This document shows, one piece after another, positions 1 through 64,000 of a stretch of DNA of 64,000 nucleotides. Under the pieces are notes generated by a model. That model had not been told where the DNA came from. It worked only from the letters and a program-made list of their open reading frames with translations, and did no database searches. This stretch comes from Bacillus marasmi (GTDB lineage Bacteria > Bacillota > Bacilli > Bacillales > Cytobacillaceae), in assembly GCF_902168435.1 (NCBI RefSeq), contig NZ_LR656171.1:1-64000 (forward strand), read 5' to 3'. Both the position numbers and the translations under genes were made by a program. Position 1 is the first letter of the stretch, and every line of letters begins with the position of its first letter.

Positions 1-33
1 GTCGCCATTTGTAAAGAAAAACGTAAGAAATAA
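1..33 (+). CDS. Possible C-terminal end of an upstream gene (cut by window edge)
   Basis: Frame 1 is open from the first base and stops with TAA at 31-33, giving a lysine-rich tail of ten residues. A rho-independent terminator follows about 25 bases later, which fits a plus-strand gene ending here. With so few codons this is only a plausible reading and no family can be named. Confidence 0.3.
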   Translation, partial: VAICKEKRKK

Positions 34-57
34 GACATTTTAAATAAGTAAAAAAAT

Positions 58-95
58 GGGAACAAGGTCTTTTATAGAACCATGTTCCCGTTTTT
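58..95 (+). terminator. Rho-independent terminator
   Basis: A GGGAACA arm at 58-64 pairs with TGTTCCC at 83-89, followed by a T-rich run. It sits at the end of whatever plus-strand gene enters from the left. Confidence 0.7.
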
Positions 96-167
96 TCATT
101 TAACAACTCTGAGTGAATGTAAAAAAATTACATAAATTCAATTTAAAGACACTCATGCAAGACTAAT

Positions 168-194
168 GGGACTGTCCCCCACTGCTTTACTGCG
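168..194. repeat. REP-like GGGGGACAG palindrome, partial copy
   Basis: Read on the minus strand this is CGCAGTAAAGC followed by a GTGGGGGACAGTCCC core. It lacks most of the second arm seen in the full copy at 47918-47960. It lies directly after the stop codon of the RDD gene, the same relation to a gene end as the other copies. Confidence 0.6.
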
Positions 195-593
195 TTAATC
201 ATGTGTTACGTAGGTTCCGGCGATAAAGTCGTGGATGGCCCGTTTGTCTGAACGCAAGCCGACCATAAACGCACTAACGATTACTCCTATTCCTAAGGTA
301 ATCGCATAAATGAAGCCCGCTACAATCGTTCGGATTAACATCGTACCAAACCCAACTCGCTCTCCATTCACTTTTACAATCCTCACGCCAAGGAGCTTTT
401 TCCCAATTGTATATCCCGACCAAACTACTGGGAGAATAATTGCATACAGCAATTCAATAATAGACACGGCAGAGTTTAACGATGTTTCACTCAGAAACAA
501 CCCAAATAAAAAAGTTAAAGGGACACTTATAATAATACCATCGATAAGACCTGCACCTAATCTTCGCCAAAATCCCGCAGGATTTGAAACCAT
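195..593 (-). CDS. RDD family membrane protein
   Basis: Small integral membrane protein of about 132 residues. The N-terminal sequence GFWRRLGAGLIDG has the paired Arg and Asp that give the RDD family its name, and three or four hydrophobic segments follow. The open frame extends to a TTG at 623, but an AAAGGGG ribosome site lies seven bases before the ATG at 591-593, so that start is preferred. RDD proteins are poorly characterised; some have been linked to ion or osmolyte transport, but nothing here identifies a substrate. The gene is monocistronic in appearance and its stop abuts a REP-like palindrome. Confidence 0.8.
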   Translation of the reverse strand: MVSNPAGFWRRLGAGLIDGIIISVPLTFLFGLFLSETSLNSAVSIIELLYAIILPVVWSGYTIGKKLLGVRIVKVNGERVGFGTMLIRTIVAGFIYAITLGIGVIVSAFMVGLRSDKRAIHDFIAGTYVTHD

Positions 594-744
594 AAACATT
601 CCCCTTTCATCTTGTAATGACAACGGTCATTTGTCCTTGTATAAACCGATACTATTACACTGATGAGTACTGGATTAGTTGCGAAAATTAAGCTACTTAT
701 ATTTGCCCTTAATCTAGTTTATTAAGTTACTTACAATATTAGCA

Positions 745-1536
745 CTATTTTACGGTCAACTTATTTTTAGTTAACAATGGACGTCCATCTTTCCAGATGA
801 CCCCTACATCAAGACCAAAGAAGTCTGACAGAGTATGATCCGATATCATTTCGTCCGTTTTCCCTGCAGCGAAAACCTCACCTTGTTTAAGTAAGAGTGT
901 ATGTTGGAACTCTGGCAAAATCTCTTCAGCATGGTGGGTTACATAAATGATTGTTGGTCCATTCGTTTCTTTAGCGATTTTCTCCACCGATTCTAGCAGC
1001 ATTTCTCGAGCCAGAAAATCAAGACCATTCGTTGGCTCGTCCAATATGAGCAGCTCGGGGTCAGCCATTAACGCCCGACCAATTAGGACACGCTGTCTTT
1101 CTCCTTGTGAAAGAGTTTCATAATTCCGATTCGCATAATCATAGCAACCTAACTCTCTTAATAAGGAAATCGCTTTTTCTCGCATTTCATCGGTGGGACT
1201 TTCATATAGTCCAATCGAAGCAAATGCGCCGCTTAAGACGATTTCAAAGGCATTATCACCGTTATGTAGCTTTTGCTGGAGACTCTGAGAAACAAGTCCA
1301 ATTTTTTTCCGAAGGCTTTCTGCCAATGGCGCCTTTCCGAATTCCTTACCGAGGACCGTGATTTTTCCTTTAGTTGGATATTCATAGGCGTTTAATACAT
1401 TGAGCAAGGCCGTTTTACCGGCGCCATTTAATCCAAATATCACCCAATGCTCGCCTTTGTTCACTTTCCAATTAATCTCTTTTAAAATCCACTTGCCATT
1501 TCTCCTCAAGGATATATTTACCAACTCTAATACCAT
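745..1536 (-). CDS. ABC transporter ATP-binding protein (YlmA-like)
   Basis: Single nucleotide-binding domain of 263 residues. The Walker A motif GLNGAGKT lies near residue 35, the signature LSQGERQ near residue 142, and Walker B LLILDEPTNGLD near residue 163, followed by the switch His in YVTHHAEE. Length and sequence character resemble Bacillus YlmA, an ATPase often found without an adjacent permease, and no permease is present here either. It therefore may power a transporter encoded elsewhere or have a non-transport role. AAAGGGTGATG upstream supports the ATG at 1536. Confidence 0.85.
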   Translation of the reverse strand: MVLELVNISLRRNGKWILKEINWKVNKGEHWVIFGLNGAGKTALLNVLNAYEYPTKGKITVLGKEFGKAPLAESLRKKIGLVSQSLQQKLHNGDNAFEIVLSGAFASIGLYESPTDEMREKAISLLRELGCYDYANRNYETLSQGERQRVLIGRALMADPELLILDEPTNGLDFLAREMLLESVEKIAKETNGPTIIYVTHHAEEILPEFQHTLLLKQGEVFAAGKTDEMISDHTLSDFFGLDVGVIWKDGRPLLTKNKLTVK

Positions 1537-1663
1537 CGTGCATCACCCTTTCTTGCCCAATTTCCAAAACACCTTATCCTTTTATTTTTTGGCGATTTCC
1601 TATAAAAGTCAAATTATAAAGCTTGTTTTACTTCTAGTTCTCTACTGTCCATCTTAATAAAAT

Positions 1664-1695
1664 AAAAAAGGATGACACAAATAAATGCATCATCC
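1664..1695 (-). terminator. Rho-independent terminator
   Basis: On the minus strand GGATGA (690-695) pairs with TCATCC (1670-1675) across a short loop and is followed by a run of six T. It ends the small gene at 1761-1919. Confidence 0.75.
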
Positions 1696-1760
1696 TCCAC
1701 TAAGCCATTTCATTACATTATTATATCTATATCAATAATTCACCAATTACATCGTTATTC

Positions 1761-1919
1761 TTACACGGCAGCTAATTCAAAGCATGGATCATTAAAATAA
1801 ATTACCTCAGACAGAATTTTACAACCTTTGATGTTTTTGAATGCCTCTCTTGCTTCACACTCAGTCTCAAATTCGTACATTGTCGTTTGATCCTTTGAAT
1901 GAACTGTGATTACCCACAT
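1761..1919 (-). CDS. Small conserved-looking protein, 52 aa, function unknown
   Basis: A 52-residue soluble protein beginning MWVITVHSK. The open frame runs further upstream, but AAAAAGGAG lies ten bases before the ATG at 1917-1919, which fixes the start. The composition (one alpha helix rich in Glu/Ala between two beta-like stretches, two Cys in KGCK and DPCF) suggests a compact alpha/beta fold. It has its own terminator and is probably transcribed alone. I do not recognise the family. Confidence 0.65.
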   Translation of the reverse strand: MWVITVHSKDQTTMYEFETECEAREAFKNIKGCKILSEVIYFNDPCFELAAV

Positions 1920-2124
1920 TATAATAAGATCTCCTTTTTTATTTACTCCTGGAAACAACCTACCCATTTTTCACTACGTTTGAAGGAGTAATTTTTATTG
2001 AACGGACTCATTATAACACCATTATCTGGGCTTTTTTGTTACAACAATATGACATTACACTAAAGAAAAAGTGAAGAAAAAACAAGCTATATTTACAATC
2101 CCACCAATAATATGCCAGTATAAT

Positions 2125-2490
2125 TTAACCACTGATAATATCCTGCTTATAAGCGGAAATAGATTGGACAACTGCTTCAATTTCTTCATGATTCATCTCA
2201 TGGTTTTCCATCGAAGTACGCAAATGATTGATCAATGTATCAAAATGATCCTCCTTCGTATTAATTCCACCATGCGCTTCCGCTAATGCTCTTCCAGAAT
2301 AACGATTAGGACCACCCATTATAAAGCTTAAAAAATGAGTTTGATGTCTTTTTTGTGTCTCCATATCTACATCATAAAAAAACTTTGCTAAAGAGGGATC
2401 CTCCAGAACACTTTTATAAAATTCATCGACCATTTGTCCTACCTTCTCTTCTCCACCGAATCGCTCATAAATACTTTCTAGTTGGTCCAT
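2125..2490 (-). CDS. Truncated hemoglobin, group I
   Basis: A 121-residue 2-on-2 globin. The GG-containing MGGPNRYSGRALAEAHGG segment holds the proximal His at residue 73, and F24/Y25 occupy the B-helix position. Lack of the group II tryptophan and the GGP-Y-GR signature point to group I (GlbN type), proteins known mainly for nitric-oxide dioxygenation or oxygen handling. It is the last gene of the operon that starts at 7104, 12 bases after the small membrane protein. That placement suggests it protects or serves the NasC-like enzyme, for example by removing NO made during nitrogen-oxide reduction, which is inference. AAGGAGCGTG precedes the ATG. Confidence 0.85.
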   Translation of the reverse strand: MDQLESIYERFGGEEKVGQMVDEFYKSVLEDPSLAKFFYDVDMETQKRHQTHFLSFIMGGPNRYSGRALAEAHGGINTKEDHFDTLINHLRTSMENHEMNHEEIEAVVQSISAYKQDIISG

Positions 2491-2502
2491 CTGACACGCT
2501 CC

Positions 2503-2697
2503 TTATTCTTCGCTGACTTGATCGGTTTTGTTAAAGAAAATATAAACGAGAATAGCGCACAAAAACATAAATCCTAACGCCCCTAAATAATAAACTAATT
2601 CATCATAGTGTCCGGCTAAATATACTTCGACCATGTATTGTAAGAAGATGATTTGTACGGACAAAAGAGCCATAAACAGCCACCAGGCCATTCTCAC
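2503..2697 (-). CDS. Small two-segment membrane protein in the NasC-like operon
   Basis: 64 residues with two hydrophobic segments (about residues 5-24 and 35-54) joined by an acidic loop containing GHYDELVYY. The open frame extends to 2736, but AAAGGAGTG lies eight bases before the GTG at 2695-2697, so that start is chosen. No family is recognised. Position between the Rieske gene and the globin gene in a tight minus-strand operon suggests an accessory membrane subunit or assembly helper of the oxidoreductase. Confidence 0.65.
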   Translation of the reverse strand: MRMAWWLFMALLSVQIIFLQYMVEVYLAGHYDELVYYLGALGFMFLCAILVYIFFNKTDQVSEE

Positions 2698-2767
2698 TGG
2701 TATCACTCCTTTAATCTTCAAAAGAAAAGTGGACATACTTCATTTATTCCTAAACGGTTTTACAATT

Positions 2768-3268
2768 TCAAACGGTTTGTTCGGACATTCCAACGGCATA
2801 GATACCGTCGTTTCGTGTTTCAATCGAAATGGCTGGCAGGCCTCGTTGCGGTGGACCAGCCAATACAGAACCGTCATTTACCGAAAAGAACCCATGATGA
2901 CACGGGCATACCATTTGATTGGAGGACTTGTCGAAATAAACCGGACATTGAAGGTGTGTGCATTTAATATGATAGGCACGGTATTCATCCGCATTAATAC
3001 GAATAATCATCGCCGGTTCGTCCTCATCAATGTACGAAAAGGTCTTACTATCCCCAATCTCCAGTTCATCGAGTTCGGCAATTTTCACTGTTTTCTCATC
3101 ATCGTGTATTTTACTACCAGCTTGACTGGCTAATGGAATGGCCGATACAAACATCAACCCCATTAAGCCCATGCTTGATGCGATAAATCCACGTCTGTTT
3201 AAATCGATTTCTTTATCTCTTCTGACATTAAAGGTTAGCTGCTGAAGGAATTGATCAAATTTTTTCAT
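2768..3268 (-). CDS. Rieske [2Fe-2S] protein with twin-arginine-type N-terminus
   Basis: 166 residues. The cluster ligands are C103-T-H105 and C121-x-x-H124 in CTHLQCP and CPCHHGF. Residues 24-50 have LNRRGFIAS followed by a hydrophobic stretch, resembling a Tat signal or anchor, so the domain probably sits on the outer face of the membrane. The gene overlaps the upstream ferredoxin gene by four bases (ATGA type), a sign of translational coupling. In this operon it should carry electrons between the quinol-oxidising membrane part and the other Fe-S subunit; the exact path is inference. Confidence 0.85.
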   Translation of the reverse strand: MKKFDQFLQQLTFNVRRDKEIDLNRRGFIASSMGLMGLMFVSAIPLASQAGSKIHDDEKTVKIAELDELEIGDSKTFSYIDEDEPAMIIRINADEYRAYHIKCTHLQCPVYFDKSSNQMVCPCHHGFFSVNDGSVLAGPPQRGLPAISIETRNDGIYAVGMSEQTV

Positions 3269-3834
3269 GTCACTTCACCTTGTATATCATAGTATCCATA
3301 CTTGTGTGTTTTTGTATCAGGTATCCCAATCACCGTTCTTGTTTCAATTTGTGTGCCCCCAAAATCCCATACGTATTGGACAGGTTTTTTGGCCATTTTT
3401 TTAATCGCCTCTTCCTCAACAAATTGTATTGTGTCAGTGGGACAGACGCTTACACACATTGGTGGTCTTCCTTTTGATGTCCGGTCATAGCATAAATCGC
3501 ATTTATACATAAGCTTGCGGTCATCATCAACGCGCGGGATCCCAAACGGACAAGCGTATGTACAGTTTTTACACCCTATACATTTTTCGTGAGAGGCTGA
3601 CAGGACCGTTCCATCCGCAGTTAATTGTATAGCTTGCACTGGGCATGACTCAGCACATGCCGGAGTGTAGCAATGCATACAAGGGGTCGGTGATTTCGCG
3701 ACGGTCTCACCTGGCATAAGTTCATCGACGAACATTCTCGATAAATGGTCGTGCCCGCTGCACTCTTCACAACCAATCATGCACGCTTTACAGCCAATAC
3801 ATCGTTCAAAATCGATAAAAAGAACCTTTGTCAT
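3265..3834 (-). CDS. Four-cluster ferredoxin subunit (DmsB/NrfC/PsrB type)
   Basis: 189 residues with four cysteine groups: CIGCKACMIGC near residue 12, CMHCYTPACAESC near 52, CIGCKNCTYAC near 86, and CDLC...CVSVC near 111-130. This arrangement is that of the electron-transfer subunit of DMSO-reductase-family complexes, which wires the catalytic subunit to a membrane quinol site. It directly follows the catalytic gene (14-base gap) and overlaps the Rieske gene. There is no signal peptide, consistent with a cytoplasmic location. Confidence 0.9.
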   Translation of the reverse strand: MTKVLFIDFERCIGCKACMIGCEECSGHDHLSRMFVDELMPGETVAKSPTPCMHCYTPACAESCPVQAIQLTADGTVLSASHEKCIGCKNCTYACPFGIPRVDDDRKLMYKCDLCYDRTSKGRPPMCVSVCPTDTIQFVEEEAIKKMAKKPVQYVWDFGGTQIETRTVIGIPDTKTHKYGYYDIQGEVT

Positions 3835-3848
3835 GAAGGACTCCTTCT

Positions 3849-5984
3849 CTATGTTTTTTCAAGCCTGACTGCACACACTTTGAATTCTGGTATTTTCGAT
3901 TTAGGATCAAGAGCTGGGTTTGTTAAATGATTTATCGCCATTGTTTTACCCCAATGGTATGGCACAAAAAATGTATCTTCTCTAATCGCTTTTGTAATTT
4001 TTGCGGGTACAGAAAGTTCTCCACGTCGACTGACCAACTTCACCAATTCTTGATTATGTACCCCTAATTTCTTTGCCGTCTCAGGATGAATTTCGACATA
4101 CGGCTCAGGGCAAAACTTGTTCAATGCTTCAATTCTTCTCGTTTGATTTCCACTTAAATAATGATAAACAACTCGACCCGTTGTTAATATGTATGGAAAC
4201 TCCCCATCGACCTTTTCATTTGCCCCTGTATATTCAAACGCCAATAACCGTGCTCGTCCATCAGGGAAATGAAACTGTAAATCCTCGAACAAACGCGGAG
4301 TCCCTTCGTGTTCTTCATCTGGACACGGCCAGAAAACGCCATCCATTTTTTCAAGCTTCTCGTATGTAATACCAGAGTAATCAGCCTTACCTCCTTTTGA
4401 GGCAATTCTCAGTTCCTCGAATATTTCTTGCGATGATTTGTATTGAAAATACTGCCCTCTTCCAAGCCTTTCAGCTATTTCACATAACACTTGCCAATCG
4501 CGCTTAGCCTGTCCAGGAGTGCGATCTAATCCCTTTAACAGGACGACCCTCCCTTCAACATTGGTCGTTGTTCCAGTATCTTCAATCCATACAGTTGAAG
4601 GTAACACCACATCAGCTAGTTCGGCTGATTCTGATAAAAACATGTCGATTGCGACGAAAAAATCTAGCTTTTCTAAATACTTCTTTACATCCCCTACAGA
4701 TGGAGCAGAAACCATCGGATTACTACAGATTAATAGCAAGCCTTTCACTTCATCCCCAAGTGATTTTAGCAACTCGAAAGCTGACATCCCTGGCCCTGGG
4801 ATTTCCGCTTCATCAATTCCCCAAACCCCTGCGATATATTTTCGTGCTTCCGGATCGGTGATTTTTCGATAACCAGGCAATTGGTCAGCTTTTTGGCCAT
4901 GTTCACGACCGCCCTGGCCATTGCCCTGGCCAGTGAATGTGGCAAATCCCGCACCCTTACGGCCAATTTTTCCTGTGAGTAAGGATAAATTCACATAGCT
5001 TGATACTGTATCAGAACCGTTTGAATGCTGTTCAATTCCGCGTGCAAACAGAACATAGCCATTTTTCGCCTGACCAAACAGCCTAGCAGCCTCGGTGATT
5101 TTTTCAACCGAAACACCAGTAATTTCAGATACCCGCTCAGGCGTATAGTTTTTGGTTAAATCATCAAGCTCTGTAAAGCCCACTGTATGATCCTTAATAA
5201 AATCGTTATCAATCATTTTTTCTTTTATTAAAAGATGAATCAACCCGTTGACGAGTGCGATATCAGTTCCAGGACGAACATCAAGATGAACATCAGCTAC
5301 TAAAGCGGTTTTGGTCTGCCTTGGGTCAACGACTATCATCTTGGCGCCCCTGTCCCGCGCTCCCCAAATGTACGGCATAGAAAGTGGATGACATTCAGCC
5401 GTATTTGATCCAGCTATTAACAGGACGTCAGCAAATTTAATGTCAGACCATGGGTTGGTCGAGCCCCGGTCAATACCGACACTTTGATTAAAACCAACTG
5501 CTGCTGAAGACATACAATACCGCCCATTGTAATCAATATTTTTCGTTCCAAGACCAATACGAGCAAATTTTCCAACAAGATAGCATTTTTCATTTGTCAT
5601 CGATGAGCCACTATAAATACCAAAGGCATCCTTGCCGTGCTCTGCTTGAATTTCTTTCATTTTTGACACCACTAAATCAAGCGCTTCTTCCCATGTGGCA
5701 TCGACCAATTGGCCATTTTTGCGAATTAATGGATTTTTTAAGCGATCGCCTAATTCCGCCTGACGATATGCGGAAGCACCCTTCGGACACAATCTGCCAC
5801 CGTTCATCGGAAAATCATATCGTGGTTCAACACCAACTACTTTTTTTGATTCTTTTTCAACCCGGATGTTCATTCCGCATTGCATTCCGCAAAAACAACA
5901 ATGGGTCGCAATATTCTCTTCTCCCTCTCGTAATATTGGGTCAAATTCTCGCTGAGCGTAATCAGCGTTTTGTGGATGCCCCAT
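3849..5984 (-). CDS. Molybdopterin oxidoreductase, NasC-like nitrate reductase catalytic subunit
   Basis: 711 residues, the same length class as Bacillus NasC. C29, C32, C36 and C66 make the N-terminal [4Fe-4S] motif, and C157 in GRYCMSSAAVGF is the expected molybdenum ligand; it is Cys, not selenocysteine. The run GQGNGQGGREHGQKADQLPG and the C-terminal FVPYHWG are typical of the NasC/NarB/NapA branch. No Tat signal is present, so it is cytoplasmic. Unlike nas operons there is no NADH-dependent NasB partner; instead cytochrome b, DmsB-like and Rieske genes flank it. Nitrate is the likeliest substrate but is not proved. An ATG at 5984 with GGAGGAC eight bases upstream is preferred to the TTG at 5990; it overlaps the cytochrome gene by 23 bases. 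Confidence 0.85.
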   Translation of the reverse strand: MGHPQNADYAQREFDPILREGEENIATHCCFCGMQCGMNIRVEKESKKVVGVEPRYDFPMNGGRLCPKGASAYRQAELGDRLKNPLIRKNGQLVDATWEEALDLVVSKMKEIQAEHGKDAFGIYSGSSMTNEKCYLVGKFARIGLGTKNIDYNGRYCMSSAAVGFNQSVGIDRGSTNPWSDIKFADVLLIAGSNTAECHPLSMPYIWGARDRGAKMIVVDPRQTKTALVADVHLDVRPGTDIALVNGLIHLLIKEKMIDNDFIKDHTVGFTELDDLTKNYTPERVSEITGVSVEKITEAARLFGQAKNGYVLFARGIEQHSNGSDTVSSYVNLSLLTGKIGRKGAGFATFTGQGNGQGGREHGQKADQLPGYRKITDPEARKYIAGVWGIDEAEIPGPGMSAFELLKSLGDEVKGLLLICSNPMVSAPSVGDVKKYLEKLDFFVAIDMFLSESAELADVVLPSTVWIEDTGTTTNVEGRVVLLKGLDRTPGQAKRDWQVLCEIAERLGRGQYFQYKSSQEIFEELRIASKGGKADYSGITYEKLEKMDGVFWPCPDEEHEGTPRLFEDLQFHFPDGRARLLAFEYTGANEKVDGEFPYILTTGRVVYHYLSGNQTRRIEALNKFCPEPYVEIHPETAKKLGVHNQELVKLVSRRGELSVPAKITKAIREDTFFVPYHWGKTMAINHLTNPALDPKSKIPEFKVCAVRLEKT

Positions 5985-7104
5985 TTTCAAGTCCTCCCCC
6001 TTTATTTAACATTAAGCCGTTTTTACCATTCGGCATCACTTTAACACCAGCTTCACCGAAATGAACAGCGGTCCCAAAGGCAGCCAACCGATTTGTTACC
6101 CTCCGACACTCTGAGCATAAATCAGACATATGTAAATCCGTTTGTTCAATCGGCACTGACAAGCTCCGTTTACTTAAAGCCAGTTGAACATCTTCAATTT
6201 GGGTTTCTGTTGCATAATCAATCCCGCAGCGAGAGCATTTTTTCTGACTTTCCAAAGCATGGTACGCCGGAATTACTATCGCAAGAAACCTTAACGGAAT
6301 ATGCCAAAATTTCCCGAACGGAAAATACAACAAAAAGACAATCACGGCAATTTGATGACTAATAGATATCCCTAAATAAAATCGTCCTTCGATAAAATAA
6401 GTTGAAAACGTTAATAACGATCCAGTGATAGAAATAACAATTAGCAGGATAAGCGGAAAAAAGTCATATTCCTTTGCTTGTTCCACCAGCTTCTTTTCCT
6501 CGGAATATCTTCTGTACATCGCCATCCCACAACCAATAATCACAGCAATCCCAGTCCAGTTTAACCCATGGTAAATAAGAAACGCCAGTGTTGAATCGAC
6601 AGGCATGCGAAAGGTAGGAATTCCAAACACGACTACTTGGTACGTTCTTGGATTAACTAATTCAAAATGAAGCCAGCTAAAAACAAGCGAAAACGTGATA
6701 GCAAAGGAAAGTAATACGCCCCAAGAAATAAGCATATGTTGCATCCAGCGGTATATCGATCTCTTTGAAATGAACTTTTGCGCACCGATATTTTTCCCCA
6801 AAGCCCCAAACATGAACTTCCAACCAGCTTTTTTTGAAAACATCCGTCTTCCTTGCTGCCATAATCGACGAGTTGGAGGCCGCATGGTCCAAGCGGTAAT
6901 ACGTATTGACAGCATCATAAAACTGACAATTGAGGCCCACAAATATCCATAAAGCGCCATATCTAAATAGCCAAAGGCTTCAGAGCCGATATAAATAGAT
7001 ATAATTAGGATAACTAAAACAATAAATGCATTTCTTGCGGCTTTTTTAGCAAATGTGCCTTGTGAGATGGTATAAGCCTGATAGTTTCGCGCATTTTCGA
7101 TCAT
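5962..7104 (-). CDS. Membrane cytochrome b-like subunit with Cys-rich C-terminal tail
   Basis: 380 residues and first gene of the operon. About six or seven hydrophobic segments span residues 25-285, with several His in or beside them (WMQHML, SWLHFE, IYHGLNW, ISHQIAV, FWHIPLR) that could ligate heme b as in NarI/HdrE/DsrM-type subunits. The C-terminal 90 residues are soluble and carry KCSRCG and LCSECR, a zinc-ribbon or Fe-S-like pair. It probably oxidises menaquinol for the NasC-like subunit. CAAGGGGG lies six bases before the ATG at 7102-7104; the upstream TTG and ATG are too close to it. Confidence 0.75.
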   Translation of the reverse strand: MIENARNYQAYTISQGTFAKKAARNAFIVLVILIISIYIGSEAFGYLDMALYGYLWASIVSFMMLSIRITAWTMRPPTRRLWQQGRRMFSKKAGWKFMFGALGKNIGAQKFISKRSIYRWMQHMLISWGVLLSFAITFSLVFSWLHFELVNPRTYQVVVFGIPTFRMPVDSTLAFLIYHGLNWTGIAVIIGCGMAMYRRYSEEKKLVEQAKEYDFFPLILLIVISITGSLLTFSTYFIEGRFYLGISISHQIAVIVFLLYFPFGKFWHIPLRFLAIVIPAYHALESQKKCSRCGIDYATETQIEDVQLALSKRSLSVPIEQTDLHMSDLCSECRRVTNRLAAFGTAVHFGEAGVKVMPNGKNGLMLNKGGGLENGASTKR

Positions 7105-7222
7105 GTACATCCCCCTTGTCAATTACTAGCTAATTGGTATTATTCTACAAAGGCAAGAAATTATTATTCTTACGATCAATTTGTAGATAGTATTAAATAG
7201 CTTTATTTTTTTGAAAATCAAA

Positions 7223-7295
7223 AAAGGCCTGAACTCCTTCATGGACTGATGCTAGTAATCAACTAGTATCCACCGATAAAAGAAATCAGACCTTT
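7223..7295 (-). terminator. Long-stem terminator with structured loop
   Basis: On the minus strand AAAGGTCTGA (7286-7295) pairs with TCAGGCCTTT (7223-7232), with one G-U pair, followed by T-rich sequence. A second stem CTAGT/ACTAG (7252-7266) lies inside the loop. It follows the radical SAM gene and precedes the NasC-like operon, so it may terminate the former; the nested structure leaves room for a regulatory role on the latter. Confidence 0.6.
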
Positions 7296-7320
7296 ATTAT
7301 TTTGTTAAATCAAAATGAAA

Positions 7321-9102
7321 TTACAGCGTTACTTTGTGACGATCAACTTTACCAAGTTGGCATTTCACATTTCTTACCATTTCATCAATCAATAGCTCCA
7401 TGCCAATGACTGTTAACGATGCAAAATTAGCGTAAAGTTTCTTTGTTTCCCATTTTAGTTCATTTTTACCGCAAATACTGTGACGGTTAACTTCAAGCAC
7501 TTCACGCTTAATTTCAGCAAGTCCTGCTTCTTTTTCCGCTTCAGGTAATGCTAAGATACCATCGATCCGATCAATGAATTCGAGTGATTTCGTAATCTTT
7601 GTTTCAATGTCGTCGTATGCCGCCTGGTCAATCAGACCGTATTTAAGCTTAAACTGATTTAATAACAATGCAGAATCATAGGTGCCCTTTACGATTTCCT
7701 CACGGCTCATTTGATCGGTTTCATAGCTTAACATATATTTCCACGAAGGTTGAGCCATCGCCGAACGGAACTCTTCAAGCTTCGTATAAAACTTTTTGTA
7801 ACCATACTTTTCTGGGTTTTCAAACGCTGGGCTCCCAGGATCAAGGAATGGTGACAGCGGTGCAACAAAGTAAGCTAAACGTGGATCCTCATCACACAAC
7901 TTGTGAATCTCTTCACAAAACGCAATATTGTCTAAAGCACTTTGATAGGTTTGTCCTGGAATACCAACCATGAAGAATAAGTCGATTTTCGCACAGCCAT
8001 ATTTCAAAGCGAGTTGCAGTGTTTCAATGATTTTTTTGTTTGAACAAGGAAGCTTGCCATTTAAGCGGCGTAAGTCCTCATCCGCTGTTTCAAGTGTCAG
8101 TTCAATACTATATTTTGGTATGGCTTCTTGTAGCTTTTTAAAGAATTTTTCATCCGCAAACTGGAAAAGTTCAAATACGATTTCATTTTTTAAATCCATC
8201 TTCTTTAAGCCTGCTAAAAATTCATCAACGTATTCCGGTCCACCTTGTCTAATATCATTTAATAAGAAAATCGGTGCGCGGCTAAACCGTTGAATAAAAG
8301 CAATATCATTTAACATTTTTTGCGGTGACTTCATCACAATTCGTTTTCGATTACAGTTTAAATCGTAGGCAGTTCTTGAGCCACCACATATTAAACAATT
8401 GTACGTACAACCTTTAGAGGTAAGTAAAGCTGTATTAGGGTATTGGAGCCAGCCTTTGTATGGTAGTGGATCAAGTAGATTACCATATTTAAAGACTGAG
8501 CGGATAACATACCGATAACCTGGGTGCTCGAACTCATCAAGATCATCTGGGACGTAAGTAATCGGATTGTAATGATACTCGCCATCTTTTTTCCAAGTTA
8601 AGTTTGGTATAGTCGTAAACTCTTTATGTCCATTTTCAAGACGATTTAAGAGCATGAGCAACGGTTTTTCCGTTGTATCACCACGCATAACAAAATCAAT
8701 ATAAGGATATTCAATCAGTTCTTTATGGAAATAAGTAGATGAAAGTCCGCCAAAAATGACTGGAACATTTGGGTGTAGTTTTTTCACTACCTTTGCCAAT
8801 TCTACGCTTCCGTGTGCATGTGGTAGCCAATGCAGATCAATACCGAATGCTTTCGTTTTAATCTTTCTTAGCTTCTTCTCGACGTCAAAATTAGGATCTA
8901 ATAGCATTCGATTTGCTATATTGATAATTTTCACCTTTAGGCCATATCGTTCTAGATAGTCTCCAATACTTGTTAAGCCAATTGGGTACATTTCAAAAAC
9001 CGGCGATGAAGGGACGACGTCACTGATGGGACCGGTAAAAATCATTTCCTTCCGAAAATCGTAGACTGTCGGTGGATGTAGTAGGACCAGGTCGTAGATC
9101 AT
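7321..9102 (-). CDS. B12-binding-domain radical SAM protein
   Basis: 593 residues. Residues 1-150 look like the Rossmann-type cobalamin-binding domain common in this class (YPIGLTSIGDYL, GGLSSTYF), with a poorly conserved His motif. C232, C236 and C239 in CTYNCLIC are the radical SAM cluster ligands, and the barrel continues to about residue 450. Such enzymes methylate or rearrange diverse substrates; I recall a Ta0216-like subfamily of similar layout but cannot confirm membership. It is transcribed alone or after the acyl-CoA-synthetase-like gene, from which a terminator separates it. GAGGGTG precedes the ATG. Confidence 0.8.
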   Translation of the reverse strand: MIYDLVLLHPPTVYDFRKEMIFTGPISDVVPSSPVFEMYPIGLTSIGDYLERYGLKVKIINIANRMLLDPNFDVEKKLRKIKTKAFGIDLHWLPHAHGSVELAKVVKKLHPNVPVIFGGLSSTYFHKELIEYPYIDFVMRGDTTEKPLLMLLNRLENGHKEFTTIPNLTWKKDGEYHYNPITYVPDDLDEFEHPGYRYVIRSVFKYGNLLDPLPYKGWLQYPNTALLTSKGCTYNCLICGGSRTAYDLNCNRKRIVMKSPQKMLNDIAFIQRFSRAPIFLLNDIRQGGPEYVDEFLAGLKKMDLKNEIVFELFQFADEKFFKKLQEAIPKYSIELTLETADEDLRRLNGKLPCSNKKIIETLQLALKYGCAKIDLFFMVGIPGQTYQSALDNIAFCEEIHKLCDEDPRLAYFVAPLSPFLDPGSPAFENPEKYGYKKFYTKLEEFRSAMAQPSWKYMLSYETDQMSREEIVKGTYDSALLLNQFKLKYGLIDQAAYDDIETKITKSLEFIDRIDGILALPEAEKEAGLAEIKREVLEVNRHSICGKNELKWETKKLYANFASLTVIGMELLIDEMVRNVKCQLGKVDRHKVTL

Positions 9103-9262
9103 TGGATCACCCTCTATTTAATATATTAGGAAAGTGTTATTTCCTTAAATTTACTATAACCTAAATTAGCAAGAAATGGTCGTGAACATTCGTTGAATTA
9201 TCTTACAATTCAAACAACTTATTTACGGTAAATACTTAATTTATGTGATTATCTTCGCAAAC

Positions 9263-9310
9263 AAAAAAGGATAGCTAACTGTCAGAATTTCCATTCCAAC
9301 AATGCTATCC
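9263..9310 (-). terminator. Rho-independent terminator
   Basis: On the minus strand GGATAGC (9304-9310) pairs with GCTATCC (9269-9275) around a long loop, followed by six T. It ends the acyl-CoA-synthetase-like gene. Confidence 0.75.
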
Positions 9311-9348
9311 AAAATCAAATACATCATATCGTTTATATGTGATATTCA

Positions 9349-10935
9349 TTATCCCAATTCAGTTGAGAGTGCCTCACGAAGCTGATTTTGCAAAAACATT
9401 TTTCTAATTTTACCACTTGCAGTCATTGGGAACTCTTTCATTATGATAAGTTTATCAGGTACCTTATAATCTGCAACTCTTGGTTTTACATAGTCAATAA
9501 GCGCCTGGGCTTCCACCACATAATTTGGTTTTAGTTTTACACACGCGCATGAAATCTCACCAATAGCAGTATCAGGTAAACCTACAATCACCACTTCCAA
9601 AACAGCTGGATTCGAATACAAAATTTCTTCAATCTCACGTGGATAAATAATAAAACCCCCTTTATTAATCACTTCAATTTTTCTGCCAACTATGCGAAGG
9701 TTTCCACGGTTATCGATTACACCAAGGTCACCGGTGGTAAACCATCCATCCTCACCTAACACCTGGCCTGATTCTTCAGGCATTAAGTAATATCCTTTCA
9801 TCACCCCAGGTCCTCGACATGCCACTTCCCCTAATTCACCGGGGAGTGCTTCACCACCGTTGCTATTTAATATTGCAATTTCTGTTCCAGGAAGAGGTCT
9901 TCCAACAGTTTCAGCACGTGTCATATCGTCATCAGGAAATGATGTCATCGTTAAAATTTGTGAGGTTTCACTCATCCCGTAGGCTACAACAATTTCGCAC
10001 CCCATTTCCTTACGGATTCGTTTCACAACCTCCACTGGGCAAGTTGCCCCAGTAATAATACCAGTCCGAAGTGCAGAAAGATCATAATTTGGGAATTCAT
10101 AAAGATTTAATTCAGAAATAAACATAGTTGGATAACCATTTTTAATTGTCACTTGTTCCGATTCCATTAACTCCAAGGCTGCCTTTGGTTTATATTCCTC
10201 CATCAACACCATTCTTGCTCCAACAGCAATCGTACTTATTATGGTAGGGATCATTCCGAACACATGAAAGGCAGGTACTGCAACTAAAAACACATCGTTT
10301 GGCCTGCAATCCATTTTCTCAGCAGAGGCTACTGCTATGGAAACGACGTTAGAATGCGTAAGCATCACACCATTAAGTGTACCTGTTGAACCTGGTGTAT
10401 ACAGAATCGTGTATACATCATCCGCTGGATTAATAGGGACAGGAGTAAAATCCACCCCACCCGAAATTTGTTTGACTAAATCCTGATAACTATGCATTTC
10501 AGCCAATTCGCAGCGAACTGATATAAAACTTTGTAAAGATGGAACATCCTTCCAAGTAGACATTAATCTTTCTAGAATATCAACACCGTTGAATTCATTA
10601 GTGATAAATATCGCTTTTGCGTTAGAGTGGTTTAAGATATAAGTAAATTCATCTGTGCTAAGACCGTGATAAATGGGAACAAGAATTGCTCCTAGGTTAG
10701 AAACAGCCATGTAAATAACAACATATTCATTCCAATTTGGTAAACAAACAGCAACACGGTCCCCTTTTTGAATTCCAAGTTCACTTAACGCTGCGGCTAG
10801 CACCTGCGAATCTTTCCACAGCTCTCGATACGACATCCGTTTGTAACCATCATAGGAAGCTTCATGATCCGTACTTCTGTTGTAAGCGCTTAACAGTAAT
10901 TCCGTCACACTTTGCTTCCTGTTTACTCCTGGCAA
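9349..10935 (-). CDS. AMP-binding acyl-CoA synthetase-like protein with altered P-loop
   Basis: 528 residues, an adenylate-forming enzyme of the fatty acyl-CoA ligase type. Residues 179-190 read YTPGSTGTLNGV where the family has YTSGTTGxPKG: Pro replaces Ser and Asn replaces the usually conserved Lys. Other motifs are intact, including AYGMSE, the TGDLG and the C-terminal catalytic Lys in MTASGKIRK. It may activate a carboxylic acid, but the substrate is unknown and activity could be reduced. The start is TTG at 10933-10935, with GGAGGTGGGAG ten bases upstream. It is isolated from other lipid genes; the paralogue at 33623-35266 has a canonical P-loop. Confidence 0.85.
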   Translation of the reverse strand: MPGVNRKQSVTELLLSAYNRSTDHEASYDGYKRMSYRELWKDSQVLAAALSELGIQKGDRVAVCLPNWNEYVVIYMAVSNLGAILVPIYHGLSTDEFTYILNHSNAKAIFITNEFNGVDILERLMSTWKDVPSLQSFISVRCELAEMHSYQDLVKQISGGVDFTPVPINPADDVYTILYTPGSTGTLNGVMLTHSNVVSIAVASAEKMDCRPNDVFLVAVPAFHVFGMIPTIISTIAVGARMVLMEEYKPKAALELMESEQVTIKNGYPTMFISELNLYEFPNYDLSALRTGIITGATCPVEVVKRIRKEMGCEIVVAYGMSETSQILTMTSFPDDDMTRAETVGRPLPGTEIAILNSNGGEALPGELGEVACRGPGVMKGYYLMPEESGQVLGEDGWFTTGDLGVIDNRGNLRIVGRKIEVINKGGFIIYPREIEEILYSNPAVLEVVIVGLPDTAIGEISCACVKLKPNYVVEAQALIDYVKPRVADYKVPDKLIIMKEFPMTASGKIRKMFLQNQLREALSTELG

Positions 10936-11191
10936 TTTTCTCCCACCTCCAAGCTACGTAAATTCAGTTGACCAAAGTGATATCGAATGAATCTTGCAAA
11001 GATGTAAAGGCTTTCTAAAATCTGAACAGTTAACTTGTTTTTATTTTTAATATTTTGAATATTCGTAATCATTATACTACTTACTTCAAAAATTTTACAC
11101 ATTTTTTGTTTATTTCTTGCACGCTTTTCCCTAATATTACAATCCAAATATTAGAAATTATTTGGTATACTTATCATTAGAGGTGATGAAT

Positions 11192-12265
11192 ATGGCTACA
11201 GCCTTAAAGAAGAAAAAACTCATTCTATACTTTGGGTTAATTTCACTAATCTTGTTCAGCAACTTTGTTTTATACCGGTTACCAGTTATGCAACCTATTC
11301 CAAACGGGGCAGTTCTTGGTTCAATTTTTGACTTAATGCTTCTTATACCCTTATTAACGTATTTTTTTATCATTCGAAAACGATATTCTTTAAAGTATAT
11401 CGGAATAGTCATATTAGCCGGTTACGGAGCAGCCTATTTCATCATTCCCAACCAACACCTGCAGCAGTATCCCTTTATCCATTATATCGTGGCTATTTCG
11501 GAAGGTTCGCTTGTGTTATTGGAGCTTTACATTATATATAAAGTCCTCACGAAATTACCTTCGATAATTCGTGAGTATCGCAGTATCTCCCAGCAAAACT
11601 CCTTTTTTCAATATAACTTAAGAAATGCGATTGAAAAGCATTTAAATCATATGCCGATGTTACATGTATTTTTATCAGAGCTTTCGATTTTTTATTATTC
11701 GCTATTTTCTTGGCGTGCAAAAGCTACCGTTGCTAACGGTCAGACCTACACCTATCATCAAAAAACGAGCACCATTTCCGTCTATATTTTGTTGATTCAT
11801 GCTACCGTTTTAGAATCGGTAGGCTTTCATTATTTATTACACTCCTGGAACGCAATTGTTGCTTACGTTTTACTATTTTTAAATGTGTATGCCGTTCTTT
11901 ATTTTCTCGGTGAAATTCAAGCAACAAGGCTGACACCGTTTTATTTATCAAATCAAGCCCTTTATTTACAGGTCGGTTTATCAAAAAGCATGGAGATCCC
12001 GCTTGATAAAATCAAATTAGTAAAGCATTATGAGGGTCCAGAAAAAATCAAGCGTAAAGATGCAAAAAATTCTTTCGATGCTCGTGCTGTTGATTTTATT
12101 ATGGAAAAACCGATGTTTGAAATCCAATTAACAGAGCCCGTAACGGTTCGCTTAATGTATGGTTTAAAAAGTAAAGCTGATAGAATCCTTGTAAGCGTTG
12201 ATGAGCCGAATCAATTTCAGTTTAAACTAAATGAAATGATTGAGCGAAGAAGATCTGAATACTAA
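11192..12265 (+). CDS. Integral membrane protein of unknown function
   Basis: 357 residues with eight or so hydrophobic segments in the first 260 residues, then a soluble C-terminal region (LDKIKLVKHYEG to the end) rich in Lys and Glu that resembles a cytoplasmic beta domain. The open frame begins at 11162, but AGAGGTGA lies six bases before the ATG at 11192 and the following MATALKKKK is a normal cytoplasmic N-terminus. I recognise no catalytic motif. A degenerate surface-protein fragment and repeats follow it. Confidence 0.7.
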   Translation: MATALKKKKLILYFGLISLILFSNFVLYRLPVMQPIPNGAVLGSIFDLMLLIPLLTYFFIIRKRYSLKYIGIVILAGYGAAYFIIPNQHLQQYPFIHYIVAISEGSLVLLELYIIYKVLTKLPSIIREYRSISQQNSFFQYNLRNAIEKHLNHMPMLHVFLSELSIFYYSLFSWRAKATVANGQTYTYHQKTSTISVYILLIHATVLESVGFHYLLHSWNAIVAYVLLFLNVYAVLYFLGEIQATRLTPFYLSNQALYLQVGLSKSMEIPLDKIKLVKHYEGPEKIKRKDAKNSFDARAVDFIMEKPMFEIQLTEPVTVRLMYGLKSKADRILVSVDEPNQFQFKLNEMIERRRSEY

Positions 12266-12306
12266 TCTAATCGGTTCTCATTGAGTGCAATCTATGCCTC
12301 ATTTGA

Positions 12307-12552
12307 GGACCATTTTTATTTCGTGGATATGCTGGTACAAAAAACGTTTCCTCAACTAACAACACTACTCCAAGCTCAGACAGTGGTACATCTGAACTAA
12401 AAGCTAATCAGGAATTACCAAACACTGCAACAAATTCCTATAATGCGTTGTTGTTTGGGACTGTAGTACTTGCTCTAGGAACATTATTGGCGTTTAGAAA
12501 AATGCAAAATGCTAATTTAATCGTCTGTAACTTTCTATTACACTTAAGATGA
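12307..12552 (+). pseudogene. Remnant of a sortase-anchored surface protein (LPNTA sorting signal)
   Basis: This frame is open from a stop at 12304-12306 to TGA at 12550-12552 and has no start codon. It encodes a Ser/Thr/Asn-rich stretch, then LPNTA, a hydrophobic segment of about 20 residues (NALLFGTVVLALGTLLAF) and RK: the full layout of a Gram-positive cell-wall sorting signal. LPNTA is the variant known for Bacillus class D/C-type sortases. Sixteen extra residues after the RK suggest the true stop was lost. The rest of the gene is missing, so this is a decayed 3' end. Confidence 0.65.
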
Positions 12553-12563
12553 TTATATAGAAA

Positions 12564-13034
12564 AAAAGCCGGGACATAAGTGTTTCAACTAAACAAAAAT
12601 CGAACTATCATGCGAATTTCTAACTTAGAATTTCCTAATAGTTCGATCTTTTTTATTCCCTTTTTACAATATGTACTACCTTAAAATAACTGTGGTTAAC
12701 ATAGATGTGTAAATGATCTTGCATGCGGGGCTGTTACCGTTGTGTTTGAAAATAAGCGGAAGAATTCCGCTTATTTTGGGAAATGCCCATATTTCCTTAA
12801 AAATAACGGGAGTTTTTCCGCTTATTTCATAAAAATCACTGGATTTTGTCCTTTTGAGAGTAATTAAGCGGAAATTTTCCTCTTATTACAGCTCAATTAG
12901 CCCCCCTTACATACAATAAGCGGAAATTCTCCTCTTATTGTTTCTCATACATACATGAAAATTAACGCTGAACTTTAATTTAGTCCTCCATAAGTATCAT
13001 TCGGTTTTAATAAGTGGACAATTTAGTTCTATCG
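12564..13034. repeat. Long inverted repeat, left copy
   Basis: This segment is homologous in reverse orientation to 20194-20676. Both contain, in mirrored order, a GGGACATAAGT end, a hairpin with CGAACTAT/ATAGTTCG arms around a TTCTAACTTAGAA core (12600-12652), four units of the type ATAAGCGGAA...TTCCGCTTATT, and an ATTCGGTTTTAAT end. The hairpin plus T-rich flank can act as a bidirectional terminator. No protein is encoded. Confidence 0.8.
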
Positions 13035-13045
13035 CAGCTTCTTTC

Positions 13046-14065
13046 TCAGTTATTTAGATTCGCTTTAGCTAACTCATCCCTGTCTGAGGCAATCGGAGGC
13101 TGTTCTAACCATTTATTTTTTATCATGATATTCGCTCCATCCTCAGAATAAAGCTGAACTTCTACCATTAACCTACTATACATCACTCCAATATCTACCC
13201 TTGGACTTTGAGCGATACCTGTTCCGTAATATCCGATGCTCAATCCGATTAGTGCTGATGTATAAAACATCATGAGCTTATCCGAAAAAGTATAAGCCGT
13301 GCTATTAGTAATTTCTGTTGCCCAAGTAGTCGGCACCGATAGATAGCTATCTTCGAATTTCTTTCCAAATAATTTGATATGTTTTTTGGCGATTTCAATG
13401 CCTCTAATAAAAAATTGTTTTACTTCTTTATCCTGAGCAACTTGACAAAACCCTGCTAATGTAGCAGCACCTAAAGCATTTCTCAGAATATTAGCAAATA
13501 AATTTGTTATTTCAGAAGCCACTAGGGGTCTTTTTTCACCAATAATATCCCAGACAAACCCTTGCTTTTTTACAAACTCTGGTCTTTCTAAATTCGGAAG
13601 ATATGGCGACCTTATGTAAAGTCCTTTTGATAAAAGCACTTCTTTTGACTTTTTATAAAGCTGCATCGTCTCTGAAATGCATTCCATATAATAATCGGTT
13701 ATGTCAGCTCGAGCGGAAGCTGACAAACTTGCTGAGTAAATTGTAAGTCCAATCATAGACATCTGGTGCACAAAGTTTAAAGCATAGTTATCTGAAAATA
13801 ATCTAGGCGCACTTAAATCAACATCATCTTTAATATTAAAACCGTGTGGGATTGCAAATTTTTCTTCCTTAAATAGATGAGTTAATTTTTCTATATGGCG
13901 TTTCGATAGTTCTAAAGCGTGTTCAATGATAGGCTTAATATCTTCATCCTCTGCTTTTTCTACAAAATAGGTAAGGATGCAGATACTTCCACTATCATTC
14001 ATATACTGTGCCCACAGCTGAGCAATTTCTGAAGACGTCAACCTCACTTGCTTCCCTCTATCCAT
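13046..14065 (-). CDS. DUF3231 family protein
   Basis: 339 residues built from two similar halves of about 165 residues (first half LTSSEIAQLWAQYMND, second half LVASEITNLFANILRN), each predicted as a helical bundle of ferritin-like appearance. This duplicated layout is that of the DUF3231 family found in Bacillus, often linked with spores, but of unknown activity. GGAGGC lies six bases before the ATG at 14063-14065; the longer frame to 14116 is rejected. It lies inside the region bounded by the inverted repeats and converges on nothing; its stop is only 12 bases from the left repeat. Confidence 0.8.
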   Translation of the reverse strand: MDRGKQVRLTSSEIAQLWAQYMNDSGSICILTYFVEKAEDEDIKPIIEHALELSKRHIEKLTHLFKEEKFAIPHGFNIKDDVDLSAPRLFSDNYALNFVHQMSMIGLTIYSASLSASARADITDYYMECISETMQLYKKSKEVLLSKGLYIRSPYLPNLERPEFVKKQGFVWDIIGEKRPLVASEITNLFANILRNALGAATLAGFCQVAQDKEVKQFFIRGIEIAKKHIKLFGKKFEDSYLSVPTTWATEITNSTAYTFSDKLMMFYTSALIGLSIGYYGTGIAQSPRVDIGVMYSRLMVEVQLYSEDGANIMIKNKWLEQPPIASDRDELAKANLNN

Positions 14066-14255
14066 ATTAAAGCCTCCGTATCTAATGGATTTTAGAATTA
14101 TCTTAGTTTTCGCCATTACGTTTTACTTATTCGTTTGTACCTTTGCAGTTCATAATTTACTACCAAAACTCAATGTACCTGTTGGAAACAAGCACCTAAT
14201 TAATATTTTTATTTACATTGTTATAATATTGTTTTGAGAGAAGGGAGGCAAACTA

Positions 14256-15074
14256 GTGAAGATATTGAAGTACAGTCTTCTTTTCATCATCATAATTGGC
14301 ATTAGTAGCGCTGCCTGGATGTATTATCCACAATTCAAAATTAATAAACTTAAGCAGGAGTCAATATCGGTGGAGAAAATAGAGGATACCATTTCGATTT
14401 TTGAGCATTACAGAAATATGAATCAAGAGGTGATCTATCATTTAGCGCTTGGAGATTCTGTTGTTCGTGGTTATGGGGTCAATGATAACGAAAATTTAGT
14501 AAGTCGATTTTCTCATCAACTATCATTATTGACTGGAAAAAATGTTGATTTTTCAAATGCCGGAATAAACGGAAGTACCAGCAATGAATTGATGAGTTTA
14601 ATTGAGGATGGTCATTTTGATGCTGAAATTGCCAAAGCCAATATCATAACGATTAATATTGGTGGTAATGATGTATTAAAAGGCGCACAACAACTCAACT
14701 ATTCCAAGGCACTACAAGGCTTTGATGAGGTCCAATCGACGTTTATTAAAAATCTTACCGGTGTTTCAAGCAAAATTAAACAAATAAATCCCAATGCTAC
14801 CGTTTTGTTTTTAGAATTATATAATCCAATGAACCCTAATGATAGTCTTTATCCAATTGCCGATCAGCTTTTACCAAAGTGGAATATCAACATTTATGAA
14901 ATCGCACAAAAGCACCCAGGTGCGTTGGTGATTGAGACTACCGAAGTCATCAATGGGGAGAATCTTCAAAACCTTTCAATTGATGGGATTCATCCAAATT
15001 CAAATGGTCATGCTGCCATTTCTGATTTGATGATTAATCAATTGAAAAGGGTTCGGATTAGTGTGGCAGTTTAA
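14256..15074 (+). CDS. SGNH/GDSL-type hydrolase, membrane-anchored or secreted
   Basis: 272 residues. A hydrophobic N-terminal segment (residues 5-22) acts as signal or anchor. Block I is GDSVVRGYG near residue 67, block III GGNDVL near 135, and block V DGIHPN near 247, giving the Ser, Gly/Asn and Asp/His residues of SGNH esterases. Similar Bacillus proteins act on lipids or cell-wall esters; the substrate cannot be read here. GGGAGG lies nine bases before the GTG start. The gene converges on the SNF2 helicase gene, with the hairpin array between them. Confidence 0.85.
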   Translation: MKILKYSLLFIIIIGISSAAWMYYPQFKINKLKQESISVEKIEDTISIFEHYRNMNQEVIYHLALGDSVVRGYGVNDNENLVSRFSHQLSLLTGKNVDFSNAGINGSTSNELMSLIEDGHFDAEIAKANIITINIGGNDVLKGAQQLNYSKALQGFDEVQSTFIKNLTGVSSKIKQINPNATVLFLELYNPMNPNDSLYPIADQLLPKWNINIYEIAQKHPGALVIETTEVINGENLQNLSIDGIHPNSNGHAAISDLMINQLKRVRISVAV

Positions 15075-15118
15075 AGAAAATTTTCTTTGGAGGTTTTTTA
15101 ACCTTATTAACTAAAAGT

Positions 15119-15533
15119 AGTCCATGAGTTCACTTCTATTATGTTTTCCCCTTGTTTTGGTCTTATGAAGGGCTCATGAGACCACTTTCTGACATTACTT
15201 TGATTCGTTTTGGACTCATGAAAGCCTCATGAGACCACTTCTTTTATTTTTCCGACTCGTTTTGGACTCATGAAAGCCTCATGAGATCACTTCTTCCATA
15301 TTTCCGACTAGTTTTGGTCTCATGAAAGCCTCATGAGATCACTTCTTCCATTTTTCCGACTAGTTTTGGTCTCATGAAAGCCTCATGAGACCACTTCTTC
15401 CATTTTTCCGACTGGATTTGGTCTCATGAAAGCCTCATGAGACCACTTCACTCATTTTTCCGACTGGATTAGGTCTCATGAAAGCCTCATGAGACCACTT
15501 CTCCCATTTTCGCTCATTGTTTTGGTCTCATGG
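15119..15533. repeat. Tandem hairpin array, 52-bp period
   Basis: Seven full units and partial ones at both ends. Each unit holds a palindrome of two 10-base arms, GGTCTCATGA and TCATGAGACC, around AAGCC. Palindromes begin at 15159, 15212, 15264, 15316, 15368, 15420 and 15472, with a half unit at 15524: spacing 53 once, then 52 each time. The intervening CACTTCTTCCATTTTTCC is also conserved. It fills the space between two converging genes. Spacers are not unique, so this is not a CRISPR array. Confidence 0.9.
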
Positions 15534-15570
15534 CGACTGAACCTACTCTAACCACGGTCAACGTTTCATT

Positions 15571-18500
15571 CTATATCATCAATATCTCGCGGATATCTTC
15601 GTCTGTTAATGTTGAGAGGCGTTTGCCAGAAGAATTGATGATTTCATTAATCATATCCTTCTTTTTATCCTGGAGCTCATTCATTTTTTCCTCGATTGTT
15701 CCCCTAGCGACAAGCTTAATCACCTGAACAATCTTTTCCTGACCAATTCGGTGGGCCCGATCGGCTGCTTGTGCTTCAACAGCTGGATTCCACCAAATAT
15801 CGTATAAAATCACCGTATCTGCACCGGTTAAATTTAGTCCAGTTCCCCCTGCTTTTAAAGAAATTAAAAATAAATCACGTTCCCCGGTATTAAATCGATT
15901 GCAAATCTCAAGGCGCTCTTCACTAGGCGTGCTCCCATCCAAATAGAAAAAGGAATCTCCAGCTTGCGTAAGCTGTCTACCAATAATTCCGAGCATTTTT
16001 GTAAATTGTGAAAAAATCAAAACGCGCCGTCCCGATGCTTTTGCCTCGTCTAATATTTCAAATAACAATTCAAACTTTGCGGAACTCCCTTGATATCCAT
16101 CTACAAATAGAGCCGGATGACAGCAAATCTGGCGTAGGCGCGTCAAGCCAGCGAGAATTTTGATGCGATTTTTCCGGAGCGTCTCCTTGTCCAAATGCTT
16201 CAATGTATCGTGACGGAGTTTAGCTAAGTATGCCCCGTACAGCTTTTTTTGCTCAGGCAGGAGTTCTGAGGTTTCTAGCGTTTCGATTTTCTCCGGCAAC
16301 TCACTTAGGACATCTTCCTTCATCCGTCGCAATAAAAATGGCTTAATTTTTCGAGCAATATCCTTACGGGTTAAGTGGCTGTATTCCTTTAACCCTTGGA
16401 ATAATTCAGGAAAGACAACATGGAAAATCGACCAAAGCTCTTCAAGCGAATTTTCAACTGGTGTACCAGTAAGAGCAAAGCGTTGTTGCGCCTTGAGCCG
16501 TTTAACTGTTTTGGATGTTTGTGTAATCGGATTTTTAAACGCTTGTGCCTCATCGAAAAACACAGTGTGAAAGGTTTGCTTTTCATACCAATGGACATCC
16601 TTACGTAATAATGGATAGGAGGTAATGATGACATCGACTTCACCTATTTCTTTTTGAAGCTTCATCCGCTCGGCATGCGCCCCATCAACCACAATAGCTT
16701 GAACGGCGGGAGTAAATTTCATAAATTCACTAAGCCAGTTATATGTGAGCGACGAAGGACAAACGATTAATGCCGGTTGTTTCGATTCACGAATCTCACT
16801 TAGTTCCGATGTAATAAACGTGATGGCTTGCAGCGTTTTCCCTAAGCCCATGCTGTCCGCTAAAATCCCACCAAAGCCGTAGCTCGCTAAAGCTTTCATC
16901 CATTTGTAGCCGTGAATTTGATAATTTCGCAATATTGACTGAAGACCCTCGGGCACCGCAAAGTCTAAGCGTTCGGGATGGTACAATTGCTCCAAAAACT
17001 CCCGAAACGATTCCTCAGCAGTAAGAACACCACCACCGTCAAATCCATCCAAAAAGCGTATCCCACTTATAATCGGCAAATTCAAACCTGCCTCTAGGTC
17101 CTCATTTTGCACAGGTAAGGCTGTTAAGAATCTTTGGATTTCCTGAAATTCTCTTGTTTCGAGCGACAACAGCGAGCCATCGCGGAGACGATAGTATTTA
17201 CGCTTTTCCTCCAAGGCTGCTAAAACGTCGCGAATATGCTGTTCAGGAATACCGCTCATTTCAAACTTAAACTCGAGCCAGTTCATGCGCTCTTTTTTCA
17301 CCTTGACTCTGATTTTTGGCTTGGCATTTCCTTTAAAAATCCGATTCCTAATTGCGGTTGTTGCATATACTTGAACATGCTTTTGTAGCTTTGGCAAAAT
17401 GTGATATAGAAATTGATACTCTAAATCCTCATTGTGAAGATAATAACCACCCTCGGTTTTAGTGAATTCCGCCTCCTCTATTAAGTCCAAAATCACATCT
17501 TCTTTATCTTTGTCCCTCATGATGATTTTCCCCGAAGTTTCGACGTTGTCCTCTAATGGGTCAATCACATGATTTTCGTATTGAAACTCAAGGCCTGCTA
17601 ATAAACGATTTTTTACGCGATCCAAATATAGCTTCGCGATGAGTGGAGGTTTCTCGATTTGGTTCATTAATACTCCGGAAATACTAACATTTCCTAAAGA
17701 TTTTAAACTTGGTAAGACTTTTTCTAAAAATACTTCTTTTTGTGAAGCTGGAATCCGTATTAAGTTTGAGCCGGATTGATCGATTAGTTGTTTAAAATAG
17801 TTCAGTCTTTGTGCATTTCCTTGGTTTATTTGTATGATTTTCCCGTTATTGAAGACGGTATAATATTCTGGTAAAAATAGTATTTTATCAAGACCTGCAA
17901 TATGTAAACCGTACTCCTCTTCGTTCGTTTTGGAAAAATCAAACAGAAGACCGAGACCACCCATTGCATGGTGAATTCCTTCAAAGACTTCATCGTGATA
18001 TTTAAACTCTACTTGCGGTGCTTGTTCTAGCTTTGGCAATAGCCGATCCCATGCCGAGGGAGGTAAAATCAAAGCTTCAGAGCCCTTCTGCTGGAAGGTA
18101 CCATACACACTTTCATCTTCAACAACCTTAATCAGTTCTCCTAGAACGTCGTTGTTTTCTTTTGAAAAACATTGTGTCTGTGGGTTAAACACTTTTTGAT
18201 TTCCAATATGGTATGGCTTACCTTCTTTTAAAATCGTTAGGAAACCGCGAATATCCGAAACCTTTGCATTCGATAGCTTTATGTTCACTGCAAGCATAGT
18301 GGACGTCTGTTCCGTTATGGGTACAATTAAAAAAGCCACATCAAGCACTTTCCGATTTTCAAAAAAATGCTGGTGTCCAGCTGAACGAACTAATCCCTCA
18401 GTGAAAAGATTAATAAAGTCGTTTGTGATCACAGATTGTCCGTGCTCGTCTGCAAATTGACTTTCCCCAACTAAATTAGGAACAGTTGAAGTCTGCTGAT

Positions 18501-18774
18501 GGTTATATAGCTTTAGCAAAACTGCTGCTATATGCTGACAATCCTTTTGAAACGAGGCGAGCTTTGGACAGCTGCAATTCATTTCAATTCTTCCGTCAAC
18601 ATGCTTGTTTATTTTTACAAAGAAATCCTCGCTCCCACTTACGATGGCTTCACAATGGTCTTCGTTATATTTAGTAAAAGATACTTTATTTCCGCGACAA
18701 AAAGAGTCTCCTCTTTTGAAGGAGACTGCACCGCACATATCTTGAATGATTTTATGATTAAGCTTAATATTCAA
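15571..18774 (-). CDS. SNF2-family helicase with SWIM zinc finger
   Basis: 1067 residues. An N-terminal SWIM zinc finger (CSCP...DCQHIA, about residues 74-92) is followed by a long bacterial SNF2-associated region, then the ATPase: motif I DSMGLGKT near residue 645, motif II DEAQ near 745, and the C-terminal lobe ending in WWNPAVEAQAADRAHRIGQ. These are double-strand DNA translocases; bacterial members remodel RNA polymerase or nucleoprotein, but the role of the SWIM-bearing type is unclear. The start is TTG at 18772-18774 with AGGAG eight bases upstream. It ends just beside the hairpin array. Confidence 0.88.
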   Translation of the reverse strand: MNIKLNHKIIQDMCGAVSFKRGDSFCRGNKVSFTKYNEDHCEAIVSGSEDFFVKINKHVDGRIEMNCSCPKLASFQKDCQHIAAVLLKLYNHQQTSTVPNLVGESQFADEHGQSVITNDFINLFTEGLVRSAGHQHFFENRKVLDVAFLIVPITEQTSTMLAVNIKLSNAKVSDIRGFLTILKEGKPYHIGNQKVFNPQTQCFSKENNDVLGELIKVVEDESVYGTFQQKGSEALILPPSAWDRLLPKLEQAPQVEFKYHDEVFEGIHHAMGGLGLLFDFSKTNEEEYGLHIAGLDKILFLPEYYTVFNNGKIIQINQGNAQRLNYFKQLIDQSGSNLIRIPASQKEVFLEKVLPSLKSLGNVSISGVLMNQIEKPPLIAKLYLDRVKNRLLAGLEFQYENHVIDPLEDNVETSGKIIMRDKDKEDVILDLIEEAEFTKTEGGYYLHNEDLEYQFLYHILPKLQKHVQVYATTAIRNRIFKGNAKPKIRVKVKKERMNWLEFKFEMSGIPEQHIRDVLAALEEKRKYYRLRDGSLLSLETREFQEIQRFLTALPVQNEDLEAGLNLPIISGIRFLDGFDGGGVLTAEESFREFLEQLYHPERLDFAVPEGLQSILRNYQIHGYKWMKALASYGFGGILADSMGLGKTLQAITFITSELSEIRESKQPALIVCPSSLTYNWLSEFMKFTPAVQAIVVDGAHAERMKLQKEIGEVDVIITSYPLLRKDVHWYEKQTFHTVFFDEAQAFKNPITQTSKTVKRLKAQQRFALTGTPVENSLEELWSIFHVVFPELFQGLKEYSHLTRKDIARKIKPFLLRRMKEDVLSELPEKIETLETSELLPEQKKLYGAYLAKLRHDTLKHLDKETLRKNRIKILAGLTRLRQICCHPALFVDGYQGSSAKFELLFEILDEAKASGRRVLIFSQFTKMLGIIGRQLTQAGDSFFYLDGSTPSEERLEICNRFNTGERDLFLISLKAGGTGLNLTGADTVILYDIWWNPAVEAQAADRAHRIGQEKIVQVIKLVARGTIEEKMNELQDKKKDMINEIINSSGKRLSTLTDEDIREILMI

Positions 18775-18841
18775 TGGGCTTACTCCTTCCGGTGACTTAA
18801 TTGAATTATATCACACGGTGGAGAGTTATTTCGAAACGAAC

Positions 18842-19135
18842 TTATCCCTCGGTTAATCCTTGGTTTACATATTGATGTTCATCTATATGGGTGATGGTTC
18901 CGTTATAATCTATCTTTTGGTCTAATTTTTCTAAATCAAGCTGGTTCATTTCCTCATCATCAAAGTCGCCAATTACTGCGATTACCCGTAAATTTTCGCC
19001 AGGGTCGCCTGTGATTAAAGCCATTGATTGATAGGTATCATAGCCATTTTCCCCAGCCAAATATTCAGTTACAACGTCTAATATGTCATCCTCATTTAGC
19101 TTAAATATTTTACGTTTTTTCGGTTGATGTCTCAT
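18842..19135 (-). CDS. Small acidic protein of unknown function
   Basis: 97 residues, starting MRHQPKKRK then strongly acidic (NEDDILDVV, GDFDDEEMNQLDLEKLDQ). One beta-rich core with GENLRVIAVIGDF is visible. TTAGGGG lies eight bases before the ATG at 19133-19135, so this start is preferred to the GTG at 19144. It lies 67 bases upstream of the helicase gene on the same strand and may be co-transcribed with it. No family is recognised. Confidence 0.6.
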   Translation of the reverse strand: MRHQPKKRKIFKLNEDDILDVVTEYLAGENGYDTYQSMALITGDPGENLRVIAVIGDFDDEEMNQLDLEKLDQKIDYNGTITHIDEHQYVNQGLTEG

Positions 19136-19298
19136 TTTGTTCACCCCTAATGGTGGATTACTTGTTTAGGTTGCCCATTTGTAAATTAGCTAGTATTAAT
19201 TTTTCTTATAAAGCGTTATAGTTTTTTCGTAATTTTCAATATACTCTGAATTGTGTATAATGAATGAAGCACAATACATAATGTTAGGAGAATTACGA

Positions 19299-19916
19299 AT
19301 GGACGAATTAGTATTAAAATTTAAAGGAATTCCTACTACAGCAATTTCTGATGCGTTGGACGGTTTATTCAATTTGGACCCTGCAATAAAACCTTTAAAG
19401 GAAGAATACACTTTTGCAGGTCGTGCTTTAACAGTAAAAACTGCTGTTGGCGATAACCTAGCTGTGCAAAAAGCTATTCGCGTAGCACAAGAAGGCGATA
19501 TTATCGTAGTCGACGCTAAAGGTGATCAATACCGCGCGATGGCTGGAGACTTTGTTGTCGGTATGGCAAAGACAATGGGTGTTTCAGCAATGGTCATTGA
19601 CGGGGTGATTCGTGACCTGGTTGCGATTAAAGAATTAAATTTCCCGGTTTTTTCAAAAGGCACAACGGTTGCAGCTAGCGGCAAAGCTGGTGTTGGTGAA
19701 ATCAATGTACCCATTTCTTGCGGTGGCCAAGCGGTGAATCCTGGTGATATCGTTGTCGGCGATGCGGATGGTGTTGTCGTGATTCCTCGAGCAATTGAAC
19801 AAGAGGTATATGAAAAAGCGGTCAATAAAATCAAAAAAGACGAAGAGCGTGAAGCAAAAATTTCAGGTAATCGCGAAGCCATTATCGCTTTTATCGACAA
19901 AAACCTCGGGAAATAG
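19299..19916 (+). CDS. RraA-like / HMG aldolase family protein
   Basis: 205 residues. The segment VIDGVIRD holds the Arg-Asp pair used for substrate and metal binding in the RraA/4-hydroxy-4-methyl-2-oxoglutarate aldolase fold, and GDIVVGDADGVVVIP is the family's best-known C-terminal motif. Members are either divalent-metal aldolases/oxaloacetate decarboxylases or regulators of RNase E; in a Bacillus an enzymatic role is more likely. TTAGGAG lies eight bases before the ATG at 19299, which fixes the start inside a longer open frame. Two imperfect palindromic repeats follow the stop. Confidence 0.85.
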   Translation: MDELVLKFKGIPTTAISDALDGLFNLDPAIKPLKEEYTFAGRALTVKTAVGDNLAVQKAIRVAQEGDIIVVDAKGDQYRAMAGDFVVGMAKTMGVSAMVIDGVIRDLVAIKELNFPVFSKGTTVAASGKAGVGEINVPISCGGQAVNPGDIVVGDADGVVVIPRAIEQEVYEKAVNKIKKDEEREAKISGNREAIIAFIDKNLGK

Positions 19917-20160
19917 AAAAGCGGAAGCGGCTTGCTCAGGAGCGACAGGCATAAGACGAATCATTCAAGAGACGTTAGTCTCTGGAGGGATTTGGCTTAT
20001 GACCCGAGCTCCTAGCCGATGGAGCTAGACATAATAGAAAAGCGGAAGGCGCCCGTTTATCGGCAACAAGCACAAGACGAGCCGGCCGGAAGGTTGCCTT
20101 TTACCTTCTGCACGGATTGGCTTGTGACCTCGAGCCGATGGCGCCTGGAGCTAGAAAAAG
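19917..20160. repeat. Two tandem AAAAGCGGAAG-type palindromic elements
   Basis: Two related units (about 19917-20033 and 20036-20158). Each begins GAAAAGCGGAAG, contains A(C/T)AAGACGA and CTTATGACC or CTTGTGACC, and ends GGAGCTAGA. Arms CATAAGAC/GGCTTATGAC and CACAAGACGA/GGCTTGTGAC pair imperfectly. This looks like a dispersed intergenic repeat common in this genus. No protein is supported. Confidence 0.65.
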
Positions 20161-20193
20161 AAAAGCAAAAGGAAACTGGGCCAGAACTAAATT

Positions 20194-20676
20194 GTTCGCT
20201 ATTAAAACCGAATGATTTTTATGGAGGAATATATTAAAGTTCAGGGTTGATCTTCATGTAGGTATGAGAACCTAAATAAGAGTAGAATTTCCCCTTATTG
20301 TATATAAGGGGGGCTAAATGAGCTGAAATAAGAGTAGATTTTCCGCTTAACTACTCCCCAAAAGACAAAATCAACTGATTTTTATGAAATAAGCGAAAAA
20401 ACTCCCGTTATTATAATGGAAATATGGGTCTTTTCCAAAATAAGCGTAATTCTTCCGCTTATTTTCAAACACAAGGAAATCAACATTCGGGTTAACAAAC
20501 CCTCAAGCAAAAAAACTGCACTTAATGTGTGATCCAATCCACATTTATTTCAGGCTAGCTCTATAGTAAAAAGGAATTAAAAAATCGAACTATTAGGAAA
20601 TTCTAAGTTAGAATTTCGCATGATAGTTCGGTTTTTTGTTTAGCTGAAATACTTATGTCCCAGCCTCCTTTTTCAT
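20194..20676. repeat. Long inverted repeat, right copy
   Basis: Reverse-oriented homologue of 12564-13034, with the same hairpin (CGAACTAT/ATAGTTCG, 20585-20632), four ATAAG...CTTAT palindromic units (20275-20465) and CTTATGTCCCAGCCTCC end. The two copies face each other across about 7.2 kb. Confidence 0.8.
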
Positions 20677-20779
20677 TTCTAGGGGATTCATAATATTTGT
20701 TTTTTCTAAAGCTGTTTATTATGATTAATAGTAAGAATTTTCAGATATGATTACAGCATCAAGTACTGAGGTGAATAGA

Positions 20780-21760
20780 TTGTTGAATTTACATGTACAT
20801 TACGAAAAGGTCATTCCGGTTATCGTACCGGTAGAGGACGGACTAAAAAGTATTAATTTTTATATTGTAAAGCATGGTCAATCACTGTCATTGATTGATG
20901 CTGGAATGAACAATAAAGCGTGTTGGGATGCCTTAATCTCGACGCTACAAAAGCACGGTTGGAGCTTAACTAATCTTACTGAAATCATCCTTACCCATCA
21001 CCATATAGACCACATCGGTTTAGTGAATGCCATCGTTGCTAAGCATCCTATTCCAGTTTACGCCTCACCCATCTCGCTCCCCCGCCTAAAACGCGACCAA
21101 GCATTTCTGGAAATGCGAATGGAGTTTTATGCAAAGCTTTATGAAGAAATGGGATGTGGTGAAGTTGGCAAACAGCGAGTAGCTTTCTTGAGAAAGTCAA
21201 TTGAGGAAAATCGAAATCAAGCGATTGAGGCAGCGGTCCACGAAATAACTGAAAAAAGATTGTTTCAATTTGACATTTTGGAATATCCCGGGCACGCACC
21301 TGATCAGCTTGCTTTTTATCATCGCCAGCAAAAATCGTTATTTGCAGGTGATTTGCTTATTCAGCATATTTCCAGTAATGCGCTCGTTGAACCCGATGAC
21401 TTCGGAAACAGATTACCAACCCTAAGCCAGCATGTCCAATCACTTAAACGATGTAATGACTTGAAGCTTGAGGTTGTTTATTCCGGACATGGCGAGTTGA
21501 TTCATCAGCCGTATGAACTAATTAAGAAACGCTTAGACGGAATAGAGGAAAAATCCGAACGATTTTTAAACATGATTCAATCCGGCATTACGACAGCAAA
21601 TGAACTTGCCCAAACCTATTATAAAAAGAGATACAGTCCACTTTTCCAATTAGTGATGTCAGAAATCATTGGTCATCTCGACTATTTAGAAGTTAAGGGG
21701 AAAGTCGAAAAGGTATTGGTCCAAGGAGTCTGGCATTATTACGCAAAACAGAACAAATAA
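20780..21760 (+). CDS. Metallo-beta-lactamase-fold hydrolase
   Basis: 326 residues. THHHIDHIG (HxHxDH) near residue 75 is the dinuclear-metal motif; the downstream His and Asp are in YPGHAPDQ and FAGDLL, and the last His in YSGHGE. The C-terminal 70 residues form a helical domain typical of lactonase/RNase-like hydrolases of this subgroup. The substrate is unknown. GAGGTGA lies five bases before a TTG at 20780, while the ATG at 20747 has no ribosome site, so the TTG is preferred; the first residues are then LLNLHVHYEK with the initial Leu read as Met. Confidence 0.8.
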   Translation: MLNLHVHYEKVIPVIVPVEDGLKSINFYIVKHGQSLSLIDAGMNNKACWDALISTLQKHGWSLTNLTEIILTHHHIDHIGLVNAIVAKHPIPVYASPISLPRLKRDQAFLEMRMEFYAKLYEEMGCGEVGKQRVAFLRKSIEENRNQAIEAAVHEITEKRLFQFDILEYPGHAPDQLAFYHRQQKSLFAGDLLIQHISSNALVEPDDFGNRLPTLSQHVQSLKRCNDLKLEVVYSGHGELIHQPYELIKKRLDGIEEKSERFLNMIQSGITTANELAQTYYKKRYSPLFQLVMSEIIGHLDYLEVKGKVEKVLVQGVWHYYAKQNK

Positions 21761-21763
21761 AAA

Positions 21764-21798
21764 GGAAATCTCCTAGCCATTGATGGAGATTTCCTTTT
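21764..21798. terminator. Bidirectional terminator
   Basis: GGAAATCTCC (21764-21773) pairs exactly with GGAGATTTCC (21785-21794), flanked by A and T runs. It separates the MBL gene from the converging 152-residue gene. Confidence 0.85.
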
Positions 21799-21817
21799 GG
21801 TTATGTATAACTCCATA

Positions 21818-22276
21818 TTAAGATTGCTTCGACTTAACCGCTTCCACTAAATTTTTCAGATATGTGTAAACGAGCTGATATGCCTCGGCAATTGTAAGCT
21901 CTTCCTTAAATCCCTCAACATAATTTAAACCAAAATTTAAATCCCAAAGGCCGTCATCACCATTAAACATGAGACTAAATCTTGCCTCTTCACTTTGAAG
22001 TGTAGTTTGTAAATATTCCTTAATTGATGCTTGGAATTTCTTTTGCAGCTTTAAGCCTAGCAACACCTCGTATGTTTCAAACACATCATCAACCTCAAAT
22101 GAGATACCATCGACACCAAGCTCACTAAATGCTCCAGCTTCTAAATACATAAATTCATTTTTATGTTGTTGAAAATAGGAAATTGACTGATTTAAGAAGC
22201 CTTGCTCCTCACTAGCTAATATTTCTTCTGTTTCTTTATCAAGACGCTCAATATATGCATCACTAAATTGAGTCAT
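21818..22276 (-). CDS. Hypothetical protein, 152 aa
   Basis: Soluble, acidic, mainly helical. It starts MTQFSDAYIERLDKETEE and contains WDLNFGLNYVEGFKEELT near the C-terminus; this resembles small Bacillus proteins sometimes given unreliable enzyme names. GGGAGG lies nine bases before the ATG at 22274-22276; the longer frame to 22315 has no such site. It is 97 bases downstream of cdaS on the same strand. I cannot assign a function. Confidence 0.65.
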   Translation of the reverse strand: MTQFSDAYIERLDKETEEILASEEQGFLNQSISYFQQHKNEFMYLEAGAFSELGVDGISFEVDDVFETYEVLLGLKLQKKFQASIKEYLQTTLQSEEARFSLMFNGDDGLWDLNFGLNYVEGFKEELTIAEAYQLVYTYLKNLVEAVKSKQS

Positions 22277-22372
22277 GAATTCTAACCTCCCACACTTATA
22301 AAATAAACCCAACATCAGTATATCCTATTTTTTCGTCACAAAGGATTTTAATCGAAAATAATGAACAATTTT

Positions 22373-23023
22373 CTACGGACCTTTGGAAATTGAAGCCTTC
22401 AAAACACTTGGTTGAAACGTATTAATTGGATATAGATTACCATCTATCGCAAATGAAATGTTTCCTGATTCCTCAGAAACAACTAATGCAAGCGCATCAC
22501 TTTGTTCCGAAATCCCTAGAGCCGCACGATGCCTCGTTCCTAACTTTCTCCCCTCATATACTTTTTTTGATAAAGGCAAGACATTTGCTGCCGATACCAC
22601 TACATTCTCACGGATTAACACTGCACCATCATGCAGTGGATTTCCGGGGTAAAAAAAGGATTCCAATAATTTGGACGATACCGTTGCTCCAATGGATGTT
22701 CCTTTTTGAATCATCGGTTCTATCGATTGACTGCGTTCCACCACAATCAGTGCTCCATGATTCTGCTTAGAAAGATGCTGTACCGTTATCGATAATTCCT
22801 CATATGTATCGGTAAAAGAGGCTAAATAACAGTTTAAATAATAAGAAGCCGCCGTTGCCTCAATTGAATTTAGTAGTTTTTTAACATCTTCTATGCCACC
22901 CAAAACACAATGGTTTTCATTCCCAAGTACTTGTAAATTTGCTTGAAGTAAATGTATGAGGCGTTTCATACCAACCTCTACATTCTCTTTTAAGGGTGAA
23001 AAATCACAATTAATGCTATCCAT
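22373..23023 (-). CDS. cdaS: Sporulation-type diadenylate cyclase CdaS
   Basis: 216 residues that make c-di-AMP from two ATP. The DisA_N catalytic motifs are present: HDGAVLI near residue 131 and GTRHRAALG near 162. About 60 N-terminal residues form the helical hairpin that inhibits activity in CdaS proteins. In Bacillus this paralogue is made in the forespore and supports germination, so it marks an endospore former. GGAGG lies seven bases before the ATG at 23021-23023; the open frame to 23086 is not used. No partner gene accompanies it. Confidence 0.88.
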   Translation of the reverse strand: MDSINCDFSPLKENVEVGMKRLIHLLQANLQVLGNENHCVLGGIEDVKKLLNSIEATAASYYLNCYLASFTDTYEELSITVQHLSKQNHGALIVVERSQSIEPMIQKGTSIGATVSSKLLESFFYPGNPLHDGAVLIRENVVVSAANVLPLSKKVYEGRKLGTRHRAALGISEQSDALALVVSEESGNISFAIDGNLYPINTFQPSVLKASISKGP

Positions 23024-23126
23024 ACTTGTACCTCCAGCTCGTTTTCTATAGTGTGAAATTATTTTTTTAGCTAGATATATAATCATTGTTCCCTTGATTG
23101 TTGTTCAAAATGTTTTTTAAGACAAC

Positions 23127-23160
23127 AAAAAAAGAGTGGCGGATTTAAATCCCGGCACTC
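23127..23160 (-). terminator. Rho-independent terminator
   Basis: On the minus strand GAGTGCCGG pairs with CCGCCACTC with one C-C mismatch, then seven T. It probably ends read-through from the sulfur operon before cdaS. Confidence 0.65.
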
Positions 23161-23220
23161 ATTTGTCTCATAGAACCAAATTCTTAGCTCTTTTTAAAAA
23201 GCATGGAACCAATAGTTTTT

Positions 23221-23401
23221 GCGGACATAGAATCCGCTATTTTTGCATAAATCTGTATTTTCGAGTTGGAAGCGGACATAGAGTCCCTTATTTGCCTAAA
23301 AAACAGTCTAACTTTTAAATTTTTGACCTAATAAGGTCTCTACTGTCCGCAAAACTTCCAAATAAATGCATTCGTCTGCAAATAAGGACCTCTGTGTCCG
23401 C
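23221..23401. repeat. Four GCGGACATAGA units in inverted pairs
   Basis: Direct units at 23221-23242 and 23272-23293 (GCGGACATAGA...TTATTT type) are mirrored by AATAAGG...TGTCCGC units at 23330-23350 and 23380-23401. The four can fold into nested stems. The element fills the gap between cdaS and the TauE gene; no protein is seen there. Confidence 0.7.
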
Positions 23402-23485
23402 TCAAATGAATACACAGCCTAATTGCTAGGCTAATAAACAGCCTTCTTAGCGATAACAGTCTACTCGAAAAACTATCTAAATTAC

Positions 23486-24262
23486 TTAAAGTATATCAAT
23501 CCAAATCTTACCTGCCGTTGCGACTATTAATAGCGCCAACACTACTTGCAACACTTTAGTATTGACTTTCTTTCCAGCAACAGCCCCTAGTGGCGAGGCA
23601 ATGATGCTGGCGATGACCATAATGAATGCAGGAAAATAGTCAACTTGACCAGTTGTCACCTTCCCAATTGTCGCTCCAATCGATGATATAAACGTTATCG
23701 CAAGTGAAGATGCAATCGTCATTCTTGTTGGAATTTTTAATACCACTAACATTATCGGCACAAGTAAAAATGCTCCTGCTGCACCTACAATCCCTGCTCC
23801 TATACCAACAAGTAGCGAAAGCCCTACTGCTAGCCATTTATTAAACTTTACCTGGTCAAAAGGAATATCATCGATGCCCTTTTTCGGGATAAACATCATG
23901 ATTGCGGCGATTAAAGCTAAAATTCCATAAATGACATTGATGCCACCTTCACTCATAAGCTTAGAGCCGTAGCCACCGACAAAGCTCCCGATTAAGATAC
24001 TTCCACCCATATATAGGATTAACTGTTTGTTCAAGTATCCACCTTTACGGTAGGCCCAAACACCTGAAATGGTTGCAAAAAATACTTGTATTGCACTAAT
24101 ACCAGATACTTCATGAGCCGTAAAGGCCGCATATCCCATTAATGGTGGAATATAAAGCAACATCGGATATTTTATGATGGAGCCACCAATACCTAACATT
24201 CCAGACACGTATGATCCTAAAAATCCTATCAGAAAAATTGTAATAATAAATCCTAAATCCAC
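23486..24262 (-). CDS. yrkJ: TauE/SafE-family sulfite/sulfonate exporter (YrkJ-like)
   Basis: 258 residues with seven or eight membrane segments and the repeated glycine-rich motifs of the family ([13 protein letters not shown] near residue 24, [11 protein letters not shown] near 158). TauE/SafE proteins move sulfite, sulfoacetate or related anions. Here it is the last gene of a persulfide-handling cluster, so export of sulfite or thiosulfate produced by the dioxygenase is likely. The start is GTG with AGGGGGC seven bases upstream. A GGGAACC hairpin lies in the 65-base gap to yrkH. Confidence 0.85.
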
Positions 24263-24327
24263 GATTTAAGCCCCCTATTAAGCGAAGGGAACCAAGGCTG
24301 GTTCCCTTTCAAATTGGCCAGAACTAA

Positions 24328-25455
24328 TTAATGCGTATGGTGTACTGCACAGCGGTTTGGCCCAATTTCTAATTCTTGCTGCTCTTCATCTGTCGCCGCT
24401 TTTACCCCTCTGTTAATGGCGACAATATCTTCAAAGTTTGGAGGTGTGTCTGTAGATGCCGATGAAGCTACATGGTCGACGAACTCTTCAACCGTTTTGC
24501 CAGCCATCATATCATTGATTTTTCGAATGTTTCCTAATGTATTTCCGATATAGCCTTCTTCGTTAATTTCGCCATGGAAATCAGCATAATGGCCAGGTAG
24601 AACGATGATGTCATTAGCAATTTGAGACACTTTGCTATAAATGGAATCATATAAATCAACTGCCCATTCACGAGCTTTACCGCCTAAATCAGGGCGACCT
24701 AAACCAGATACAAAAATGGTGTCACCAGAGAATAGTAATTTATTATTTACGAAGAAAGAAACACTTCCTGGTGTGTGTCCAGGAGTTTTCACTGCCAACA
24801 CTTCTAATTTCACGTTCGCAAATTCAATTTTATTGTGGTCCTCGAGATGTTCGAAATCAAATACAGCACCTTCAGATTTCATTAAGTAGTATTTCGCACC
24901 GATTTTTTCAGCGAGTTCACGCCCACCAGTAATATGGTCAGCATGTAAATGCGAGTCAACAATATGAGTTATTTTCGCGCCTTGTGACGCCGCAAAATCA
25001 GTATAGGTATCAATAAATCGTGACGGATCAACCACTAATGCTTCTTCCCCAGATGTCACGATATATGACAAGCAGCCTTTCCCAACGCGGATGAACTGGT
25101 GTACAGTAATATCTTCATCTTCATATACTTTAGCTGGGTATAAGTATTCACTCCAAGTTTTCATACCGCCCTCTAGGTAGGAAACCTCTAGACCCTTTTC
25201 TGTTAGCATCTCAGCTATCATCATCGAAGAACCTTCCTTAGCACAAACAACGATGATTTCTTTGTCAGTTGAAATTTGTTCTAAGATTGGCTCAACACCA
25301 TCAATCAAATCGAAATAAGGTACATTCAAGTATTCAATATTTTCCCCTTCAATTTTCCAATCATTAAAATCATCCTGATTACGAACATCAAGCATAAAGA
25401 CTGGTTGTTTATCCACAATCAATTGATTAATTTCCTTAGCAGTAATAGCTTTCAT
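24328..25455 (-). CDS. yrkH: Rhodanese-persulfide dioxygenase fusion (YrkH-like)
   Basis: 375 residues. The N-terminal rhodanese domain (about 1-100) has the catalytic Cys in VVCAKEGSS. Residues 115-330 are an ETHE1-type metallo-beta-lactamase domain with HLHADH, TPGHTPGS, FSGDT, GRPDLGG and the final LPGHYAD; this is the persulfide dioxygenase signature. It should oxidise glutathione-, bacillithiol- or CoA-bound persulfide to sulfite. In contrast to staphylococcal CstB the rhodanese is at the N-terminus. GGAGG is eight bases before the ATG at 25453-25455, and a CstR-like palindrome (25471-25486) touches the leader. Confidence 0.88.
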   Translation of the reverse strand: MKAITAKEINQLIVDKQPVFMLDVRNQDDFNDWKIEGENIEYLNVPYFDLIDGVEPILEQISTDKEIIVVCAKEGSSMMIAEMLTEKGLEVSYLEGGMKTWSEYLYPAKVYEDEDITVHQFIRVGKGCLSYIVTSGEEALVVDPSRFIDTYTDFAASQGAKITHIVDSHLHADHITGGRELAEKIGAKYYLMKSEGAVFDFEHLEDHNKIEFANVKLEVLAVKTPGHTPGSVSFFVNNKLLFSGDTIFVSGLGRPDLGGKAREWAVDLYDSIYSKVSQIANDIIVLPGHYADFHGEINEEGYIGNTLGNIRKINDMMAGKTVEEFVDHVASSASTDTPPNFEDIVAINRGVKAATDEEQQELEIGPNRCAVHHTH

Positions 25456-25470
25456 GAACAAATCCTCCTT

Positions 25471-25486
25471 ATACCTATATAGGTAT
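25471..25486. promoter_or_regulatory. CsoR/CstR-like operator palindrome
   Basis: ATACCTATATAGGTAT is a perfect 16-base palindrome immediately upstream of the yrkH ribosome site. It resembles the other two palindromes of this cluster and the operators of CsoR-family persulfide sensors as I recall them. Confidence 0.6.
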
Positions 25487-25524
25487 TTATTTTTTATAAA
25501 AAAAATAATGTTAAGCTATTTTAG

Positions 25525-25920
25525 TTAAAAAGTTAAAGTTACATTTGCATCCTTCGCATACTCTAGAAACGTTACAGCCCCACCAACTTCAATCCCGTCA
25601 AGAAGATCTGCAAGTTCTAGTCCCATGACATCAATTGTCATTTGACAGCCAATGAATTTGACACCTAACTCTTTTGCGATCTCAATCAATTCTGGTATTG
25701 CAGGAACGTTTTCTTTCTTAAACCCTTGGGCATAATGCTCCTTACCCGCAGGGATTGGCAATGCTTGGTTTGCTTGTTTGTGAATAAGATTAAGCCCTTC
25801 GAAAGTGAAGAAAATAGAAACTTCTTTATCCATTGAAGCTGCTGCAGTTGCTATATTGAAAACCTTATAGGCATCAAATAAACCACCATTACTAGCAATA
25901 ATAGCTACTTTTCCACTCAT
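25525..25920 (-). CDS. yrkE: DsrE/DsrF-like sulfur-carrier protein (YrkE-like)
   Basis: 131 residues. The pattern VAIIASNGGLFDAYKVFNIATAA at the N-terminus and FIGCQMTIDVMGL with a conserved Cys near residue 95 are those of the DsrE family, which relay sulfane sulfur on a cysteine. It follows the TusA-rhodanese gene with one base between stop and start, so the two are co-translated and their products probably exchange sulfur. It is shorter than the 160-residue B. subtilis YrkE that I recall. Confidence 0.8.
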   Translation of the reverse strand: MSGKVAIIASNGGLFDAYKVFNIATAAASMDKEVSIFFTFEGLNLIHKQANQALPIPAGKEHYAQGFKKENVPAIPELIEIAKELGVKFIGCQMTIDVMGLELADLLDGIEVGGAVTFLEYAKDANVTLTF

Positions 25921-25921
25921 C

Positions 25922-26518
25922 TTATTTCCCCCTCAATTCTGTTAAATTGTTAAGACCAATTGTTTTCCCAATCCATTCACTCATGCCAGGCACAACATTA
26001 AATACGCTCTTAAAACCGTTTTCTGCTAAAAGCTGTGCGGCGAAATCACTTCTGTTTCCTGTCCGGCAAATAACATAAATCGTAGCTTCTTGATTTAATT
26101 CGTTTAATCGATCTTGTAAGTCTCCTAGCGGAATTGATAGCGCATTAGGGATATGATCGAAAGCATATTCTGCCGCTTCCCTCACATCAAGAACAACGCA
26201 GTTATCATTAGCATCAATTTTCATGGCCAACTCTTCGTTAGTCGCTACTTGAGAGTGTTTTTTTTCGACTGTCTCCTCACTTGATGCCTTTCTAATGTAA
26301 TGAATAATGACACCGTCTGTTTCAATCACACCTAAATATTGATGACCTGCGTTTTTTGACCAAGCCTTTAGATCTGCTTTTGAACCCTTATCTGTTGCAA
26401 TAATTTCAATCACTTGTCCTTCAACTAGCCCATCCATTGCCTTTTTTGTTCTGACAACCGGCATCGGACAAGCAAGACCCTTTGCATCTAATACGAAATC
26501 TGTTTTAATCGGTTCCAT
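25922..26518 (-). CDS. yrkF: TusA-rhodanese fusion (YrkF-like)
   Basis: 198 residues. Residues 1-80 are a TusA domain with the sulfur-accepting Cys in LACPMP; residues 100-190 are a rhodanese with the active-site loop CRTGNRS. The fusion can hold sulfane sulfur on both cysteines and pass it on. GAGGG lies six bases before the ATG. Upstream is a TACC...GGTA palindrome that may bind the same regulator as the other two sites. Confidence 0.88.
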   Translation of the reverse strand: MEPIKTDFVLDAKGLACPMPVVRTKKAMDGLVEGQVIEIIATDKGSKADLKAWSKNAGHQYLGVIETDGVIIHYIRKASSEETVEKKHSQVATNEELAMKIDANDNCVVLDVREAAEYAFDHIPNALSIPLGDLQDRLNELNQEATIYVICRTGNRSDFAAQLLAENGFKSVFNVVPGMSEWIGKTIGLNNLTELRGK

Positions 26519-26534
26519 GTATATCCCTCACTAA

Positions 26535-26551
26535 TTACCCTATAAGGTATA
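26535..26551. promoter_or_regulatory. Weaker CsoR/CstR-like operator
   Basis: TTACCCTATAAGGTATA is an imperfect palindrome with TACC/GGTA half sites, just upstream of the yrkF ribosome site. It matches the pattern of the sites at 25471 and 26903. Confidence 0.45.
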
Positions 26552-26568
26552 TTTTTGCGTAAAATTTT

Positions 26569-26865
26569 TTACTTAACCTCACCTTTCCAGGCAAGCATTC
26601 CTCCATTCATATTGGTAACCTTAAAACCTTGGCTTTTAAGGAACTGAGTAGCTCGACCACTGCGAGCACCTGAACGGCAGACCATAATGTATTCTTTTTC
26701 TTGATCCAATTCATGCAAACTGTTCGGAATCAATCCCAATGGAATATGGATAATACCTGGAATACTTCTCTCTAGAACCTCATCTGCTTCACGTACATCT
26801 ATAAGATTTAATGTTTTTCCTTCTTTTAGTAATGCTTCCACTTCAGTTGTTGATATTTCTTTCAT
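26569..26865 (-). CDS. Single-domain rhodanese
   Basis: 98 residues. The catalytic loop CRSGARSGRA near residue 61 and the RDD-like LIDVREADEVLE near residue 22 define a stand-alone rhodanese, which transfers sulfur between thiosulfate or persulfides and thiols. It is the first gene of the sulfur cluster. The open frame extends to 26958 but AAGGGGGC lies seven bases before the ATG at 26863-26865, and the promoter/operator lies upstream of that. Confidence 0.88.
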   Translation of the reverse strand: MKEISTTEVEALLKEGKTLNLIDVREADEVLERSIPGIIHIPLGLIPNSLHELDQEKEYIMVCRSGARSGRATQFLKSQGFKVTNMNGGMLAWKGEVK

Positions 26866-26902
26866 TAAATAAGCCCCCTTGTTCGAAAATAACCTCTTTT
26901 TG

Positions 26903-26946
26903 TATACCCCTAAGGGTATATTACTAAGAATTAAAAACATTGTCAA
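26903..26946 (-). promoter_or_regulatory. SigA promoter with overlapping CstR-like operator
   Basis: On the minus strand TTGACA (26941-26946), a 17-base spacer and TAATAT (26918-26923) make a near-consensus promoter. The palindrome TATACCCCTAAGGGTATA (26903-26920) overlaps the -10 box, an arrangement that allows repression. A CsoR/CstR-family repressor is the natural candidate; no such gene is in the window. Confidence 0.7.
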
Positions 26947-27136
26947 CATATTAAGCAAAGTTAATTGGAGATTTTTTTAAAAAATCCTAATTGATAGTTT
27001 GATTGTGTTTATAAAATTTACAGGATTTTTGATTGAGTGGGAAGTTTTGTTTGGTTTTTTGAAAAAAATGAGTTATTTTCGGTGAAAAACCTTCATTTCT
27101 GAGAAATATCCTTCATTTTTTTAGTAATGAAAGAGA

Positions 27137-27160
27137 GGGTGTCCCATTTTCTAGACACCC
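27137..27160 (-). terminator. Probable terminator after scoB
   Basis: GGGTGTC (27137-27143) pairs with GACACCC (27154-27160). The T-tract on the minus strand is interrupted (CTCTCTTTCATT), so strength is uncertain. The surrounding 26947-27185 has no gene. Confidence 0.55.
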
Positions 27161-27185
27161 TTCATCCAAAATTCAAAATCTAAAA

Positions 27186-27827
27186 TTAGCTAGAAACTGC
27201 AACTTTAAATTTAGCTTCTGTTTTTTCAATTACTTCCTCAACGGTAACTCCTTCTTGTGTTTCAACAAGAACCATACCTTCTGGGGTAAAATCGAACACT
27301 GCTAAATCAGTGATTAAGCGGTGAACAACACCTTTACCAGTTAATGGTAGTGTGCAATCCTTTTTCACTTTGGATTCACCATGCTTGTTCACATGTTCCA
27401 TGATAACAACGACGCGCTTTGCACCATTCACTAGGTCCATTGCACCGCCCATCCCTTTTACCATTTTTCCAGGAATCATCCAGTTTGCTAAGTCTCCAGA
27501 TTCAGAAACTTCCATTCCTCCTAGGATTGCTAGGTCGATATGACCACCGCGAATCATTGCGAATGATTCTGCGCTGTCAAAATATGAAGCGCTAGGAACT
27601 GCGGTTACGGTTTCTTTTCCGGCGTTAATTAAATCTGGATCTTCAGATCCTGCAATTGGGTATGGCCCGATACCTAATAGACCGTTTTCTGATTGCAGCA
27701 ATACATTATAATCACTAGGAATCTCGTTAGCAATTAGGGTTGGAATCCCGATTCCTAGATTAACATTCATACCATCTTGAATTTCCTTTACGGCACGTTT
27801 AACGATGATTTGGCGTGTATCCTTCAT
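27186..27827 (-). CDS. scoB: 3-oxoacid CoA-transferase subunit B
   Basis: 213 residues. [12 protein letters not shown] near residue 48 contains the catalytic Glu that forms the acyl-glutamyl and CoA-thioester intermediates. With subunit A it moves CoA from succinyl-CoA (or acetyl-CoA) to acetoacetate. It ends the yng operon, where acetoacetate is a product of leucine breakdown, so the pair completes the pathway to acetoacetyl-CoA. GAGGG precedes the ATG. Confidence 0.9.
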
Positions 27828-27866
27828 TATCTATTCCCTCGTCTCTTTGATTATTTTTCGCAAAAA

Positions 27867-28568
27867 TTAAGCTTGAACTACAGTACGGCGTTCGATGCGT
27901 TTTTCGTAGTTTGTTCCTAGTAATACGCGTTGAACGTAGATTCCTGGAGTGTGAATTTCGTCTGGATCTAATTCGCCGATACCAACGATTTCCTCAACCT
28001 CAGCAATGGTGATTTTACCTGCAGTTGCTGCCATTGGATTGAAGTTACGAGCTGTTTTACGGAAGACAAGGTTTCCAAGTGGATCTGCTTTCCATGCTTT
28101 TACTAGGGCAAAATCACCAACGATCCCTTCTTCTAAAAGGTAAGTCTTGCCGTTGAATTCCTTATGTTCTTTACCTTCTGCAATTGGTGTACCTACGCCT
28201 GTTGCTGTGTAAAAGCCTGGGATTCCAGCGCCACCGGCACGAATCCGCTCAGCAAGCGTGCCTTGTGGTGCTAGTTCAACTTCAAGCTCACCGCTTAAGA
28301 ACTGAGTTTCAAAAATTTTATTTTCACCTACATAAGAAGAAATCATTTTCTTGATTTGCTTGTTAGCAAGAAGTAAACCTAAGCCCCAGTCATCAACGCC
28401 GCAGTTATTACTAACGACTGTTAAATCCTTTGTGCCTTGGTCCCGTAGTGCAAGAATAGCTTTTTCAGGAATTCCGCAAAGACCAAATCCACCAACGATA
28501 AGTGTATCCCCATCTTTAATATCTTTAACTGCTTCAGCAAATGAATTGACAACCTTACTTTTCGTCAT
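27867..28568 (-). CDS. scoA: 3-oxoacid CoA-transferase subunit A
   Basis: 233 residues. [10 protein letters not shown] near residue 26 is the CoA-binding signature of the A subunit, and [12 protein letters not shown] and [10 protein letters not shown] follow as in the family. It lies 39 bases upstream of scoB and 30 bases after yngE, in one operon with leucine degradation. GGGAGG is seven bases before the ATG. Confidence 0.9.
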
Positions 28569-28598
28569 TATTGTAACCTCCCTGTAAAAACTTAAGTA

Positions 28599-30143
28599 TT
28601 AAACTGGATATACTGGGTGTTTGCGATCTGTGAATTGAACATCTTTTGATGAGTAAGCATCATAACGGTTGATTAACTCGTCACGTAGTGATGTTACTGG
28701 GATGATTCCGTCGATGACCATTTCAGATGCTAGACGGTAAATATCGATATCCTTTGTGTATTCCTCACGTTTTTCAGCAATGAATGCTGGACGCTCTTCT
28801 TCTGGTAACGCCGCAATTTTATTAGCATAAACAGCATTTACTGCTGCTTCAGGTCCCATTACTGCGATAGAAGCAGATGGTAATGCTAACACTGCATCAG
28901 GTTCGAATGCTGGGCCTGCCATTGCGTATAGACCTGCACCGTATGCCTTACGAACGATGACAGAGATTTTTGGAACAGATGCTTCACTCATAGCAGAAAT
29001 CATTTTCGCACCATGACGAATGATTCCAGCACGCTCTACAGCTGTACCAATCATGAAGCCTGGAACATCCACAAGGAACAATAATGGAATATGGAAAGCG
29101 TCACATAGGTTGATAAACTTCGCTGCCTTATCGGCTGTATCGTGGAATAGTACGCCACCTTTTACGCGCGGTTGGTTAGCGATAATTCCGACAGCTTTAC
29201 CGTCGATGCGAGCAAGACCAGTAATTAATTCACCAGCAAATAGCTTTTTAATTTCAAAGAAAGTACCTTCATCAATAATTCCGTTAATTAAATCAAGCAT
29301 ATTGAACGCTGCATTTTGATTCGCAGGAATGATTTCTTCTAATGGTTTCTTTAATTGCTTAGGTGCAACTGATTCTTGAACCGGTGGTTTTTCAGAATAG
29401 TTTGCTGGGAAGTATGACAAATATTTACGAGCTTGAGCGATTGCATCTTCTTCATTTTTCGCAAGAACATCACCACAACCTGAAACTGAACAATGCATAC
29501 GCGCTCCGCCCATTTGCTCTAATGTTACTTGCTCACCGATAACCATTTCAGCCATACGAGGTGATCCAAGGTACATTGATGCATTTTTATCAACCATGAT
29601 GACGATATCACAGAAAGCTGGGATGTATGCACCACCTGCTGCTGAAGGTCCGAATAAAATACATACTTGTGGAACTCGGCCAGAGAATTTTACTTGATTG
29701 TAGAAAATACGGCCGGCACCACGGCGACCTGGGAACATTTCCACTTGGTCAGTGATACGAGCACCAGCTGAATCGACAAGATAAAGTAGTGGAACACGAA
29801 GCTTTTCAGCTGTTTCTTGGATACGGATAATTTTTTCTACAGTCCGTGAACCCCAAGAACCCGCTTTAATCGTAGAGTCATTTGCCATTACGCAAACAAG
29901 CTGGCCATTGATTTTACCCATACCTGTGTATACACCGTCTGCTGGAAGGTCGCCCGCCATAAAGTTGGCAAATAATGCATCTTCAAGTTCGAAGCCTGGA
30001 TCGAAAAGAAGTTTTAAGCGATCACGCATGAAAAGCTTGCCTTGTTCTTGGTTTTTCTCATGGTATTTAGGGGCGCCACCCTTTTTAATTTGGTCTATTT
30101 TTTCTTCAAGTGAGTTTTGAAGGGACTGTACATCAACTGTCAT
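28599..30143 (-). CDS. yngE: Acyl-CoA carboxylase carboxyltransferase subunit (YngE, methylcrotonyl-CoA type)
   Basis: 514 residues. The crotonase-like carboxyltransferase halves are visible: GARITDQVEMFPGRRGAGRI and GPSAAGGAYIPAFCD in the N-domain, and FLVDVPGFMIGTAVE and KAYGAGLYAM in the C-domain. It transfers CO2 from carboxybiotin to the acyl-CoA; context with HMG-CoA lyase and methylglutaconyl hydratase makes 3-methylcrotonyl-CoA the likely substrate. Its partners are the biotin carboxylase at 32234 and the biotin carrier at 32006. AAGGAG precedes the ATG. Confidence 0.9.
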   Translation of the reverse strand: MTVDVQSLQNSLEEKIDQIKKGGAPKYHEKNQEQGKLFMRDRLKLLFDPGFELEDALFANFMAGDLPADGVYTGMGKINGQLVCVMANDSTIKAGSWGSRTVEKIIRIQETAEKLRVPLLYLVDSAGARITDQVEMFPGRRGAGRIFYNQVKFSGRVPQVCILFGPSAAGGAYIPAFCDIVIMVDKNASMYLGSPRMAEMVIGEQVTLEQMGGARMHCSVSGCGDVLAKNEEDAIAQARKYLSYFPANYSEKPPVQESVAPKQLKKPLEEIIPANQNAAFNMLDLINGIIDEGTFFEIKKLFAGELITGLARIDGKAVGIIANQPRVKGGVLFHDTADKAAKFINLCDAFHIPLLFLVDVPGFMIGTAVERAGIIRHGAKMISAMSEASVPKISVIVRKAYGAGLYAMAGPAFEPDAVLALPSASIAVMGPEAAVNAVYANKIAALPEEERPAFIAEKREEYTKDIDIYRLASEMVIDGIIPVTSLRDELINRYDAYSSKDVQFTDRKHPVYPV

Positions 30144-30253
30144 ATCATTCTCTCCTTCTCGTCTAGTATTTATAGTTGATTTCCGCTTCAGGCATTTCGC
30201 TTTCTACTACAATCAACTGTATGGGCATAAGCCCGTCTCTTCTACCTATCTAT

Positions 30254-31036
30254 TTATTCACCTATGTATACAGGTGGTCTTTTTTCTTTGAATGCTTGTA
30301 AGCCTTCTAGACGGTCTTTTGTTGGGATGGTAATTTCGTAGGCGTTTTGTTCAATAGAAAGACCTGTATTTTGATCAACATCGTAACCCTTATCAATAGC
30401 AAATTTTGCTTGAGTTACTGCGATTGGACCATTTTTAACAATTTGTCCGGCTACTTCCATTGCTTTTTCAAGCAACGAGCCTGCTGGTGTTACGTACTCG
30501 ACTAAGCCGATTTCTCGTGCTTCCCAAGCATCAATTCGTCTAGCTGTAAAAATAAGTTCTTTGGCACGACCTTTTCCTACTAATCGGGGTAAACGCTGTG
30601 TGCCGCCTGCTCCAGGGATAATTCCAAGTGATGTTTCAGTTAAGCCCATTTTCGTAGTTTCTGAAGCAATGCGAATGTCACATGCAAGCGCAAGCTCCGT
30701 TCCACCACCAAAGGCAACACCGTTGATTGCTGCAATTACCGGCTGTGGTAGTGCTTCAATTGCATTGATATTACCGCGAATTAACGCGACTGTTTTGCGA
30801 ACTTCAACCGGATTCATTCCAGCGCGTTCTTTCAAATCAGCTCCAGCGCAGAATGCTTTATCGCCAGCTCCTGTAATAATCACGCAGCGTACATTTTTAT
30901 CGAATTTGATATCATTGATTGTTTCTTGAAGTATTTTTAACATTTGCACGGACAAAGCGTTTGCCGCTTCTGCCCGATTCAATGTAATGATTGCGATTCC
31001 ATTATCTTTTTTCGTAACCAACACAGGATTCCCCAT
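30254..31036 (-). CDS. yngF: Enoyl-CoA hydratase (YngF, methylglutaconyl-CoA hydratase type)
   Basis: 260 residues of crotonase fold. The oxyanion hole is formed by CAGADLKE near residue 62 and AFGGGTELALACD near 108, and the catalytic Glu region is ETSLGIIPGAGGTQRLPR near 132. Gene order places it between HMG-CoA lyase and the carboxyltransferase, so the reaction is probably hydration of 3-methylglutaconyl-CoA to HMG-CoA. TAGGAGGG lies seven bases before the ATG. Confidence 0.88.
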   Translation of the reverse strand: MGNPVLVTKKDNGIAIITLNRAEAANALSVQMLKILQETINDIKFDKNVRCVIITGAGDKAFCAGADLKERAGMNPVEVRKTVALIRGNINAIEALPQPVIAAINGVAFGGGTELALACDIRIASETTKMGLTETSLGIIPGAGGTQRLPRLVGKGRAKELIFTARRIDAWEAREIGLVEYVTPAGSLLEKAMEVAGQIVKNGPIAVTQAKFAIDKGYDVDQNTGLSIEQNAYEITIPTKDRLEGLQAFKEKRPPVYIGE

Positions 31037-31061
31037 GAATATTCCCTCCTAAAAATCAATC

Positions 31062-31967
31062 CTAACCTACAGTGGAACATGCTACCTGAAGGCTCCGGCT
31101 TGGTAACGGTTTTCCAATTTTCTCTTGAATAAATCTTGAAGCGTTTAAAAGCTTTTCTTGATTGATACCTGTTTGAATTTCCATTTCATGTAGCATATAA
31201 ATCAAATCGTCTGTGGCAACATTTCCGCTTGCTCCAGGAGCATACGGGCAGCCACCTAAACCACCGATTGAAGAATCAAAAGTAGTGATTCCCATATCTA
31301 ATGAAACTAAAATGTTGGCTAAGGCTGTTCCGCGTGTATCATGGAAGTGCATCGCTAATTTTTCTGGAGGAAAACGTTTTAACAATACCTCTAAGACTTG
31401 CACGACCTGCTTTGGATTTGCCACACCGATTGTGTCCCCGAGTGATAGCTCATCGATTCCCATTTCGAATAAGCTTTCTGAAACACGAACAACTTGCTCG
31501 ATGTCTACTTTTCCTTCATAAGGACAACCAAATACGGTTGAGACATATCCTCTTGTTTGCTTTCCTGCTGTAATAGAATCCTGGACGATTGCTTTTAATA
31601 TTGGAAAGGTTTGATCGATAGATTTATTGATATTTTTTAAATTATGAGTTTCACTTGATGACATGAATACAGCAACTTCATCTATGTTAGCGGCAAAGGC
31701 CCGCTCCAAACCTTGCTGGTTTGGAACGAGTGCCGAATAGGTAACACCTTTCGCGCGGGTAATCCCGGTTGCAACTGCAACGGCATCTGAAAGTGCTGGA
31801 ATCCATTTTGGATTTACAAAGGAAGTAATTTCAATATGATTTAATCCTGTTTCGGACAGTTGATTAATCCAAGCTATTTTATCTTCCGTTGGAATGAATG
31901 CTTTTTCATTTTGCAATCCATCCCTTGGGCCTACTTCTTTTATCGTGACATTTTGCGGCCAATTCAT
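31062..31967 (-). CDS. yngG: Hydroxymethylglutaryl-CoA lyase
   Basis: 301 residues of TIM-barrel DRE-type lyase. EVGPRDGLQNE near residue 11 carries the metal-binding Asp and the catalytic Arg, HFHDTRG supplies metal His, and GGLGGCPYAPGASGN near 230 is the family loop with the catalytic Cys. It splits HMG-CoA into acetyl-CoA and acetoacetate, the last cleavage in leucine breakdown. AAGGTGG lies before the ATG at 31965-31967; the upstream TTG at 31988 is less likely. Confidence 0.92.
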   Translation of the reverse strand: MNWPQNVTIKEVGPRDGLQNEKAFIPTEDKIAWINQLSETGLNHIEITSFVNPKWIPALSDAVAVATGITRAKGVTYSALVPNQQGLERAFAANIDEVAVFMSSSETHNLKNINKSIDQTFPILKAIVQDSITAGKQTRGYVSTVFGCPYEGKVDIEQVVRVSESLFEMGIDELSLGDTIGVANPKQVVQVLEVLLKRFPPEKLAMHFHDTRGTALANILVSLDMGITTFDSSIGGLGGCPYAPGASGNVATDDLIYMLHEMEIQTGINQEKLLNASRFIQEKIGKPLPSRSLQVACSTVG

Positions 31968-32005
31968 CTGTCTTCCACCTTCTTTCAAAAAGTTTGCAGT
32001 GTGGA

Positions 32006-32221
32006 TTACTCCTCGATTTCTACAATGATATCGCCTTCGTTAACGAAATCACCTTCGTTAATTTTTACGTCTTTAACTGTTCCATCGACTTCTGCAGAAA
32101 TTGGAATTTCCATTTTCATAGATTCCAAGATGACAACATCTTGACCTTCTTCAACTACGTCACCTGGCTTCACTAATACCTTCCATACGTTTCCAGCCAT
32201 GCTTGCATATACTTCATTCAT
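32006..32221 (-). CDS. yngHB: Biotin carboxyl carrier protein (YngHB-like)
   Basis: 71 residues forming a single biotinyl/lipoyl domain. ESMKMEIPI near residue 34 contains the biotinylated Lys. It is a stand-alone carrier shared between the biotin carboxylase and the carboxyltransferase of the same operon, and sits 12 bases after the carboxylase gene. TAGGAGG lies before the ATG. Confidence 0.92.
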   Translation of the reverse strand: MNEVYASMAGNVWKVLVKPGDVVEEGQDVVILESMKMEIPISAEVDGTVKDVKINEGDFVNEGDIIVEIEE

Positions 32222-32233
32222 CTTGATTTCCTC

Positions 32234-33601
32234 CTATTTCACGCTTTTTGCGGATTTTTTTTGGGGTTGTAGGTGCTTTTCCACAAAGTTCGTTTGTGTA
32301 TCACCACTACGGAAAGCCTCATGGGCAATGACTTCCTTAAGCATTGGGATATTCGTCTTAATTCCTTCTACTTCATAACCCTCTAATGCTGCCTGCATAT
32401 TTTCGATTGCTTCTTCACGGTTGCTTCCTTTTACGATGAGTTTCGCAATCATCGGATCATAAAACGGAGTGACAGCTGATTGATCATGGACTGCCAACTC
32501 ATGGCGGATTCCTGCACCTTCAGGCAACACCAATTTGGTGATTTTTCCTGGTGAAGGGAAGAAGGTTTTTGGATCCTCCGCATAAATTCGCACTTCAATC
32601 GCATGGCCATAGCGCTTAATATCGTCTTGGTTGAAGCGCAGTGTTTCACCAAAGGCGATGCGAAGCTGCTGCTCAACTAAATCTAAGCCTGTGATTTCTT
32701 CTGTTACAGGGTGTTCAACCTGTAATCTAGTGTTCATTTCTAGGAAATAGAAGTTTTGTTGTTCATCAACTAGAAACTCAATTGTTCCTGCATTTTTATA
32801 GCCTATTGCCTTAGCTGCCGTTACAGCTGCTTGCCCCATTTTCTGACGAGTTTCTTCAGAGATGAATGATGATGGAGCCTCTTCAACGACTTTTTGATGG
32901 CGACGTTGTACAGAACATTCACGTTCCCAGAGATATACCGTGTTCCCTTGACCGTCTGCTAAAATTTGAATTTCGATATGACGTGGGTTTTCAACGTATT
33001 TCTCAACATACATCGCTCCATCGCCGAAAAAATCGGTCGCACGTTTACGGTTTCCTTCAAATGCTTTGCGGATTTCATCATCGCTTTTAACGACTTGCAT
33101 GCCAATTCCGCCGCCACCAGCTGATGCTTTAAGCATCACTGGATAGCCAAATGTGTTTGCTACTTGAACCGCTTCTTCAGCGTCAGCTAATGGATAAGTA
33201 ATTCCAGGAACAACAGGAACACCTGCTTCCTCCATTGCTTTACGAGATTCAATTTTTGAGCCCATTTGCGATATAACTTCTGGAGAAGGACCGATGAAAA
33301 CAAGTCCTTCCGCCTCACAGCGCCGAGCAAATTCGGCATTCTCAGATACTAAACCATAACCAGGATGGACGGCTTCTGCACCTGAAAGTCTTGCAACCTC
33401 TAAAATCTTTTCGATATTTAAATAGCTTTCAGATACGCGGGAGCCACCAATGAAATAAGCTTCATCAGCCAATTTCACATGAGGCGCCTCTGCATCAGCT
33501 TCTGAATATACACCTACAGTAGAAATCCCTAACGCTTTACATGTGCGCATTACTCGAGCTGCAATTTCCCCGCGATTAGCGATTAGAACTTTATTGAACA
33601 T
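32234..33601 (-). CDS. yngH: Biotin carboxylase subunit (YngH)
   Basis: 455 residues with the ATP-grasp layout: IANRGEIAARVMRTC at the N-terminus, the Gly-rich KASAGGGGIGM loop near residue 160, HIEIQ and EMNTRLQVEHPVTEEITG near 290. It carboxylates biotin on the adjacent carrier protein. The domain ends without a fused carrier, in agreement with the separate 71-residue gene. The ribosome site (GGGTGAAAATCA) is weaker than its neighbours'. Confidence 0.92.
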   Translation of the reverse strand: MFNKVLIANRGEIAARVMRTCKALGISTVGVYSEADAEAPHVKLADEAYFIGGSRVSESYLNIEKILEVARLSGAEAVHPGYGLVSENAEFARRCEAEGLVFIGPSPEVISQMGSKIESRKAMEEAGVPVVPGITYPLADAEEAVQVANTFGYPVMLKASAGGGGIGMQVVKSDDEIRKAFEGNRKRATDFFGDGAMYVEKYVENPRHIEIQILADGQGNTVYLWERECSVQRRHQKVVEEAPSSFISEETRQKMGQAAVTAAKAIGYKNAGTIEFLVDEQQNFYFLEMNTRLQVEHPVTEEITGLDLVEQQLRIAFGETLRFNQDDIKRYGHAIEVRIYAEDPKTFFPSPGKITKLVLPEGAGIRHELAVHDQSAVTPFYDPMIAKLIVKGSNREEAIENMQAALEGYEVEGIKTNIPMLKEVIAHEAFRSGDTQTNFVEKHLQPQKKSAKSVK

Positions 33602-33622
33602 TGATTTTCACCCGTTTCTATA

Positions 33623-35266
33623 TTATTTAAGTACGTTCAATACTTTTTCAGCATTTTCTCGAAGCTTAAACTTCTGGATTTTTCCAGATGCTGTCATTGG
33701 GAATGAGTCACAAAACTCAATATATCTAGGAATCTTAAAGCGTGAGATTTTCCCCTTACAGTATTCTTTGATTTCTTCAACAGTAGCAGTTTCGCCTTCT
33801 TTTAATTGAACCCAAGCCATGACTTCCTCACCGAATTTCGGATCTGGAACACCAACAACTTGAACATCAAGTACTTTTGGATGTGTATATAAAAATTCTT
33901 CGATTTCACGCGGGTAAATATTTTCACCGCCACGAATGATCATGTCTTTCAGACGACCAGTGATTTTGCAGTAGCCGTTTTCATCCATTTCAGCGATATC
34001 ACCAGTATGCAACCAGCCTTCTTCATCAATAGCATCTTGAGTTGCACCAGGATTTTTATAATATCCCTTCATCACATGGTAGCCTCTTGTGCAAAGCTCA
34101 CCTGAAACTCCGTACGGAACTTCTTCATTAGTTGTTGGATCAACGATTTTCACTTCGACCTCCGGCATAGCCCTACCAACTGATGCAACACGTAAATGAA
34201 GTGGATCATTCGTTCTTGTCATCGTAATTCCTGGAGAAGATTCAGTTTGACCATAAGTGATGGTAATTTCACTTGCTCCCATTGTTTCTGTTACAGCTTT
34301 CATGACTTCTTCCGGGCAAGTGGAGCCAGCCATAATTCCTGTTCGCAATGAAGATAAGTCAAATTTTGAGAATTCAGGATGATTTAATTCAGCAATAAAC
34401 ATCGTTGGAACTCCGTGTAATGCCGTACATTTTTCAGCTTCAACAGCTTTTAATACTTCTAACGGAGAGAATTCTTGAACAGGAACCATTGTTGCCCCTA
34501 CTGTTACACAAGTGAGAGTTCCAAGTACGCATCCAAAGCAATGGAAGAACGGTACTGGAATACACATGCGATCCTCATGCGTTAAATTCATACATGCAGC
34601 TACGTTCACTGCATTATTTACTAGGTTACTATGGGTGAGCATAACCCCTTTAGGAAATCCGGTTGTTCCTGATGTATATTGCATATTGATTACATCATCT
34701 GCCTCAAGTGTAGACATTCTTGCATCTAGTTGTTCCTCGGTGATTTCATTTGACATTTCTAAGAGATCAGACCAGTTGAACATACCTGGGTAGCGTTTTT
34801 CACTTAACACAATGACATTTTTTAAGAATGGAAGCTTCTCTGATTTTAATTGACCTGGTTCTGAAGTCTTCAATTCAGGAACAATCTCGTAAAGTGTATC
34901 GATATAAGAGGTTCCGCGATACTCTTCCATCAAAACTAAGGTAGTAGAGTCCGATTGTTTTAATAGGTATTCTAGTTCTGCTGATTGATAGCTAGTATTA
35001 ACTGTAACTAGAACAGCACCCATTTTTCCTGTAGCAAATTGAGTTGTAACCCATTCAGGATAATTCGTTGACCAAATCGCCATATGATCGCCCTTATCTA
35101 AACCGAGCTTCATATATCCTCTTGCGACTTTCCGACAAAGCTCATCAAACTGCTTATACGTATAACGGAGATTACGATCTGGATAAACCAACGCTTCATG
35201 GTCTGGTCTTTCCTTCGCAACCTTTTCAAGCAATTTACCAACCGAAATCTTTAAAATCTCACCCAT
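33623..35266 (-). CDS. yngI: Acyl-CoA synthetase (YngI)
   Basis: 547 residues of the adenylate-forming family. The P-loop YTSGTTGFPKG near residue 192 is canonical, with YGQTE, TGDIAEMD and the catalytic Lys in MTASGKIQK near the C-terminus. Between isovaleryl-CoA dehydrogenase and methylcrotonyl-CoA carboxylase genes it may activate isovalerate or a related short branched acid. GAGGTGG precedes the ATG by nine bases; a 21-base gap separates it from yngH. Confidence 0.9.
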   Translation of the reverse strand: MGEILKISVGKLLEKVAKERPDHEALVYPDRNLRYTYKQFDELCRKVARGYMKLGLDKGDHMAIWSTNYPEWVTTQFATGKMGAVLVTVNTSYQSAELEYLLKQSDSTTLVLMEEYRGTSYIDTLYEIVPELKTSEPGQLKSEKLPFLKNVIVLSEKRYPGMFNWSDLLEMSNEITEEQLDARMSTLEADDVINMQYTSGTTGFPKGVMLTHSNLVNNAVNVAACMNLTHEDRMCIPVPFFHCFGCVLGTLTCVTVGATMVPVQEFSPLEVLKAVEAEKCTALHGVPTMFIAELNHPEFSKFDLSSLRTGIMAGSTCPEEVMKAVTETMGASEITITYGQTESSPGITMTRTNDPLHLRVASVGRAMPEVEVKIVDPTTNEEVPYGVSGELCTRGYHVMKGYYKNPGATQDAIDEEGWLHTGDIAEMDENGYCKITGRLKDMIIRGGENIYPREIEEFLYTHPKVLDVQVVGVPDPKFGEEVMAWVQLKEGETATVEEIKEYCKGKISRFKIPRYIEFCDSFPMTASGKIQKFKLRENAEKVLNVLK

Positions 35267-35356
35267 TTTGAAGTTCCACCTCTTATTTAAATTTTTTATT
35301 TAGATTGAAAAAATTTATAGTTTTCGCAACCTTATGGATGCTTAAGACATAAGAGA

Positions 35357-36496
35357 TTAACAGCCAATTTGTTTCGCAATTACCATGCGTTGAACTTCAG
35401 ATGTACCTTCACCAATTTCAAGCAATTTCGCATCACGGAAGAAGCGTTCTACTTGGTATTCCTTCATGTAGCCATAACCTCCGTGGATTTGTACTGCTTG
35501 ATCACAAACCTTCATGCAGATTTCAGAAGCAAATAGCTTTGCATATGCTGCTTCTTTTTTGAAGTTTTTACCTTGGTCTTTCAACCATGCCGCTTTATAA
35601 ACTGCTGTTCTAGCAAGATCGATATACATTGCCATATCTGCTAATTTAAATTGGATTGCTTGGAAGTTTGATAAGCTTTTACCGAATTGTTTTCTTTCTT
35701 GTGCATATTGAAGCGCTTTCTCAAAAGCCCCTTGAGCAAGACCGACAGCCATTGCACCAATACCGATACGTCCACCATCAAGAGTAGCTAAGAATTGTTT
35801 GTAGCCATTTCCTTCTACTCCTAAAAGGTTTTCTTTTGGAATGCGTACATTTTCCAAAATTAATTCAGTTGTATTAGAAGAGTGAAGACCCATTTTTTCG
35901 TAATTGCTGATGACAGTGAAACCTGGTGCGTCAGTTGGAACGATAAATGCTGAGATTCCGTTAATGCCTTTTGAACGGTCAGTTACCGCTGTTACTGCAA
36001 GATGTTTCGCATAGCTTGCATTCGTAATGAAGCATTTAGAACCGTTAAGCACCCACTCATCACCATCAAGTACTGCAGTTGTTTGAGTACCAGATGCGTC
36101 AGATCCAGCATTTGGCTCAGTTAATCCAAAAGCTCCGAAAGATTCGCCTGTACAAATTGGAGTTAAGTATTTTTGCTTTTGTTCATGTGTACCAAATAAG
36201 TTAAGTGGAGCTCCGCCTAGTGAGATATGAGCGGAATATGTAATCCCTGTTGACCCACATACACGGCTTAATTCTTCAACGACGATTGCAAAGCTTGTTG
36301 TATCGGCATCGCCACCACCATATTCTTCTGAGAATGGAAGACCCATGATACCTAGTTCAGACAATTTCGCAAAAATCTCTTTCGGGAATTCTCCTGTACG
36401 GTCACGATCGTCGGCACCTGGTGCAACCTCTGCTTCTGCAAAATCACGAATAAGTTTACGGATCATTTCTTGTTCTTTTGTTAATTCAAAGTTCAT
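35357..36496 (-). CDS. yngJ: Acyl-CoA dehydrogenase (YngJ, isovaleryl-CoA type)
   Basis: 379 residues and first gene of the operon. FGLTEPNAGSDA and WVLNGSKCFITNA are the family signatures, and IGEGTSEVQR near the C-terminus retains the Glu seen in short-chain enzymes. By position it makes 3-methylcrotonyl-CoA from isovaleryl-CoA and passes electrons to ETF. In B. subtilis the yng operon is expressed in the mother cell during sporulation. GGGG(A)TG precedes the ATG. The 301-base gap to the divergent regulator holds the promoters of both. Confidence 0.9.
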   Translation of the reverse strand: MNFELTKEQEMIRKLIRDFAEAEVAPGADDRDRTGEFPKEIFAKLSELGIMGLPFSEEYGGGDADTTSFAIVVEELSRVCGSTGITYSAHISLGGAPLNLFGTHEQKQKYLTPICTGESFGAFGLTEPNAGSDASGTQTTAVLDGDEWVLNGSKCFITNASYAKHLAVTAVTDRSKGINGISAFIVPTDAPGFTVISNYEKMGLHSSNTTELILENVRIPKENLLGVEGNGYKQFLATLDGGRIGIGAMAVGLAQGAFEKALQYAQERKQFGKSLSNFQAIQFKLADMAMYIDLARTAVYKAAWLKDQGKNFKKEAAYAKLFASEICMKVCDQAVQIHGGYGYMKEYQVERFFRDAKLLEIGEGTSEVQRMVIAKQIGC

Positions 36497-36797
36497 CTAT
36501 TTACATCCCCTTTTTCTTAATATTCTGACTTCTTTCGACATAATCTCGCATATTGTAGCAAAATAATAATATCTCCTAATGAAAACGATAAAGGATTTTG
36601 TCAAAACACCTCACAAATCCTTATATATCAACTCCTTTCTTTATTTTCAAAACTTTCTTATAATTATAACAATTAGAAATTAGAATACTATGTTTAATCC
36701 TCTGAATATATTTTCAGAATTTTGTGTAATTTACACAAAAATGAATTTTAGTAAAAATATGTAATATAAATACCACAACAGATAAGGATGATAGAAT
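36497..36797. promoter_or_regulatory. Divergent promoter region between yngJ and the GAF/PucR regulator
   Basis: AT-rich, no gene. It contains the leader of yngJ on the minus strand and the AAGGATGA site for the regulator at 36784-36791. I could not identify a convincing consensus promoter or a single clear operator by eye. Confidence 0.4.
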
Positions 36798-38621
36798 TTG
36801 CAAGATACGTTAACACACCGTCAGTTGAAGTCATTAATCCATGTTTCCAACGTCATTAACTCGTCATTCGATATCGATACGATTATTGATTCCATTATGA
36901 TTGAAACGATTTCTGTTGTTGAGGCAGCAGGTGGAGGCTCTTTTTGGTTATATAATAAAGAAGAAGACTACCTCGTTGCCCAGTCCGCACAAGGAAATTT
37001 TTATCCGCATATTTTCAGACAAATTCGTCTTAAACCGGGCGAGTCTATGACTGGTATGACATTTGCTGCTGAAAGAGGACTTCATTACCCAAATGCTGAG
37101 GAAATCAAAAAAGCGCTGACAACATTAAAACCTCATAATCGAGAATTATTAGATCAGTCTATTGCCAATAACTTTCATTTCACGTCGGTCATCTCTTCTC
37201 CTATTAAATTAAAAGGTGAATGTATCGGTGTCATTACATTAGATTCGTTTCAAGATTCGTTAACATTTAAACAAGAGGATATTAATTTACTAGAGGCTAT
37301 CGCCCATCAGGCGGCCATTGCCCTAGATAAATCAAGCCTTTATCAGGAAAAAGAAAAAACGGTACAAATGCTAACTAAATCTATCGACGCTCATACCAAT
37401 CTAGCTAATCTCGTATTAAACGGTGAAGGCTTACAATCAATTATGAGCTATATCCAAAGTACAATTGGTGAACCAACATTCCTATTTGATGATCTAGGTG
37501 AGTTAATCGCTTCAGCTTATGATTCTTCACTTTCACCAGATGCTCTGAATTACATAAAGCTGCAAGCAATCCAATTTATCCTTTCAATTGAAAATTCTCG
37601 TTCAGTAACAGATATCGAATTGTATGGAGAATCATATCAACTCATTGCCTTATCACTTGGCTCAAAACCTAAGAATTTAGGGATTTTGTTAATTTTATCC
37701 AAAAAGCGAATGGCTCAGCTTGATATTGCAGCTCTAGAGCATGCCTGTACCGTTATTTCTTTAGAGCTTGTAAAGGAGCAGGCAATATTCGATACGCAGC
37801 AGAGATTACGCGGGGATTTTGTCAGCAAGCTTTTATCCGGACAAATGGATGAAACCTTGCTGCAAAGAGCGAAAAATTTAAATTTAGATCCAAATCGAAA
37901 TTATGTAACCTTGATGATTAATTTTGGCGATTCGAATAAGCTTAAAATCAATCGCGAGAATATGATGAGGAACCTCCTTCATTTCGCGAATCAAAATTTC
38001 CTTCAATTTAATCCGCATGGAATGGCCGTTCCAATTGACCAACAAATCGTTGTTCTACTATCATATGATAGCAAGATGTCTGCGTCTTCCATCGTTTCTC
38101 AATTGAAAGCGTTGGCAAAAACGTATTTAAAGGAAATACAAGTTAAATATGACCTTGACGGAACGATTGGAATTGGGCGGGTTAAATCTGGATTAATTTA
38201 TGGTCATCAATCGTTCAAGGATGCAACAAAATGTATTAATTTTATCGAAAACTATCATTTCGAGGACAATGTCCTTTGTTATACCGACCTAGGCGTACAA
38301 CGATTTATTCTGCAAAACTCAGAGGAGGAATTAGTAGATTTTACTCACGAGGTACTGGGCTCACTAATTGAATATGAAAGAACTCGCAAAGCTGAGTTAT
38401 TACAATCCTTGTTTGTATATTTTGATCAAAACCAGAATATCAAGAAAACAGCTGATGCCCTTCATATTCATCCAAACACCTTAAACTACCGTCTAAAGCG
38501 AATCGAAGAAATTCTCTCAGTCGATTTAATGGACAATAAACAAATCTTCAATATTCATTTAGCAATCAATATTTATCAATATGTAAAAGAACGACCAAGC
38601 TTTCAGATGCAAAGCAGCTAA
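36798..38621 (+). CDS. GAF-domain transcriptional regulator with PucR/CdaR-type HTH
   Basis: 607 residues. A GAF domain spans about residues 10-180 (SFWLYNKEED, PGESMTGMTFA, ISSPIKLKGECIGVITLDS), a central region of unknown type follows, and the C-terminus (about 550-600) is a helix-turn-helix of the PucR/CdaR group (TADALHIHPNTLNYRLKRIEE). Such proteins sense a small molecule and activate catabolic genes. Divergent placement next to yngJ makes leucine or isovalerate degradation the likeliest target, which is inference. The start is TTG at 36798. A terminator follows the stop. Confidence 0.85.
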   Translation: MQDTLTHRQLKSLIHVSNVINSSFDIDTIIDSIMIETISVVEAAGGGSFWLYNKEEDYLVAQSAQGNFYPHIFRQIRLKPGESMTGMTFAAERGLHYPNAEEIKKALTTLKPHNRELLDQSIANNFHFTSVISSPIKLKGECIGVITLDSFQDSLTFKQEDINLLEAIAHQAAIALDKSSLYQEKEKTVQMLTKSIDAHTNLANLVLNGEGLQSIMSYIQSTIGEPTFLFDDLGELIASAYDSSLSPDALNYIKLQAIQFILSIENSRSVTDIELYGESYQLIALSLGSKPKNLGILLILSKKRMAQLDIAALEHACTVISLELVKEQAIFDTQQRLRGDFVSKLLSGQMDETLLQRAKNLNLDPNRNYVTLMINFGDSNKLKINRENMMRNLLHFANQNFLQFNPHGMAVPIDQQIVVLLSYDSKMSASSIVSQLKALAKTYLKEIQVKYDLDGTIGIGRVKSGLIYGHQSFKDATKCINFIENYHFEDNVLCYTDLGVQRFILQNSEEELVDFTHEVLGSLIEYERTRKAELLQSLFVYFDQNQNIKKTADALHIHPNTLNYRLKRIEEILSVDLMDNKQIFNIHLAINIYQYVKERPSFQMQSS

Positions 38622-38628
38622 TAGAAAT

Positions 38629-38655
38629 ACTCCAGGATTCATTTTATCCTGGAGT
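38629..38655. terminator. Bidirectional terminator
   Basis: ACTCCAGGAT (38629-38638) pairs with ATCCTGGAGT (38646-38655). It separates the regulator from the converging DmmA-like gene. Confidence 0.85.
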
Positions 38656-38695
38656 GTTTGATTTCTTGCTAGTTAAGTTTTTATTACATACAAAC

Positions 38696-39112
38696 TTACA
38701 AACTGATAAATCCCAAATAAGCATCATGCCTTTTGGAGTAGTGCTTTGAGACTTCTAAAGTTTGACCGCAATGGTGACAGGTAATCACCTTCGCTTCTGT
38801 TTTTTGACTATGCTGATAGCATTTCACACAAAATACTTGCTCTTCCTTATCTCCGAGACCCTTGATGATGATTTCCTCATCTGAAAATCCTGTCGTGACG
38901 GCAAGTCGCTTCAATCTCATGACCAATTCCCATTCGCCGATCAACACTAACTTTGACCCCATAGTAGCATTTTTAAGGATGGGGAGTATATCTTCCTCTG
39001 AAAAATCAGAAACAAGATGGACAGCGCTACTGATCTTTGGCGTTAATTTTTCAATAATATGATCCTTTTGCTTTTTCTGCGAAAGAAAAATCGTTAGCAG
39101 CTCCTGTTTCAC
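38696..39112 (-). CDS. DmmA-family protein (dimethylamine monooxygenase-associated) with zinc ribbon
   Basis: 138 residues. An N-terminal alpha/beta region is followed by a ribbon with C95xxC98 and C112xxC115. Small proteins of this form accompany DUF3445 heme-dependent N-demethylases and are named DmmA family; I recall this association but could not search. Six bases separate its GTG start from the stop of the DUF3445 gene, so the two are translationally linked. It is the last gene of the cluster before the terminator. Confidence 0.7.
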   Translation of the reverse strand: MKQELLTIFLSQKKQKDHIIEKLTPKISSAVHLVSDFSEEDILPILKNATMGSKLVLIGEWELVMRLKRLAVTTGFSDEEIIIKGLGDKEEQVFCVKCYQHSQKTEAKVITCHHCGQTLEVSKHYSKRHDAYLGFISL

Positions 39113-39118
39113 ATTTTC

Positions 39119-40114
39119 TCACCTACTCTCTTGAAGTTTAGAAATTTCTGTTTCTAAATACGCTAATAGTTTTGCTTTATATGAGCTAAACCCCTTATAA
39201 TCTGCCATATATTCCGGTAAATCTAACAATACATGATAAAAACGCTTTAGCCATGCTGGATTTTTCGGTAATTCACACACTGGAAGAAGATGGGTATGAA
39301 TGCTGAATAATATACCATTACTGCCTGGCATTCGGAATAGTCGTTGATCCTCTGTTCTAAGGTGAACAAGCTTGCCGACATTTTGAGGCGAGATTTGATC
39401 CTTTTTCACACCCCATTCGGCATAGGTTTCCGGAAAAGTATCAAGAATTGATTCAACTGTTAACGTCCAATTCAGGCGGGTCCAAGGTTTACCTGCTTCC
39501 ATCTTCATCAAGAACTTCTTCACCTTCTCAGCCATACCACTATCGGAAAAATGAGGGACAGGCGAATGCCATTCAGTAAAGGTCATTCCCGCATCAAAGG
39601 CAATCGACCAATTTGCTGGAAAACAAAGCTGACCAGCATCCATATATAAATCCCCGTCTCTTTGGGATATATAAAATAAATCTTCCTGGACATGTCTTCC
39701 AATAAAATCAAGTGGCTCATAAGGCAATGAAGAGCTGTCGCCAAAAATAAACGCTATGGTTTCATTTAACAAATGATTTACAAAAATCCAGTGATTTCCA
39801 TCTTTTTCAATAGTAAAATAATCGGGGTAATTTGCACATAATTCATCAATGATCATCTCCATGCATTCCCATTGAGCCTCGAGTGAATGTGAAAATGATT
39901 GATAGGATCGATGGTGTACAGTAGTAAGTAAGTGACGTTTTATCCCGATTTCAGCAAAGTACTCTGGAGTGATTGTAACAATTTGACCAGATTCCAAGCT
40001 GACAGAGTTATTTGAGTAACGATAGGAATCACTTTTAAACGGGAAGGGGAATCTAGTAATCTGCGGCTGCTCATTTTTAATCACGATAGAATTGACAATT
40101 TCCGAATTTACCAT
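39119..40114 (-). CDS. Heme-dependent oxidative N-demethylase (DUF3445)
   Basis: 331 residues of the DUF3445 family, whose characterised members (DmmD of dimethylamine monooxygenase; fungal HODM) use heme to remove methyl groups from secondary amines. Motifs visible are LDFIGRHVQEDLFYI near 138, CFPANWSIAFDAG near 164, and LFRMPGSNGILFSIHTHLLP near 260 with candidate His ligands. GAGAGGAG lies eight bases before the ATG at 40112-40114. Neighbouring genes for an ammonium-type transporter and a flavin supply suit a methylated-amine role, but the substrate is unproved. Confidence 0.8.
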   Translation of the reverse strand: MVNSEIVNSIVIKNEQPQITRFPFPFKSDSYRYSNNSVSLESGQIVTITPEYFAEIGIKRHLLTTVHHRSYQSFSHSLEAQWECMEMIIDELCANYPDYFTIEKDGNHWIFVNHLLNETIAFIFGDSSSLPYEPLDFIGRHVQEDLFYISQRDGDLYMDAGQLCFPANWSIAFDAGMTFTEWHSPVPHFSDSGMAEKVKKFLMKMEAGKPWTRLNWTLTVESILDTFPETYAEWGVKKDQISPQNVGKLVHLRTEDQRLFRMPGSNGILFSIHTHLLPVCELPKNPAWLKRFYHVLLDLPEYMADYKGFSSYKAKLLAYLETEISKLQESR

Positions 40115-40186
40115 CGATATACTCCTCTCATACAAACTTTTTGGTTAATTTTTTAAAAGTCACTATACAGAAACGGTCTTAACCTC

Positions 40187-40723
40187 TTATCCTTGAACTG
40201 ACCAGCCCATAAGGACATCTGCTTCCATATACCTCTTTTGTGAAGTGAGCCTGCGGATGCGACTTGAGGAAATTGCCTCTCCTTGTTGACATCTAACAGG
40301 ACTAACCACTTGAACCTCATATTTCTCCTTCAGGGTTTGAATATCGCCCCGCTTATTTTTTCCGAAGTGGAAATCAGGACCTGACCAGATTTCCACCGGC
40401 ATAAACTGACTTAATTCATGAAGAAAACTCTCAGCAGAACGATTTACATACTGTTCATTAAAGGGTGCCACCACTGTATGGTCAACACCAAGTAATTCTA
40501 ATCTACTAAGCTTTTCATAAATCGTTGTTAATGGTTGAACTCCTTGAAATAATACCTTTGGTGGAGGATCAAATGTATACACAACTAACGGAACACCGAG
40601 GCTGTTTGCTCGGCATTTCGCCCCATTAATTAATGCTTGATGTCCTAAATGGACCCCATCAAGAGCTCCAACCGTCACGATTGATGAAAATAGATGCAAC
40701 GCATGAACTGGATGTATCTGCAT
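40187..40723 (-). CDS. Stand-alone FAD synthetase domain (RibF N-terminal type)
   Basis: 178 residues. VGALDGVHLGHQAL near residue 17 is the nucleotidyl-transferase motif (usual form GxFDGVHxGH, here Leu for Phe), and SSSRIRRL near 150 is the second. This covers only the FMN adenylyltransferase half of bifunctional RibF; the riboflavin kinase half is absent. Its place among flavoenzyme genes suggests dedicated FAD supply. Two ATG codons are adjacent; the second, five bases from GGGGGG, is preferred. Confidence 0.78.
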   Translation of the reverse strand: MQIHPVHALHLFSSIVTVGALDGVHLGHQALINGAKCRANSLGVPLVVYTFDPPPKVLFQGVQPLTTIYEKLSRLELLGVDHTVVAPFNEQYVNRSAESFLHELSQFMPVEIWSGPDFHFGKNKRGDIQTLKEKYEVQVVSPVRCQQGEAISSSRIRRLTSQKRYMEADVLMGWSVQG

Positions 40724-40754
40724 CATTTCCCCCCTTGCTTCTACTTACTTTCTT

Positions 40755-42146
40755 TTATCCACTGATTGGCTGATCGGGCATGATACCAGGTTTTGTTGTT
40801 GGTATGTTTGCTGTTGTTGGTTGCGTAGTAAGATTATAGGCTAGTTCCTCATGGACACTCAGATCAAGGCCAAGCAATTCTTCTTTTTCAGAAACACGTA
40901 AAGGCGTAAATAGACTGATGAATTTTAAAATTAAAAAGGTTCCCACTGTAGCGAGTGCTAATGTCACTCCAATTCCCGTTAGCTGATGAAGCACCTGCTC
41001 CGGATTACCATAGAACAAACCGTTTCCACCAGCAGGATTTACATCTTTTGTCGCAAAGAAGCCAGTTAATAATGCCCCCCAAATTCCACCAAGTCCGTGA
41101 ACCCCAAATGCATCCAAGGTATCATCATATTTGAACTTAGCTTTGATAAAGTTAACTCCGTAATAACAGACCATCCCACCAGTAAAGCCGATAATTATCG
41201 CAGATAAAACCGTTACATAGCCTGCTGCTGGTGTAATCGCAACTAACCCTGAAATGGCACCAGTTGCTGCTCCGACTAAAGTTGGGCGTTTTCGTATTAT
41301 CCATTCAACAACTAACCATCCAAGTCCACCAGCACTTGCTGCCACTTGGGTGTTAGCCACTGCAAGAGAGGCCAAGCCGCCAGAAGCAAGGGCACTGCCG
41401 CCATTAAAGGTCAGCCAGCCGAACCATAGTGTTGCTGCACCGATTAGAAACAACACGATGTTGTGAGGTGCTCCTTTATTTTTCCGATGTCTTGGTCCAA
41501 TCATCAGCGCTGCTACCAATGCACTTACACCAGACAACACATGGACAACTGTACCGCCGGCAAAATCCAATTCACCGATTCCTGAGAGCCAACCTCCCCC
41601 CCAAACCCAATGAGCCATTGGGGCATATATAAAAGTTGGCCAAAGAATCGCAAATAGGATCCAAGCTGGAAATGAAATTCTCCCAGCAATACCACCTGAG
41701 ACGATTGCCACAGTAATGGCTGCAAACAAGGTTTGGAATATCGCAAATAAATAATGAGGAATTGTTAAAGTTCCAAAGGTTGCTTCCGTACCGACATTGT
41801 TAAAGCCAAGATAATCTAGTCCTCCAATGATACCGTTAATATCTGTACCATATGTAAGACTGTAGCCCCAGAGTACCCATACAATCGTGACCACCAGGAG
41901 ACTAACAAAGCTATGCATCATCGTCGACACTACATTCTTTTCGCTAACTAAACCGCCATAGAAAAGGGCGAGGCCGGGAATATGCATAAACATCACAATT
42001 GCTGTTGCTGCGAAAATCCAAGTAGTATCACCAGTATCTACTGTGACACTTTCCCCTTGTGCCAAAGCTCCGATTGGAAACAGAAACAAAACGCCAAAGG
42101 TTAGCATGAGTAACAGCGAGAATTTTCCTTTTAATAAATTCCTCAT
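40755..42146 (-). CDS. amt: Ammonium transporter (Amt family)
   Basis: 463 residues: a signal-like hydrophobic N-terminus, then eleven membrane segments. Amt hallmarks are FYGGLVSEKNVVS, the phenylalanine/histidine pore region, DFAGGTVVHVLSG with one twin-His and FGVHGLGGIWG with the other. It conducts ammonium and, in this family, also methylammonium. No GlnK/PII gene is beside it. Its position inside the N-demethylase cluster suggests uptake of methylammonium or recovery of released ammonium. GAAAGGGG precedes the ATG. Confidence 0.92.
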   Translation of the reverse strand: MRNLLKGKFSLLLMLTFGVLFLFPIGALAQGESVTVDTGDTTWIFAATAIVMFMHIPGLALFYGGLVSEKNVVSTMMHSFVSLLVVTIVWVLWGYSLTYGTDINGIIGGLDYLGFNNVGTEATFGTLTIPHYLFAIFQTLFAAITVAIVSGGIAGRISFPAWILFAILWPTFIYAPMAHWVWGGGWLSGIGELDFAGGTVVHVLSGVSALVAALMIGPRHRKNKGAPHNIVLFLIGAATLWFGWLTFNGGSALASGGLASLAVANTQVAASAGGLGWLVVEWIIRKRPTLVGAATGAISGLVAITPAAGYVTVLSAIIIGFTGGMVCYYGVNFIKAKFKYDDTLDAFGVHGLGGIWGALLTGFFATKDVNPAGGNGLFYGNPEQVLHQLTGIGVTLALATVGTFLILKFISLFTPLRVSEKEELLGLDLSVHEELAYNLTTQPTTANIPTTKPGIMPDQPISG

Positions 42147-42206
42147 TGTAATCCCCTTTCTTAAAAATAGTCATTGGCAGTTGTTTTTTTAAAAATGGGA
42201 TGACCC

Positions 42207-43427
42207 CTATTCTAGCCATGGCACTTCAATTAAAGTTCGACCAATCCATTCACGCAAAATTTCATTTGTTGGTCCCATTAATGCTCCAGCACGGCCGTCA
42301 CGGACAAACTTTTCAATTTGACCAGTTAAATAGCCTCTTCCTCCTGAAATTTGCATCGCTTGATTGGTCACGCCAATTACCATATCTGCCGCTAATGTTT
42401 TCAACTCCCATAGCGGATACAAGCAAGTAGAAAGTTCTTCTCCACTCGCTAAGACACGATCCATCTCCTCCGTTACCCTAAACAGCATACTTCTCGCACA
42501 ATCAATTTGGATTTGCGCTTTAGCTAGTTCATGTCTTATGACTTGATACCCTGTAACAGCAGAACCTGTGTCAGCATGAACCTTTGTCTTAGCTCCTTTT
42601 AACGCAGCATTCAGTGCGCCTTGAGCAATGCCAATCCAGCAGGCTGATGTTCCCAATAGAAACAACGGGTCGATGACATTATCGTTGTAATAAAGCATTC
42701 CACCCTCTGTGCCAATTCGATTTTCACTAGGCACATAGACGTCCCTAAATGTCATTGGACCACTTGAGTTTCCGCGCAATCCCATTGCTGAATATGGGAA
42801 ATAGTTGACACCATCCTGATTTTTATCTACAAGCAAAAACATTAGTTTATCCTCATTTTTACTATCTTGTGAACTAGTGCAAACAATATACCAATCCGCT
42901 TCACCGGCGCTTGTGACGAAGGATTTATCAGCATTTAACACATACCCCTGTCCCATGCGAGGTGCAGAACTCACCACATTCCAAAAATGTCCACCAGTTG
43001 CTGGTTCACTGAAGGCTAGTGCGCCAATTTCCCCGTTCAAAACACCAGGTATAAATCGCTTACGCTGTTCTTTTGTACCCGCTGAATAAAGGGTTTGAAC
43101 AGCCGCATTGTGCATAACCCAACACATGGTTGAAGATGCACAATACTGGGCGAAGCTTTCTGCTAAAACCGCAAAGCCTGTGATCCCTTTACCAAGACCA
43201 CCATCTTCGATTGGAATAGTTACCGCACCCCAGCCAGCATTGGCAATTGCCTTTAGACTTTCAGAAGGATAGCAGCTATTGCGATCAGAAATTTCCGCTC
43301 GCTCCAACAATTCATTCCGACCTAATTCATGTGCTGCCATTTGCAAACTTTCGTATCCAGTTGGACATTTCCACCAACTTGGAATTTCCATTACCCCTTC
43401 TTGATACATTTGATTTTCTACAGCCAT
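42207..43427 (-). CDS. Acyl-CoA dehydrogenase-fold flavoprotein lacking the usual catalytic Glu
   Basis: 406 residues. The N-domain, beta-domain (ALAFSEPATGGHFW, YVLNADKSFVTSAG) and C-domain (MQISGGRGYLTG) follow acyl-CoA dehydrogenases, but the YEGT segment that normally supplies the Glu reads MGPTNEILREW. Loss of that residue is common in ACAD-fold monooxygenases and nitroalkane oxidase-like enzymes, so it may oxidise a non-CoA substrate. AGGGG lies eight bases before the ATG at 43425-43427. It is between a cupin and Amt in the N-demethylase cluster. Confidence 0.78.
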   Translation of the reverse strand: MAVENQMYQEGVMEIPSWWKCPTGYESLQMAAHELGRNELLERAEISDRNSCYPSESLKAIANAGWGAVTIPIEDGGLGKGITGFAVLAESFAQYCASSTMCWVMHNAAVQTLYSAGTKEQRKRFIPGVLNGEIGALAFSEPATGGHFWNVVSSAPRMGQGYVLNADKSFVTSAGEADWYIVCTSSQDSKNEDKLMFLLVDKNQDGVNYFPYSAMGLRGNSSGPMTFRDVYVPSENRIGTEGGMLYYNDNVIDPLFLLGTSACWIGIAQGALNAALKGAKTKVHADTGSAVTGYQVIRHELAKAQIQIDCARSMLFRVTEEMDRVLASGEELSTCLYPLWELKTLAADMVIGVTNQAMQISGGRGYLTGQIEKFVRDGRAGALMGPTNEILREWIGRTLIEVPWLE

Positions 43428-43524
43428 TCTCCTCACCCCTATATAAAAATTTTCCAATCGACCACCCTGTGTTTAATGGCCGATTGGATTCATCACGACA
43501 CCGTAAACGGAAAATTTTTTTAGA

Positions 43525-43941
43525 TTACATAAATGATGGCTCTGGCAAACGGTGACCAGTATAAATTGCTTCTCCATCACTATCTTTGTCAAAAATAACT
43601 GTGGTTTCAGGCGTAAACACCAGTACATCTCCAGCTTCTGCAACATATTTGGTACCTTGTAGATCTCGGACAACAATTTTCCCTTTAATAATGACCTTTA
43701 CCTCTAGGTAAGTGTAGGTAAACTCAAAGTCCTCTGAAGGTTGCATTGAAAAATATCCCATAGATAGCGCGTTTTCTTTTGAACAAATCGGTACGTCAAT
43801 AATTTGACTCTTTAGTGCAGGAATCCCTAATAAACCATTCAATTCTTTTTTGACGTAAGTCCCAGCTTTGATTAGTTGGATACCCGGCTCCACGCTTAAA
43901 TAGTTGTACTCGACTGTGTTGGATGCTGTTTTTTTACTCAT
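43525..43941 (-). CDS. Cupin-domain protein
   Basis: 138 residues. The C-terminal 75 residues form a cupin barrel (TYTYLEVKVIIKGKIVVRDLQGTKYVAEAGDVLVFTPET read in parts), similar to EutQ-like cupins; the metal-binding His residues of classic cupins are not obvious. It is first in the cluster that runs to 38696, with GGAGTGG before the ATG. Small cupins often bind or sense the pathway substrate; no more can be said. Confidence 0.75.
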   Translation of the reverse strand: MSKKTASNTVEYNYLSVEPGIQLIKAGTYVKKELNGLLGIPALKSQIIDVPICSKENALSMGYFSMQPSEDFEFTYTYLEVKVIIKGKIVVRDLQGTKYVAEAGDVLVFTPETTVIFDKDSDGEAIYTGHRLPEPSFM

Positions 43942-44259
43942 TTCCCACCACTCCTAGTATGAATTTTACCTATTAATTTCTGAATATTTTTAATATTCTT
44001 ATTAGGTTGACCCTATATTCTCATAAATATCACCAATGCGAAAATCGATTTTCCCAAACAGTGAGATGAATCCAAATAATCTGTAAGAAACCCTCACAAA
44101 AGACCGCATTTTTTTAAAAATTATTACTTCTCGCCAATTCAATGTTAGCTTTCATTACATAATTTTGACTTTTTCTCAATTCCCGAGATTCCTTGCTACA
44201 GCTTTATCTTTATTTATGTAATGATTTATAACACAAAATTAAAAGGAGAGTGAATCTTA
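43942..44259. promoter_or_regulatory. Divergent intergenic region, N-demethylase cluster / unknown gene
   Basis: 318 AT-rich bases between the cupin gene and the divergent unknown gene. It must contain both promoters. No repeat, hairpin or clear operator stood out. Confidence 0.35.
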
Positions 44260-44991
44260 TTGCATACTACTAATTCTCTAAATTTGTCGCAGTTTACATT
44301 TTCAGTAAATAATCATGAAGCCAGCTTTGAAGATATTTTTCCTGATTTTAACGAAACCGACAGAATTGGAATTGTTCTCCGTAGCCCTGGAGGCAGCGCA
44401 GGAGCTAGCAGTTTGCTCATGGCTGCAATTACAAAATTTTATGATTTTCATCGACCTCTATTAGGAGCCGAAAAAGATAAGCTTTGGATTTATCCGGATT
44501 ACTTTGCATTCCATATTAATCATTGGCATATGGATCACTACTGGCTCGATGTTTGGCCGCCCCATAAGGAAGTTATAGTTGAAAACGATCCTGAGCAAAT
44601 ACTCGAGGCGATTAACGATCGAGGTATTACAAGATTGATAGTAGAAGATATGTCACCAAATCAAGCTACCTTTCTTCGTGAAACGGTCACAAACGCCAAA
44701 CTTCGGATTAAAAGCGCATTAGCTTATGCCGCAAATGGTAGAGTGGAAAACGACGATGTTCGGATTCGAAATAGGTCACAAGCTGAAACATACGTTAGAG
44801 ATTCCTTGAAACGAACGAAAGGTATTTCGTCTGAGTTTTATCAAGAAATATGTAACGCAAGAGACGGGTTGGTAGTTGATGATTGGGTGGAGGAAACCTT
44901 TCGAAGAATTAAAGTAGACGATGCGTTGAATATGCTAAGCGATTCGACCGAGCCTGGTCCAACAACTAAGCATTATATTTCGTTATTGTGA
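44260..44991 (+). CDS. Hypothetical protein, 243 aa, divergent from N-demethylase cluster
   Basis: Soluble protein with no signal peptide. It has an aromatic, His-rich stretch FAFHINHWHMDHYWLDVWPPHKEV near residues 85-110, noteworthy as a potential metal or substrate site, and a glycine-rich IVLRSPGGSAGASS near 38. The start is TTG with AAGGAGAG nine bases upstream. It lies between the cupin and the ferredoxin reductase genes but on the opposite strand. I do not recognise the family; a role linked to the cluster is a guess from location. Confidence 0.65.
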   Translation: MHTTNSLNLSQFTFSVNNHEASFEDIFPDFNETDRIGIVLRSPGGSAGASSLLMAAITKFYDFHRPLLGAEKDKLWIYPDYFAFHINHWHMDHYWLDVWPPHKEVIVENDPEQILEAINDRGITRLIVEDMSPNQATFLRETVTNAKLRIKSALAYAANGRVENDDVRIRNRSQAETYVRDSLKRTKGISSEFYQEICNARDGLVVDDWVEETFRRIKVDDALNMLSDSTEPGPTTKHYISLL

Positions 44992-45037
44992 TAATAGTTT
45001 GGTAGTGTCTTGGTTAAGAATTCATAAATGAGGCTAC

Positions 45038-45067
45038 AAAAGCGACCGGATTTACCCGGTCGCTTTT
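45038..45067. terminator. Bidirectional terminator
   Basis: AAAAGCGACCGG (45038-45049) pairs perfectly with CCGGTCGCTTTT (45056-45067). It serves both converging genes. Confidence 0.9.
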
Positions 45068-45088
45068 GATAAGCATATTCAGCTTTCG

Positions 45089-46051
45089 TTAAAGTTTCAA
45101 TATCAAACGATCTGATTTCCCACGCGAAACACATGTGAGAATTACATTCTTTTGATTTTTCTCCTCATCAGAAAGGTACACATCCCGATGGTCAACTGTG
45201 CCCTCCAGAACCTCTAGCTCACAGCTGCCACACCCGCCAATTTTACAGGAGTAAGGAGCATCAACCCCATTTTTTAGAAGAACCTCCAAAAGACTAGCCT
45301 CTGCTCCAACCTGTAAAAGTTGATTACTTTTTGCCAGTTTTACCTCAAATGGATGAGCAGGTCCGAAATCAGGTGGGGAAAACAATTCAAAATGGATGCT
45401 TTTTTCTGGATAGCCGTATGAACGGGCTGAATCTGTAAACTCTCGTACCATCGTTTCCGGGCCACAGAAATAAACATGTGTTCCGATAAGCAGCTTTTTC
45501 ATTATCTCCGGGCTCATGCGACTTTGTTCCTTTGTAAAATAAAAATGAGTCTCATTTGGATAATTTTTCTTAAGCCAATCATAAAAAGTACAGTCTTTTT
45601 GTGAACGTGCTGCATAATGAAGCTCAAATGTCTTTCCTTGTCTTTTTAAATCTGCCGCCATCGCTATAAATGGCGTTATCCCTATTCCGGCTGCAAAGAA
45701 AACATGGTGTTTGGCACTGAAGCTAAGATGGAAATGATTTTTGGGTAGACTTATTTCAAGCCTTGTCCCTTTTCGAACATGATCATGCCAGAACACAGAT
45801 CCCCCTTTTGAAAGTGGATTACGCTGAATAGCAATTTCATAGTAATCAACCTCTTTTGGATGACTGGTTAATGAATAATGACGTTCAATTAGTGCTCCGT
45901 TACTCTCTTCTATATAAGTAGTAATATGAGCACCACCACTGAATCTTGGCAATGGTAAATCTGTTGAGGAAATTAACCGAAATCTTTTCACCTGTGCAGT
46001 TTCTTCAATTACCTCACTTACAACAGCCTCAATAACTCCCTGCTTTCCCAT
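45089..46051 (-). CDS. PDR/VanB-type ferredoxin reductase
   Basis: 320 residues in the order flavin domain (RHYSLTS near residue 58), NAD domain (FFAAGIGITPFIAMA near 117, YFCGPETM near 197) and C-terminal plant-type [2Fe-2S] domain with C-KIGG-C-GS-C near 280 and a fourth Cys in ILTCVSRG. These reductases feed electrons from NAD(P)H to Rieske or heme oxygenases and demethylases. It is 3 kb from the DUF3445 gene and would be the natural electron donor, similar to reductase subunits of dimethylamine monooxygenase. GGGGAGGA precedes the ATG. Confidence 0.87.
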   Translation of the reverse strand: MGKQGVIEAVVSEVIEETAQVKRFRLISSTDLPLPRFSGGAHITTYIEESNGALIERHYSLTSHPKEVDYYEIAIQRNPLSKGGSVFWHDHVRKGTRLEISLPKNHFHLSFSAKHHVFFAAGIGITPFIAMAADLKRQGKTFELHYAARSQKDCTFYDWLKKNYPNETHFYFTKEQSRMSPEIMKKLLIGTHVYFCGPETMVREFTDSARSYGYPEKSIHFELFSPPDFGPAHPFEVKLAKSNQLLQVGAEASLLEVLLKNGVDAPYSCKIGGCGSCELEVLEGTVDHRDVYLSDEEKNQKNVILTCVSRGKSDRLILKL

Positions 46052-46164
46052 GTCAACTTCCTCCCCTATATCAAAAAACCCTTCTTATATGAGTATCTTT
46101 TCAAAAATTAAAAACTGAAACAAGCGAATCTTCTCAAATATTAAGATGAAAAAACATTTCAACA

Positions 46165-46230
46165 CAGTAAAGCGGTGGGGGACAGTCCCCCACCGCTTTG
46201 CTGTGGCAGAGGATCGCAGTCCTCTGCCAC
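46165..46230. repeat. REP-like palindrome with second adjoining hairpin
   Basis: 46165-46203 is a near-perfect palindrome built on GCGGTGGGGGA-CAG-TCCCCCACCGC. Directly after it GTGGCAGAGGA (46203-46213) pairs with TCCTCTGCCAC (46220-46230). Together they lie downstream of the tryptophanase-family gene and may act as its terminator, without a T-tract. Confidence 0.75.
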
Positions 46231-46247
46231 ATTTATTTATCTAAGAT

Positions 46248-47699
46248 TTACAAACTATCGCCAAAGTCGGCTCTGAATTTGGCGACTAATTCTGTTTGCC
46301 AGTCGGAAGTCGTCGTTAATTTTCCAAAGAAAAATCGTAATACACTAGGCTCATCCACAAACTTCAAACCGCCGATTAAATGGCGATTTTCATAAAGCCA
46401 AGCCACACGGTCCACAGCATATTTTACTTGAGAAAGTGTGAACACGCGACGAGGCATCGCTAAGCGAACCAATTCCATTTGCGATAATGTCTCATTACCA
46501 TCTTCGTCTCTTTGTTCTGACAAGGTGCCGCGTTCCATTCCACGTACACCACTGACAATATACAATGCTGCAGCAAGGGCACCCGCTGGATATTCTGTTT
46601 GTGGTATGTGCTCCACAAATTTCGAAGCATTGATATGGCAGCCTAAACCACCAGCCGGAGTTACAACGGGAACGCCTCTTTTTAACAATTCTTCAGTCAT
46701 ATAGGCAATAAATTGCGGCCCTTGATTGATCATCTCGATATCCATCGTCTCTTCCAGACCAACCGTTAATGCTTCCATTTCGCGAACAGACATCCCACCA
46801 TAGGTTAGGAAGCCTTCATAAAGCGTGATATATTCGCGCATTTTCATGTAAAGATCTTTTCGACTTGTGCAAATACCGCCACCACGTGCACTGCCTAATT
46901 TTCGAGCAGAGAAATAAATAATATCAGAAAGGTCCGCAATATCTCGGGTAATTTCTCTAATGCTCTTGTCCTTATAAGCTTCTTCTCTTTCTTTAATAAA
47001 ATAAAGATTATCTGCTAATAAGCTCGCATCTAGTACAAGCATAATCCCATGCTCGTCACAAACTTTACGAACCTCACGCATATTTTCAACGGCATAAGGC
47101 TGTCCGCCAATTAAGTTCGTACCAGCTTCAAAGCGAACAAAAGCAATTTTATCAGCACCATTTGTTTCAATCAGGTCAGTTAGTTTAGCAATACTCATAT
47201 TCCCTTTAAACAAGTTCGTGCTTTCCGTATTTAAAGCTTCATCCATAAAAATTTCTTCAACTCGGCCACCGTTTAAAACAATATGCGCCTTAGTTGTCGT
47301 AAAGTGATAGTTCATCGGCACAATCGAGCCTTTTGTTACGAAGGCTTGTGAAATGATATTCTCACAGGCACGACCTTGGTGTGCTGGAAGGAAATATTCC
47401 TTCCCAAAGATTTCTTTTAGTTTATTTTCTAGCTTTGTGAAAGTAGCTGAACCAGCATAGCTGTCATCGGCCTCTAACATAGCAGCCTGCTGTTTGTCGC
47501 TCATCGCATTAACACCGCTATCAGTAAGCATATCCATAAATACATCGACATTTTTTAATAAAAACGTATTGTAGCCCGCATCCTCCATCGCTTCGAGACG
47601 GCGTTCAATCGGCGGTAAGTTTAACTTTTGAACAATCCGCACTTTGTGCATCTCTAAAGGCACATTTTCCCCTGAATAAAACTTAACTTTTGACATCAT
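46248..47699 (-). CDS. Beta-eliminating lyase, tryptophanase/tyrosine phenol-lyase family
   Basis: 483 residues, PLP-dependent. The Schiff-base Lys is in IYFSARKLGSARGGG, and YEGFLTYGGMSVREMEAL matches the family. The C-terminal segment GVRGMERGTLS has Arg where, as I recall, tyrosine phenol-lyase has its specificity Arg and tryptophanase has a hydrophobic residue; VLRFFFGKL has Phe where tryptophanase has His. This tilts towards tyrosine phenol-lyase-like specificity, but residue positions are recalled rather than aligned. It releases pyruvate, ammonia and indole or phenol. GGAG lies seven bases before the ATG. Confidence 0.82.
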   Translation of the reverse strand: MMSKVKFYSGENVPLEMHKVRIVQKLNLPPIERRLEAMEDAGYNTFLLKNVDVFMDMLTDSGVNAMSDKQQAAMLEADDSYAGSATFTKLENKLKEIFGKEYFLPAHQGRACENIISQAFVTKGSIVPMNYHFTTTKAHIVLNGGRVEEIFMDEALNTESTNLFKGNMSIAKLTDLIETNGADKIAFVRFEAGTNLIGGQPYAVENMREVRKVCDEHGIMLVLDASLLADNLYFIKEREEAYKDKSIREITRDIADLSDIIYFSARKLGSARGGGICTSRKDLYMKMREYITLYEGFLTYGGMSVREMEALTVGLEETMDIEMINQGPQFIAYMTEELLKRGVPVVTPAGGLGCHINASKFVEHIPQTEYPAGALAAALYIVSGVRGMERGTLSEQRDEDGNETLSQMELVRLAMPRRVFTLSQVKYAVDRVAWLYENRHLIGGLKFVDEPSVLRFFFGKLTTTSDWQTELVAKFRADFGDSL

Positions 47700-47917
47700 T
47701 TCCCCACTCCTACTTATTTATCGTTATGCCGAATCCGGATGTAAGGTATTCAATGAATCGTCATTTAAGCAAACCAATCGATGTTTTTCTAAAATAATTG
47801 TTTTTATTACCCAACCGCTTTAAAGCGTTTTGGCGCAAAACCCTCGACACCATTCTACAATATTTTTGAAATTTTTAAAAGACTCAAATAATACACAATC
47901 ACTTTCTACTACAGAAA

Positions 47918-47960
47918 CGCAGTAAAGCGGTGGGGGACAGTCCCCCACCGCTTTACTGCG
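47918..47960. repeat. REP-like perfect palindrome, full copy
   Basis: A 20-base arm beginning CGCAGTAAAGCGG and its exact complement flank a CAG centre. It is the fullest copy of the element also seen at 168-194 and 46165-46203. The last two codons and stop of the encapsulin-associated ferredoxin lie inside it. Confidence 0.85.
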
Positions 47961-48312
47961 CTGATGCTTGGCAGGCTAGTCGATAGCCTTTTTGGACGAG
48001 GCTTTCGAGTTTTTTTGCCTCTGCTTGATTTGGCTGTGTTAGATAGGATTGCCCATTAACAATTCTTAGCGTACATTTGCCACACGTGCCCTTTTTGCAC
48101 TTATAATCCAACCCTACGCCGCTCTCGAGCGCCGCTTCAAGGATATTTTGACCAGGATATATTTCAAATTTGAAATAGTTCTGCTTTTGTTCAATTTCCA
48201 AGATCCGTTTTAATTCCTTGAATTTGTTTTTAGTAATGACAATGGATTTACTTTGTGTTGAAGGCTTTCTTACTCCCGGTTTTAATGAACCAATCGTTAA
48301 TTTTTTCTCCAA
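47953..48312 (-). CDS. [2Fe-2S] ferredoxin with N-terminal encapsulin targeting peptide
   Basis: About 119 residues. C-KKGT-C-GK-C near residue 75 and a final Cys in RLACQA are plant-type ferredoxin ligands. The N-terminus reads KKLTIGSLKPG, nearly the same as the LTVGSLKH tail of the IMEF cargo at 49907, so this protein should also be loaded into the encapsulin shell. A 2Fe-2S ferredoxin has been reported as a cargo in Firmicute IMEF systems, where it may release stored iron by reduction. GGAGGG abuts an ATG at 48318; the TTG at 48310-48312, six bases away, is the better start. Two Fur boxes lie upstream. Confidence 0.85.
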   Translation of the reverse strand: MEKKLTIGSLKPGVRKPSTQSKSIVITKNKFKELKRILEIEQKQNYFKFEIYPGQNILEAALESGVGLDYKCKKGTCGKCTLRIVNGQSYLTQPNQAEAKKLESLVQKGYRLACQASAQ

Positions 48313-48370
48313 TCTCATCCCTCCATTTTCACAAAATAAATTATTAACAAAATCGACACCATTAATTGTA

Positions 48371-48431
48371 TTGACTGATAATGATTATCATTGTAGAATA
48401 AAGCCATACTTGAAAATGATAACGGTTATCA
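48371..48431. promoter_or_regulatory. Two Fur boxes with overlapping SigA promoter
   Basis: TGATAATGATTATCA (48376-48390) is a perfect 7-1-7 Fur box, and TGATAACGGTTATCA (48417-48431) is a second one. The first lies in the 17-base spacer of a plus-strand promoter TTGACT (48371-48376)/TAGAAT (48394-48399) that drives the unknown gene at 48489. The sites also lie upstream of the ferredoxin gene on the minus strand, so iron should repress both. Confidence 0.85.
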
Positions 48432-48488
48432 CTGATAAAACTTAAATTTTATTTAAAAAAATCTATCCTCTCATAGGAGGCTGACAAC

Positions 48489-48953
48489 ATGAAATTTCAA
48501 ATCAATGGTTTAAAGGATATTCATAAAGTGATTGTAAACGAACGCAAAGTTGGTGGTGCAATCGAGGTTGAAACTCTTCGTCTTCGCACTGGTGAAACCT
48601 ACCACCATGCAGTCATTACGAATATCGATTATATTGGTCTTTCAATTTATTCTATCGGCTTCGTCACAGCCGATGGACAAAACCTAATCATCAATATTTC
48701 AGAGCTTGGTTTACTTCATGAACCAAAGCACAAAAAAATATTTGAACTAAATAATGAAGCCTATAAGCAAATGAAAACGATGGATAAATTGAGATACCTA
48801 AAGCGCTTATTTGAAGTAAATGAAGGCAGCCCAACTCCTATTTTCCGTGAGGAAGCAAAAATGATTATTGATGATATTGGTCTACCAGTAGCTAATAAAG
48901 AAGTTGATACGACTATTGTCTATCCTGATAAGAAATTAGTATCTATTGCATAA
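48489..48953 (+). CDS. Fur-controlled protein of unknown function in the encapsulin locus
   Basis: 154 residues, soluble. The first 85 residues look beta-rich (KVIVNERKVGGAIEV, TYHHAVITNIDYIGLSIYSIGFV); the rest is helical. No cysteine and no encapsulin targeting motif are present, so it is probably not a cargo. TAGGAGG lies eight bases before the ATG. A consensus promoter overlapped by a Fur box lies 90 bases upstream, and the gene is between the ferredoxin and the shell gene. It may help iron release, uptake or sensing, which is inference. I do not recognise the family. Confidence 0.8.
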   Translation: MKFQINGLKDIHKVIVNERKVGGAIEVETLRLRTGETYHHAVITNIDYIGLSIYSIGFVTADGQNLIINISELGLLHEPKHKKIFELNNEAYKQMKTMDKLRYLKRLFEVNEGSPTPIFREEAKMIIDDIGLPVANKEVDTTIVYPDKKLVSIA

Positions 48954-48963
48954 AATAATATAA

Positions 48964-48995
48964 AAGAGGCTGCCAAGAGGTCAGCCTCTTTTTTT
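48964..48995. terminator. Rho-independent terminator
   Basis: AAGAGGCTG (48964-48972) pairs with CAGCCTCTT (48982-48990), then a run of T. It ends the plus-strand unknown gene and lies between it and the converging encapsulin gene. Confidence 0.88.
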
Positions 48996-49040
48996 GCGAA
49001 TTGATTTCACCCCTAAACGAGCCGCTTCCGCTTTTCGCTA

Positions 49041-49889
49041 TTACTCATTAAAATCTTCCAATGTACAGATGGCTGTCGGGCGTTTGATTCTTGGGACGAT
49101 TGCTTCATAGACACGGAAGTGATAATTCATATTATCCAAGTCTAAAAAGACTGTATCAAAGTCGCTTGCAATCGCTAAATCTAGGTTTTGTTTACCTGCA
49201 TCGACTACAACTCCTGTACCGCTTTTGATCATCGGAGACTGGTACACACCAGCTGTCATTAATTCACGAATATGCTCAATTTCAAGCACATGTGTGCCTT
49301 GATGAACACGGTGCACAAGCGCATACAATTCCGGTGATAACACAAGCGCGTAAGGACCTGTATGTCCCATTCTCAGTAACTTATTGCGCGCTTCCACGAC
49401 ATCGCTAAACGCATTTCCGGATTCCATCCAATCACTACGAATATGAGACAACTTCCCCTTCACATTCATAATGCCTTGAATATGAAATTCCTTGGAGCCA
49501 TTAAAAATGATATCATCCTCAAGCAAAGCACATTGTTGTGCTGCATTGGCTGATGCAGAAAAATCAATTGGGCTTCTTAACGTTTTTGCCTGCTGAATAT
49601 CACGCCAATATAAAACAAAATCCTTATACAGCATCGGAATCGTTAATGTGACACGACGCGTGGGTACCGATAATTCTGAGTCCTCTCCATGAAAACTTAT
49701 CGCACCTGATTCTGGATTCTCGTAAATATCATTTGTTACTGATTGAACCCCTTCTCCAAGCGGGCCATATATATCAATAAATCTTCTTCCTACTAATTGC
49801 TTCTTTACACTTTCAAATACAGTTTGTTCAAGTTCATGCCATTCCTCTTTCAACAATGGTGCTTCTGGAAATGCTATTGTTTTGTCCAT
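49041..49889 (-). CDS. enc: Encapsulin shell protein (family 1, IMEF type)
   Basis: 282 residues with HK97-type capsid fold. LKEEWHELEQTVFESVKKQLVGRRFIDI (start of the N-arm and first helix), GPLGEGVQ and the P-domain/A-domain order are those of linocin-like encapsulins. The length and the IMEF gene next to it match the large iron-storing compartments of Bacillaceae (the Quasibacillus thermotolerans type, 240 subunits). AGGAG lies eight bases before the ATG at 49887-49889; the GTG at 49898 is rejected. It follows the IMEF gene by 17 bases in the same transcript. Confidence 0.93.
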   Translation of the reverse strand: MDKTIAFPEAPLLKEEWHELEQTVFESVKKQLVGRRFIDIYGPLGEGVQSVTNDIYENPESGAISFHGEDSELSVPTRRVTLTIPMLYKDFVLYWRDIQQAKTLRSPIDFSASANAAQQCALLEDDIIFNGSKEFHIQGIMNVKGKLSHIRSDWMESGNAFSDVVEARNKLLRMGHTGPYALVLSPELYALVHRVHQGTHVLEIEHIRELMTAGVYQSPMIKSGTGVVVDAGKQNLDLAIASDFDTVFLDLDNMNYHFRVYEAIVPRIKRPTAICTLEDFNE

Positions 49890-49906
49890 ATCGTTCACTC
49901 CTATTA

Positions 49907-50551
49907 TTAATGCTTCAAGCTACCTACAGTTAAGCCTTTTTTCGCATAAGGTTGGGATACACCAGAAACATTCTGTTCTAAAGCTTTAGTTCCCGTACTT
50001 TGGTGTTGATGTTCATGATCATGATCATGGTCATGTTCTCCGGCATATGCAGCAATTTTTAATTGCTCACTTATTCCCTCTTTTTCATCAGTCGGAATAG
50101 AGGTATTAAATTGGATACCACCCTTAAATTCTTGATTCAGTGTATCCAAAATCCCCTTCATGCGTTGATAATCCTCGTATGTAAAATCTCTAAGCTCCTG
50201 GATTTTTGGTTCAAATTCTGTTCCTTTAAATTGAAAAAGTGACAAGTCTAAATGCTCGAGAAAATTGTGTAAGCCAAACTTCTCCAAACTAATATCCTGA
50301 AGCAGATGGAGAAAATCTCCATGTTTTTCAGTCAGATTAATTCCTTCAGATACAATTTGTTCCAATTTTGGCATGAGCAGATTTAAACGATCATCGCGGT
50401 GATCCTCTTCTTCATAAATATGGTGCCAATACAGACGCTCGTGGTCATCGGTAGCATTATCGATGATAGGTGTGATCATTCCTTTGAAATCAGTTAAAGC
50501 GTTTCTAGTTCTTTGAAAGATTGAATCCATTTCAGAAAATGTTGATTCCAA
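49907..50551 (-). CDS. IMEF iron-mineralising encapsulin cargo
   Basis: 214 residues of ferritin-like helices with Glu/His-rich segments (YWHHIYEEEDHRDDR near 41-55). Residues 173-184 are a His/Asp run, and residues 206-213 (GLTVGSLK) are the C-terminal targeting peptide that docks inside the shell. IMEF proteins oxidise and mineralise iron in the compartment. The start is TTG at 50549-50551 with GGAGG ten bases upstream. A palindrome precedes the ribosome site. No Fur box was seen here, unlike the ferredoxin promoter. Confidence 0.93.
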   Translation of the reverse strand: MESTFSEMDSIFQRTRNALTDFKGMITPIIDNATDDHERLYWHHIYEEEDHRDDRLNLLMPKLEQIVSEGINLTEKHGDFLHLLQDISLEKFGLHNFLEHLDLSLFQFKGTEFEPKIQELRDFTYEDYQRMKGILDTLNQEFKGGIQFNTSIPTDEKEGISEQLKIAAYAGEHDHDHDHEHQHQSTGTKALEQNVSGVSQPYAKKGLTVGSLKH

Positions 50552-50566
50552 ACCCTATTCCCCTCC

Positions 50567-50587
50567 GCTAATAAAATGGTTATTAGC
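50567..50587. promoter_or_regulatory. Palindrome upstream of the IMEF gene
   Basis: GCTAATAA and TTATTAGC form a perfect 8-base inverted repeat around AATGG, directly beside the IMEF ribosome site. It may be an operator or a leader hairpin; the binding factor is unknown. Confidence 0.45.
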
Positions 50588-50593
50588 AAATAT

Positions 50594-50624
50594 AGCCAAG
50601 ATTTTATGAAAATAAACCTTGGCT
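50594..50624 (-). terminator. Probable terminator after the MFS gene
   Basis: AGCCAAG (50594-50600) and CTTGGCT (50618-50624) pair, extended by A/T pairs. The T-tract on the minus strand is poor, so the call is tentative. Confidence 0.4.
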
Positions 50625-50675
50625 TTCGACGCTATTTCAAAACGTTTTTTCAATTATTTAAAAGAAGCTAACCAC

Positions 50676-51893
50676 TCAGTAACGATGGACATTTGAATGA
50701 TAGGGTGAAACAACAGTACTACTTCTTTCGATTACGTAAACGATAATGAGTGCAGACATAGTCAAAATTGAGATAAAACCAATCACCCCAACCCAATGGT
50801 AATGTTGCCAAAAATATCCACCTACAGAACCAACAATACTTGAGCCAGAATAATATGCAAAAAGATAAAGTGAGGACGCTTGGGCTTTATCTTTTGTGAC
50901 AAAATCGCCAAGCCAAGAGCTTGCCACTGAATGACTTGCAAAAAATCCGAATGTTAATATCGATATCCCGATGATTTTACCTAACAAAAATGGAAGTAAC
51001 GTAGTAAACGCGCCCATCAGCATGATGCAAATGCTGATTTTTAAGACGATACTGGCACCGTACAAATCAGCTTTTTTACCCATGTAAACCGAACTAAACG
51101 TGCCAAATAAATACAGAATAAAAACGAAGCCAATCACGGTCTGACTTAAATGGTAAGGTGCTTGTTCCAATAAAAAACCAATATAATTAAATATCGTGAC
51201 AAAGCTTCCCATTAATAAAAACGGTAAAATGATCAGCAGCAATAGTTGTTTATTTTTAAAATGCTCCAGATATACACGCCAGCCCAATTTGTCGTCAATT
51301 GAAATAACCATTTGCCTTTTAGGTGCCGGCAGTAAGAAAATAAACAAAACACTTAACACAAAAGTAATCATGCCAATCGCTAGTATCGCAAATCTCCACG
51401 AAAAAGCATCAGTGATTGCACCTGTCAACATCCTCCCTGCCATTCCGCCAATGCTCGTACCGCTAATATATAGCCCCATAATATTGCCAATTCCACTTGG
51501 ATTAAACTCTTCAGCGACATAAGCCATTGCTATTGATGGTACTCCCGCAATAACCACTCCTAGCACTGCCCTTAAAGCTAACAGCACCCCAAAATTTGGA
51601 CTCAGAGCCGTTAGTATACTAAGGATAGAAGTAGAGAACATTGAGAATACCATCATTCTTTTTTTACCTACTAAATCGGAAAGTGAGGCGGCAATTAACA
51701 TGGAAACCGCCATCACGCCAGTCGACAACGACAAAGTTAAGCTCGCAATTGGAGCTGAAACATGAAACTCTTTAGCAAAAACCGGCATCAATGGTTGAGT
51801 TGTGTATAAGATCGCGAATGTCACAAACGCACCAATGAATAATGCAATACTAGCGTGTTTGTAATCCATTGACCCTTTCTCTATATAAGTCAT
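50676..51893 (-). CDS. MFS transporter
   Basis: 405 residues with twelve membrane segments. The motif after segment 2 reads SDLVGKKRMM, the usual G-x-x-x-D-R/K-x-G-R-R variant, and the second half repeats GKKADLYG. The closest general type is the AraJ/YdhP-like drug or metabolite efflux group. AAGGAAGAG lies eight bases before the ATG at 51891-51893. It has no pathway partner here, so the substrate is unknown. Confidence 0.85.
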   Translation of the reverse strand: MTYIEKGSMDYKHASIALFIGAFVTFAILYTTQPLMPVFAKEFHVSAPIASLTLSLSTGVMAVSMLIAASLSDLVGKKRMMVFSMFSTSILSILTALSPNFGVLLALRAVLGVVIAGVPSIAMAYVAEEFNPSGIGNIMGLYISGTSIGGMAGRMLTGAITDAFSWRFAILAIGMITFVLSVLFIFLLPAPKRQMVISIDDKLGWRVYLEHFKNKQLLLLIILPFLLMGSFVTIFNYIGFLLEQAPYHLSQTVIGFVFILYLFGTFSSVYMGKKADLYGASIVLKISICIMLMGAFTTLLPFLLGKIIGISILTFGFFASHSVASSWLGDFVTKDKAQASSLYLFAYYSGSSIVGSVGGYFWQHYHWVGVIGFISILTMSALIIVYVIERSSTVVSPYHSNVHRY

Positions 51894-52179
51894 AGTGAAC
51901 ACTCTTCCTTCTGTTGAGTTAATTTAATTTTCAGAAAATAACTTATTTATTTTATCAATCATAGCAAATCAATGTCCAGTTTTCGGTCATTTTGTTCATT
52001 TTAAAAATAGTGATAGTTTTGTTCACAAAATTGGTTCATTTCTGTAGCAATTTTGTAAAAACCACTACCGGCATTATGTTTTTTCTCACTTTATAATGAG
52101 TTTGTAAGGGATAAAAATGATAAACTGCATGCCAATAGTGATTGGTGCAATACAAAACTAGTAAGGTTTGGTGATAAAT

Positions 52180-53409
52180 ATGAATGGACATCCACATGGA
52201 ATGGGGCATCCACATAGTTTAGGACATCCGGGCGGACACCCTGGAGGACATCCAGGCGGACACCCTCATGGAGCCTCAGCACAGATTGATTATAACGAAA
52301 ATCCATTTATTGTTATTTGGGAAGTAACTAGAGCCTGTCAATTAAAATGTGTTCACTGCCGTGCTGATGCACAGATTACTCCAGATCCACGCGAGTTAAC
52401 ACATGAGGAAGGCATTAATCTTATCGACCAAATCTACGATATGAATAACCCGATGCTAGTCTTTACTGGCGGGGATTGTATGATGCGTGAAGATTTATTC
52501 GAGTTAGCTGATTACGCAGTAAAAAAAGGCATGCGTGTATCGATGGTACCGAGTGCAACTGATAATGTAACGAAGGAAAAAATGATCAAGGCAAAAGAGG
52601 TTGGTCTATCACGATGGGGCTTCAGCTTAGACGGACCTACACCAGAAATTCACGATCAATTCCGTGGGACTCCTGGCTCTTTTGATTTAACTGTTGAAAA
52701 AATCAAACAATTAGTCGAACTTGGAATGCCACTGCAAATCAATACCGTTATTTCACGGTATAACTATGATCATCTAGAAGAAATGGCGAAATTAGTTGAA
52801 GAACTTGGCGCCATTATGTGGTATATCTTCTTGCTTGTGCCAACTGGCCGCGGTCAAGAGGATGCCTGTATTACGCCTGCGGAGCATGAAAAAGTATTCC
52901 GCTGGTTATACGATTTAAGTAAAACTGCGCCTTACGATATTAAAACAACAGCTGCCCAACACTACCGCCGCGTCGTATTCCAACAAAAGGCACGCGAGCA
53001 TGTTGATGGTGTTGATAAGCATGATATTAATTACGAAGATACACTAACTAAAGATATGGCTTCAAAAATTGACGGCTTAAAGCGCGCTCCTAAAGGAGTA
53101 AACGATGGTGTTGGCTTCATTTTCGTTTCACATATTGGTGAGGTATTACCAAGTGGCCTCCTTCCGATTGTTGTAGGAAATGTTCGTGAACAGCCACTTG
53201 CAGAAATTTACCGTGAATCACCAGTTCTTAAAGAATTACGTGACCCTAACAACTACAAAGGAAAATGTGGAGTTTGTGAATTCCGTTTTGTATGTGGTGG
53301 ATCACGTTCCCGTGCTTACGGTGCAACAGGTGATTATTTAGAGAGCGAACCATACTGCGTTTATATTCCAGAAGCACTGCGCAAAAAAGAAAAAGAACCA
53401 GTTAAATAA
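52180..53409 (+). CDS. Radical SAM/SPASM protein with His-rich N-terminus
   Basis: 409 residues. C-QLK-C-VH-C near residue 51 are the radical SAM ligands, and the C-terminal SPASM region has CGVCEFRFVCGGSRSRAYG and a last Cys in EPYC. The sequence is close to the AhbD/NirJ heme-modifying branch and to a BA_1875-like Bacillus group that I recall. Residues 1-32 are unusual: repeated GHP/GGHP units with about eleven His, a possible metal-binding tail. The ATG at 52180 after GGTGATAAAT is preferred. A terminator follows. Confidence 0.83.
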   Translation: MNGHPHGMGHPHSLGHPGGHPGGHPGGHPHGASAQIDYNENPFIVIWEVTRACQLKCVHCRADAQITPDPRELTHEEGINLIDQIYDMNNPMLVFTGGDCMMREDLFELADYAVKKGMRVSMVPSATDNVTKEKMIKAKEVGLSRWGFSLDGPTPEIHDQFRGTPGSFDLTVEKIKQLVELGMPLQINTVISRYNYDHLEEMAKLVEELGAIMWYIFLLVPTGRGQEDACITPAEHEKVFRWLYDLSKTAPYDIKTTAAQHYRRVVFQQKAREHVDGVDKHDINYEDTLTKDMASKIDGLKRAPKGVNDGVGFIFVSHIGEVLPSGLLPIVVGNVREQPLAEIYRESPVLKELRDPNNYKGKCGVCEFRFVCGGSRSRAYGATGDYLESEPYCVYIPEALRKKEKEPVK

Positions 53410-53420
53410 TAAAAACAAAC

Positions 53421-53465
53421 AGGAGGCTACAGCAGGTTTAAGAATCATTTTGTAGCCTCCTTTTC
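53421..53465 (+). terminator. Rho-independent terminator
   Basis: AGGAGGCTACA (53421-53431) pairs with TGTAGCCTCCT (53451-53461), followed by TTTCTT. Confidence 0.88.
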
Positions 53466-53514
53466 TTATCTTTGTGAATTAATCAATTTGTCACATTTAC
53501 TTAGTATTAATACC

Positions 53515-53638
53515 TTGTATCAGTGCATTACATATCGTAATATGTATACATACTAAAATGTGAATGATTTCACAATAACTTTTTTATAGCACTTATTTAG
53601 TACTTTTATTTTTATTTTCAAATGTGAATACTTTCACA
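53515..53638 (+). promoter_or_regulatory. ndh promoter with two Rex boxes
   Basis: A possible promoter TTGTAT (53515-53520)/TAATAT (53538-53543) with a 17-base spacer is followed by two perfect Rex-type sites, TGTGAATGATTTCACA (53559-53574) and TGTGAATACTTTCACA (53623-53638). Rex lifts repression at high NADH, matching the NADH dehydrogenase downstream. Confidence 0.82.
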
Positions 53639-53666
53639 TTAACGGTAATTAAAAGGAGAGATTATC

Positions 53667-54896
53667 ATGAGTAAACCAAAAATCGTCATTCTAGGAGCAG
53701 GTTACGGCGGTATTATGACTGCAAAAAATTTAGAAAAACAACTGAAGGCAAATGAAGCTGAAGTTCTGTTAATTAACAAGCATGATTATCATTACGTTAC
53801 TACACAATTACACAAAACTTGTGCTGGCACAGCTTCAGATGAAAAAATCGCTATGCCAATCCGTGACTTAATTGATAGCAATAAAATCACGTTTAAAAAA
53901 GCCACAGTAGACTCGCTAGATTTTGATCACAAACAGATTCTATTAGAAGGCGGAGAAACAATTAGCTACGACTACCTTCTTGTTGCGCTTGGCTTTAAAG
54001 TAGAAACATTTGGAACACCTGGCGTTAATGAACACGGCTTTAATCTACGAAGCTTCCGTACTTCAAAAGCTGTTTTCCCACATATCATTAAGCAATTTTC
54101 TTTATACAAGCAGGATCAAGATGAATCACGTTTAACTTTCGCCGTTGCAGGTGCTGGTTTCACTGGAATTGAAATGATTGGTGAATTAATTGAGAAGCTT
54201 CCTAAAATCGCCCAATCATGTGGTGTGCCTTTCAATAAAGTAAAAATCATCAACATTGAAGCAGCTCCAACGGTATTGCCTGGATTCGAAAAAGAAGCTG
54301 TTGATTATACAAACAAACTACTAATCGAAAGCGGAGTTCAAGTAATGACCTCTACTAAAATCCTAGAGGTTACTGAAAACTATGTTAAAGTAGCTCCAGG
54401 AGTTGAAATTCCGACAAAAACCTTGATTTGGTCTTGTGGTGTTCGCGGACATGAGCTATTCGAAAAAGCTGGACTAAAGACTGTTCGTGGCAAATTGCCA
54501 GTTGATAAGCAATTACGAGTGCCTGAGTTAGATAATGTATTCTGTATCGGTGACAATGCATGGTTCATGAAGGATGAAAAAACTGCCCTTCCTCCGACTG
54601 CACAAGTTGCCCTTCAACAAGCTCCAGTTTGTGCAAAAAATATCGTTGCTGCAATTCGTGGTGAACAACTAGAAGCATTTGAATACCACCATAAAGGTTC
54701 CGTTGCATCAATTGGCGGTGGTTACGCTGTTGGTAAAGTTGGACCAGTTGTCATTAAAGGTAAATTCGCAGCGTTCATGAAGGAAGTAATCGAATGTAGA
54801 TACTTATTCCATTTGAACGGTCCAGGATTTATGATTAAGCAATTCTTAAAGCGTAAACCAGAACCAACAGAAGTACAAATTAAACAAGCACAGTAA
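53667..54896 (+). CDS. ndh: Type II NADH dehydrogenase
   Basis: 409 residues. FAD-binding GAGYGG near residue 10, NADH-binding AGAGFTGIEMIGEL near residue 166, and DNVFCIGDNAWF near 293 are the flavoprotein motifs; PPTAQVALQQ is the quinone-site segment of NDH-2. The enzyme passes electrons from NADH to menaquinone without proton pumping. Bacillus has related proteins (Ndh, YumB, YutJ); the two Rex boxes upstream favour the Ndh role. AAAGGAGAG precedes the ATG. Confidence 0.85.
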   Translation: MSKPKIVILGAGYGGIMTAKNLEKQLKANEAEVLLINKHDYHYVTTQLHKTCAGTASDEKIAMPIRDLIDSNKITFKKATVDSLDFDHKQILLEGGETISYDYLLVALGFKVETFGTPGVNEHGFNLRSFRTSKAVFPHIIKQFSLYKQDQDESRLTFAVAGAGFTGIEMIGELIEKLPKIAQSCGVPFNKVKIINIEAAPTVLPGFEKEAVDYTNKLLIESGVQVMTSTKILEVTENYVKVAPGVEIPTKTLIWSCGVRGHELFEKAGLKTVRGKLPVDKQLRVPELDNVFCIGDNAWFMKDEKTALPPTAQVALQQAPVCAKNIVAAIRGEQLEAFEYHHKGSVASIGGGYAVGKVGPVVIKGKFAAFMKEVIECRYLFHLNGPGFMIKQFLKRKPEPTEVQIKQAQ

Positions 54897-54911
54897 TGAT
54901 TAATACAAAAG

Positions 54912-54951
54912 GGCTGTCCGGTAAATCAGTATTGATTTATCGGGCAGCCCT
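54912..54951. terminator. Bidirectional terminator
   Basis: GGGCTG...TAAATCA (54912-54930) pairs along nearly its full length with TGATTTA...CAGCCC (54934-54951). It separates ndh from the converging selB. Confidence 0.88.
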
Positions 54952-54961
54952 AATTTATTAG

Positions 54962-56851
54962 TTACTGTTTTTGCCACACTCGCTTGTTATCTATTCGCTT
55001 CGTATAGCCTTTCGCATCAAGGCGCTCTAAAAATGGAATCATATATTTTCTTGAAAGGTCTAAAACGTCCTTTGCATCCCCTACCTCAAACTCCGGACCT
55101 GTCTTACTGCGCAGTAATTCTACCGCATTGGCAAATATCTCCCCATCCCAATAATATTGATCATCTAGAGGTGCGATTTGCCCTTGATCTTCAAGGAATC
55201 TCTTTAAATCCCCTGTTAACGATTCTGGAATACCAGCTTCTTTAAAATAATCAAGCAGATAACGGACCTTCATGCCATCTTTTTTCATCACCTGAAGCAT
55301 GTTCTCTGTACGTTTTGCCCAGTTCGTTGGGACATGAGGAACAAATTCCTTTTGCGAAACAAACTGATCTTTTCGTCCAAAAGTTCCGTTACTAACACCT
55401 TGCTCAATGACAAAATCAAGCAAAGCTCTTGGATATTGCTTTTGCATAGATTGCAATATTTCCGCTTTATTGATCCCCTGCTTCATTGGATAGCTACGAT
55501 GATAATCACCTAAACGATCAAACAATTCATCCTCAATCATCATTACGAGCGATTTCAAAGTGTATTCCTTCCCATTGTATAATAGGAAGTCTTCACTATT
55601 TAGTTCACTTAATAATGTTTCCTCATCCAATGCCGTTCTTTTAATTAACTCTGATAATCCTAGGCTTTTGCCCTCAGTCAACGCTGCAACGATTCGCTCA
55701 TGCGGGGTCCCGACCTTTTTCTTCTCCAGCTCTTCAATCGTTTGAACACCAAAGCGATGCTTTTCACCTCTTGGGTCAATTACCCAACCGCCACCAATCG
55801 TTTCCTGGGGACTTGGGCGCCGGATAATGAAGCGGTCGCCACGCTTAGTGACAATTTCTTCATCCAAGCGAAGCTGACAAAGGATTTCTCCATTCTCTTC
55901 CTTTAATTCATTCCGATCAAAGAAAACAATACGTCCCATTACTTCGGCTGTGCCAATATGACATTTAATTGGCATCCGTTGCTTCACCATGTAATCGAGA
56001 TCCTCGACAACTCGAATTGCGACATCAAGAGTACGCGTTACATTAAAATGTTCGGAAGAAACTAAAACATCGCCTCGTTCTAAATCCTCTTTAGAAACAT
56101 TGGAAAGATTAATAGCTACACGTTGACCAGCAAAAGCCATTTTTGCTGGCTGATGGTGGACTTGAAGCTGTCTTGCACGGACTTCAATCCCCTCTGGCAT
56201 AATCTTTAGTGCGTGGCCTTCTTCAACGGTTCCTTCATAAACCGTTCCGCGTACAACAGTCCCTTGCCCTTTAACCGTGAATACTTGATCAATTGGGAGG
56301 CGGAATGCTCCTTTTGCATCGCGCATTTCTTGTTCTTTTAGCGTATCAATGATCAATTTTTTCAAATAATCGATTCCCTTTTTAGATAAACTATCTACTA
56401 AAACAAATGGAGCGTGCTCAAACACCGTTCCCTGTAATTCTTCAAAAATATCATCCTTGACTAGATCGATAAATTCCTCTTCAACACGATCAATTTTAGT
56501 AATCGCCACAATCCCATTCTTAATTCCCAAAAATCCAAGAATGTCTAAATGTTCCTTCGTTTGTGGCATAACTCCCTCATCTGCAGCGACCACTAACACA
56601 ACTAAATCAATTCCTGCTACTCCAGCAATCATTTGCCGGATAAACCGCTCATGCCCTGGTACGTCAATAACAGATATTTGAATTTCTTCATCCTCATAAA
56701 GTGGTGCAAACCCTAATTCAATTGATATTTGTCTTTCTTTTTCCTCTTTAAGACGATCTGTATCAACATTCGTTAATGCTTTCGTTAATGTCGTTTTGCC
56801 ATGATCAATATGACCAGCCATGCCGATGGTAAAATATCTTTTGTGCTCCAT
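54962..56851 (-). CDS. selB: Selenocysteine-specific elongation factor SelB
   Basis: 629 residues. GTPase motifs [10 protein letters not shown] near residue 11, DVPGHE near 63 and TKID near 117, then EF-Tu-like domains 2 and 3, and a C-terminal winged-helix region of about 250 residues, as in SelB that reads SECIS hairpins. It brings Sec-tRNA to UGA codons. It is the third gene after sbcD and sbcC (25-base gap). No selA, selD, selC or selenoprotein is seen in the window, and the nearby molybdenum enzyme has Cys. AGTAGGTG precedes the ATG. Confidence 0.9.
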
Positions 56852-56876
56852 TTATGACACCTACTCTTCTATCTAG

Positions 56877-59800
56877 TTAATTCATAAGCTGAAATTCTGT
56901 TGTACTTCCAGTTTGAGTTGCAAATACCTCAAGGCGGGCATCCATTCTTTCCTTCAACTCTGGAACATGTGAAATGATGCCGACAAGACGACCGCTACTT
57001 TGTATGTCAATTAACGCTTCAATTGCTTGATCTAATGACTCCGGATCCAATGTTCCAAAGCCCTCATCAATAAACATCGTTTCTAAGGAGACCCCTCCGG
57101 CATATGCCTGAACCACTTCGGCTAAACCTAAAGCAAGTGCAAGCGCGGCTTTAAAGCTTTCACCACCTGAAAGTGTTTTGACATGGCGCTCTTGACCTGT
57201 ATATTGGTCAAAAACAAGTAATTCTAAACCACTCTGCCCAGCACCTTTAGAACGGTCTGTTTTACGTTGCAATTGATATCGTCCACTTGTCATCTTTGTT
57301 AAGCGAACATTCGCCTGAGTTAAAATATCATCAAGGAAAGACGCTAATACAAACCGTTCAAACGTTATTCGATAAGTATTCTGACCTTTGGCAATTTCAT
57401 GTAAATGGCCAATTAGTTTGTATCGTTCTTCAAATTCCTTTAGCTGTTCGTTCAGTGCATTGATTCTAGTCAGAATATCTTCATTCGTCCGTTTTTGCGA
57501 ATAAATGTTCATGTATTGATTCTGAAGGATGCTCAATTCCTGATTTACGGTTGCAAATGCTTCGTTCAGTTTTTCTAAATCTGGAGTCTTAACATCCTTT
57601 AACAGCTCCACGAGCTCAGTATAGCGGTCTGAAACAGAGCGCAGCTCTTCGCGATAGGCACGAATCATTTCAGCCAATTGTTTAAGCTCTTGCTCCGACC
57701 TTTTTGCTCCATTGTAATTAGCATAGGTTGAAAAGCCTTGCTCAGTCAATTTTTCTAAAAAAGCTGCTTTTTCCTGTTCTAGCTTCATTGCTGTGCTGAC
57801 AACTTGCGTATTTACCGTGTCAAGCCGAGCTGTTTCGGTAGCAATGCTTTCCCGAGAATCTTGATATTGCTGGTTTATTTTTTCAAACTGTGCCTGCAGT
57901 TTGGCGTTTTGTTCAAATGCTGCATTTACTGCTGATTCATAAGCCTGAATCGAGCGAAGCTCTTCTGGTATCTGCTCAACCATCCTAGTCAAAGTGGTTC
58001 GCTTTTCTGTATATTGGATCGTTAAGCTATTAATGCTTTCACCTAACGCCTTACTTTTATCGTTAAATTGAAGCTTTGCCGCTTCCGTTGCTTCTATTTG
58101 CTTGTTTAAAGCATCTAGCCGATTTATTTTTGTAGCCAATAGCTGTTGCTGTTCATTTAATTTTGTTTGCTCAGTCAGAATTGAATTTCGTAAAAGGTCA
58201 AAGGATTCGTCTGAAAAATCAGGACGATTTTGCACAATTTCTTCTTTTAGCTCCTGTAAAGATTGAATAAGTGCACTTTGAGCAGATTGGTATTTATAAT
58301 AATCTGACTCTACCTTGCTTTTCTCAGATTCTAATTCTACAACCTGAGCTTTTGCGGCTTTAATGTCTTGCTGTGTTACAATATGACCCTCGTCATGCTT
58401 TGCAAGAGACGGGTGATGTTTCGAACCACAAACTGGGCAGTCATCTCCCTCTGATAATGTGCTAGCTAGAATTGCAGCTTGACTTTGTAGCCAGGTTTGC
58501 TCAAGTTTGTCTACTAATGCCTTACCATCTTGCAAGCGTAGAACAGCATTTTCAAAAAATTGCTTCGCTTTTACTAACACTGCCTTTGATTTTTCAATTC
58601 GGGTAAAAAGGACCCCGTATTTTTGCAACTGCTCCAGTTCCGTTTGTAGCAACTCTAATTTCCGTTTATTTTCTAAAAACGAAATTTGCCCTTGGTCAAT
58701 TTCTGCCTTTTCAGCCTGCAGCATTACGAGCGTTTCGCTAGCTTTTTCGCTCTCTTTCTCCATTTGTTGCTGATCTTGCTTCGCTTTTAAAAGCTGTTGA
58801 TTCAACTTTTGGACAGTTGCTTCTAAGTTGGCAAAAGAGAAGACATCTTCCTTTATTAACTGGAGGCGCTTGAGGTGATCTGCTGCTTCTTGACGCTCAG
58901 GCTCGCGTGCCTTCTCTTTTTCGAATTGCTGCTTAAGTTCTTCTACCGTAATCGTAAGCTGTTCTACCTTATTATGTAAAAGCTTCTTAGTATCTTCGGC
59001 TTGTTTTAGTTCTCGTTTTAAATGATGACAAATCTCTTCTTGCTTAGCTAAGAGTGCAGCCCTTTGTCCTAGCTCTACCATTTTTTCGTTTTGATCATAG
59101 CTATCTTTTTGATTTTCTAATTCCTTCTTTTTTGCTAGAAGCTCTTGTTTTGTATTCATTTGCTTCACAATTACTTCAGCCTCGTAAATGCTTTGTTGGA
59201 GGCCATCGCGTTCAAGCTGTTTACGGTCAGACTCTTGCTTTAATTGTTGAAGCTTTTCGGTTTGGAAGCTGATTTCTTCTTTAAGCAATGGAAGGATTAA
59301 TGTATCATTCACACTATCAGCAGCTAAGTAGTCCTTTAATTCCTCATTTTCAAGCACTTGTATTCCACGTATTGCTTGATTTCGTTCATCGATTTGCTTT
59401 TCAACTGCCCGCTTTAATTCCGTTGCTTCTTCTTTAAGTTTTTCCTCAATCCTTTTATACATTTCAGTGTGAAAAAGCCGTTGTAATATGACTTCCTTAT
59501 CCTTGCTATCAGAAGTTAATAGCTTGCGGAATTCTCCTTGTGGAATCATGAGAATCTGGCGAAACTGATTGCTATCTATTAACATAATTTCCTTTATGCG
59601 CTCATCCACGTCACGGACATTTGCCGCAAGGAGTTGTTTATTTCCATGTTCATCATAGACATATAGCTCTGCTTTGGCGTTTATCGTTGTAAATCCTTCA
59701 CCGCTCTTTTTTTTCTTTTGCTGTTGCGGGGAGCGCCAAATGTAATAACGTTTTCCGCGCAATGTAAAATCAAGCGACACCTCAGTTAAAGCATCTTCAT

Positions 59801-60014
59801 GTGCGAAATGGCTGCGCAGTTCAGGCCCGTTCCTATCTTCACCACTAGCTTTGCCGTAAATGGCATAGCTAATCCCATCAAAAATCGTCGTTTTTCCGGC
59901 ACCGGTTTTTCCTGAAATTACAAACATCGTCCGATTTCCTAAAATCGAGAAATCTATTTCTTCCTTTCCGGCGTATGGACCAAATGCTTGCATCATTAAA
60001 TGGATTGGCTTCAT
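56877..60014 (-). CDS. sbcC: Exonuclease SbcCD, subunit C
   Basis: 1045 residues. Walker A GKTGAGKTTIFDGI lies near residue 34; long coiled coils (about 180-490 and 560-880) meet at the zinc hook CPVC near 500; the signature LSGGESFKAALALALGLAE and Walker B MFIDEGFGTLD lie near the C-terminus. It is the ATPase half of the Mre11/Rad50-type nuclease that opens hairpins and processes blocked ends. The ATG at 60012-60014 follows the sbcD stop by one base and has AGGAAGG eight bases before it. Confidence 0.94.
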   Translation of the reverse strand: MKPIHLMMQAFGPYAGKEEIDFSILGNRTMFVISGKTGAGKTTIFDGISYAIYGKASGEDRNGPELRSHFAHEDALTEVSLDFTLRGKRYYIWRSPQQQKKKKSGEGFTTINAKAELYVYDEHGNKQLLAANVRDVDERIKEIMLIDSNQFRQILMIPQGEFRKLLTSDSKDKEVILQRLFHTEMYKRIEEKLKEEATELKRAVEKQIDERNQAIRGIQVLENEELKDYLAADSVNDTLILPLLKEEISFQTEKLQQLKQESDRKQLERDGLQQSIYEAEVIVKQMNTKQELLAKKKELENQKDSYDQNEKMVELGQRAALLAKQEEICHHLKRELKQAEDTKKLLHNKVEQLTITVEELKQQFEKEKAREPERQEAADHLKRLQLIKEDVFSFANLEATVQKLNQQLLKAKQDQQQMEKESEKASETLVMLQAEKAEIDQGQISFLENKRKLELLQTELEQLQKYGVLFTRIEKSKAVLVKAKQFFENAVLRLQDGKALVDKLEQTWLQSQAAILASTLSEGDDCPVCGSKHHPSLAKHDEGHIVTQQDIKAAKAQVVELESEKSKVESDYYKYQSAQSALIQSLQELKEEIVQNRPDFSDESFDLLRNSILTEQTKLNEQQQLLATKINRLDALNKQIEATEAAKLQFNDKSKALGESINSLTIQYTEKRTTLTRMVEQIPEELRSIQAYESAVNAAFEQNAKLQAQFEKINQQYQDSRESIATETARLDTVNTQVVSTAMKLEQEKAAFLEKLTEQGFSTYANYNGAKRSEQELKQLAEMIRAYREELRSVSDRYTELVELLKDVKTPDLEKLNEAFATVNQELSILQNQYMNIYSQKRTNEDILTRINALNEQLKEFEERYKLIGHLHEIAKGQNTYRITFERFVLASFLDDILTQANVRLTKMTSGRYQLQRKTDRSKGAGQSGLELLVFDQYTGQERHVKTLSGGESFKAALALALGLAEVVQAYAGGVSLETMFIDEGFGTLDPESLDQAIEALIDIQSSGRLVGIISHVPELKERMDARLEVFATQTGSTTEFQLMN

Positions 60015-60015
60015 C

Positions 60016-61158
60016 CTATACACCTTCCTCTTTATGGACCTTATTAATAACCGTCGCCATCACTTCACGCTTTTCATCGCTAAATTCAGCCGTCGTCATT
60101 TCTTGGTAAAATTGTTCAAACAGCTCCAATTCTGATCTTCGTTCATCTCTTTGAATTGAAAATGAACCTTTTTTCTTTGTATCCGTCTGGGAGAGTTTCC
60201 GCTCAAGGTGAAGCACATTCCCATATACTTGACGCAGCTTGTTAATGGGGTCAATTAATGCTCCTTCATCGAGAAGAGTCACCTTTAAATAATCATCACA
60301 CTTTTGTTTTTCATAAAAACTTGGGTCGAGTAGTTCCTCGAGATGTCCCTCTAATTCGCGCATATCAAATTTTGGTGATAACGAGCGATAACGCTGTTCA
60401 AATCTCCCTTTATCGTCCATTTCAATGATCGATATTGATTTTTTCTGCTTTGCTTCTGAAAAAGAATACTTTAATAATGAACCAGAATACTTTACAGTTT
60501 CGTGCCGAATCGCATCGGGGCTATGTAAATGACCTAATGCGGTAAAGGAAAATGGCGCAAACAATTCTGCACCAACACAGCCAGAGCCTCCAACAGATAA
60601 CGTCCGTTCAGAATCTGAAGTTTGTCCGCCTAATACAAACGCATGTCCGACTAAAACATTTGGCTCATTAGGATTCATATTTTTTTCAATTTGGTCAATA
60701 ATCGCTCGCATCGCCTCTTGATGAGAATGGATTGAGTCATCCCCCAATAGCTGCCTGACAATTCCGGGTTCTGCATATGGAATTAAGTAAAAATTAACAC
60801 CGTTTATGTGAACAGGCCGAAAATCGTTCGTCAACTTGCCTGTTAAGTAAAAATGACTGTTGCGATACCATGAGCTACCGAAGGAAAGTCGTTCTGCACT
60901 ATCATGATTACCGGCAATCGCAACGATTGGCGTATTTAATTCAACATTTAGCTTATATAGTACTTCATCTAATAGTTCGACCGCTTCGGTAGGTGGCACA
61001 GATCTGTCATATAAATCACCAGCTATAATAACGGCATCTGGCTTCTCTTCTGCTACTACATCTGCAAATTCACCAAGTACCAATTTTTGATCTTCTGTCA
61101 TATACTTTCCATGAACAAGCTTACCCAAATGCCAATCTGCTGTATGAATAAATTTCAT
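60016..61158 (-). CDS. sbcD: Exonuclease SbcCD, subunit D
   Basis: 380 residues of Mre11-like phosphoesterase. Metal-binding motifs are HTADWHLG near residue 4, AGDLYDR near 47, AGNHDS near 86, and later GHAFVLGG and GHLHSPD. It is the nuclease half of SbcCD and is encoded immediately upstream of sbcC, nearly overlapping it. AAAGGATG lies six bases before the ATG at 61156-61158; the ATG-like codon at 61167 is less well placed. Confidence 0.94.
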   Translation of the reverse strand: MKFIHTADWHLGKLVHGKYMTEDQKLVLGEFADVVAEEKPDAVIIAGDLYDRSVPPTEAVELLDEVLYKLNVELNTPIVAIAGNHDSAERLSFGSSWYRNSHFYLTGKLTNDFRPVHINGVNFYLIPYAEPGIVRQLLGDDSIHSHQEAMRAIIDQIEKNMNPNEPNVLVGHAFVLGGQTSDSERTLSVGGSGCVGAELFAPFSFTALGHLHSPDAIRHETVKYSGSLLKYSFSEAKQKKSISIIEMDDKGRFEQRYRSLSPKFDMRELEGHLEELLDPSFYEKQKCDDYLKVTLLDEGALIDPINKLRQVYGNVLHLERKLSQTDTKKKGSFSIQRDERRSELELFEQFYQEMTTAEFSDEKREVMATVINKVHKEEGV

Positions 61159-61283
61159 GCCTATCATCCTTTCTAGCTAAATACAGCTTACTTCATCAAT
61201 ATTCTCTATTATACCAAACATATCTTCGTAATGATTTTGGCTAGCGACTGAATTCTATAAAACTTTTCAGCTTAAACGCAAAA

Positions 61284-61313
61284 AACAGCTCAACCTCTTC
61301 GGGTTGAGCTGTT
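61284..61313 (-). terminator. Rho-independent terminator of the cold-shock gene
   Basis: AACAGCTCAACC (61284-61295) pairs with GGTTGAGCTGTT (61302-61313) around a TCTTCG loop. On the minus strand a T-run follows. Confidence 0.9.
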
Positions 61314-61329
61314 AGGAATGTAATGATTA

Positions 61330-61530
61330 TTATAACTTTTGAACGTTTGCAGCTTGTGGTCCACGAGCACCTTCAACAACTTCGAAAGATACTTCTTGAC
61401 CTTCTTCTAATGTTTTGAAACCTTCTGATTGGATTGCAGAGTAATGAACGAAAACGTCATTTCCGTCTTCAGCTTCGATAAATCCGAAACCTTTTTCTGA
61501 GTTGAACCATTTAACTTTACCGTTTTTCAT
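61330..61530 (-). CDS. Cold-shock protein, CspB/CspD type
   Basis: 66 residues. KGFGFIE and DVFVHYSAI are RNP1 and RNP2, the single-stranded nucleic-acid binding motifs. It acts as an RNA chaperone. AGGAGG lies nine bases before the ATG. The leader is about 150 bases from a consensus promoter, contains a strong hairpin, and is typical of temperature-controlled csp mRNAs. Bacillus has several close paralogues, so I give no specific symbol. Confidence 0.95.
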
Positions 61531-61574
61531 GTAACAAAATCCTCCTATTGGCTGGTCCTCTTAGGAGTGACCAT

Positions 61575-61596
61575 TTGTAAATTCACCAATTTACAA
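61575..61596 (-). promoter_or_regulatory. Hairpin in the csp leader
   Basis: TTGTAAATT and AATTTACAA form a perfect 9-base stem with a CACC loop, 45-66 bases upstream of the cold-shock start codon. It may help the leader switch structure with temperature. Confidence 0.55.
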
Positions 61597-61691
61597 CGTT
61601 GATAGCTTTACCTTCATTACTTATCCAAACGTTTTCAAAGACATTAGAACAAGCTTTTGCATAAATCTAACACGGTGCAACGGCTTAGTTA

Positions 61692-61720
61692 AATATAACA
61701 TTTTTTGCCCATAATGTCAA
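61692..61720 (-). promoter_or_regulatory. SigA promoter of the cold-shock gene
   Basis: On the minus strand TTGACA (61715-61720), a 17-base spacer and TATATT (61692-61697). Start of transcription would be near 61685, giving a leader of about 155 bases. Confidence 0.8.
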
Positions 61721-61733
61721 TATTCCCAATGGT

Positions 61734-61877
61734 TTACAACCCTTCCTTCATGCGCTCTGGGAGGCTTTGAATCGACATTACAACAGTATCTAATTTTGCC
61801 TCGATTCGATGCAATAAATACAAAGTAACAACGATAGGAAAGCCGACATCGCTAATGAAAGGTATGACTTGATCCAC
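61734..61877 (-). CDS. YvrJ-family small membrane protein
   Basis: 47 residues: MDQVIPFISDVGFPIVVTLY begins the single membrane segment, followed by HRIEAKLD and a short charged tail. This is the pattern of the YvrJ family found across Bacillus, of unknown function. The start is GTG at 61875-61877 with AAAAGGAG eight bases upstream. It lies downstream of DUF2922 and DUF1659 genes, a common trio in spore formers, but a terminator separates it from them. Confidence 0.75.
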   Translation of the reverse strand: MDQVIPFISDVGFPIVVTLYLLHRIEAKLDTVVMSIQSLPERMKEGL

Positions 61878-61955
61878 AGTTATACACTCCTTTTCTTCTA
61901 ATGCTGAATTCCGCTCAAACCAACATAGGATGGGCGTGAGATTTGCTTCAAAAAA

Positions 61956-61989
61956 ACAAGGCCGGTATCGTGAATGAAACCAGCCTTGT
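61956..61989 (-). terminator. Rho-independent terminator
   Basis: On the minus strand ACAAGGCTGGT pairs with ACCGGCCTTGT (one G-U pair), followed by six T. It ends the DUF1659-DUF2922 transcript. Confidence 0.88.
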
Positions 61990-62002
61990 CGGAACTTAAT
62001 GA

Positions 62003-62218
62003 TTAAAGTTCATATTCAGTAACATTCCGATCGATTACTCTCGCTCCACTAACTGAAGCTAAGTTTCCATTTGCTGTATGAAAAACATTAGCTGTAATAA
62101 TTTGCTCCATTGCTAGCGTTACTGCAGCAGGATCAATCGGTTCAATCGGACTTTCAAATGATAATTTAGCACTTTTTCCAGAGTCGGTTCCAAAAACAAG
62201 TTCCAATGTTTTAGCCAT
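62003..62218 (-). CDS. DUF2922 protein
   Basis: 71 residues starting MAKTLELVFGTDSGKSAKLSFE, with ITANVFHTANGNL near residue 40, matching the DUF2922 family. These small beta-rich proteins occur in tandem with DUF1659 and are of unknown function. GGGAGGTG lies nine bases before the ATG at 62216-62218. It follows the DUF1659 gene by 37 bases. Confidence 0.8.
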   Translation of the reverse strand: MAKTLELVFGTDSGKSAKLSFESPIEPIDPAAVTLAMEQIITANVFHTANGNLASVSGARVIDRNVTEYEL

Positions 62219-62255
62219 TCTATACACCTCCCTGTTAATTTATTTGTAATGCTCA

Positions 62256-62474
62256 TTACGCAATCACATCAAAGCTGTTGTTACGTTCGACTGTAACAAG
62301 TGGATGTGTGCATAATGTCGAAATCGCTTGTGCTACTTGATAAATCTGTTCTGCTTCTGCCTCCTTCTTCACATTATTAAATGACTTTGTTTTGAAGATT
62401 GGTTCGCCTTTATCATTTAGACCCGTCTCAAAAATCAAACGCAACTGAGTGCTTTTTAACATTTCCTGTGCCAT
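62256..62474 (-). CDS. DUF1659 protein
   Basis: 72 residues: LRLIFETGLNDKGEPIFKTKSF with a central helix KKEAEAEQIYQVAQAISTL is the DUF1659 pattern. It has length and layout similar to the DUF2922 protein encoded next, so the two may form a complex. GAAAGGAGGTGAGG precedes the ATG at 62472-62474. Function unknown. Confidence 0.8.
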   Translation of the reverse strand: MAQEMLKSTQLRLIFETGLNDKGEPIFKTKSFNNVKKEAEAEQIYQVAQAISTLCTHPLVTVERNNSFDVIA

Positions 62475-62588
62475 GTTTTCCTCACCTCCTTTCACCCCTT
62501 ATATAGGGAGAAAGGGTAAAAAAAGACATGGTAAATTACGCCTCTTTATGAATAATTAGTGAACTATTTTTTTAAGTGGAGGTAAAAA

Positions 62589-62663
62589 TTAATTCTATCT
62601 TTAGAATTAAATGGTAGAATATCAAAAGAACTCCATTATATTTTGACGGGTATTTTGTCAAAA
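62589..62663 (+). promoter_or_regulatory. Two palindromes upstream of the VWA-like gene
   Basis: TTAATTCTA/TAGAATTAA (62589-62610) is a 9-4-9 inverted repeat, and TTTTGAC/GTCAAAA (62641-62663) is a second one. Both lie in the 230-base gap before the gene at 62705 and may be operators. No -10/-35 pair was clear. Confidence 0.45.
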
Positions 62664-62704
62664 TAACAACTGTTGTTTCATTCTTACAAAGGGAGCTGGT
62701 CTTA

Positions 62705-63115
62705 TTGAGATGGCATAAAAAGGTATTATCATTAATTCAGGAGCGTCAAGCAAAGAAGGTAGCATTAGCGATTGATACCTCTTCCAATCAAGTAAACACC
62801 ATATTAATAAATAATATTGTGAAATTATTTGAACAATTAAAGCCTGATACGCTGCTAGTTCAGGCTGATTATAAAATCCGCAGCATAACCCCGATTAAAT
62901 CTGATACGATAAAGTATTACAGTCATGGTAAATCATCCTATACACTTGTATTAGAGTGGGCAAAAACAGAACAGATAGACACTGTTTTTTATATTACCGA
63001 TGTAACTGGTTATTTTTATGAAGATATGGAAGAACTAAACTTTGAAATGTTTTGGTTGGTTCCGAATGATTTCATCCCTAAAGTACCGTTTGGAAAAGCC
63101 ATTAAAGTGGCTTAA
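62705..63115 (+). CDS. Stand-alone VWA-like domain (DUF2201 C-terminal type)
   Basis: 136 residues. VALAIDTSSNQVN near residue 19 sits where VWA domains have DTSGS; TLLVQADYKI, then TVFYITDVTGYF and MFWLVPND and PFGKAIKV follow in the order of the DUF2201 C-terminal domain. The metal-site Ser-x-Ser is altered (SSNQ). The usual N-terminal peptidase-like part and the MoxR ATPase partner are absent. It may be a relic or an adapter. The start is TTG at 62705 with AAAGGGAG upstream. Confidence 0.6.
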   Translation: MRWHKKVLSLIQERQAKKVALAIDTSSNQVNTILINNIVKLFEQLKPDTLLVQADYKIRSITPIKSDTIKYYSHGKSSYTLVLEWAKTEQIDTVFYITDVTGYFYEDMEELNFEMFWLVPNDFIPKVPFGKAIKVA

Positions 63116-63225
63116 ATCAAGCTCTACCTCATTCTAGTAATTATTTTAACTGATTAGTTTTTTGTCCAATCCATTCCACCATTTTTTCCATACAATGCTA
63201 ATAGCTATGAATGGAGGTGAATAGA

Positions 63226-63495
63226 TTGGACCTACTAAGTGCTTTAAATGAAAATTATTTAATGCTAGTACCAGCTTTATGGGTATTGGGATTTGCATTA
63301 AAACAAACGCCAAAGGTTCCGAACTGGTCTATTATTTGGATTTTAACAATTCTGTCGCTAGGTTTGGCTGTATTTGCCTATGGTTTTAACGTTGATGCTA
63401 TTACCAATGGCCTGGTCGCGGCCGGTGTAGCCGTTTATGGTCACCAGTTAGTAAAACATTCCATTCTATCAAAAAATAACAATAATAAACAATAA
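63226..63495 (+). CDS. Holin-like small membrane protein
   Basis: 89 residues with three hydrophobic segments (about 12-26, 37-54, 61-80) and a Lys/Asn-rich tail. LGFALKQTPKVPNWSIIW and GLVAAGVAVYGHQLVK resemble one of the phage holin families of Bacillus. GGAGGTGA lies five bases before a TTG at 63226; the ATG at 63211 is part of that site and is rejected. No endolysin or phage gene is adjacent, so it may be a domesticated holin. Confidence 0.65.
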   Translation: MDLLSALNENYLMLVPALWVLGFALKQTPKVPNWSIIWILTILSLGLAVFAYGFNVDAITNGLVAAGVAVYGHQLVKHSILSKNNNNKQ

Positions 63496-63567
63496 CTAAG
63501 AAAACCACTAACTTTAAACTCCGATCACCATAATCTCTTTTCGGTTATTTTTCTGAATCCCCAAAAA

Positions 63568-63597
63568 AGAACGAGGCTAAATTACACGCCTCGTTCT
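63568..63597 (-). terminator. Terminator overlapping the kinase stop codon
   Basis: On the minus strand AGAACGAGGC (63588-63597) pairs with GCCTCGTTCT (63568-63577), then a T-run. The kinase stop codon lies at the loop edge. Confidence 0.88.
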
Positions 63598-64000
63598 CTC
63601 AGTATTTGGAAATTTTACAATAAATTGCGTACCATGTTTAGGCTTACTAATAATTTCAATTGTTCCGTTCATCGCTCGAATAATGCTGTGGGCAACCATC
63701 ATCCCGAGCCCTGTTCCATGCCCTTCAGTAGTTGAGTAAAATGGTTCACCCAATCTGTTAAGGATTTCCTCGGACATTCCATATCCAGTATCAGTTATCG
63801 TAATAATGACTAATCCTTTGTGATCCGAGGTTTGAATCGTTAAGTTACCACCTTCTGGCATCGATTCGATATTGTTTTTTATTAAATTATGAAAACAACG
63901 GCGCAGCATTTCTTTATCGGCAACAAGAGTGCTTTTGGATGTGAATTTTTTCACAATTTTAATGTCTTGATTACTTATCATAGGTGATAATTCACTTAAT
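63577..64000 (-). CDS. Histidine kinase, C-terminal ATPase domain (partial)
   Basis: The frame is open past the window edge; 141 residues are seen. The N box is NLIKNNIESMPEGG, the G1 box DTGYGM and the G2 box GTGLGMMVAHSII, which together make a HATPase_c domain. The phosphorylated His and sensor lie beyond the window. The F box (EPFYSTTE) is typical of sporulation-type Bacillus kinases of the KinA-E kind, but identity cannot be fixed. Translation ends inside a terminator stem. Confidence 0.85.
   Translation of the reverse strand, partial: LSELSPMISNQDIKIVKKFTSKSTLVADKEMLRRCFHNLIKNNIESMPEGGNLTIQTSDHKGLVIITITDTGYGMSEEILNRLGEPFYSTTEGHGTGLGMMVAHSIIRAMNGTIEIISKPKHGTQFIVKFPNTERTRRVI

Follow-up and report, generated by a model that had tools for sequence, protein, structure and literature searches.

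The IMEF encapsulin locus

The window, a stretch of 64,000 nucleotides of Bacillus marasmi DNA, carries genes for a family 1 encapsulin shell protein, an IMEF cargo protein and a [2Fe-2S] ferredoxin, all three on the minus strand (Table 1). The shell protein matches NF041155 (encap_f1) at 299.4 bits against a curated cut-off of 100 and also matches PF04454, and the IMEF protein scores 239.9 bits with TIGR04536 (cut-off 100) and 195.1 with PF24309 (cut-off 27). With both proteins above their curated cut-offs and a C-terminal targeting peptide on IMEF, the locus is identified by its sequence families as an IMEF-type family 1 encapsulin system, a kind further defined by a T = 4 capsule that stores iron. 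Direct reading of the shell start codons gives ATG 49889 better spacing than GTG 49898, making ATG 49889 the likely true start.

A sequence-only reading of this DNA had placed shell, IMEF and ferredoxin in one locus, and the open reading frames bear this out. That reading overlooked X154, a gene between ferredoxin and shell, and a Fur box between X154 and the ferredoxin. Although the ferredoxin, shell and IMEF genes share a locus, they probably do not form one operon, because X154 and a terminator-like hairpin sit between ferredoxin and shell. A ferritin search of the same genome returned two PF00210 matches, both of which we take to be Dps from motifs in their reading frames.

Table 1. Positions of genes and sequence elements at the encapsulin locus of the window
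Feature	Position	Strand	Remarks
Plant-type [2Fe-2S] ferredoxin, N-terminally tagged	47953..48318 (possible start TTG 48312)	-	PF00111, 1.6e-12
Ferredoxin N-terminal targeting peptide LTIGSL	48283..48300	-	Residues 7-12; N-terminal in 59/61 relatives
Promoter-like site TTGACT-N17-TAGAAT before X154	48371..48399	+	Consensus match only
Perfect 7-1-7 Fur box TGATAATGATTATCA	48376..48390	.	Intergenic region common to X154 and ferredoxin; 0 mismatches
Second Fur-like box TGATAACGGTTATCA	48417..48431	.	2 mismatches; about 1 such match per 64 kb expected by chance
X154, 154 aa	48489..48953	+	Outside Pfam/NCBIfam families; co-occurs with IMEF
Terminator-like hairpin	48975..48990	+	Between convergent X154 and shell genes; 3 such sites found vs 1.8 expected
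Family 1 encapsulin shell protein	49041..49898	-	NF041155, 2e-89; best PDB match 6nj8, 4e-115
IMEF C-terminal targeting peptide GLTVGSLKH	49910..49936	-	Motif C-terminal in 77/78 relatives
IMEF ferritin-like cargo, start TTG	49907..50551	-	TIGR04536, 2e-71; PDB 6n63, 4e-34

Targeting peptides

The C terminus of IMEF reads KKGLTVGSLKH, and the ferredoxin, which begins MRLEKKLTIGSLKPG..., has LTIGSLKPG close to its start. The proposal that the two proteins carry the same docking motif at opposite ends is upheld, since both copies are read in the sequence and both are kept in relatives. The IMEF motif lies inside the last 16 residues in all relatives but one, the 78th having TVGNL. In the ferredoxins of named relatives, the motif falls 3-13 residues past a start codon, with start codons sought up to 15 codons from the motif; the two exceptions are locus L138, which has the motif and no called start, and L191, which is broken.

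A degenerate DNA pattern for the motif, YTNACNRTNGGNWSNYTN, occurs at 25 places in the genome and a reversed control pattern at 15. The peptide [LF]T[VIM]GS[LF] is encoded at 10 of the 25 places. Among protein-sized frames, only IMEF has it near the C terminus and only the ferredoxin near the N terminus; of the other eight occurrences, four belong to short frames (26-57 aa) and the rest lie within longer frames, 48-243 residues from the end. The terminal motif in IMEF and ferredoxin exceeds chance, and a scan of these 25 places, limited to [LF]T[VIM]GS[LF]-like codons, found no further tagged cargo with the motif terminal in a protein-sized frame.

The sequence GGAGG lies 1 nt before ATG 48318 and 7 nt before TTG 48312, and because of this spacing the true ferredoxin start may be the TTG, two codons downstream. 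A different start might have removed the motif, a weakness that the sequence-only reading itself had named, yet the motif stays with either codon.

The ferredoxin

The ferredoxin matches Fer2 (PF00111) at 47.6 bits against a cut-off of 21, and the combination of this [2Fe-2S] domain with an N-terminal TVGSL-like motif marks it as a tagged secondary ferredoxin of IMEF operons. In a Pfam scan of the window ferredoxin and 33 of the 59 tagged relatives, Fer2 was found in 34 of 34, with no Bfd family listed at E ≤ 0.01. The Quasibacillus thermotolerans ferredoxin is called homologous to Bfd in the available part of its description (PMC6668986); for the ferredoxins scanned here, all of them Fer2, Bfd homology is rejected. 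Bfd resembles the present protein in its proposed role, the supply of electrons for iron release from a store, and differs in its domain, the scanned ferredoxins having the C-x4-C-x2-C...C arrangement with Fer2.

An IMEF encapsulin with a tagged ferredoxin of its own is already published, as the sequence-only reading had noted for related species: the N-terminal tag and co-purification with shells are reported in the portions available of PMC8346489 and PMC11202242. The latter, a review, states in its available part that release of iron is still to be demonstrated and that it is uncertain whether the ferredoxin is encapsulated. A compartment that holds a mineralizer together with a reductive release protein is plausible. 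Ferredoxin placement varies among 61 named loci: in 13 it and X154 are transcribed away from each other with the Fur box between them, in 7 it lies on the X154 strand, and in 40 it lies downstream of the shell gene on the shell's strand, away from the Fur box.

X154 accompanies IMEF

X154 is found in 43 of 44 IMEF genomes in a family set (193 genomes), 34 of 35 in an order set (397 genomes) and 38 of 38 in a class set (289 genomes); these sets overlap in at least G000, G024 and G300, and the counts ignore kinship, related species not being independent. The curated cut-off is passed by 31 of the 35 order-set and 35 of the 38 class-set IMEF matches, and G614 has a fragment of X154, located where a contig ends. 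X154 occurs without an IMEF match in one family-set genome (G126, with remnants of X154, ferredoxin and shell), in none of the order set and in one class-set genome (G586, where a shell gene and a tag-ended reading frame adjoin X154). IMEF occurs without X154 in G105, which has no shell within its 10-kb locus, and in G568, which has a 75-aa frame. IMEF and X154 are both matched twice in each of G003, G005 and G731. No X154 match was found among 72,556 plasmid records.

The linked ferredoxin is a less constant companion. Among the 20 IMEF genomes that come next after G000 in the class set, one of which (G024) belongs to the window's family, X154 is present in 20 and an IMEF-linked ferredoxin in 3 (G300, G692 and G695); strong ferredoxin matches (E < 1e-34) on other contigs of G666 and G686 raise the ferredoxin to 5 of 20 overall. 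Across 47 IMEF loci of the window's family, X154 is present in 45 and the ferredoxin in 43. Among genomes chosen by IMEF, X154 equals or exceeds the ferredoxin in constancy within the window's family and is far more constant further out.

A separate scan with X154 gave 85 named relatives, of which 80 were kept, and 78 of these have shell and IMEF within 8 kb; being selected by X154, these loci are biased for any comparison of X154 with the ferredoxin. Flanks are short beyond X154 in three of them (L140, L183 and L187) and beyond IMEF in five Brevibacillus loci. In L257 and L258, X154 precedes IMEF on a common strand, an arrangement that would favour its joint production with the store.

Fur boxes and promoter-like sites

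The Fur box shared by X154 and the ferredoxin is perfect, and 20 Markov-1 controls of 64 kb gave no match at 0-1 mismatch. In 76 of 80 loci, and in 17 of 19 clusters at 70% identity, the 200 bp ahead of X154 contain a Fur box with at most 2 mismatches. Controls fall far lower, at 0.7% in shuffles of the same DNA and 20 of 583 for ATG frames of at least 200 aa in these loci. Within 300 bp, boxes are found at 2 of 78 shell genes and 18 of 78 IMEF genes; among the named IMEF genes, 16 of 78 are preceded by their own Fur-like boxes, at a distance of 80-250 bp from the reading frame. Promoter-like sites number 14 in the region against 10.7 expected. The conserved Fur box suggests that X154 is under Fur control in the cell, and this box between X154 and ferredoxin is the strongest sign of an iron-starvation arm in this analysis.

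Predicted fold of X154

Two AlphaFold2 models with middling scores predict an Sm/Hfq-like barrel and a helical domain: an N-terminal helix and small five-stranded barrel (residues 6-83) are followed by the helical domain and a conserved C-terminal tail. Hfq chains top both VIA lists and both Foldseek PDB lists, the latter also including WYL regulators and YgdR/DUF903 lipoproteins. In these models X154 resembles Hfq and other Sm-like proteins in its helix and barrel, and it differs from Hfq in its extra C-terminal domain and tail, its neutral pI and its lack of any sequence-family match or profile link. Identity with Hfq is unsupported by sequence: Hfq is absent from a Pfam-A scan of 33 X154 members, and hhalign gives a probability of 0.2% against a shallow Hfq alignment (13 sequences from 26 loci fetched, Neff 1.7). 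The genome also encodes an ordinary Hfq.

Other searches assign X154 to no family. It has none in Pfam or NCBIfam, and comparison with PHROGs and NCBIfam gave scattered weak matches without an agreed family. The viral fold library yielded nothing at E ≤ 0.001 (best 1.4e-3). Of 20 profile matches in the PDB, 11 are to designed TPR repeats over residues 85-118 and are read as repeat artefacts. The predicted fold points to binding of nucleic acid no less readily than to binding of the shell, and X154 has no TVGSL tag.

A proposed starvation side for the iron store

These data fit best with X154 as the arm of the store that works under iron starvation. Shell and IMEF ferroxidase, the latter docked by its C-terminal tag, would deposit iron within the capsule, a storage side of known kind. 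On iron shortage, Fur would leave the box at 48376-48390 and X154 would be made, in the window's clade together with the tagged plant-type ferredoxin by way of the shared intergenic region. X154 would then act on shell or cargo so that stored iron is reduced and let out, the ferredoxin, where present, carrying the electrons. Such a two-sided store is proposed tentatively, at somewhat less than even confidence. Its computed support consists of the family identities, the tags, the near-strict co-occurrence of X154 with IMEF, the Fur boxes and the predicted fold. We infer the remaining steps: control by Fur in the cell, physical contact between X154 and the capsule, and an effect on release as opposed to a shut-off of synthesis.

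Several observations were counted against this reading. In the window's family the ferredoxin occurs almost as regularly as X154, X154 is untagged and has a predicted fold that would also suit nucleic-acid binding, the Fur boxes are matches by sequence, and the ferredoxin often lies away from the Fur box. The arrangement in L257 and L258, the Fur-like boxes at some IMEF genes and the kinship of the species were weighed likewise.

The leading alternative, though an unlikely one, is that X154 works as a dedicated RNA-level off-switch. Once Fur repression lifts, it would be produced as an Sm/Hfq-like protein that blocks translation of the IMEF-shell mRNA or hastens its decay. E. coli has a Fur-RyhB-ferritin circuit, of which X154 would, with the same doubt, be a protein counterpart. 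A conserved hairpin in the IMEF leader was considered as the target and rejected: the window leader has an MFE of -15.6, but the mean z is -0.12 over 60 leaders of named loci, 18 of the 78 IMEF loci having been dropped because no start was detected in them. In one clade, a leader motif was seen in 21 leaders of 41 loci tried; the other 20 lacked an anchor and were left out. Control of the shell gene by antisense transcription from X154 is not favoured in the window because the terminator-like hairpin separates the two genes.

It is less probable again that X154 serves capsule assembly, quality control or proteolysis, for instance as an adaptor that hands aged shells over to a protease, and is not specific to release. 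The Quasibacillus shell and IMEF, as a two-gene operon, assemble and mineralize in E. coli according to the available part of PMC6668986, and Fur control better suits a role in starvation. Least probable is the earlier model alone, with storage by IMEF, release by the tagged ferredoxin and no part for X154 beyond that of a passenger; the conserved tag, the reported co-purification and the frequency of the ferredoxin in the window's family speak for it, whereas the constancy of X154 where the linked ferredoxin is rare, its conserved Fur box and its near absence away from IMEF speak against it, since a passenger would be lost.

Known systems and significance

Bacillus has a Fur-controlled iron-sparing response comprising the FsrA RNA with FbpA, FbpB and FbpC. 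X154 is alike in that it is likely made on iron starvation, and unlike in that it is tied to an encapsulin locus. The closest described system is that of Q. thermotolerans (PMC6668986; shell 6nj8, cargo 6n63), which, in the part available, shares the shell (4e-115), a C-terminally tagged IMEF (4e-34) and a linked [2Fe-2S] ferredoxin. The same part lists as extra components of IMEF operons a ferredoxin in 70% of 71 operons and a ferrochelatase-like gene in 31%; X154 and its Fur box go unmentioned there, a difference in published description. Nor is X154 described in the portions available of the encapsulin, IMEF and iron literature, including PMC6668986, PMC8346489, PMC11202242 and PMC7762939. 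As an accompanying gene of IMEF encapsulins, X154 seems to be new.

The proposed starvation arm may represent a new family, a Fur-repressed Sm-fold protein that IMEF encapsulins require as their third core component and that mediates use of encapsulated iron in starvation, a reading held with the same less-than-even confidence as the two-sided store. If it is true, the ferredoxin assists the release route without belonging to its core, and X154 serves the release step that a 2024 review called unshown. The plant-type ferredoxin replaces the published Bfd analogy, and there are therefore different reductases to try in reconstitution. X154 would also divide the system into one side for storage and one for starvation. 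According to the available part of PMC11202242, release of iron from encapsulins is not yet demonstrated, and X154, linked to IMEF and preceded by a Fur box, would offer a direct genetic handle on how the iron leaves.

The Encapsulin Locus and Its Cargo

A sequence-only reading had described an iron-storing encapsulin locus of three genes. All three frames are present, and profile matches bear out the shell (NF041155, 299 bits), IMEF (TIGR04536, 240 bits) and a [2Fe-2S] ferredoxin (PF00111, 47.6 bits); the closest solved relatives are 6nj8 for the shell (4e-115) and 6n63 for IMEF (4e-34). That inventory missed X154, a gene between ferredoxin and shell for which profile searches found no Pfam or NCBIfam family.

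Features of the locus and its surroundings
Feature	Position	Strand	Remarks
ORF	44260-44991		243 aa; no Pfam or NCBIfam match found
Hairpin	47918-47960		perfect, 20 pairs, T-rich tail; overlaps ferredoxin stop codon; probably the ferredoxin terminator
Ferredoxin	47953-48318	-	
Fur box	48376-48390		perfect; inside TTGACT-N17-TAGAAT site reading into X154; region common to X154 and ferredoxin
X154	48489-48953	+	154-aa ORF; strand opposite to ferredoxin and shell
Shell	49041-49898	-	
IMEF	49907-50551	-	
Inverted repeat	50567-50590		GCTAATAA/TTATTAGC; directly 5' of IMEF Shine-Dalgarno site; leader MFE -15.6

The docking motif was also read correctly at both ends: IMEF terminates in GLTVGSLKH, and LTIGSLKPG forms ferredoxin residues 7-15. 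An alternative ferredoxin start, raised as a threat to the motif, would not remove it, and the likely TTG at 48312 retains MEKKLTIGSLKPG. A degenerate scan of the organism's own genome returned 25 places, ten of them encoding the motif, and only the IMEF and ferredoxin copies are terminal in a protein-sized frame. Among named relatives the motif lies soon after the start codon in 59 of 61 ferredoxins and within the last 16 residues of 77 of 78 IMEFs. Giessen and Silver 2017 is reportedly the original account of the ferredoxin tag and of its co-purification. The N-terminal tag and co-purification with shells are the known part of this system, already published (PMC8346489, PMC11202242). In the 71 operons counted in an eLife paper, ferredoxin occurs in 70% and a ferrochelatase-like gene in 31%; the paper terms the ferredoxin homologous to Bfd (PMC6668986). 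The likeness to Bfd is limited to the proposed role, because the window's ferredoxin and the 33 scanned from among the 59 tagged relatives, 34 in total, all match Fer2 and none matches a Bfd family.

Pairing of X154 with IMEF

Of the 193 family-set genomes, 44 carry IMEF and 44 carry X154 (43 in common); the corresponding counts are 35 and 34 of 397 in the order set (all 34 X154 shared) and 38 and 39 of 289 in the class set (38 in common). The sets overlap (at least G000, G024 and G300) and include related, non-independent species. Every order-set pair (34/34) and 35 of the 38 class-set pairs lie on a single contig and on opposite strands, the exceptions being G692 and G722 (same strand) and G696 (different contigs). 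IMEF matches exceeded the curated cut-off in 31/35 order-set and 35/38 class-set genomes; that of G637 is barely significant (9.7e-4).

Genomes that break the pairing mostly have broken loci. IMEF is present in G105 with no shell found in the 10 kb taken, G568 has a 75-aa frame, and X154, ferredoxin and shell are all remnants in G126. In G586 the neighbours of X154 are a shell (7e-109) and an ORF whose C-terminus is RRPLSVGSLVIY and which matches the IMEF profile weakly (2e-4). At loci L191, L256 and L118, too, X154 or its remnant adjoins a broken gene for IMEF, ferredoxin or shell. Two IMEF and two X154 matches each occur in G003, G005 and G731; in G064 there are four X154 matches, two full IMEF copies and further IMEF fragments, and the second IMEF matches of G025 and G156 are weak.

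Ferredoxin thins out further from the family. A tblastn search of the 47 family loci, which were selected by their IMEF, used the proteins of the window and found the shell in 46, X154 in 45 and ferredoxin in 43; the split assembly of G006 (L079) places X154 on a contig other than the IMEF locus. X154 is present in each of the first 20 IMEF genomes that follow G000 in the class set, and a ferredoxin match adjoins IMEF in three of them (G300, G692, G695); weaker matches elsewhere in these 20 are probably other ferredoxins. In two more of the 20, G686 and G666, a strong match lies on a contig other than that of IMEF, the G666 match without the tag region. The G686 match (C107, 134457-134822; IMEF on C24) includes the tag region and is possibly an unlinked tagged ferredoxin.

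An X154 alignment scanned against 84,980 species genomes yielded 85 relatives, 80 of them kept, in Niallia, Neobacillus, Domibacillus, Cytobacillus, Brevibacillus, Ammoniphilus, Alkalihalobacillus and others. Shell and IMEF lie within 8 kb of X154 in 78, ferredoxin too in 61; neither shell nor IMEF was found within 8 kb in L142 and L145 (Brevibacillus). Shell and X154 are on opposite strands in all 78. The order is IMEF-shell-ferredoxin with X154 convergent in 40 and, as in the window, IMEF-shell-X154 (opposite)-ferredoxin in 13; ferredoxin shares the X154 strand in seven, precedes IMEF in one and was not found in 17. Outside the 80 loci, X154 shares the strand of IMEF and lies upstream of it in L257 (G722) and L258 (G692), preceded by a Fur box with one mismatch. 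In L255, X154 is followed closely on its own strand by a ferredoxin with the sequence MSKKLTVGSLIES, and diverged IMEF and shell adjoin.

Predicted Iron Control

A Fur box (≤2 mismatches, ≤200 bp upstream of the start) precedes X154 in 76/80 loci and in 17/19 clusters at 70% identity, against a background of 0.7% when this DNA is shuffled and 20/583 for the remaining ATG frames (≥200 aa) of the loci. Within 300 bp, boxes occur at 2/78 shells, 18/78 IMEFs, 12/61 ferredoxins and 44/1600 random pieces. Among 12 extra loci, six have a box (≤2 mismatches) before X154 by position (L254, L257, L258, L260, L262, L263), one (L255) has it inside a long X154 frame, and none was found before X154 in L253, L256, L259 (X154 cut), L261 and L264. 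This arrangement suggests that X154 would be off when iron is plentiful and on when it is scarce.

Two of the 18 IMEF boxes (L183, L187) have the PerR-like form TTATAAT-N-ATTATAA; these boxes, TTATAATTATTATAA and TTATAATAATTATAA, lie near the IMEF frame in Alkalicoccobacillus. Thirteen of the other 16 come from loci that gave no ferredoxin match (L128, L132, L137, L139, L140, L141, L143, L144, L146, L147, L150, L154, L156). Fur-like boxes precede IMEF in 13/17 loci without a ferredoxin found versus 3/61 with one, the 13 being largely Brevibacillus and so not independent. They could belong to a divergent neighbour instead.

The IMEF leaders of L193, L195, L197 and L198 share a GTAATAAA-like ... 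GGNRATAATGG element resembling a forespore sigma-F/G promoter; if it is one, iron storage would sit in the spore. A repeat similar to that 5' of the window's IMEF occurs in the close relative L072/L120, where the predicted L120 fold does not use it, and it is not general among 60 leaders compared.

Role of X154

Two roles have been weighed. X154 may act towards RNA, shutting off synthesis, as its predicted Sm-like fold would indicate; this fold argues against release. Release of stored iron is nevertheless the reading towards which we lean, because a dedicated factor is needed to get iron out of a closed capsule, because a linked ferredoxin cannot play this part in genomes that lack one, and because X154 is likewise present twice where there are two IMEF loci (G003, G005, G731). 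Given its near-exceptionless pairing with the store, its retention where no linked ferredoxin was found and its Fur box, X154 is best read as the starvation arm of the iron store.
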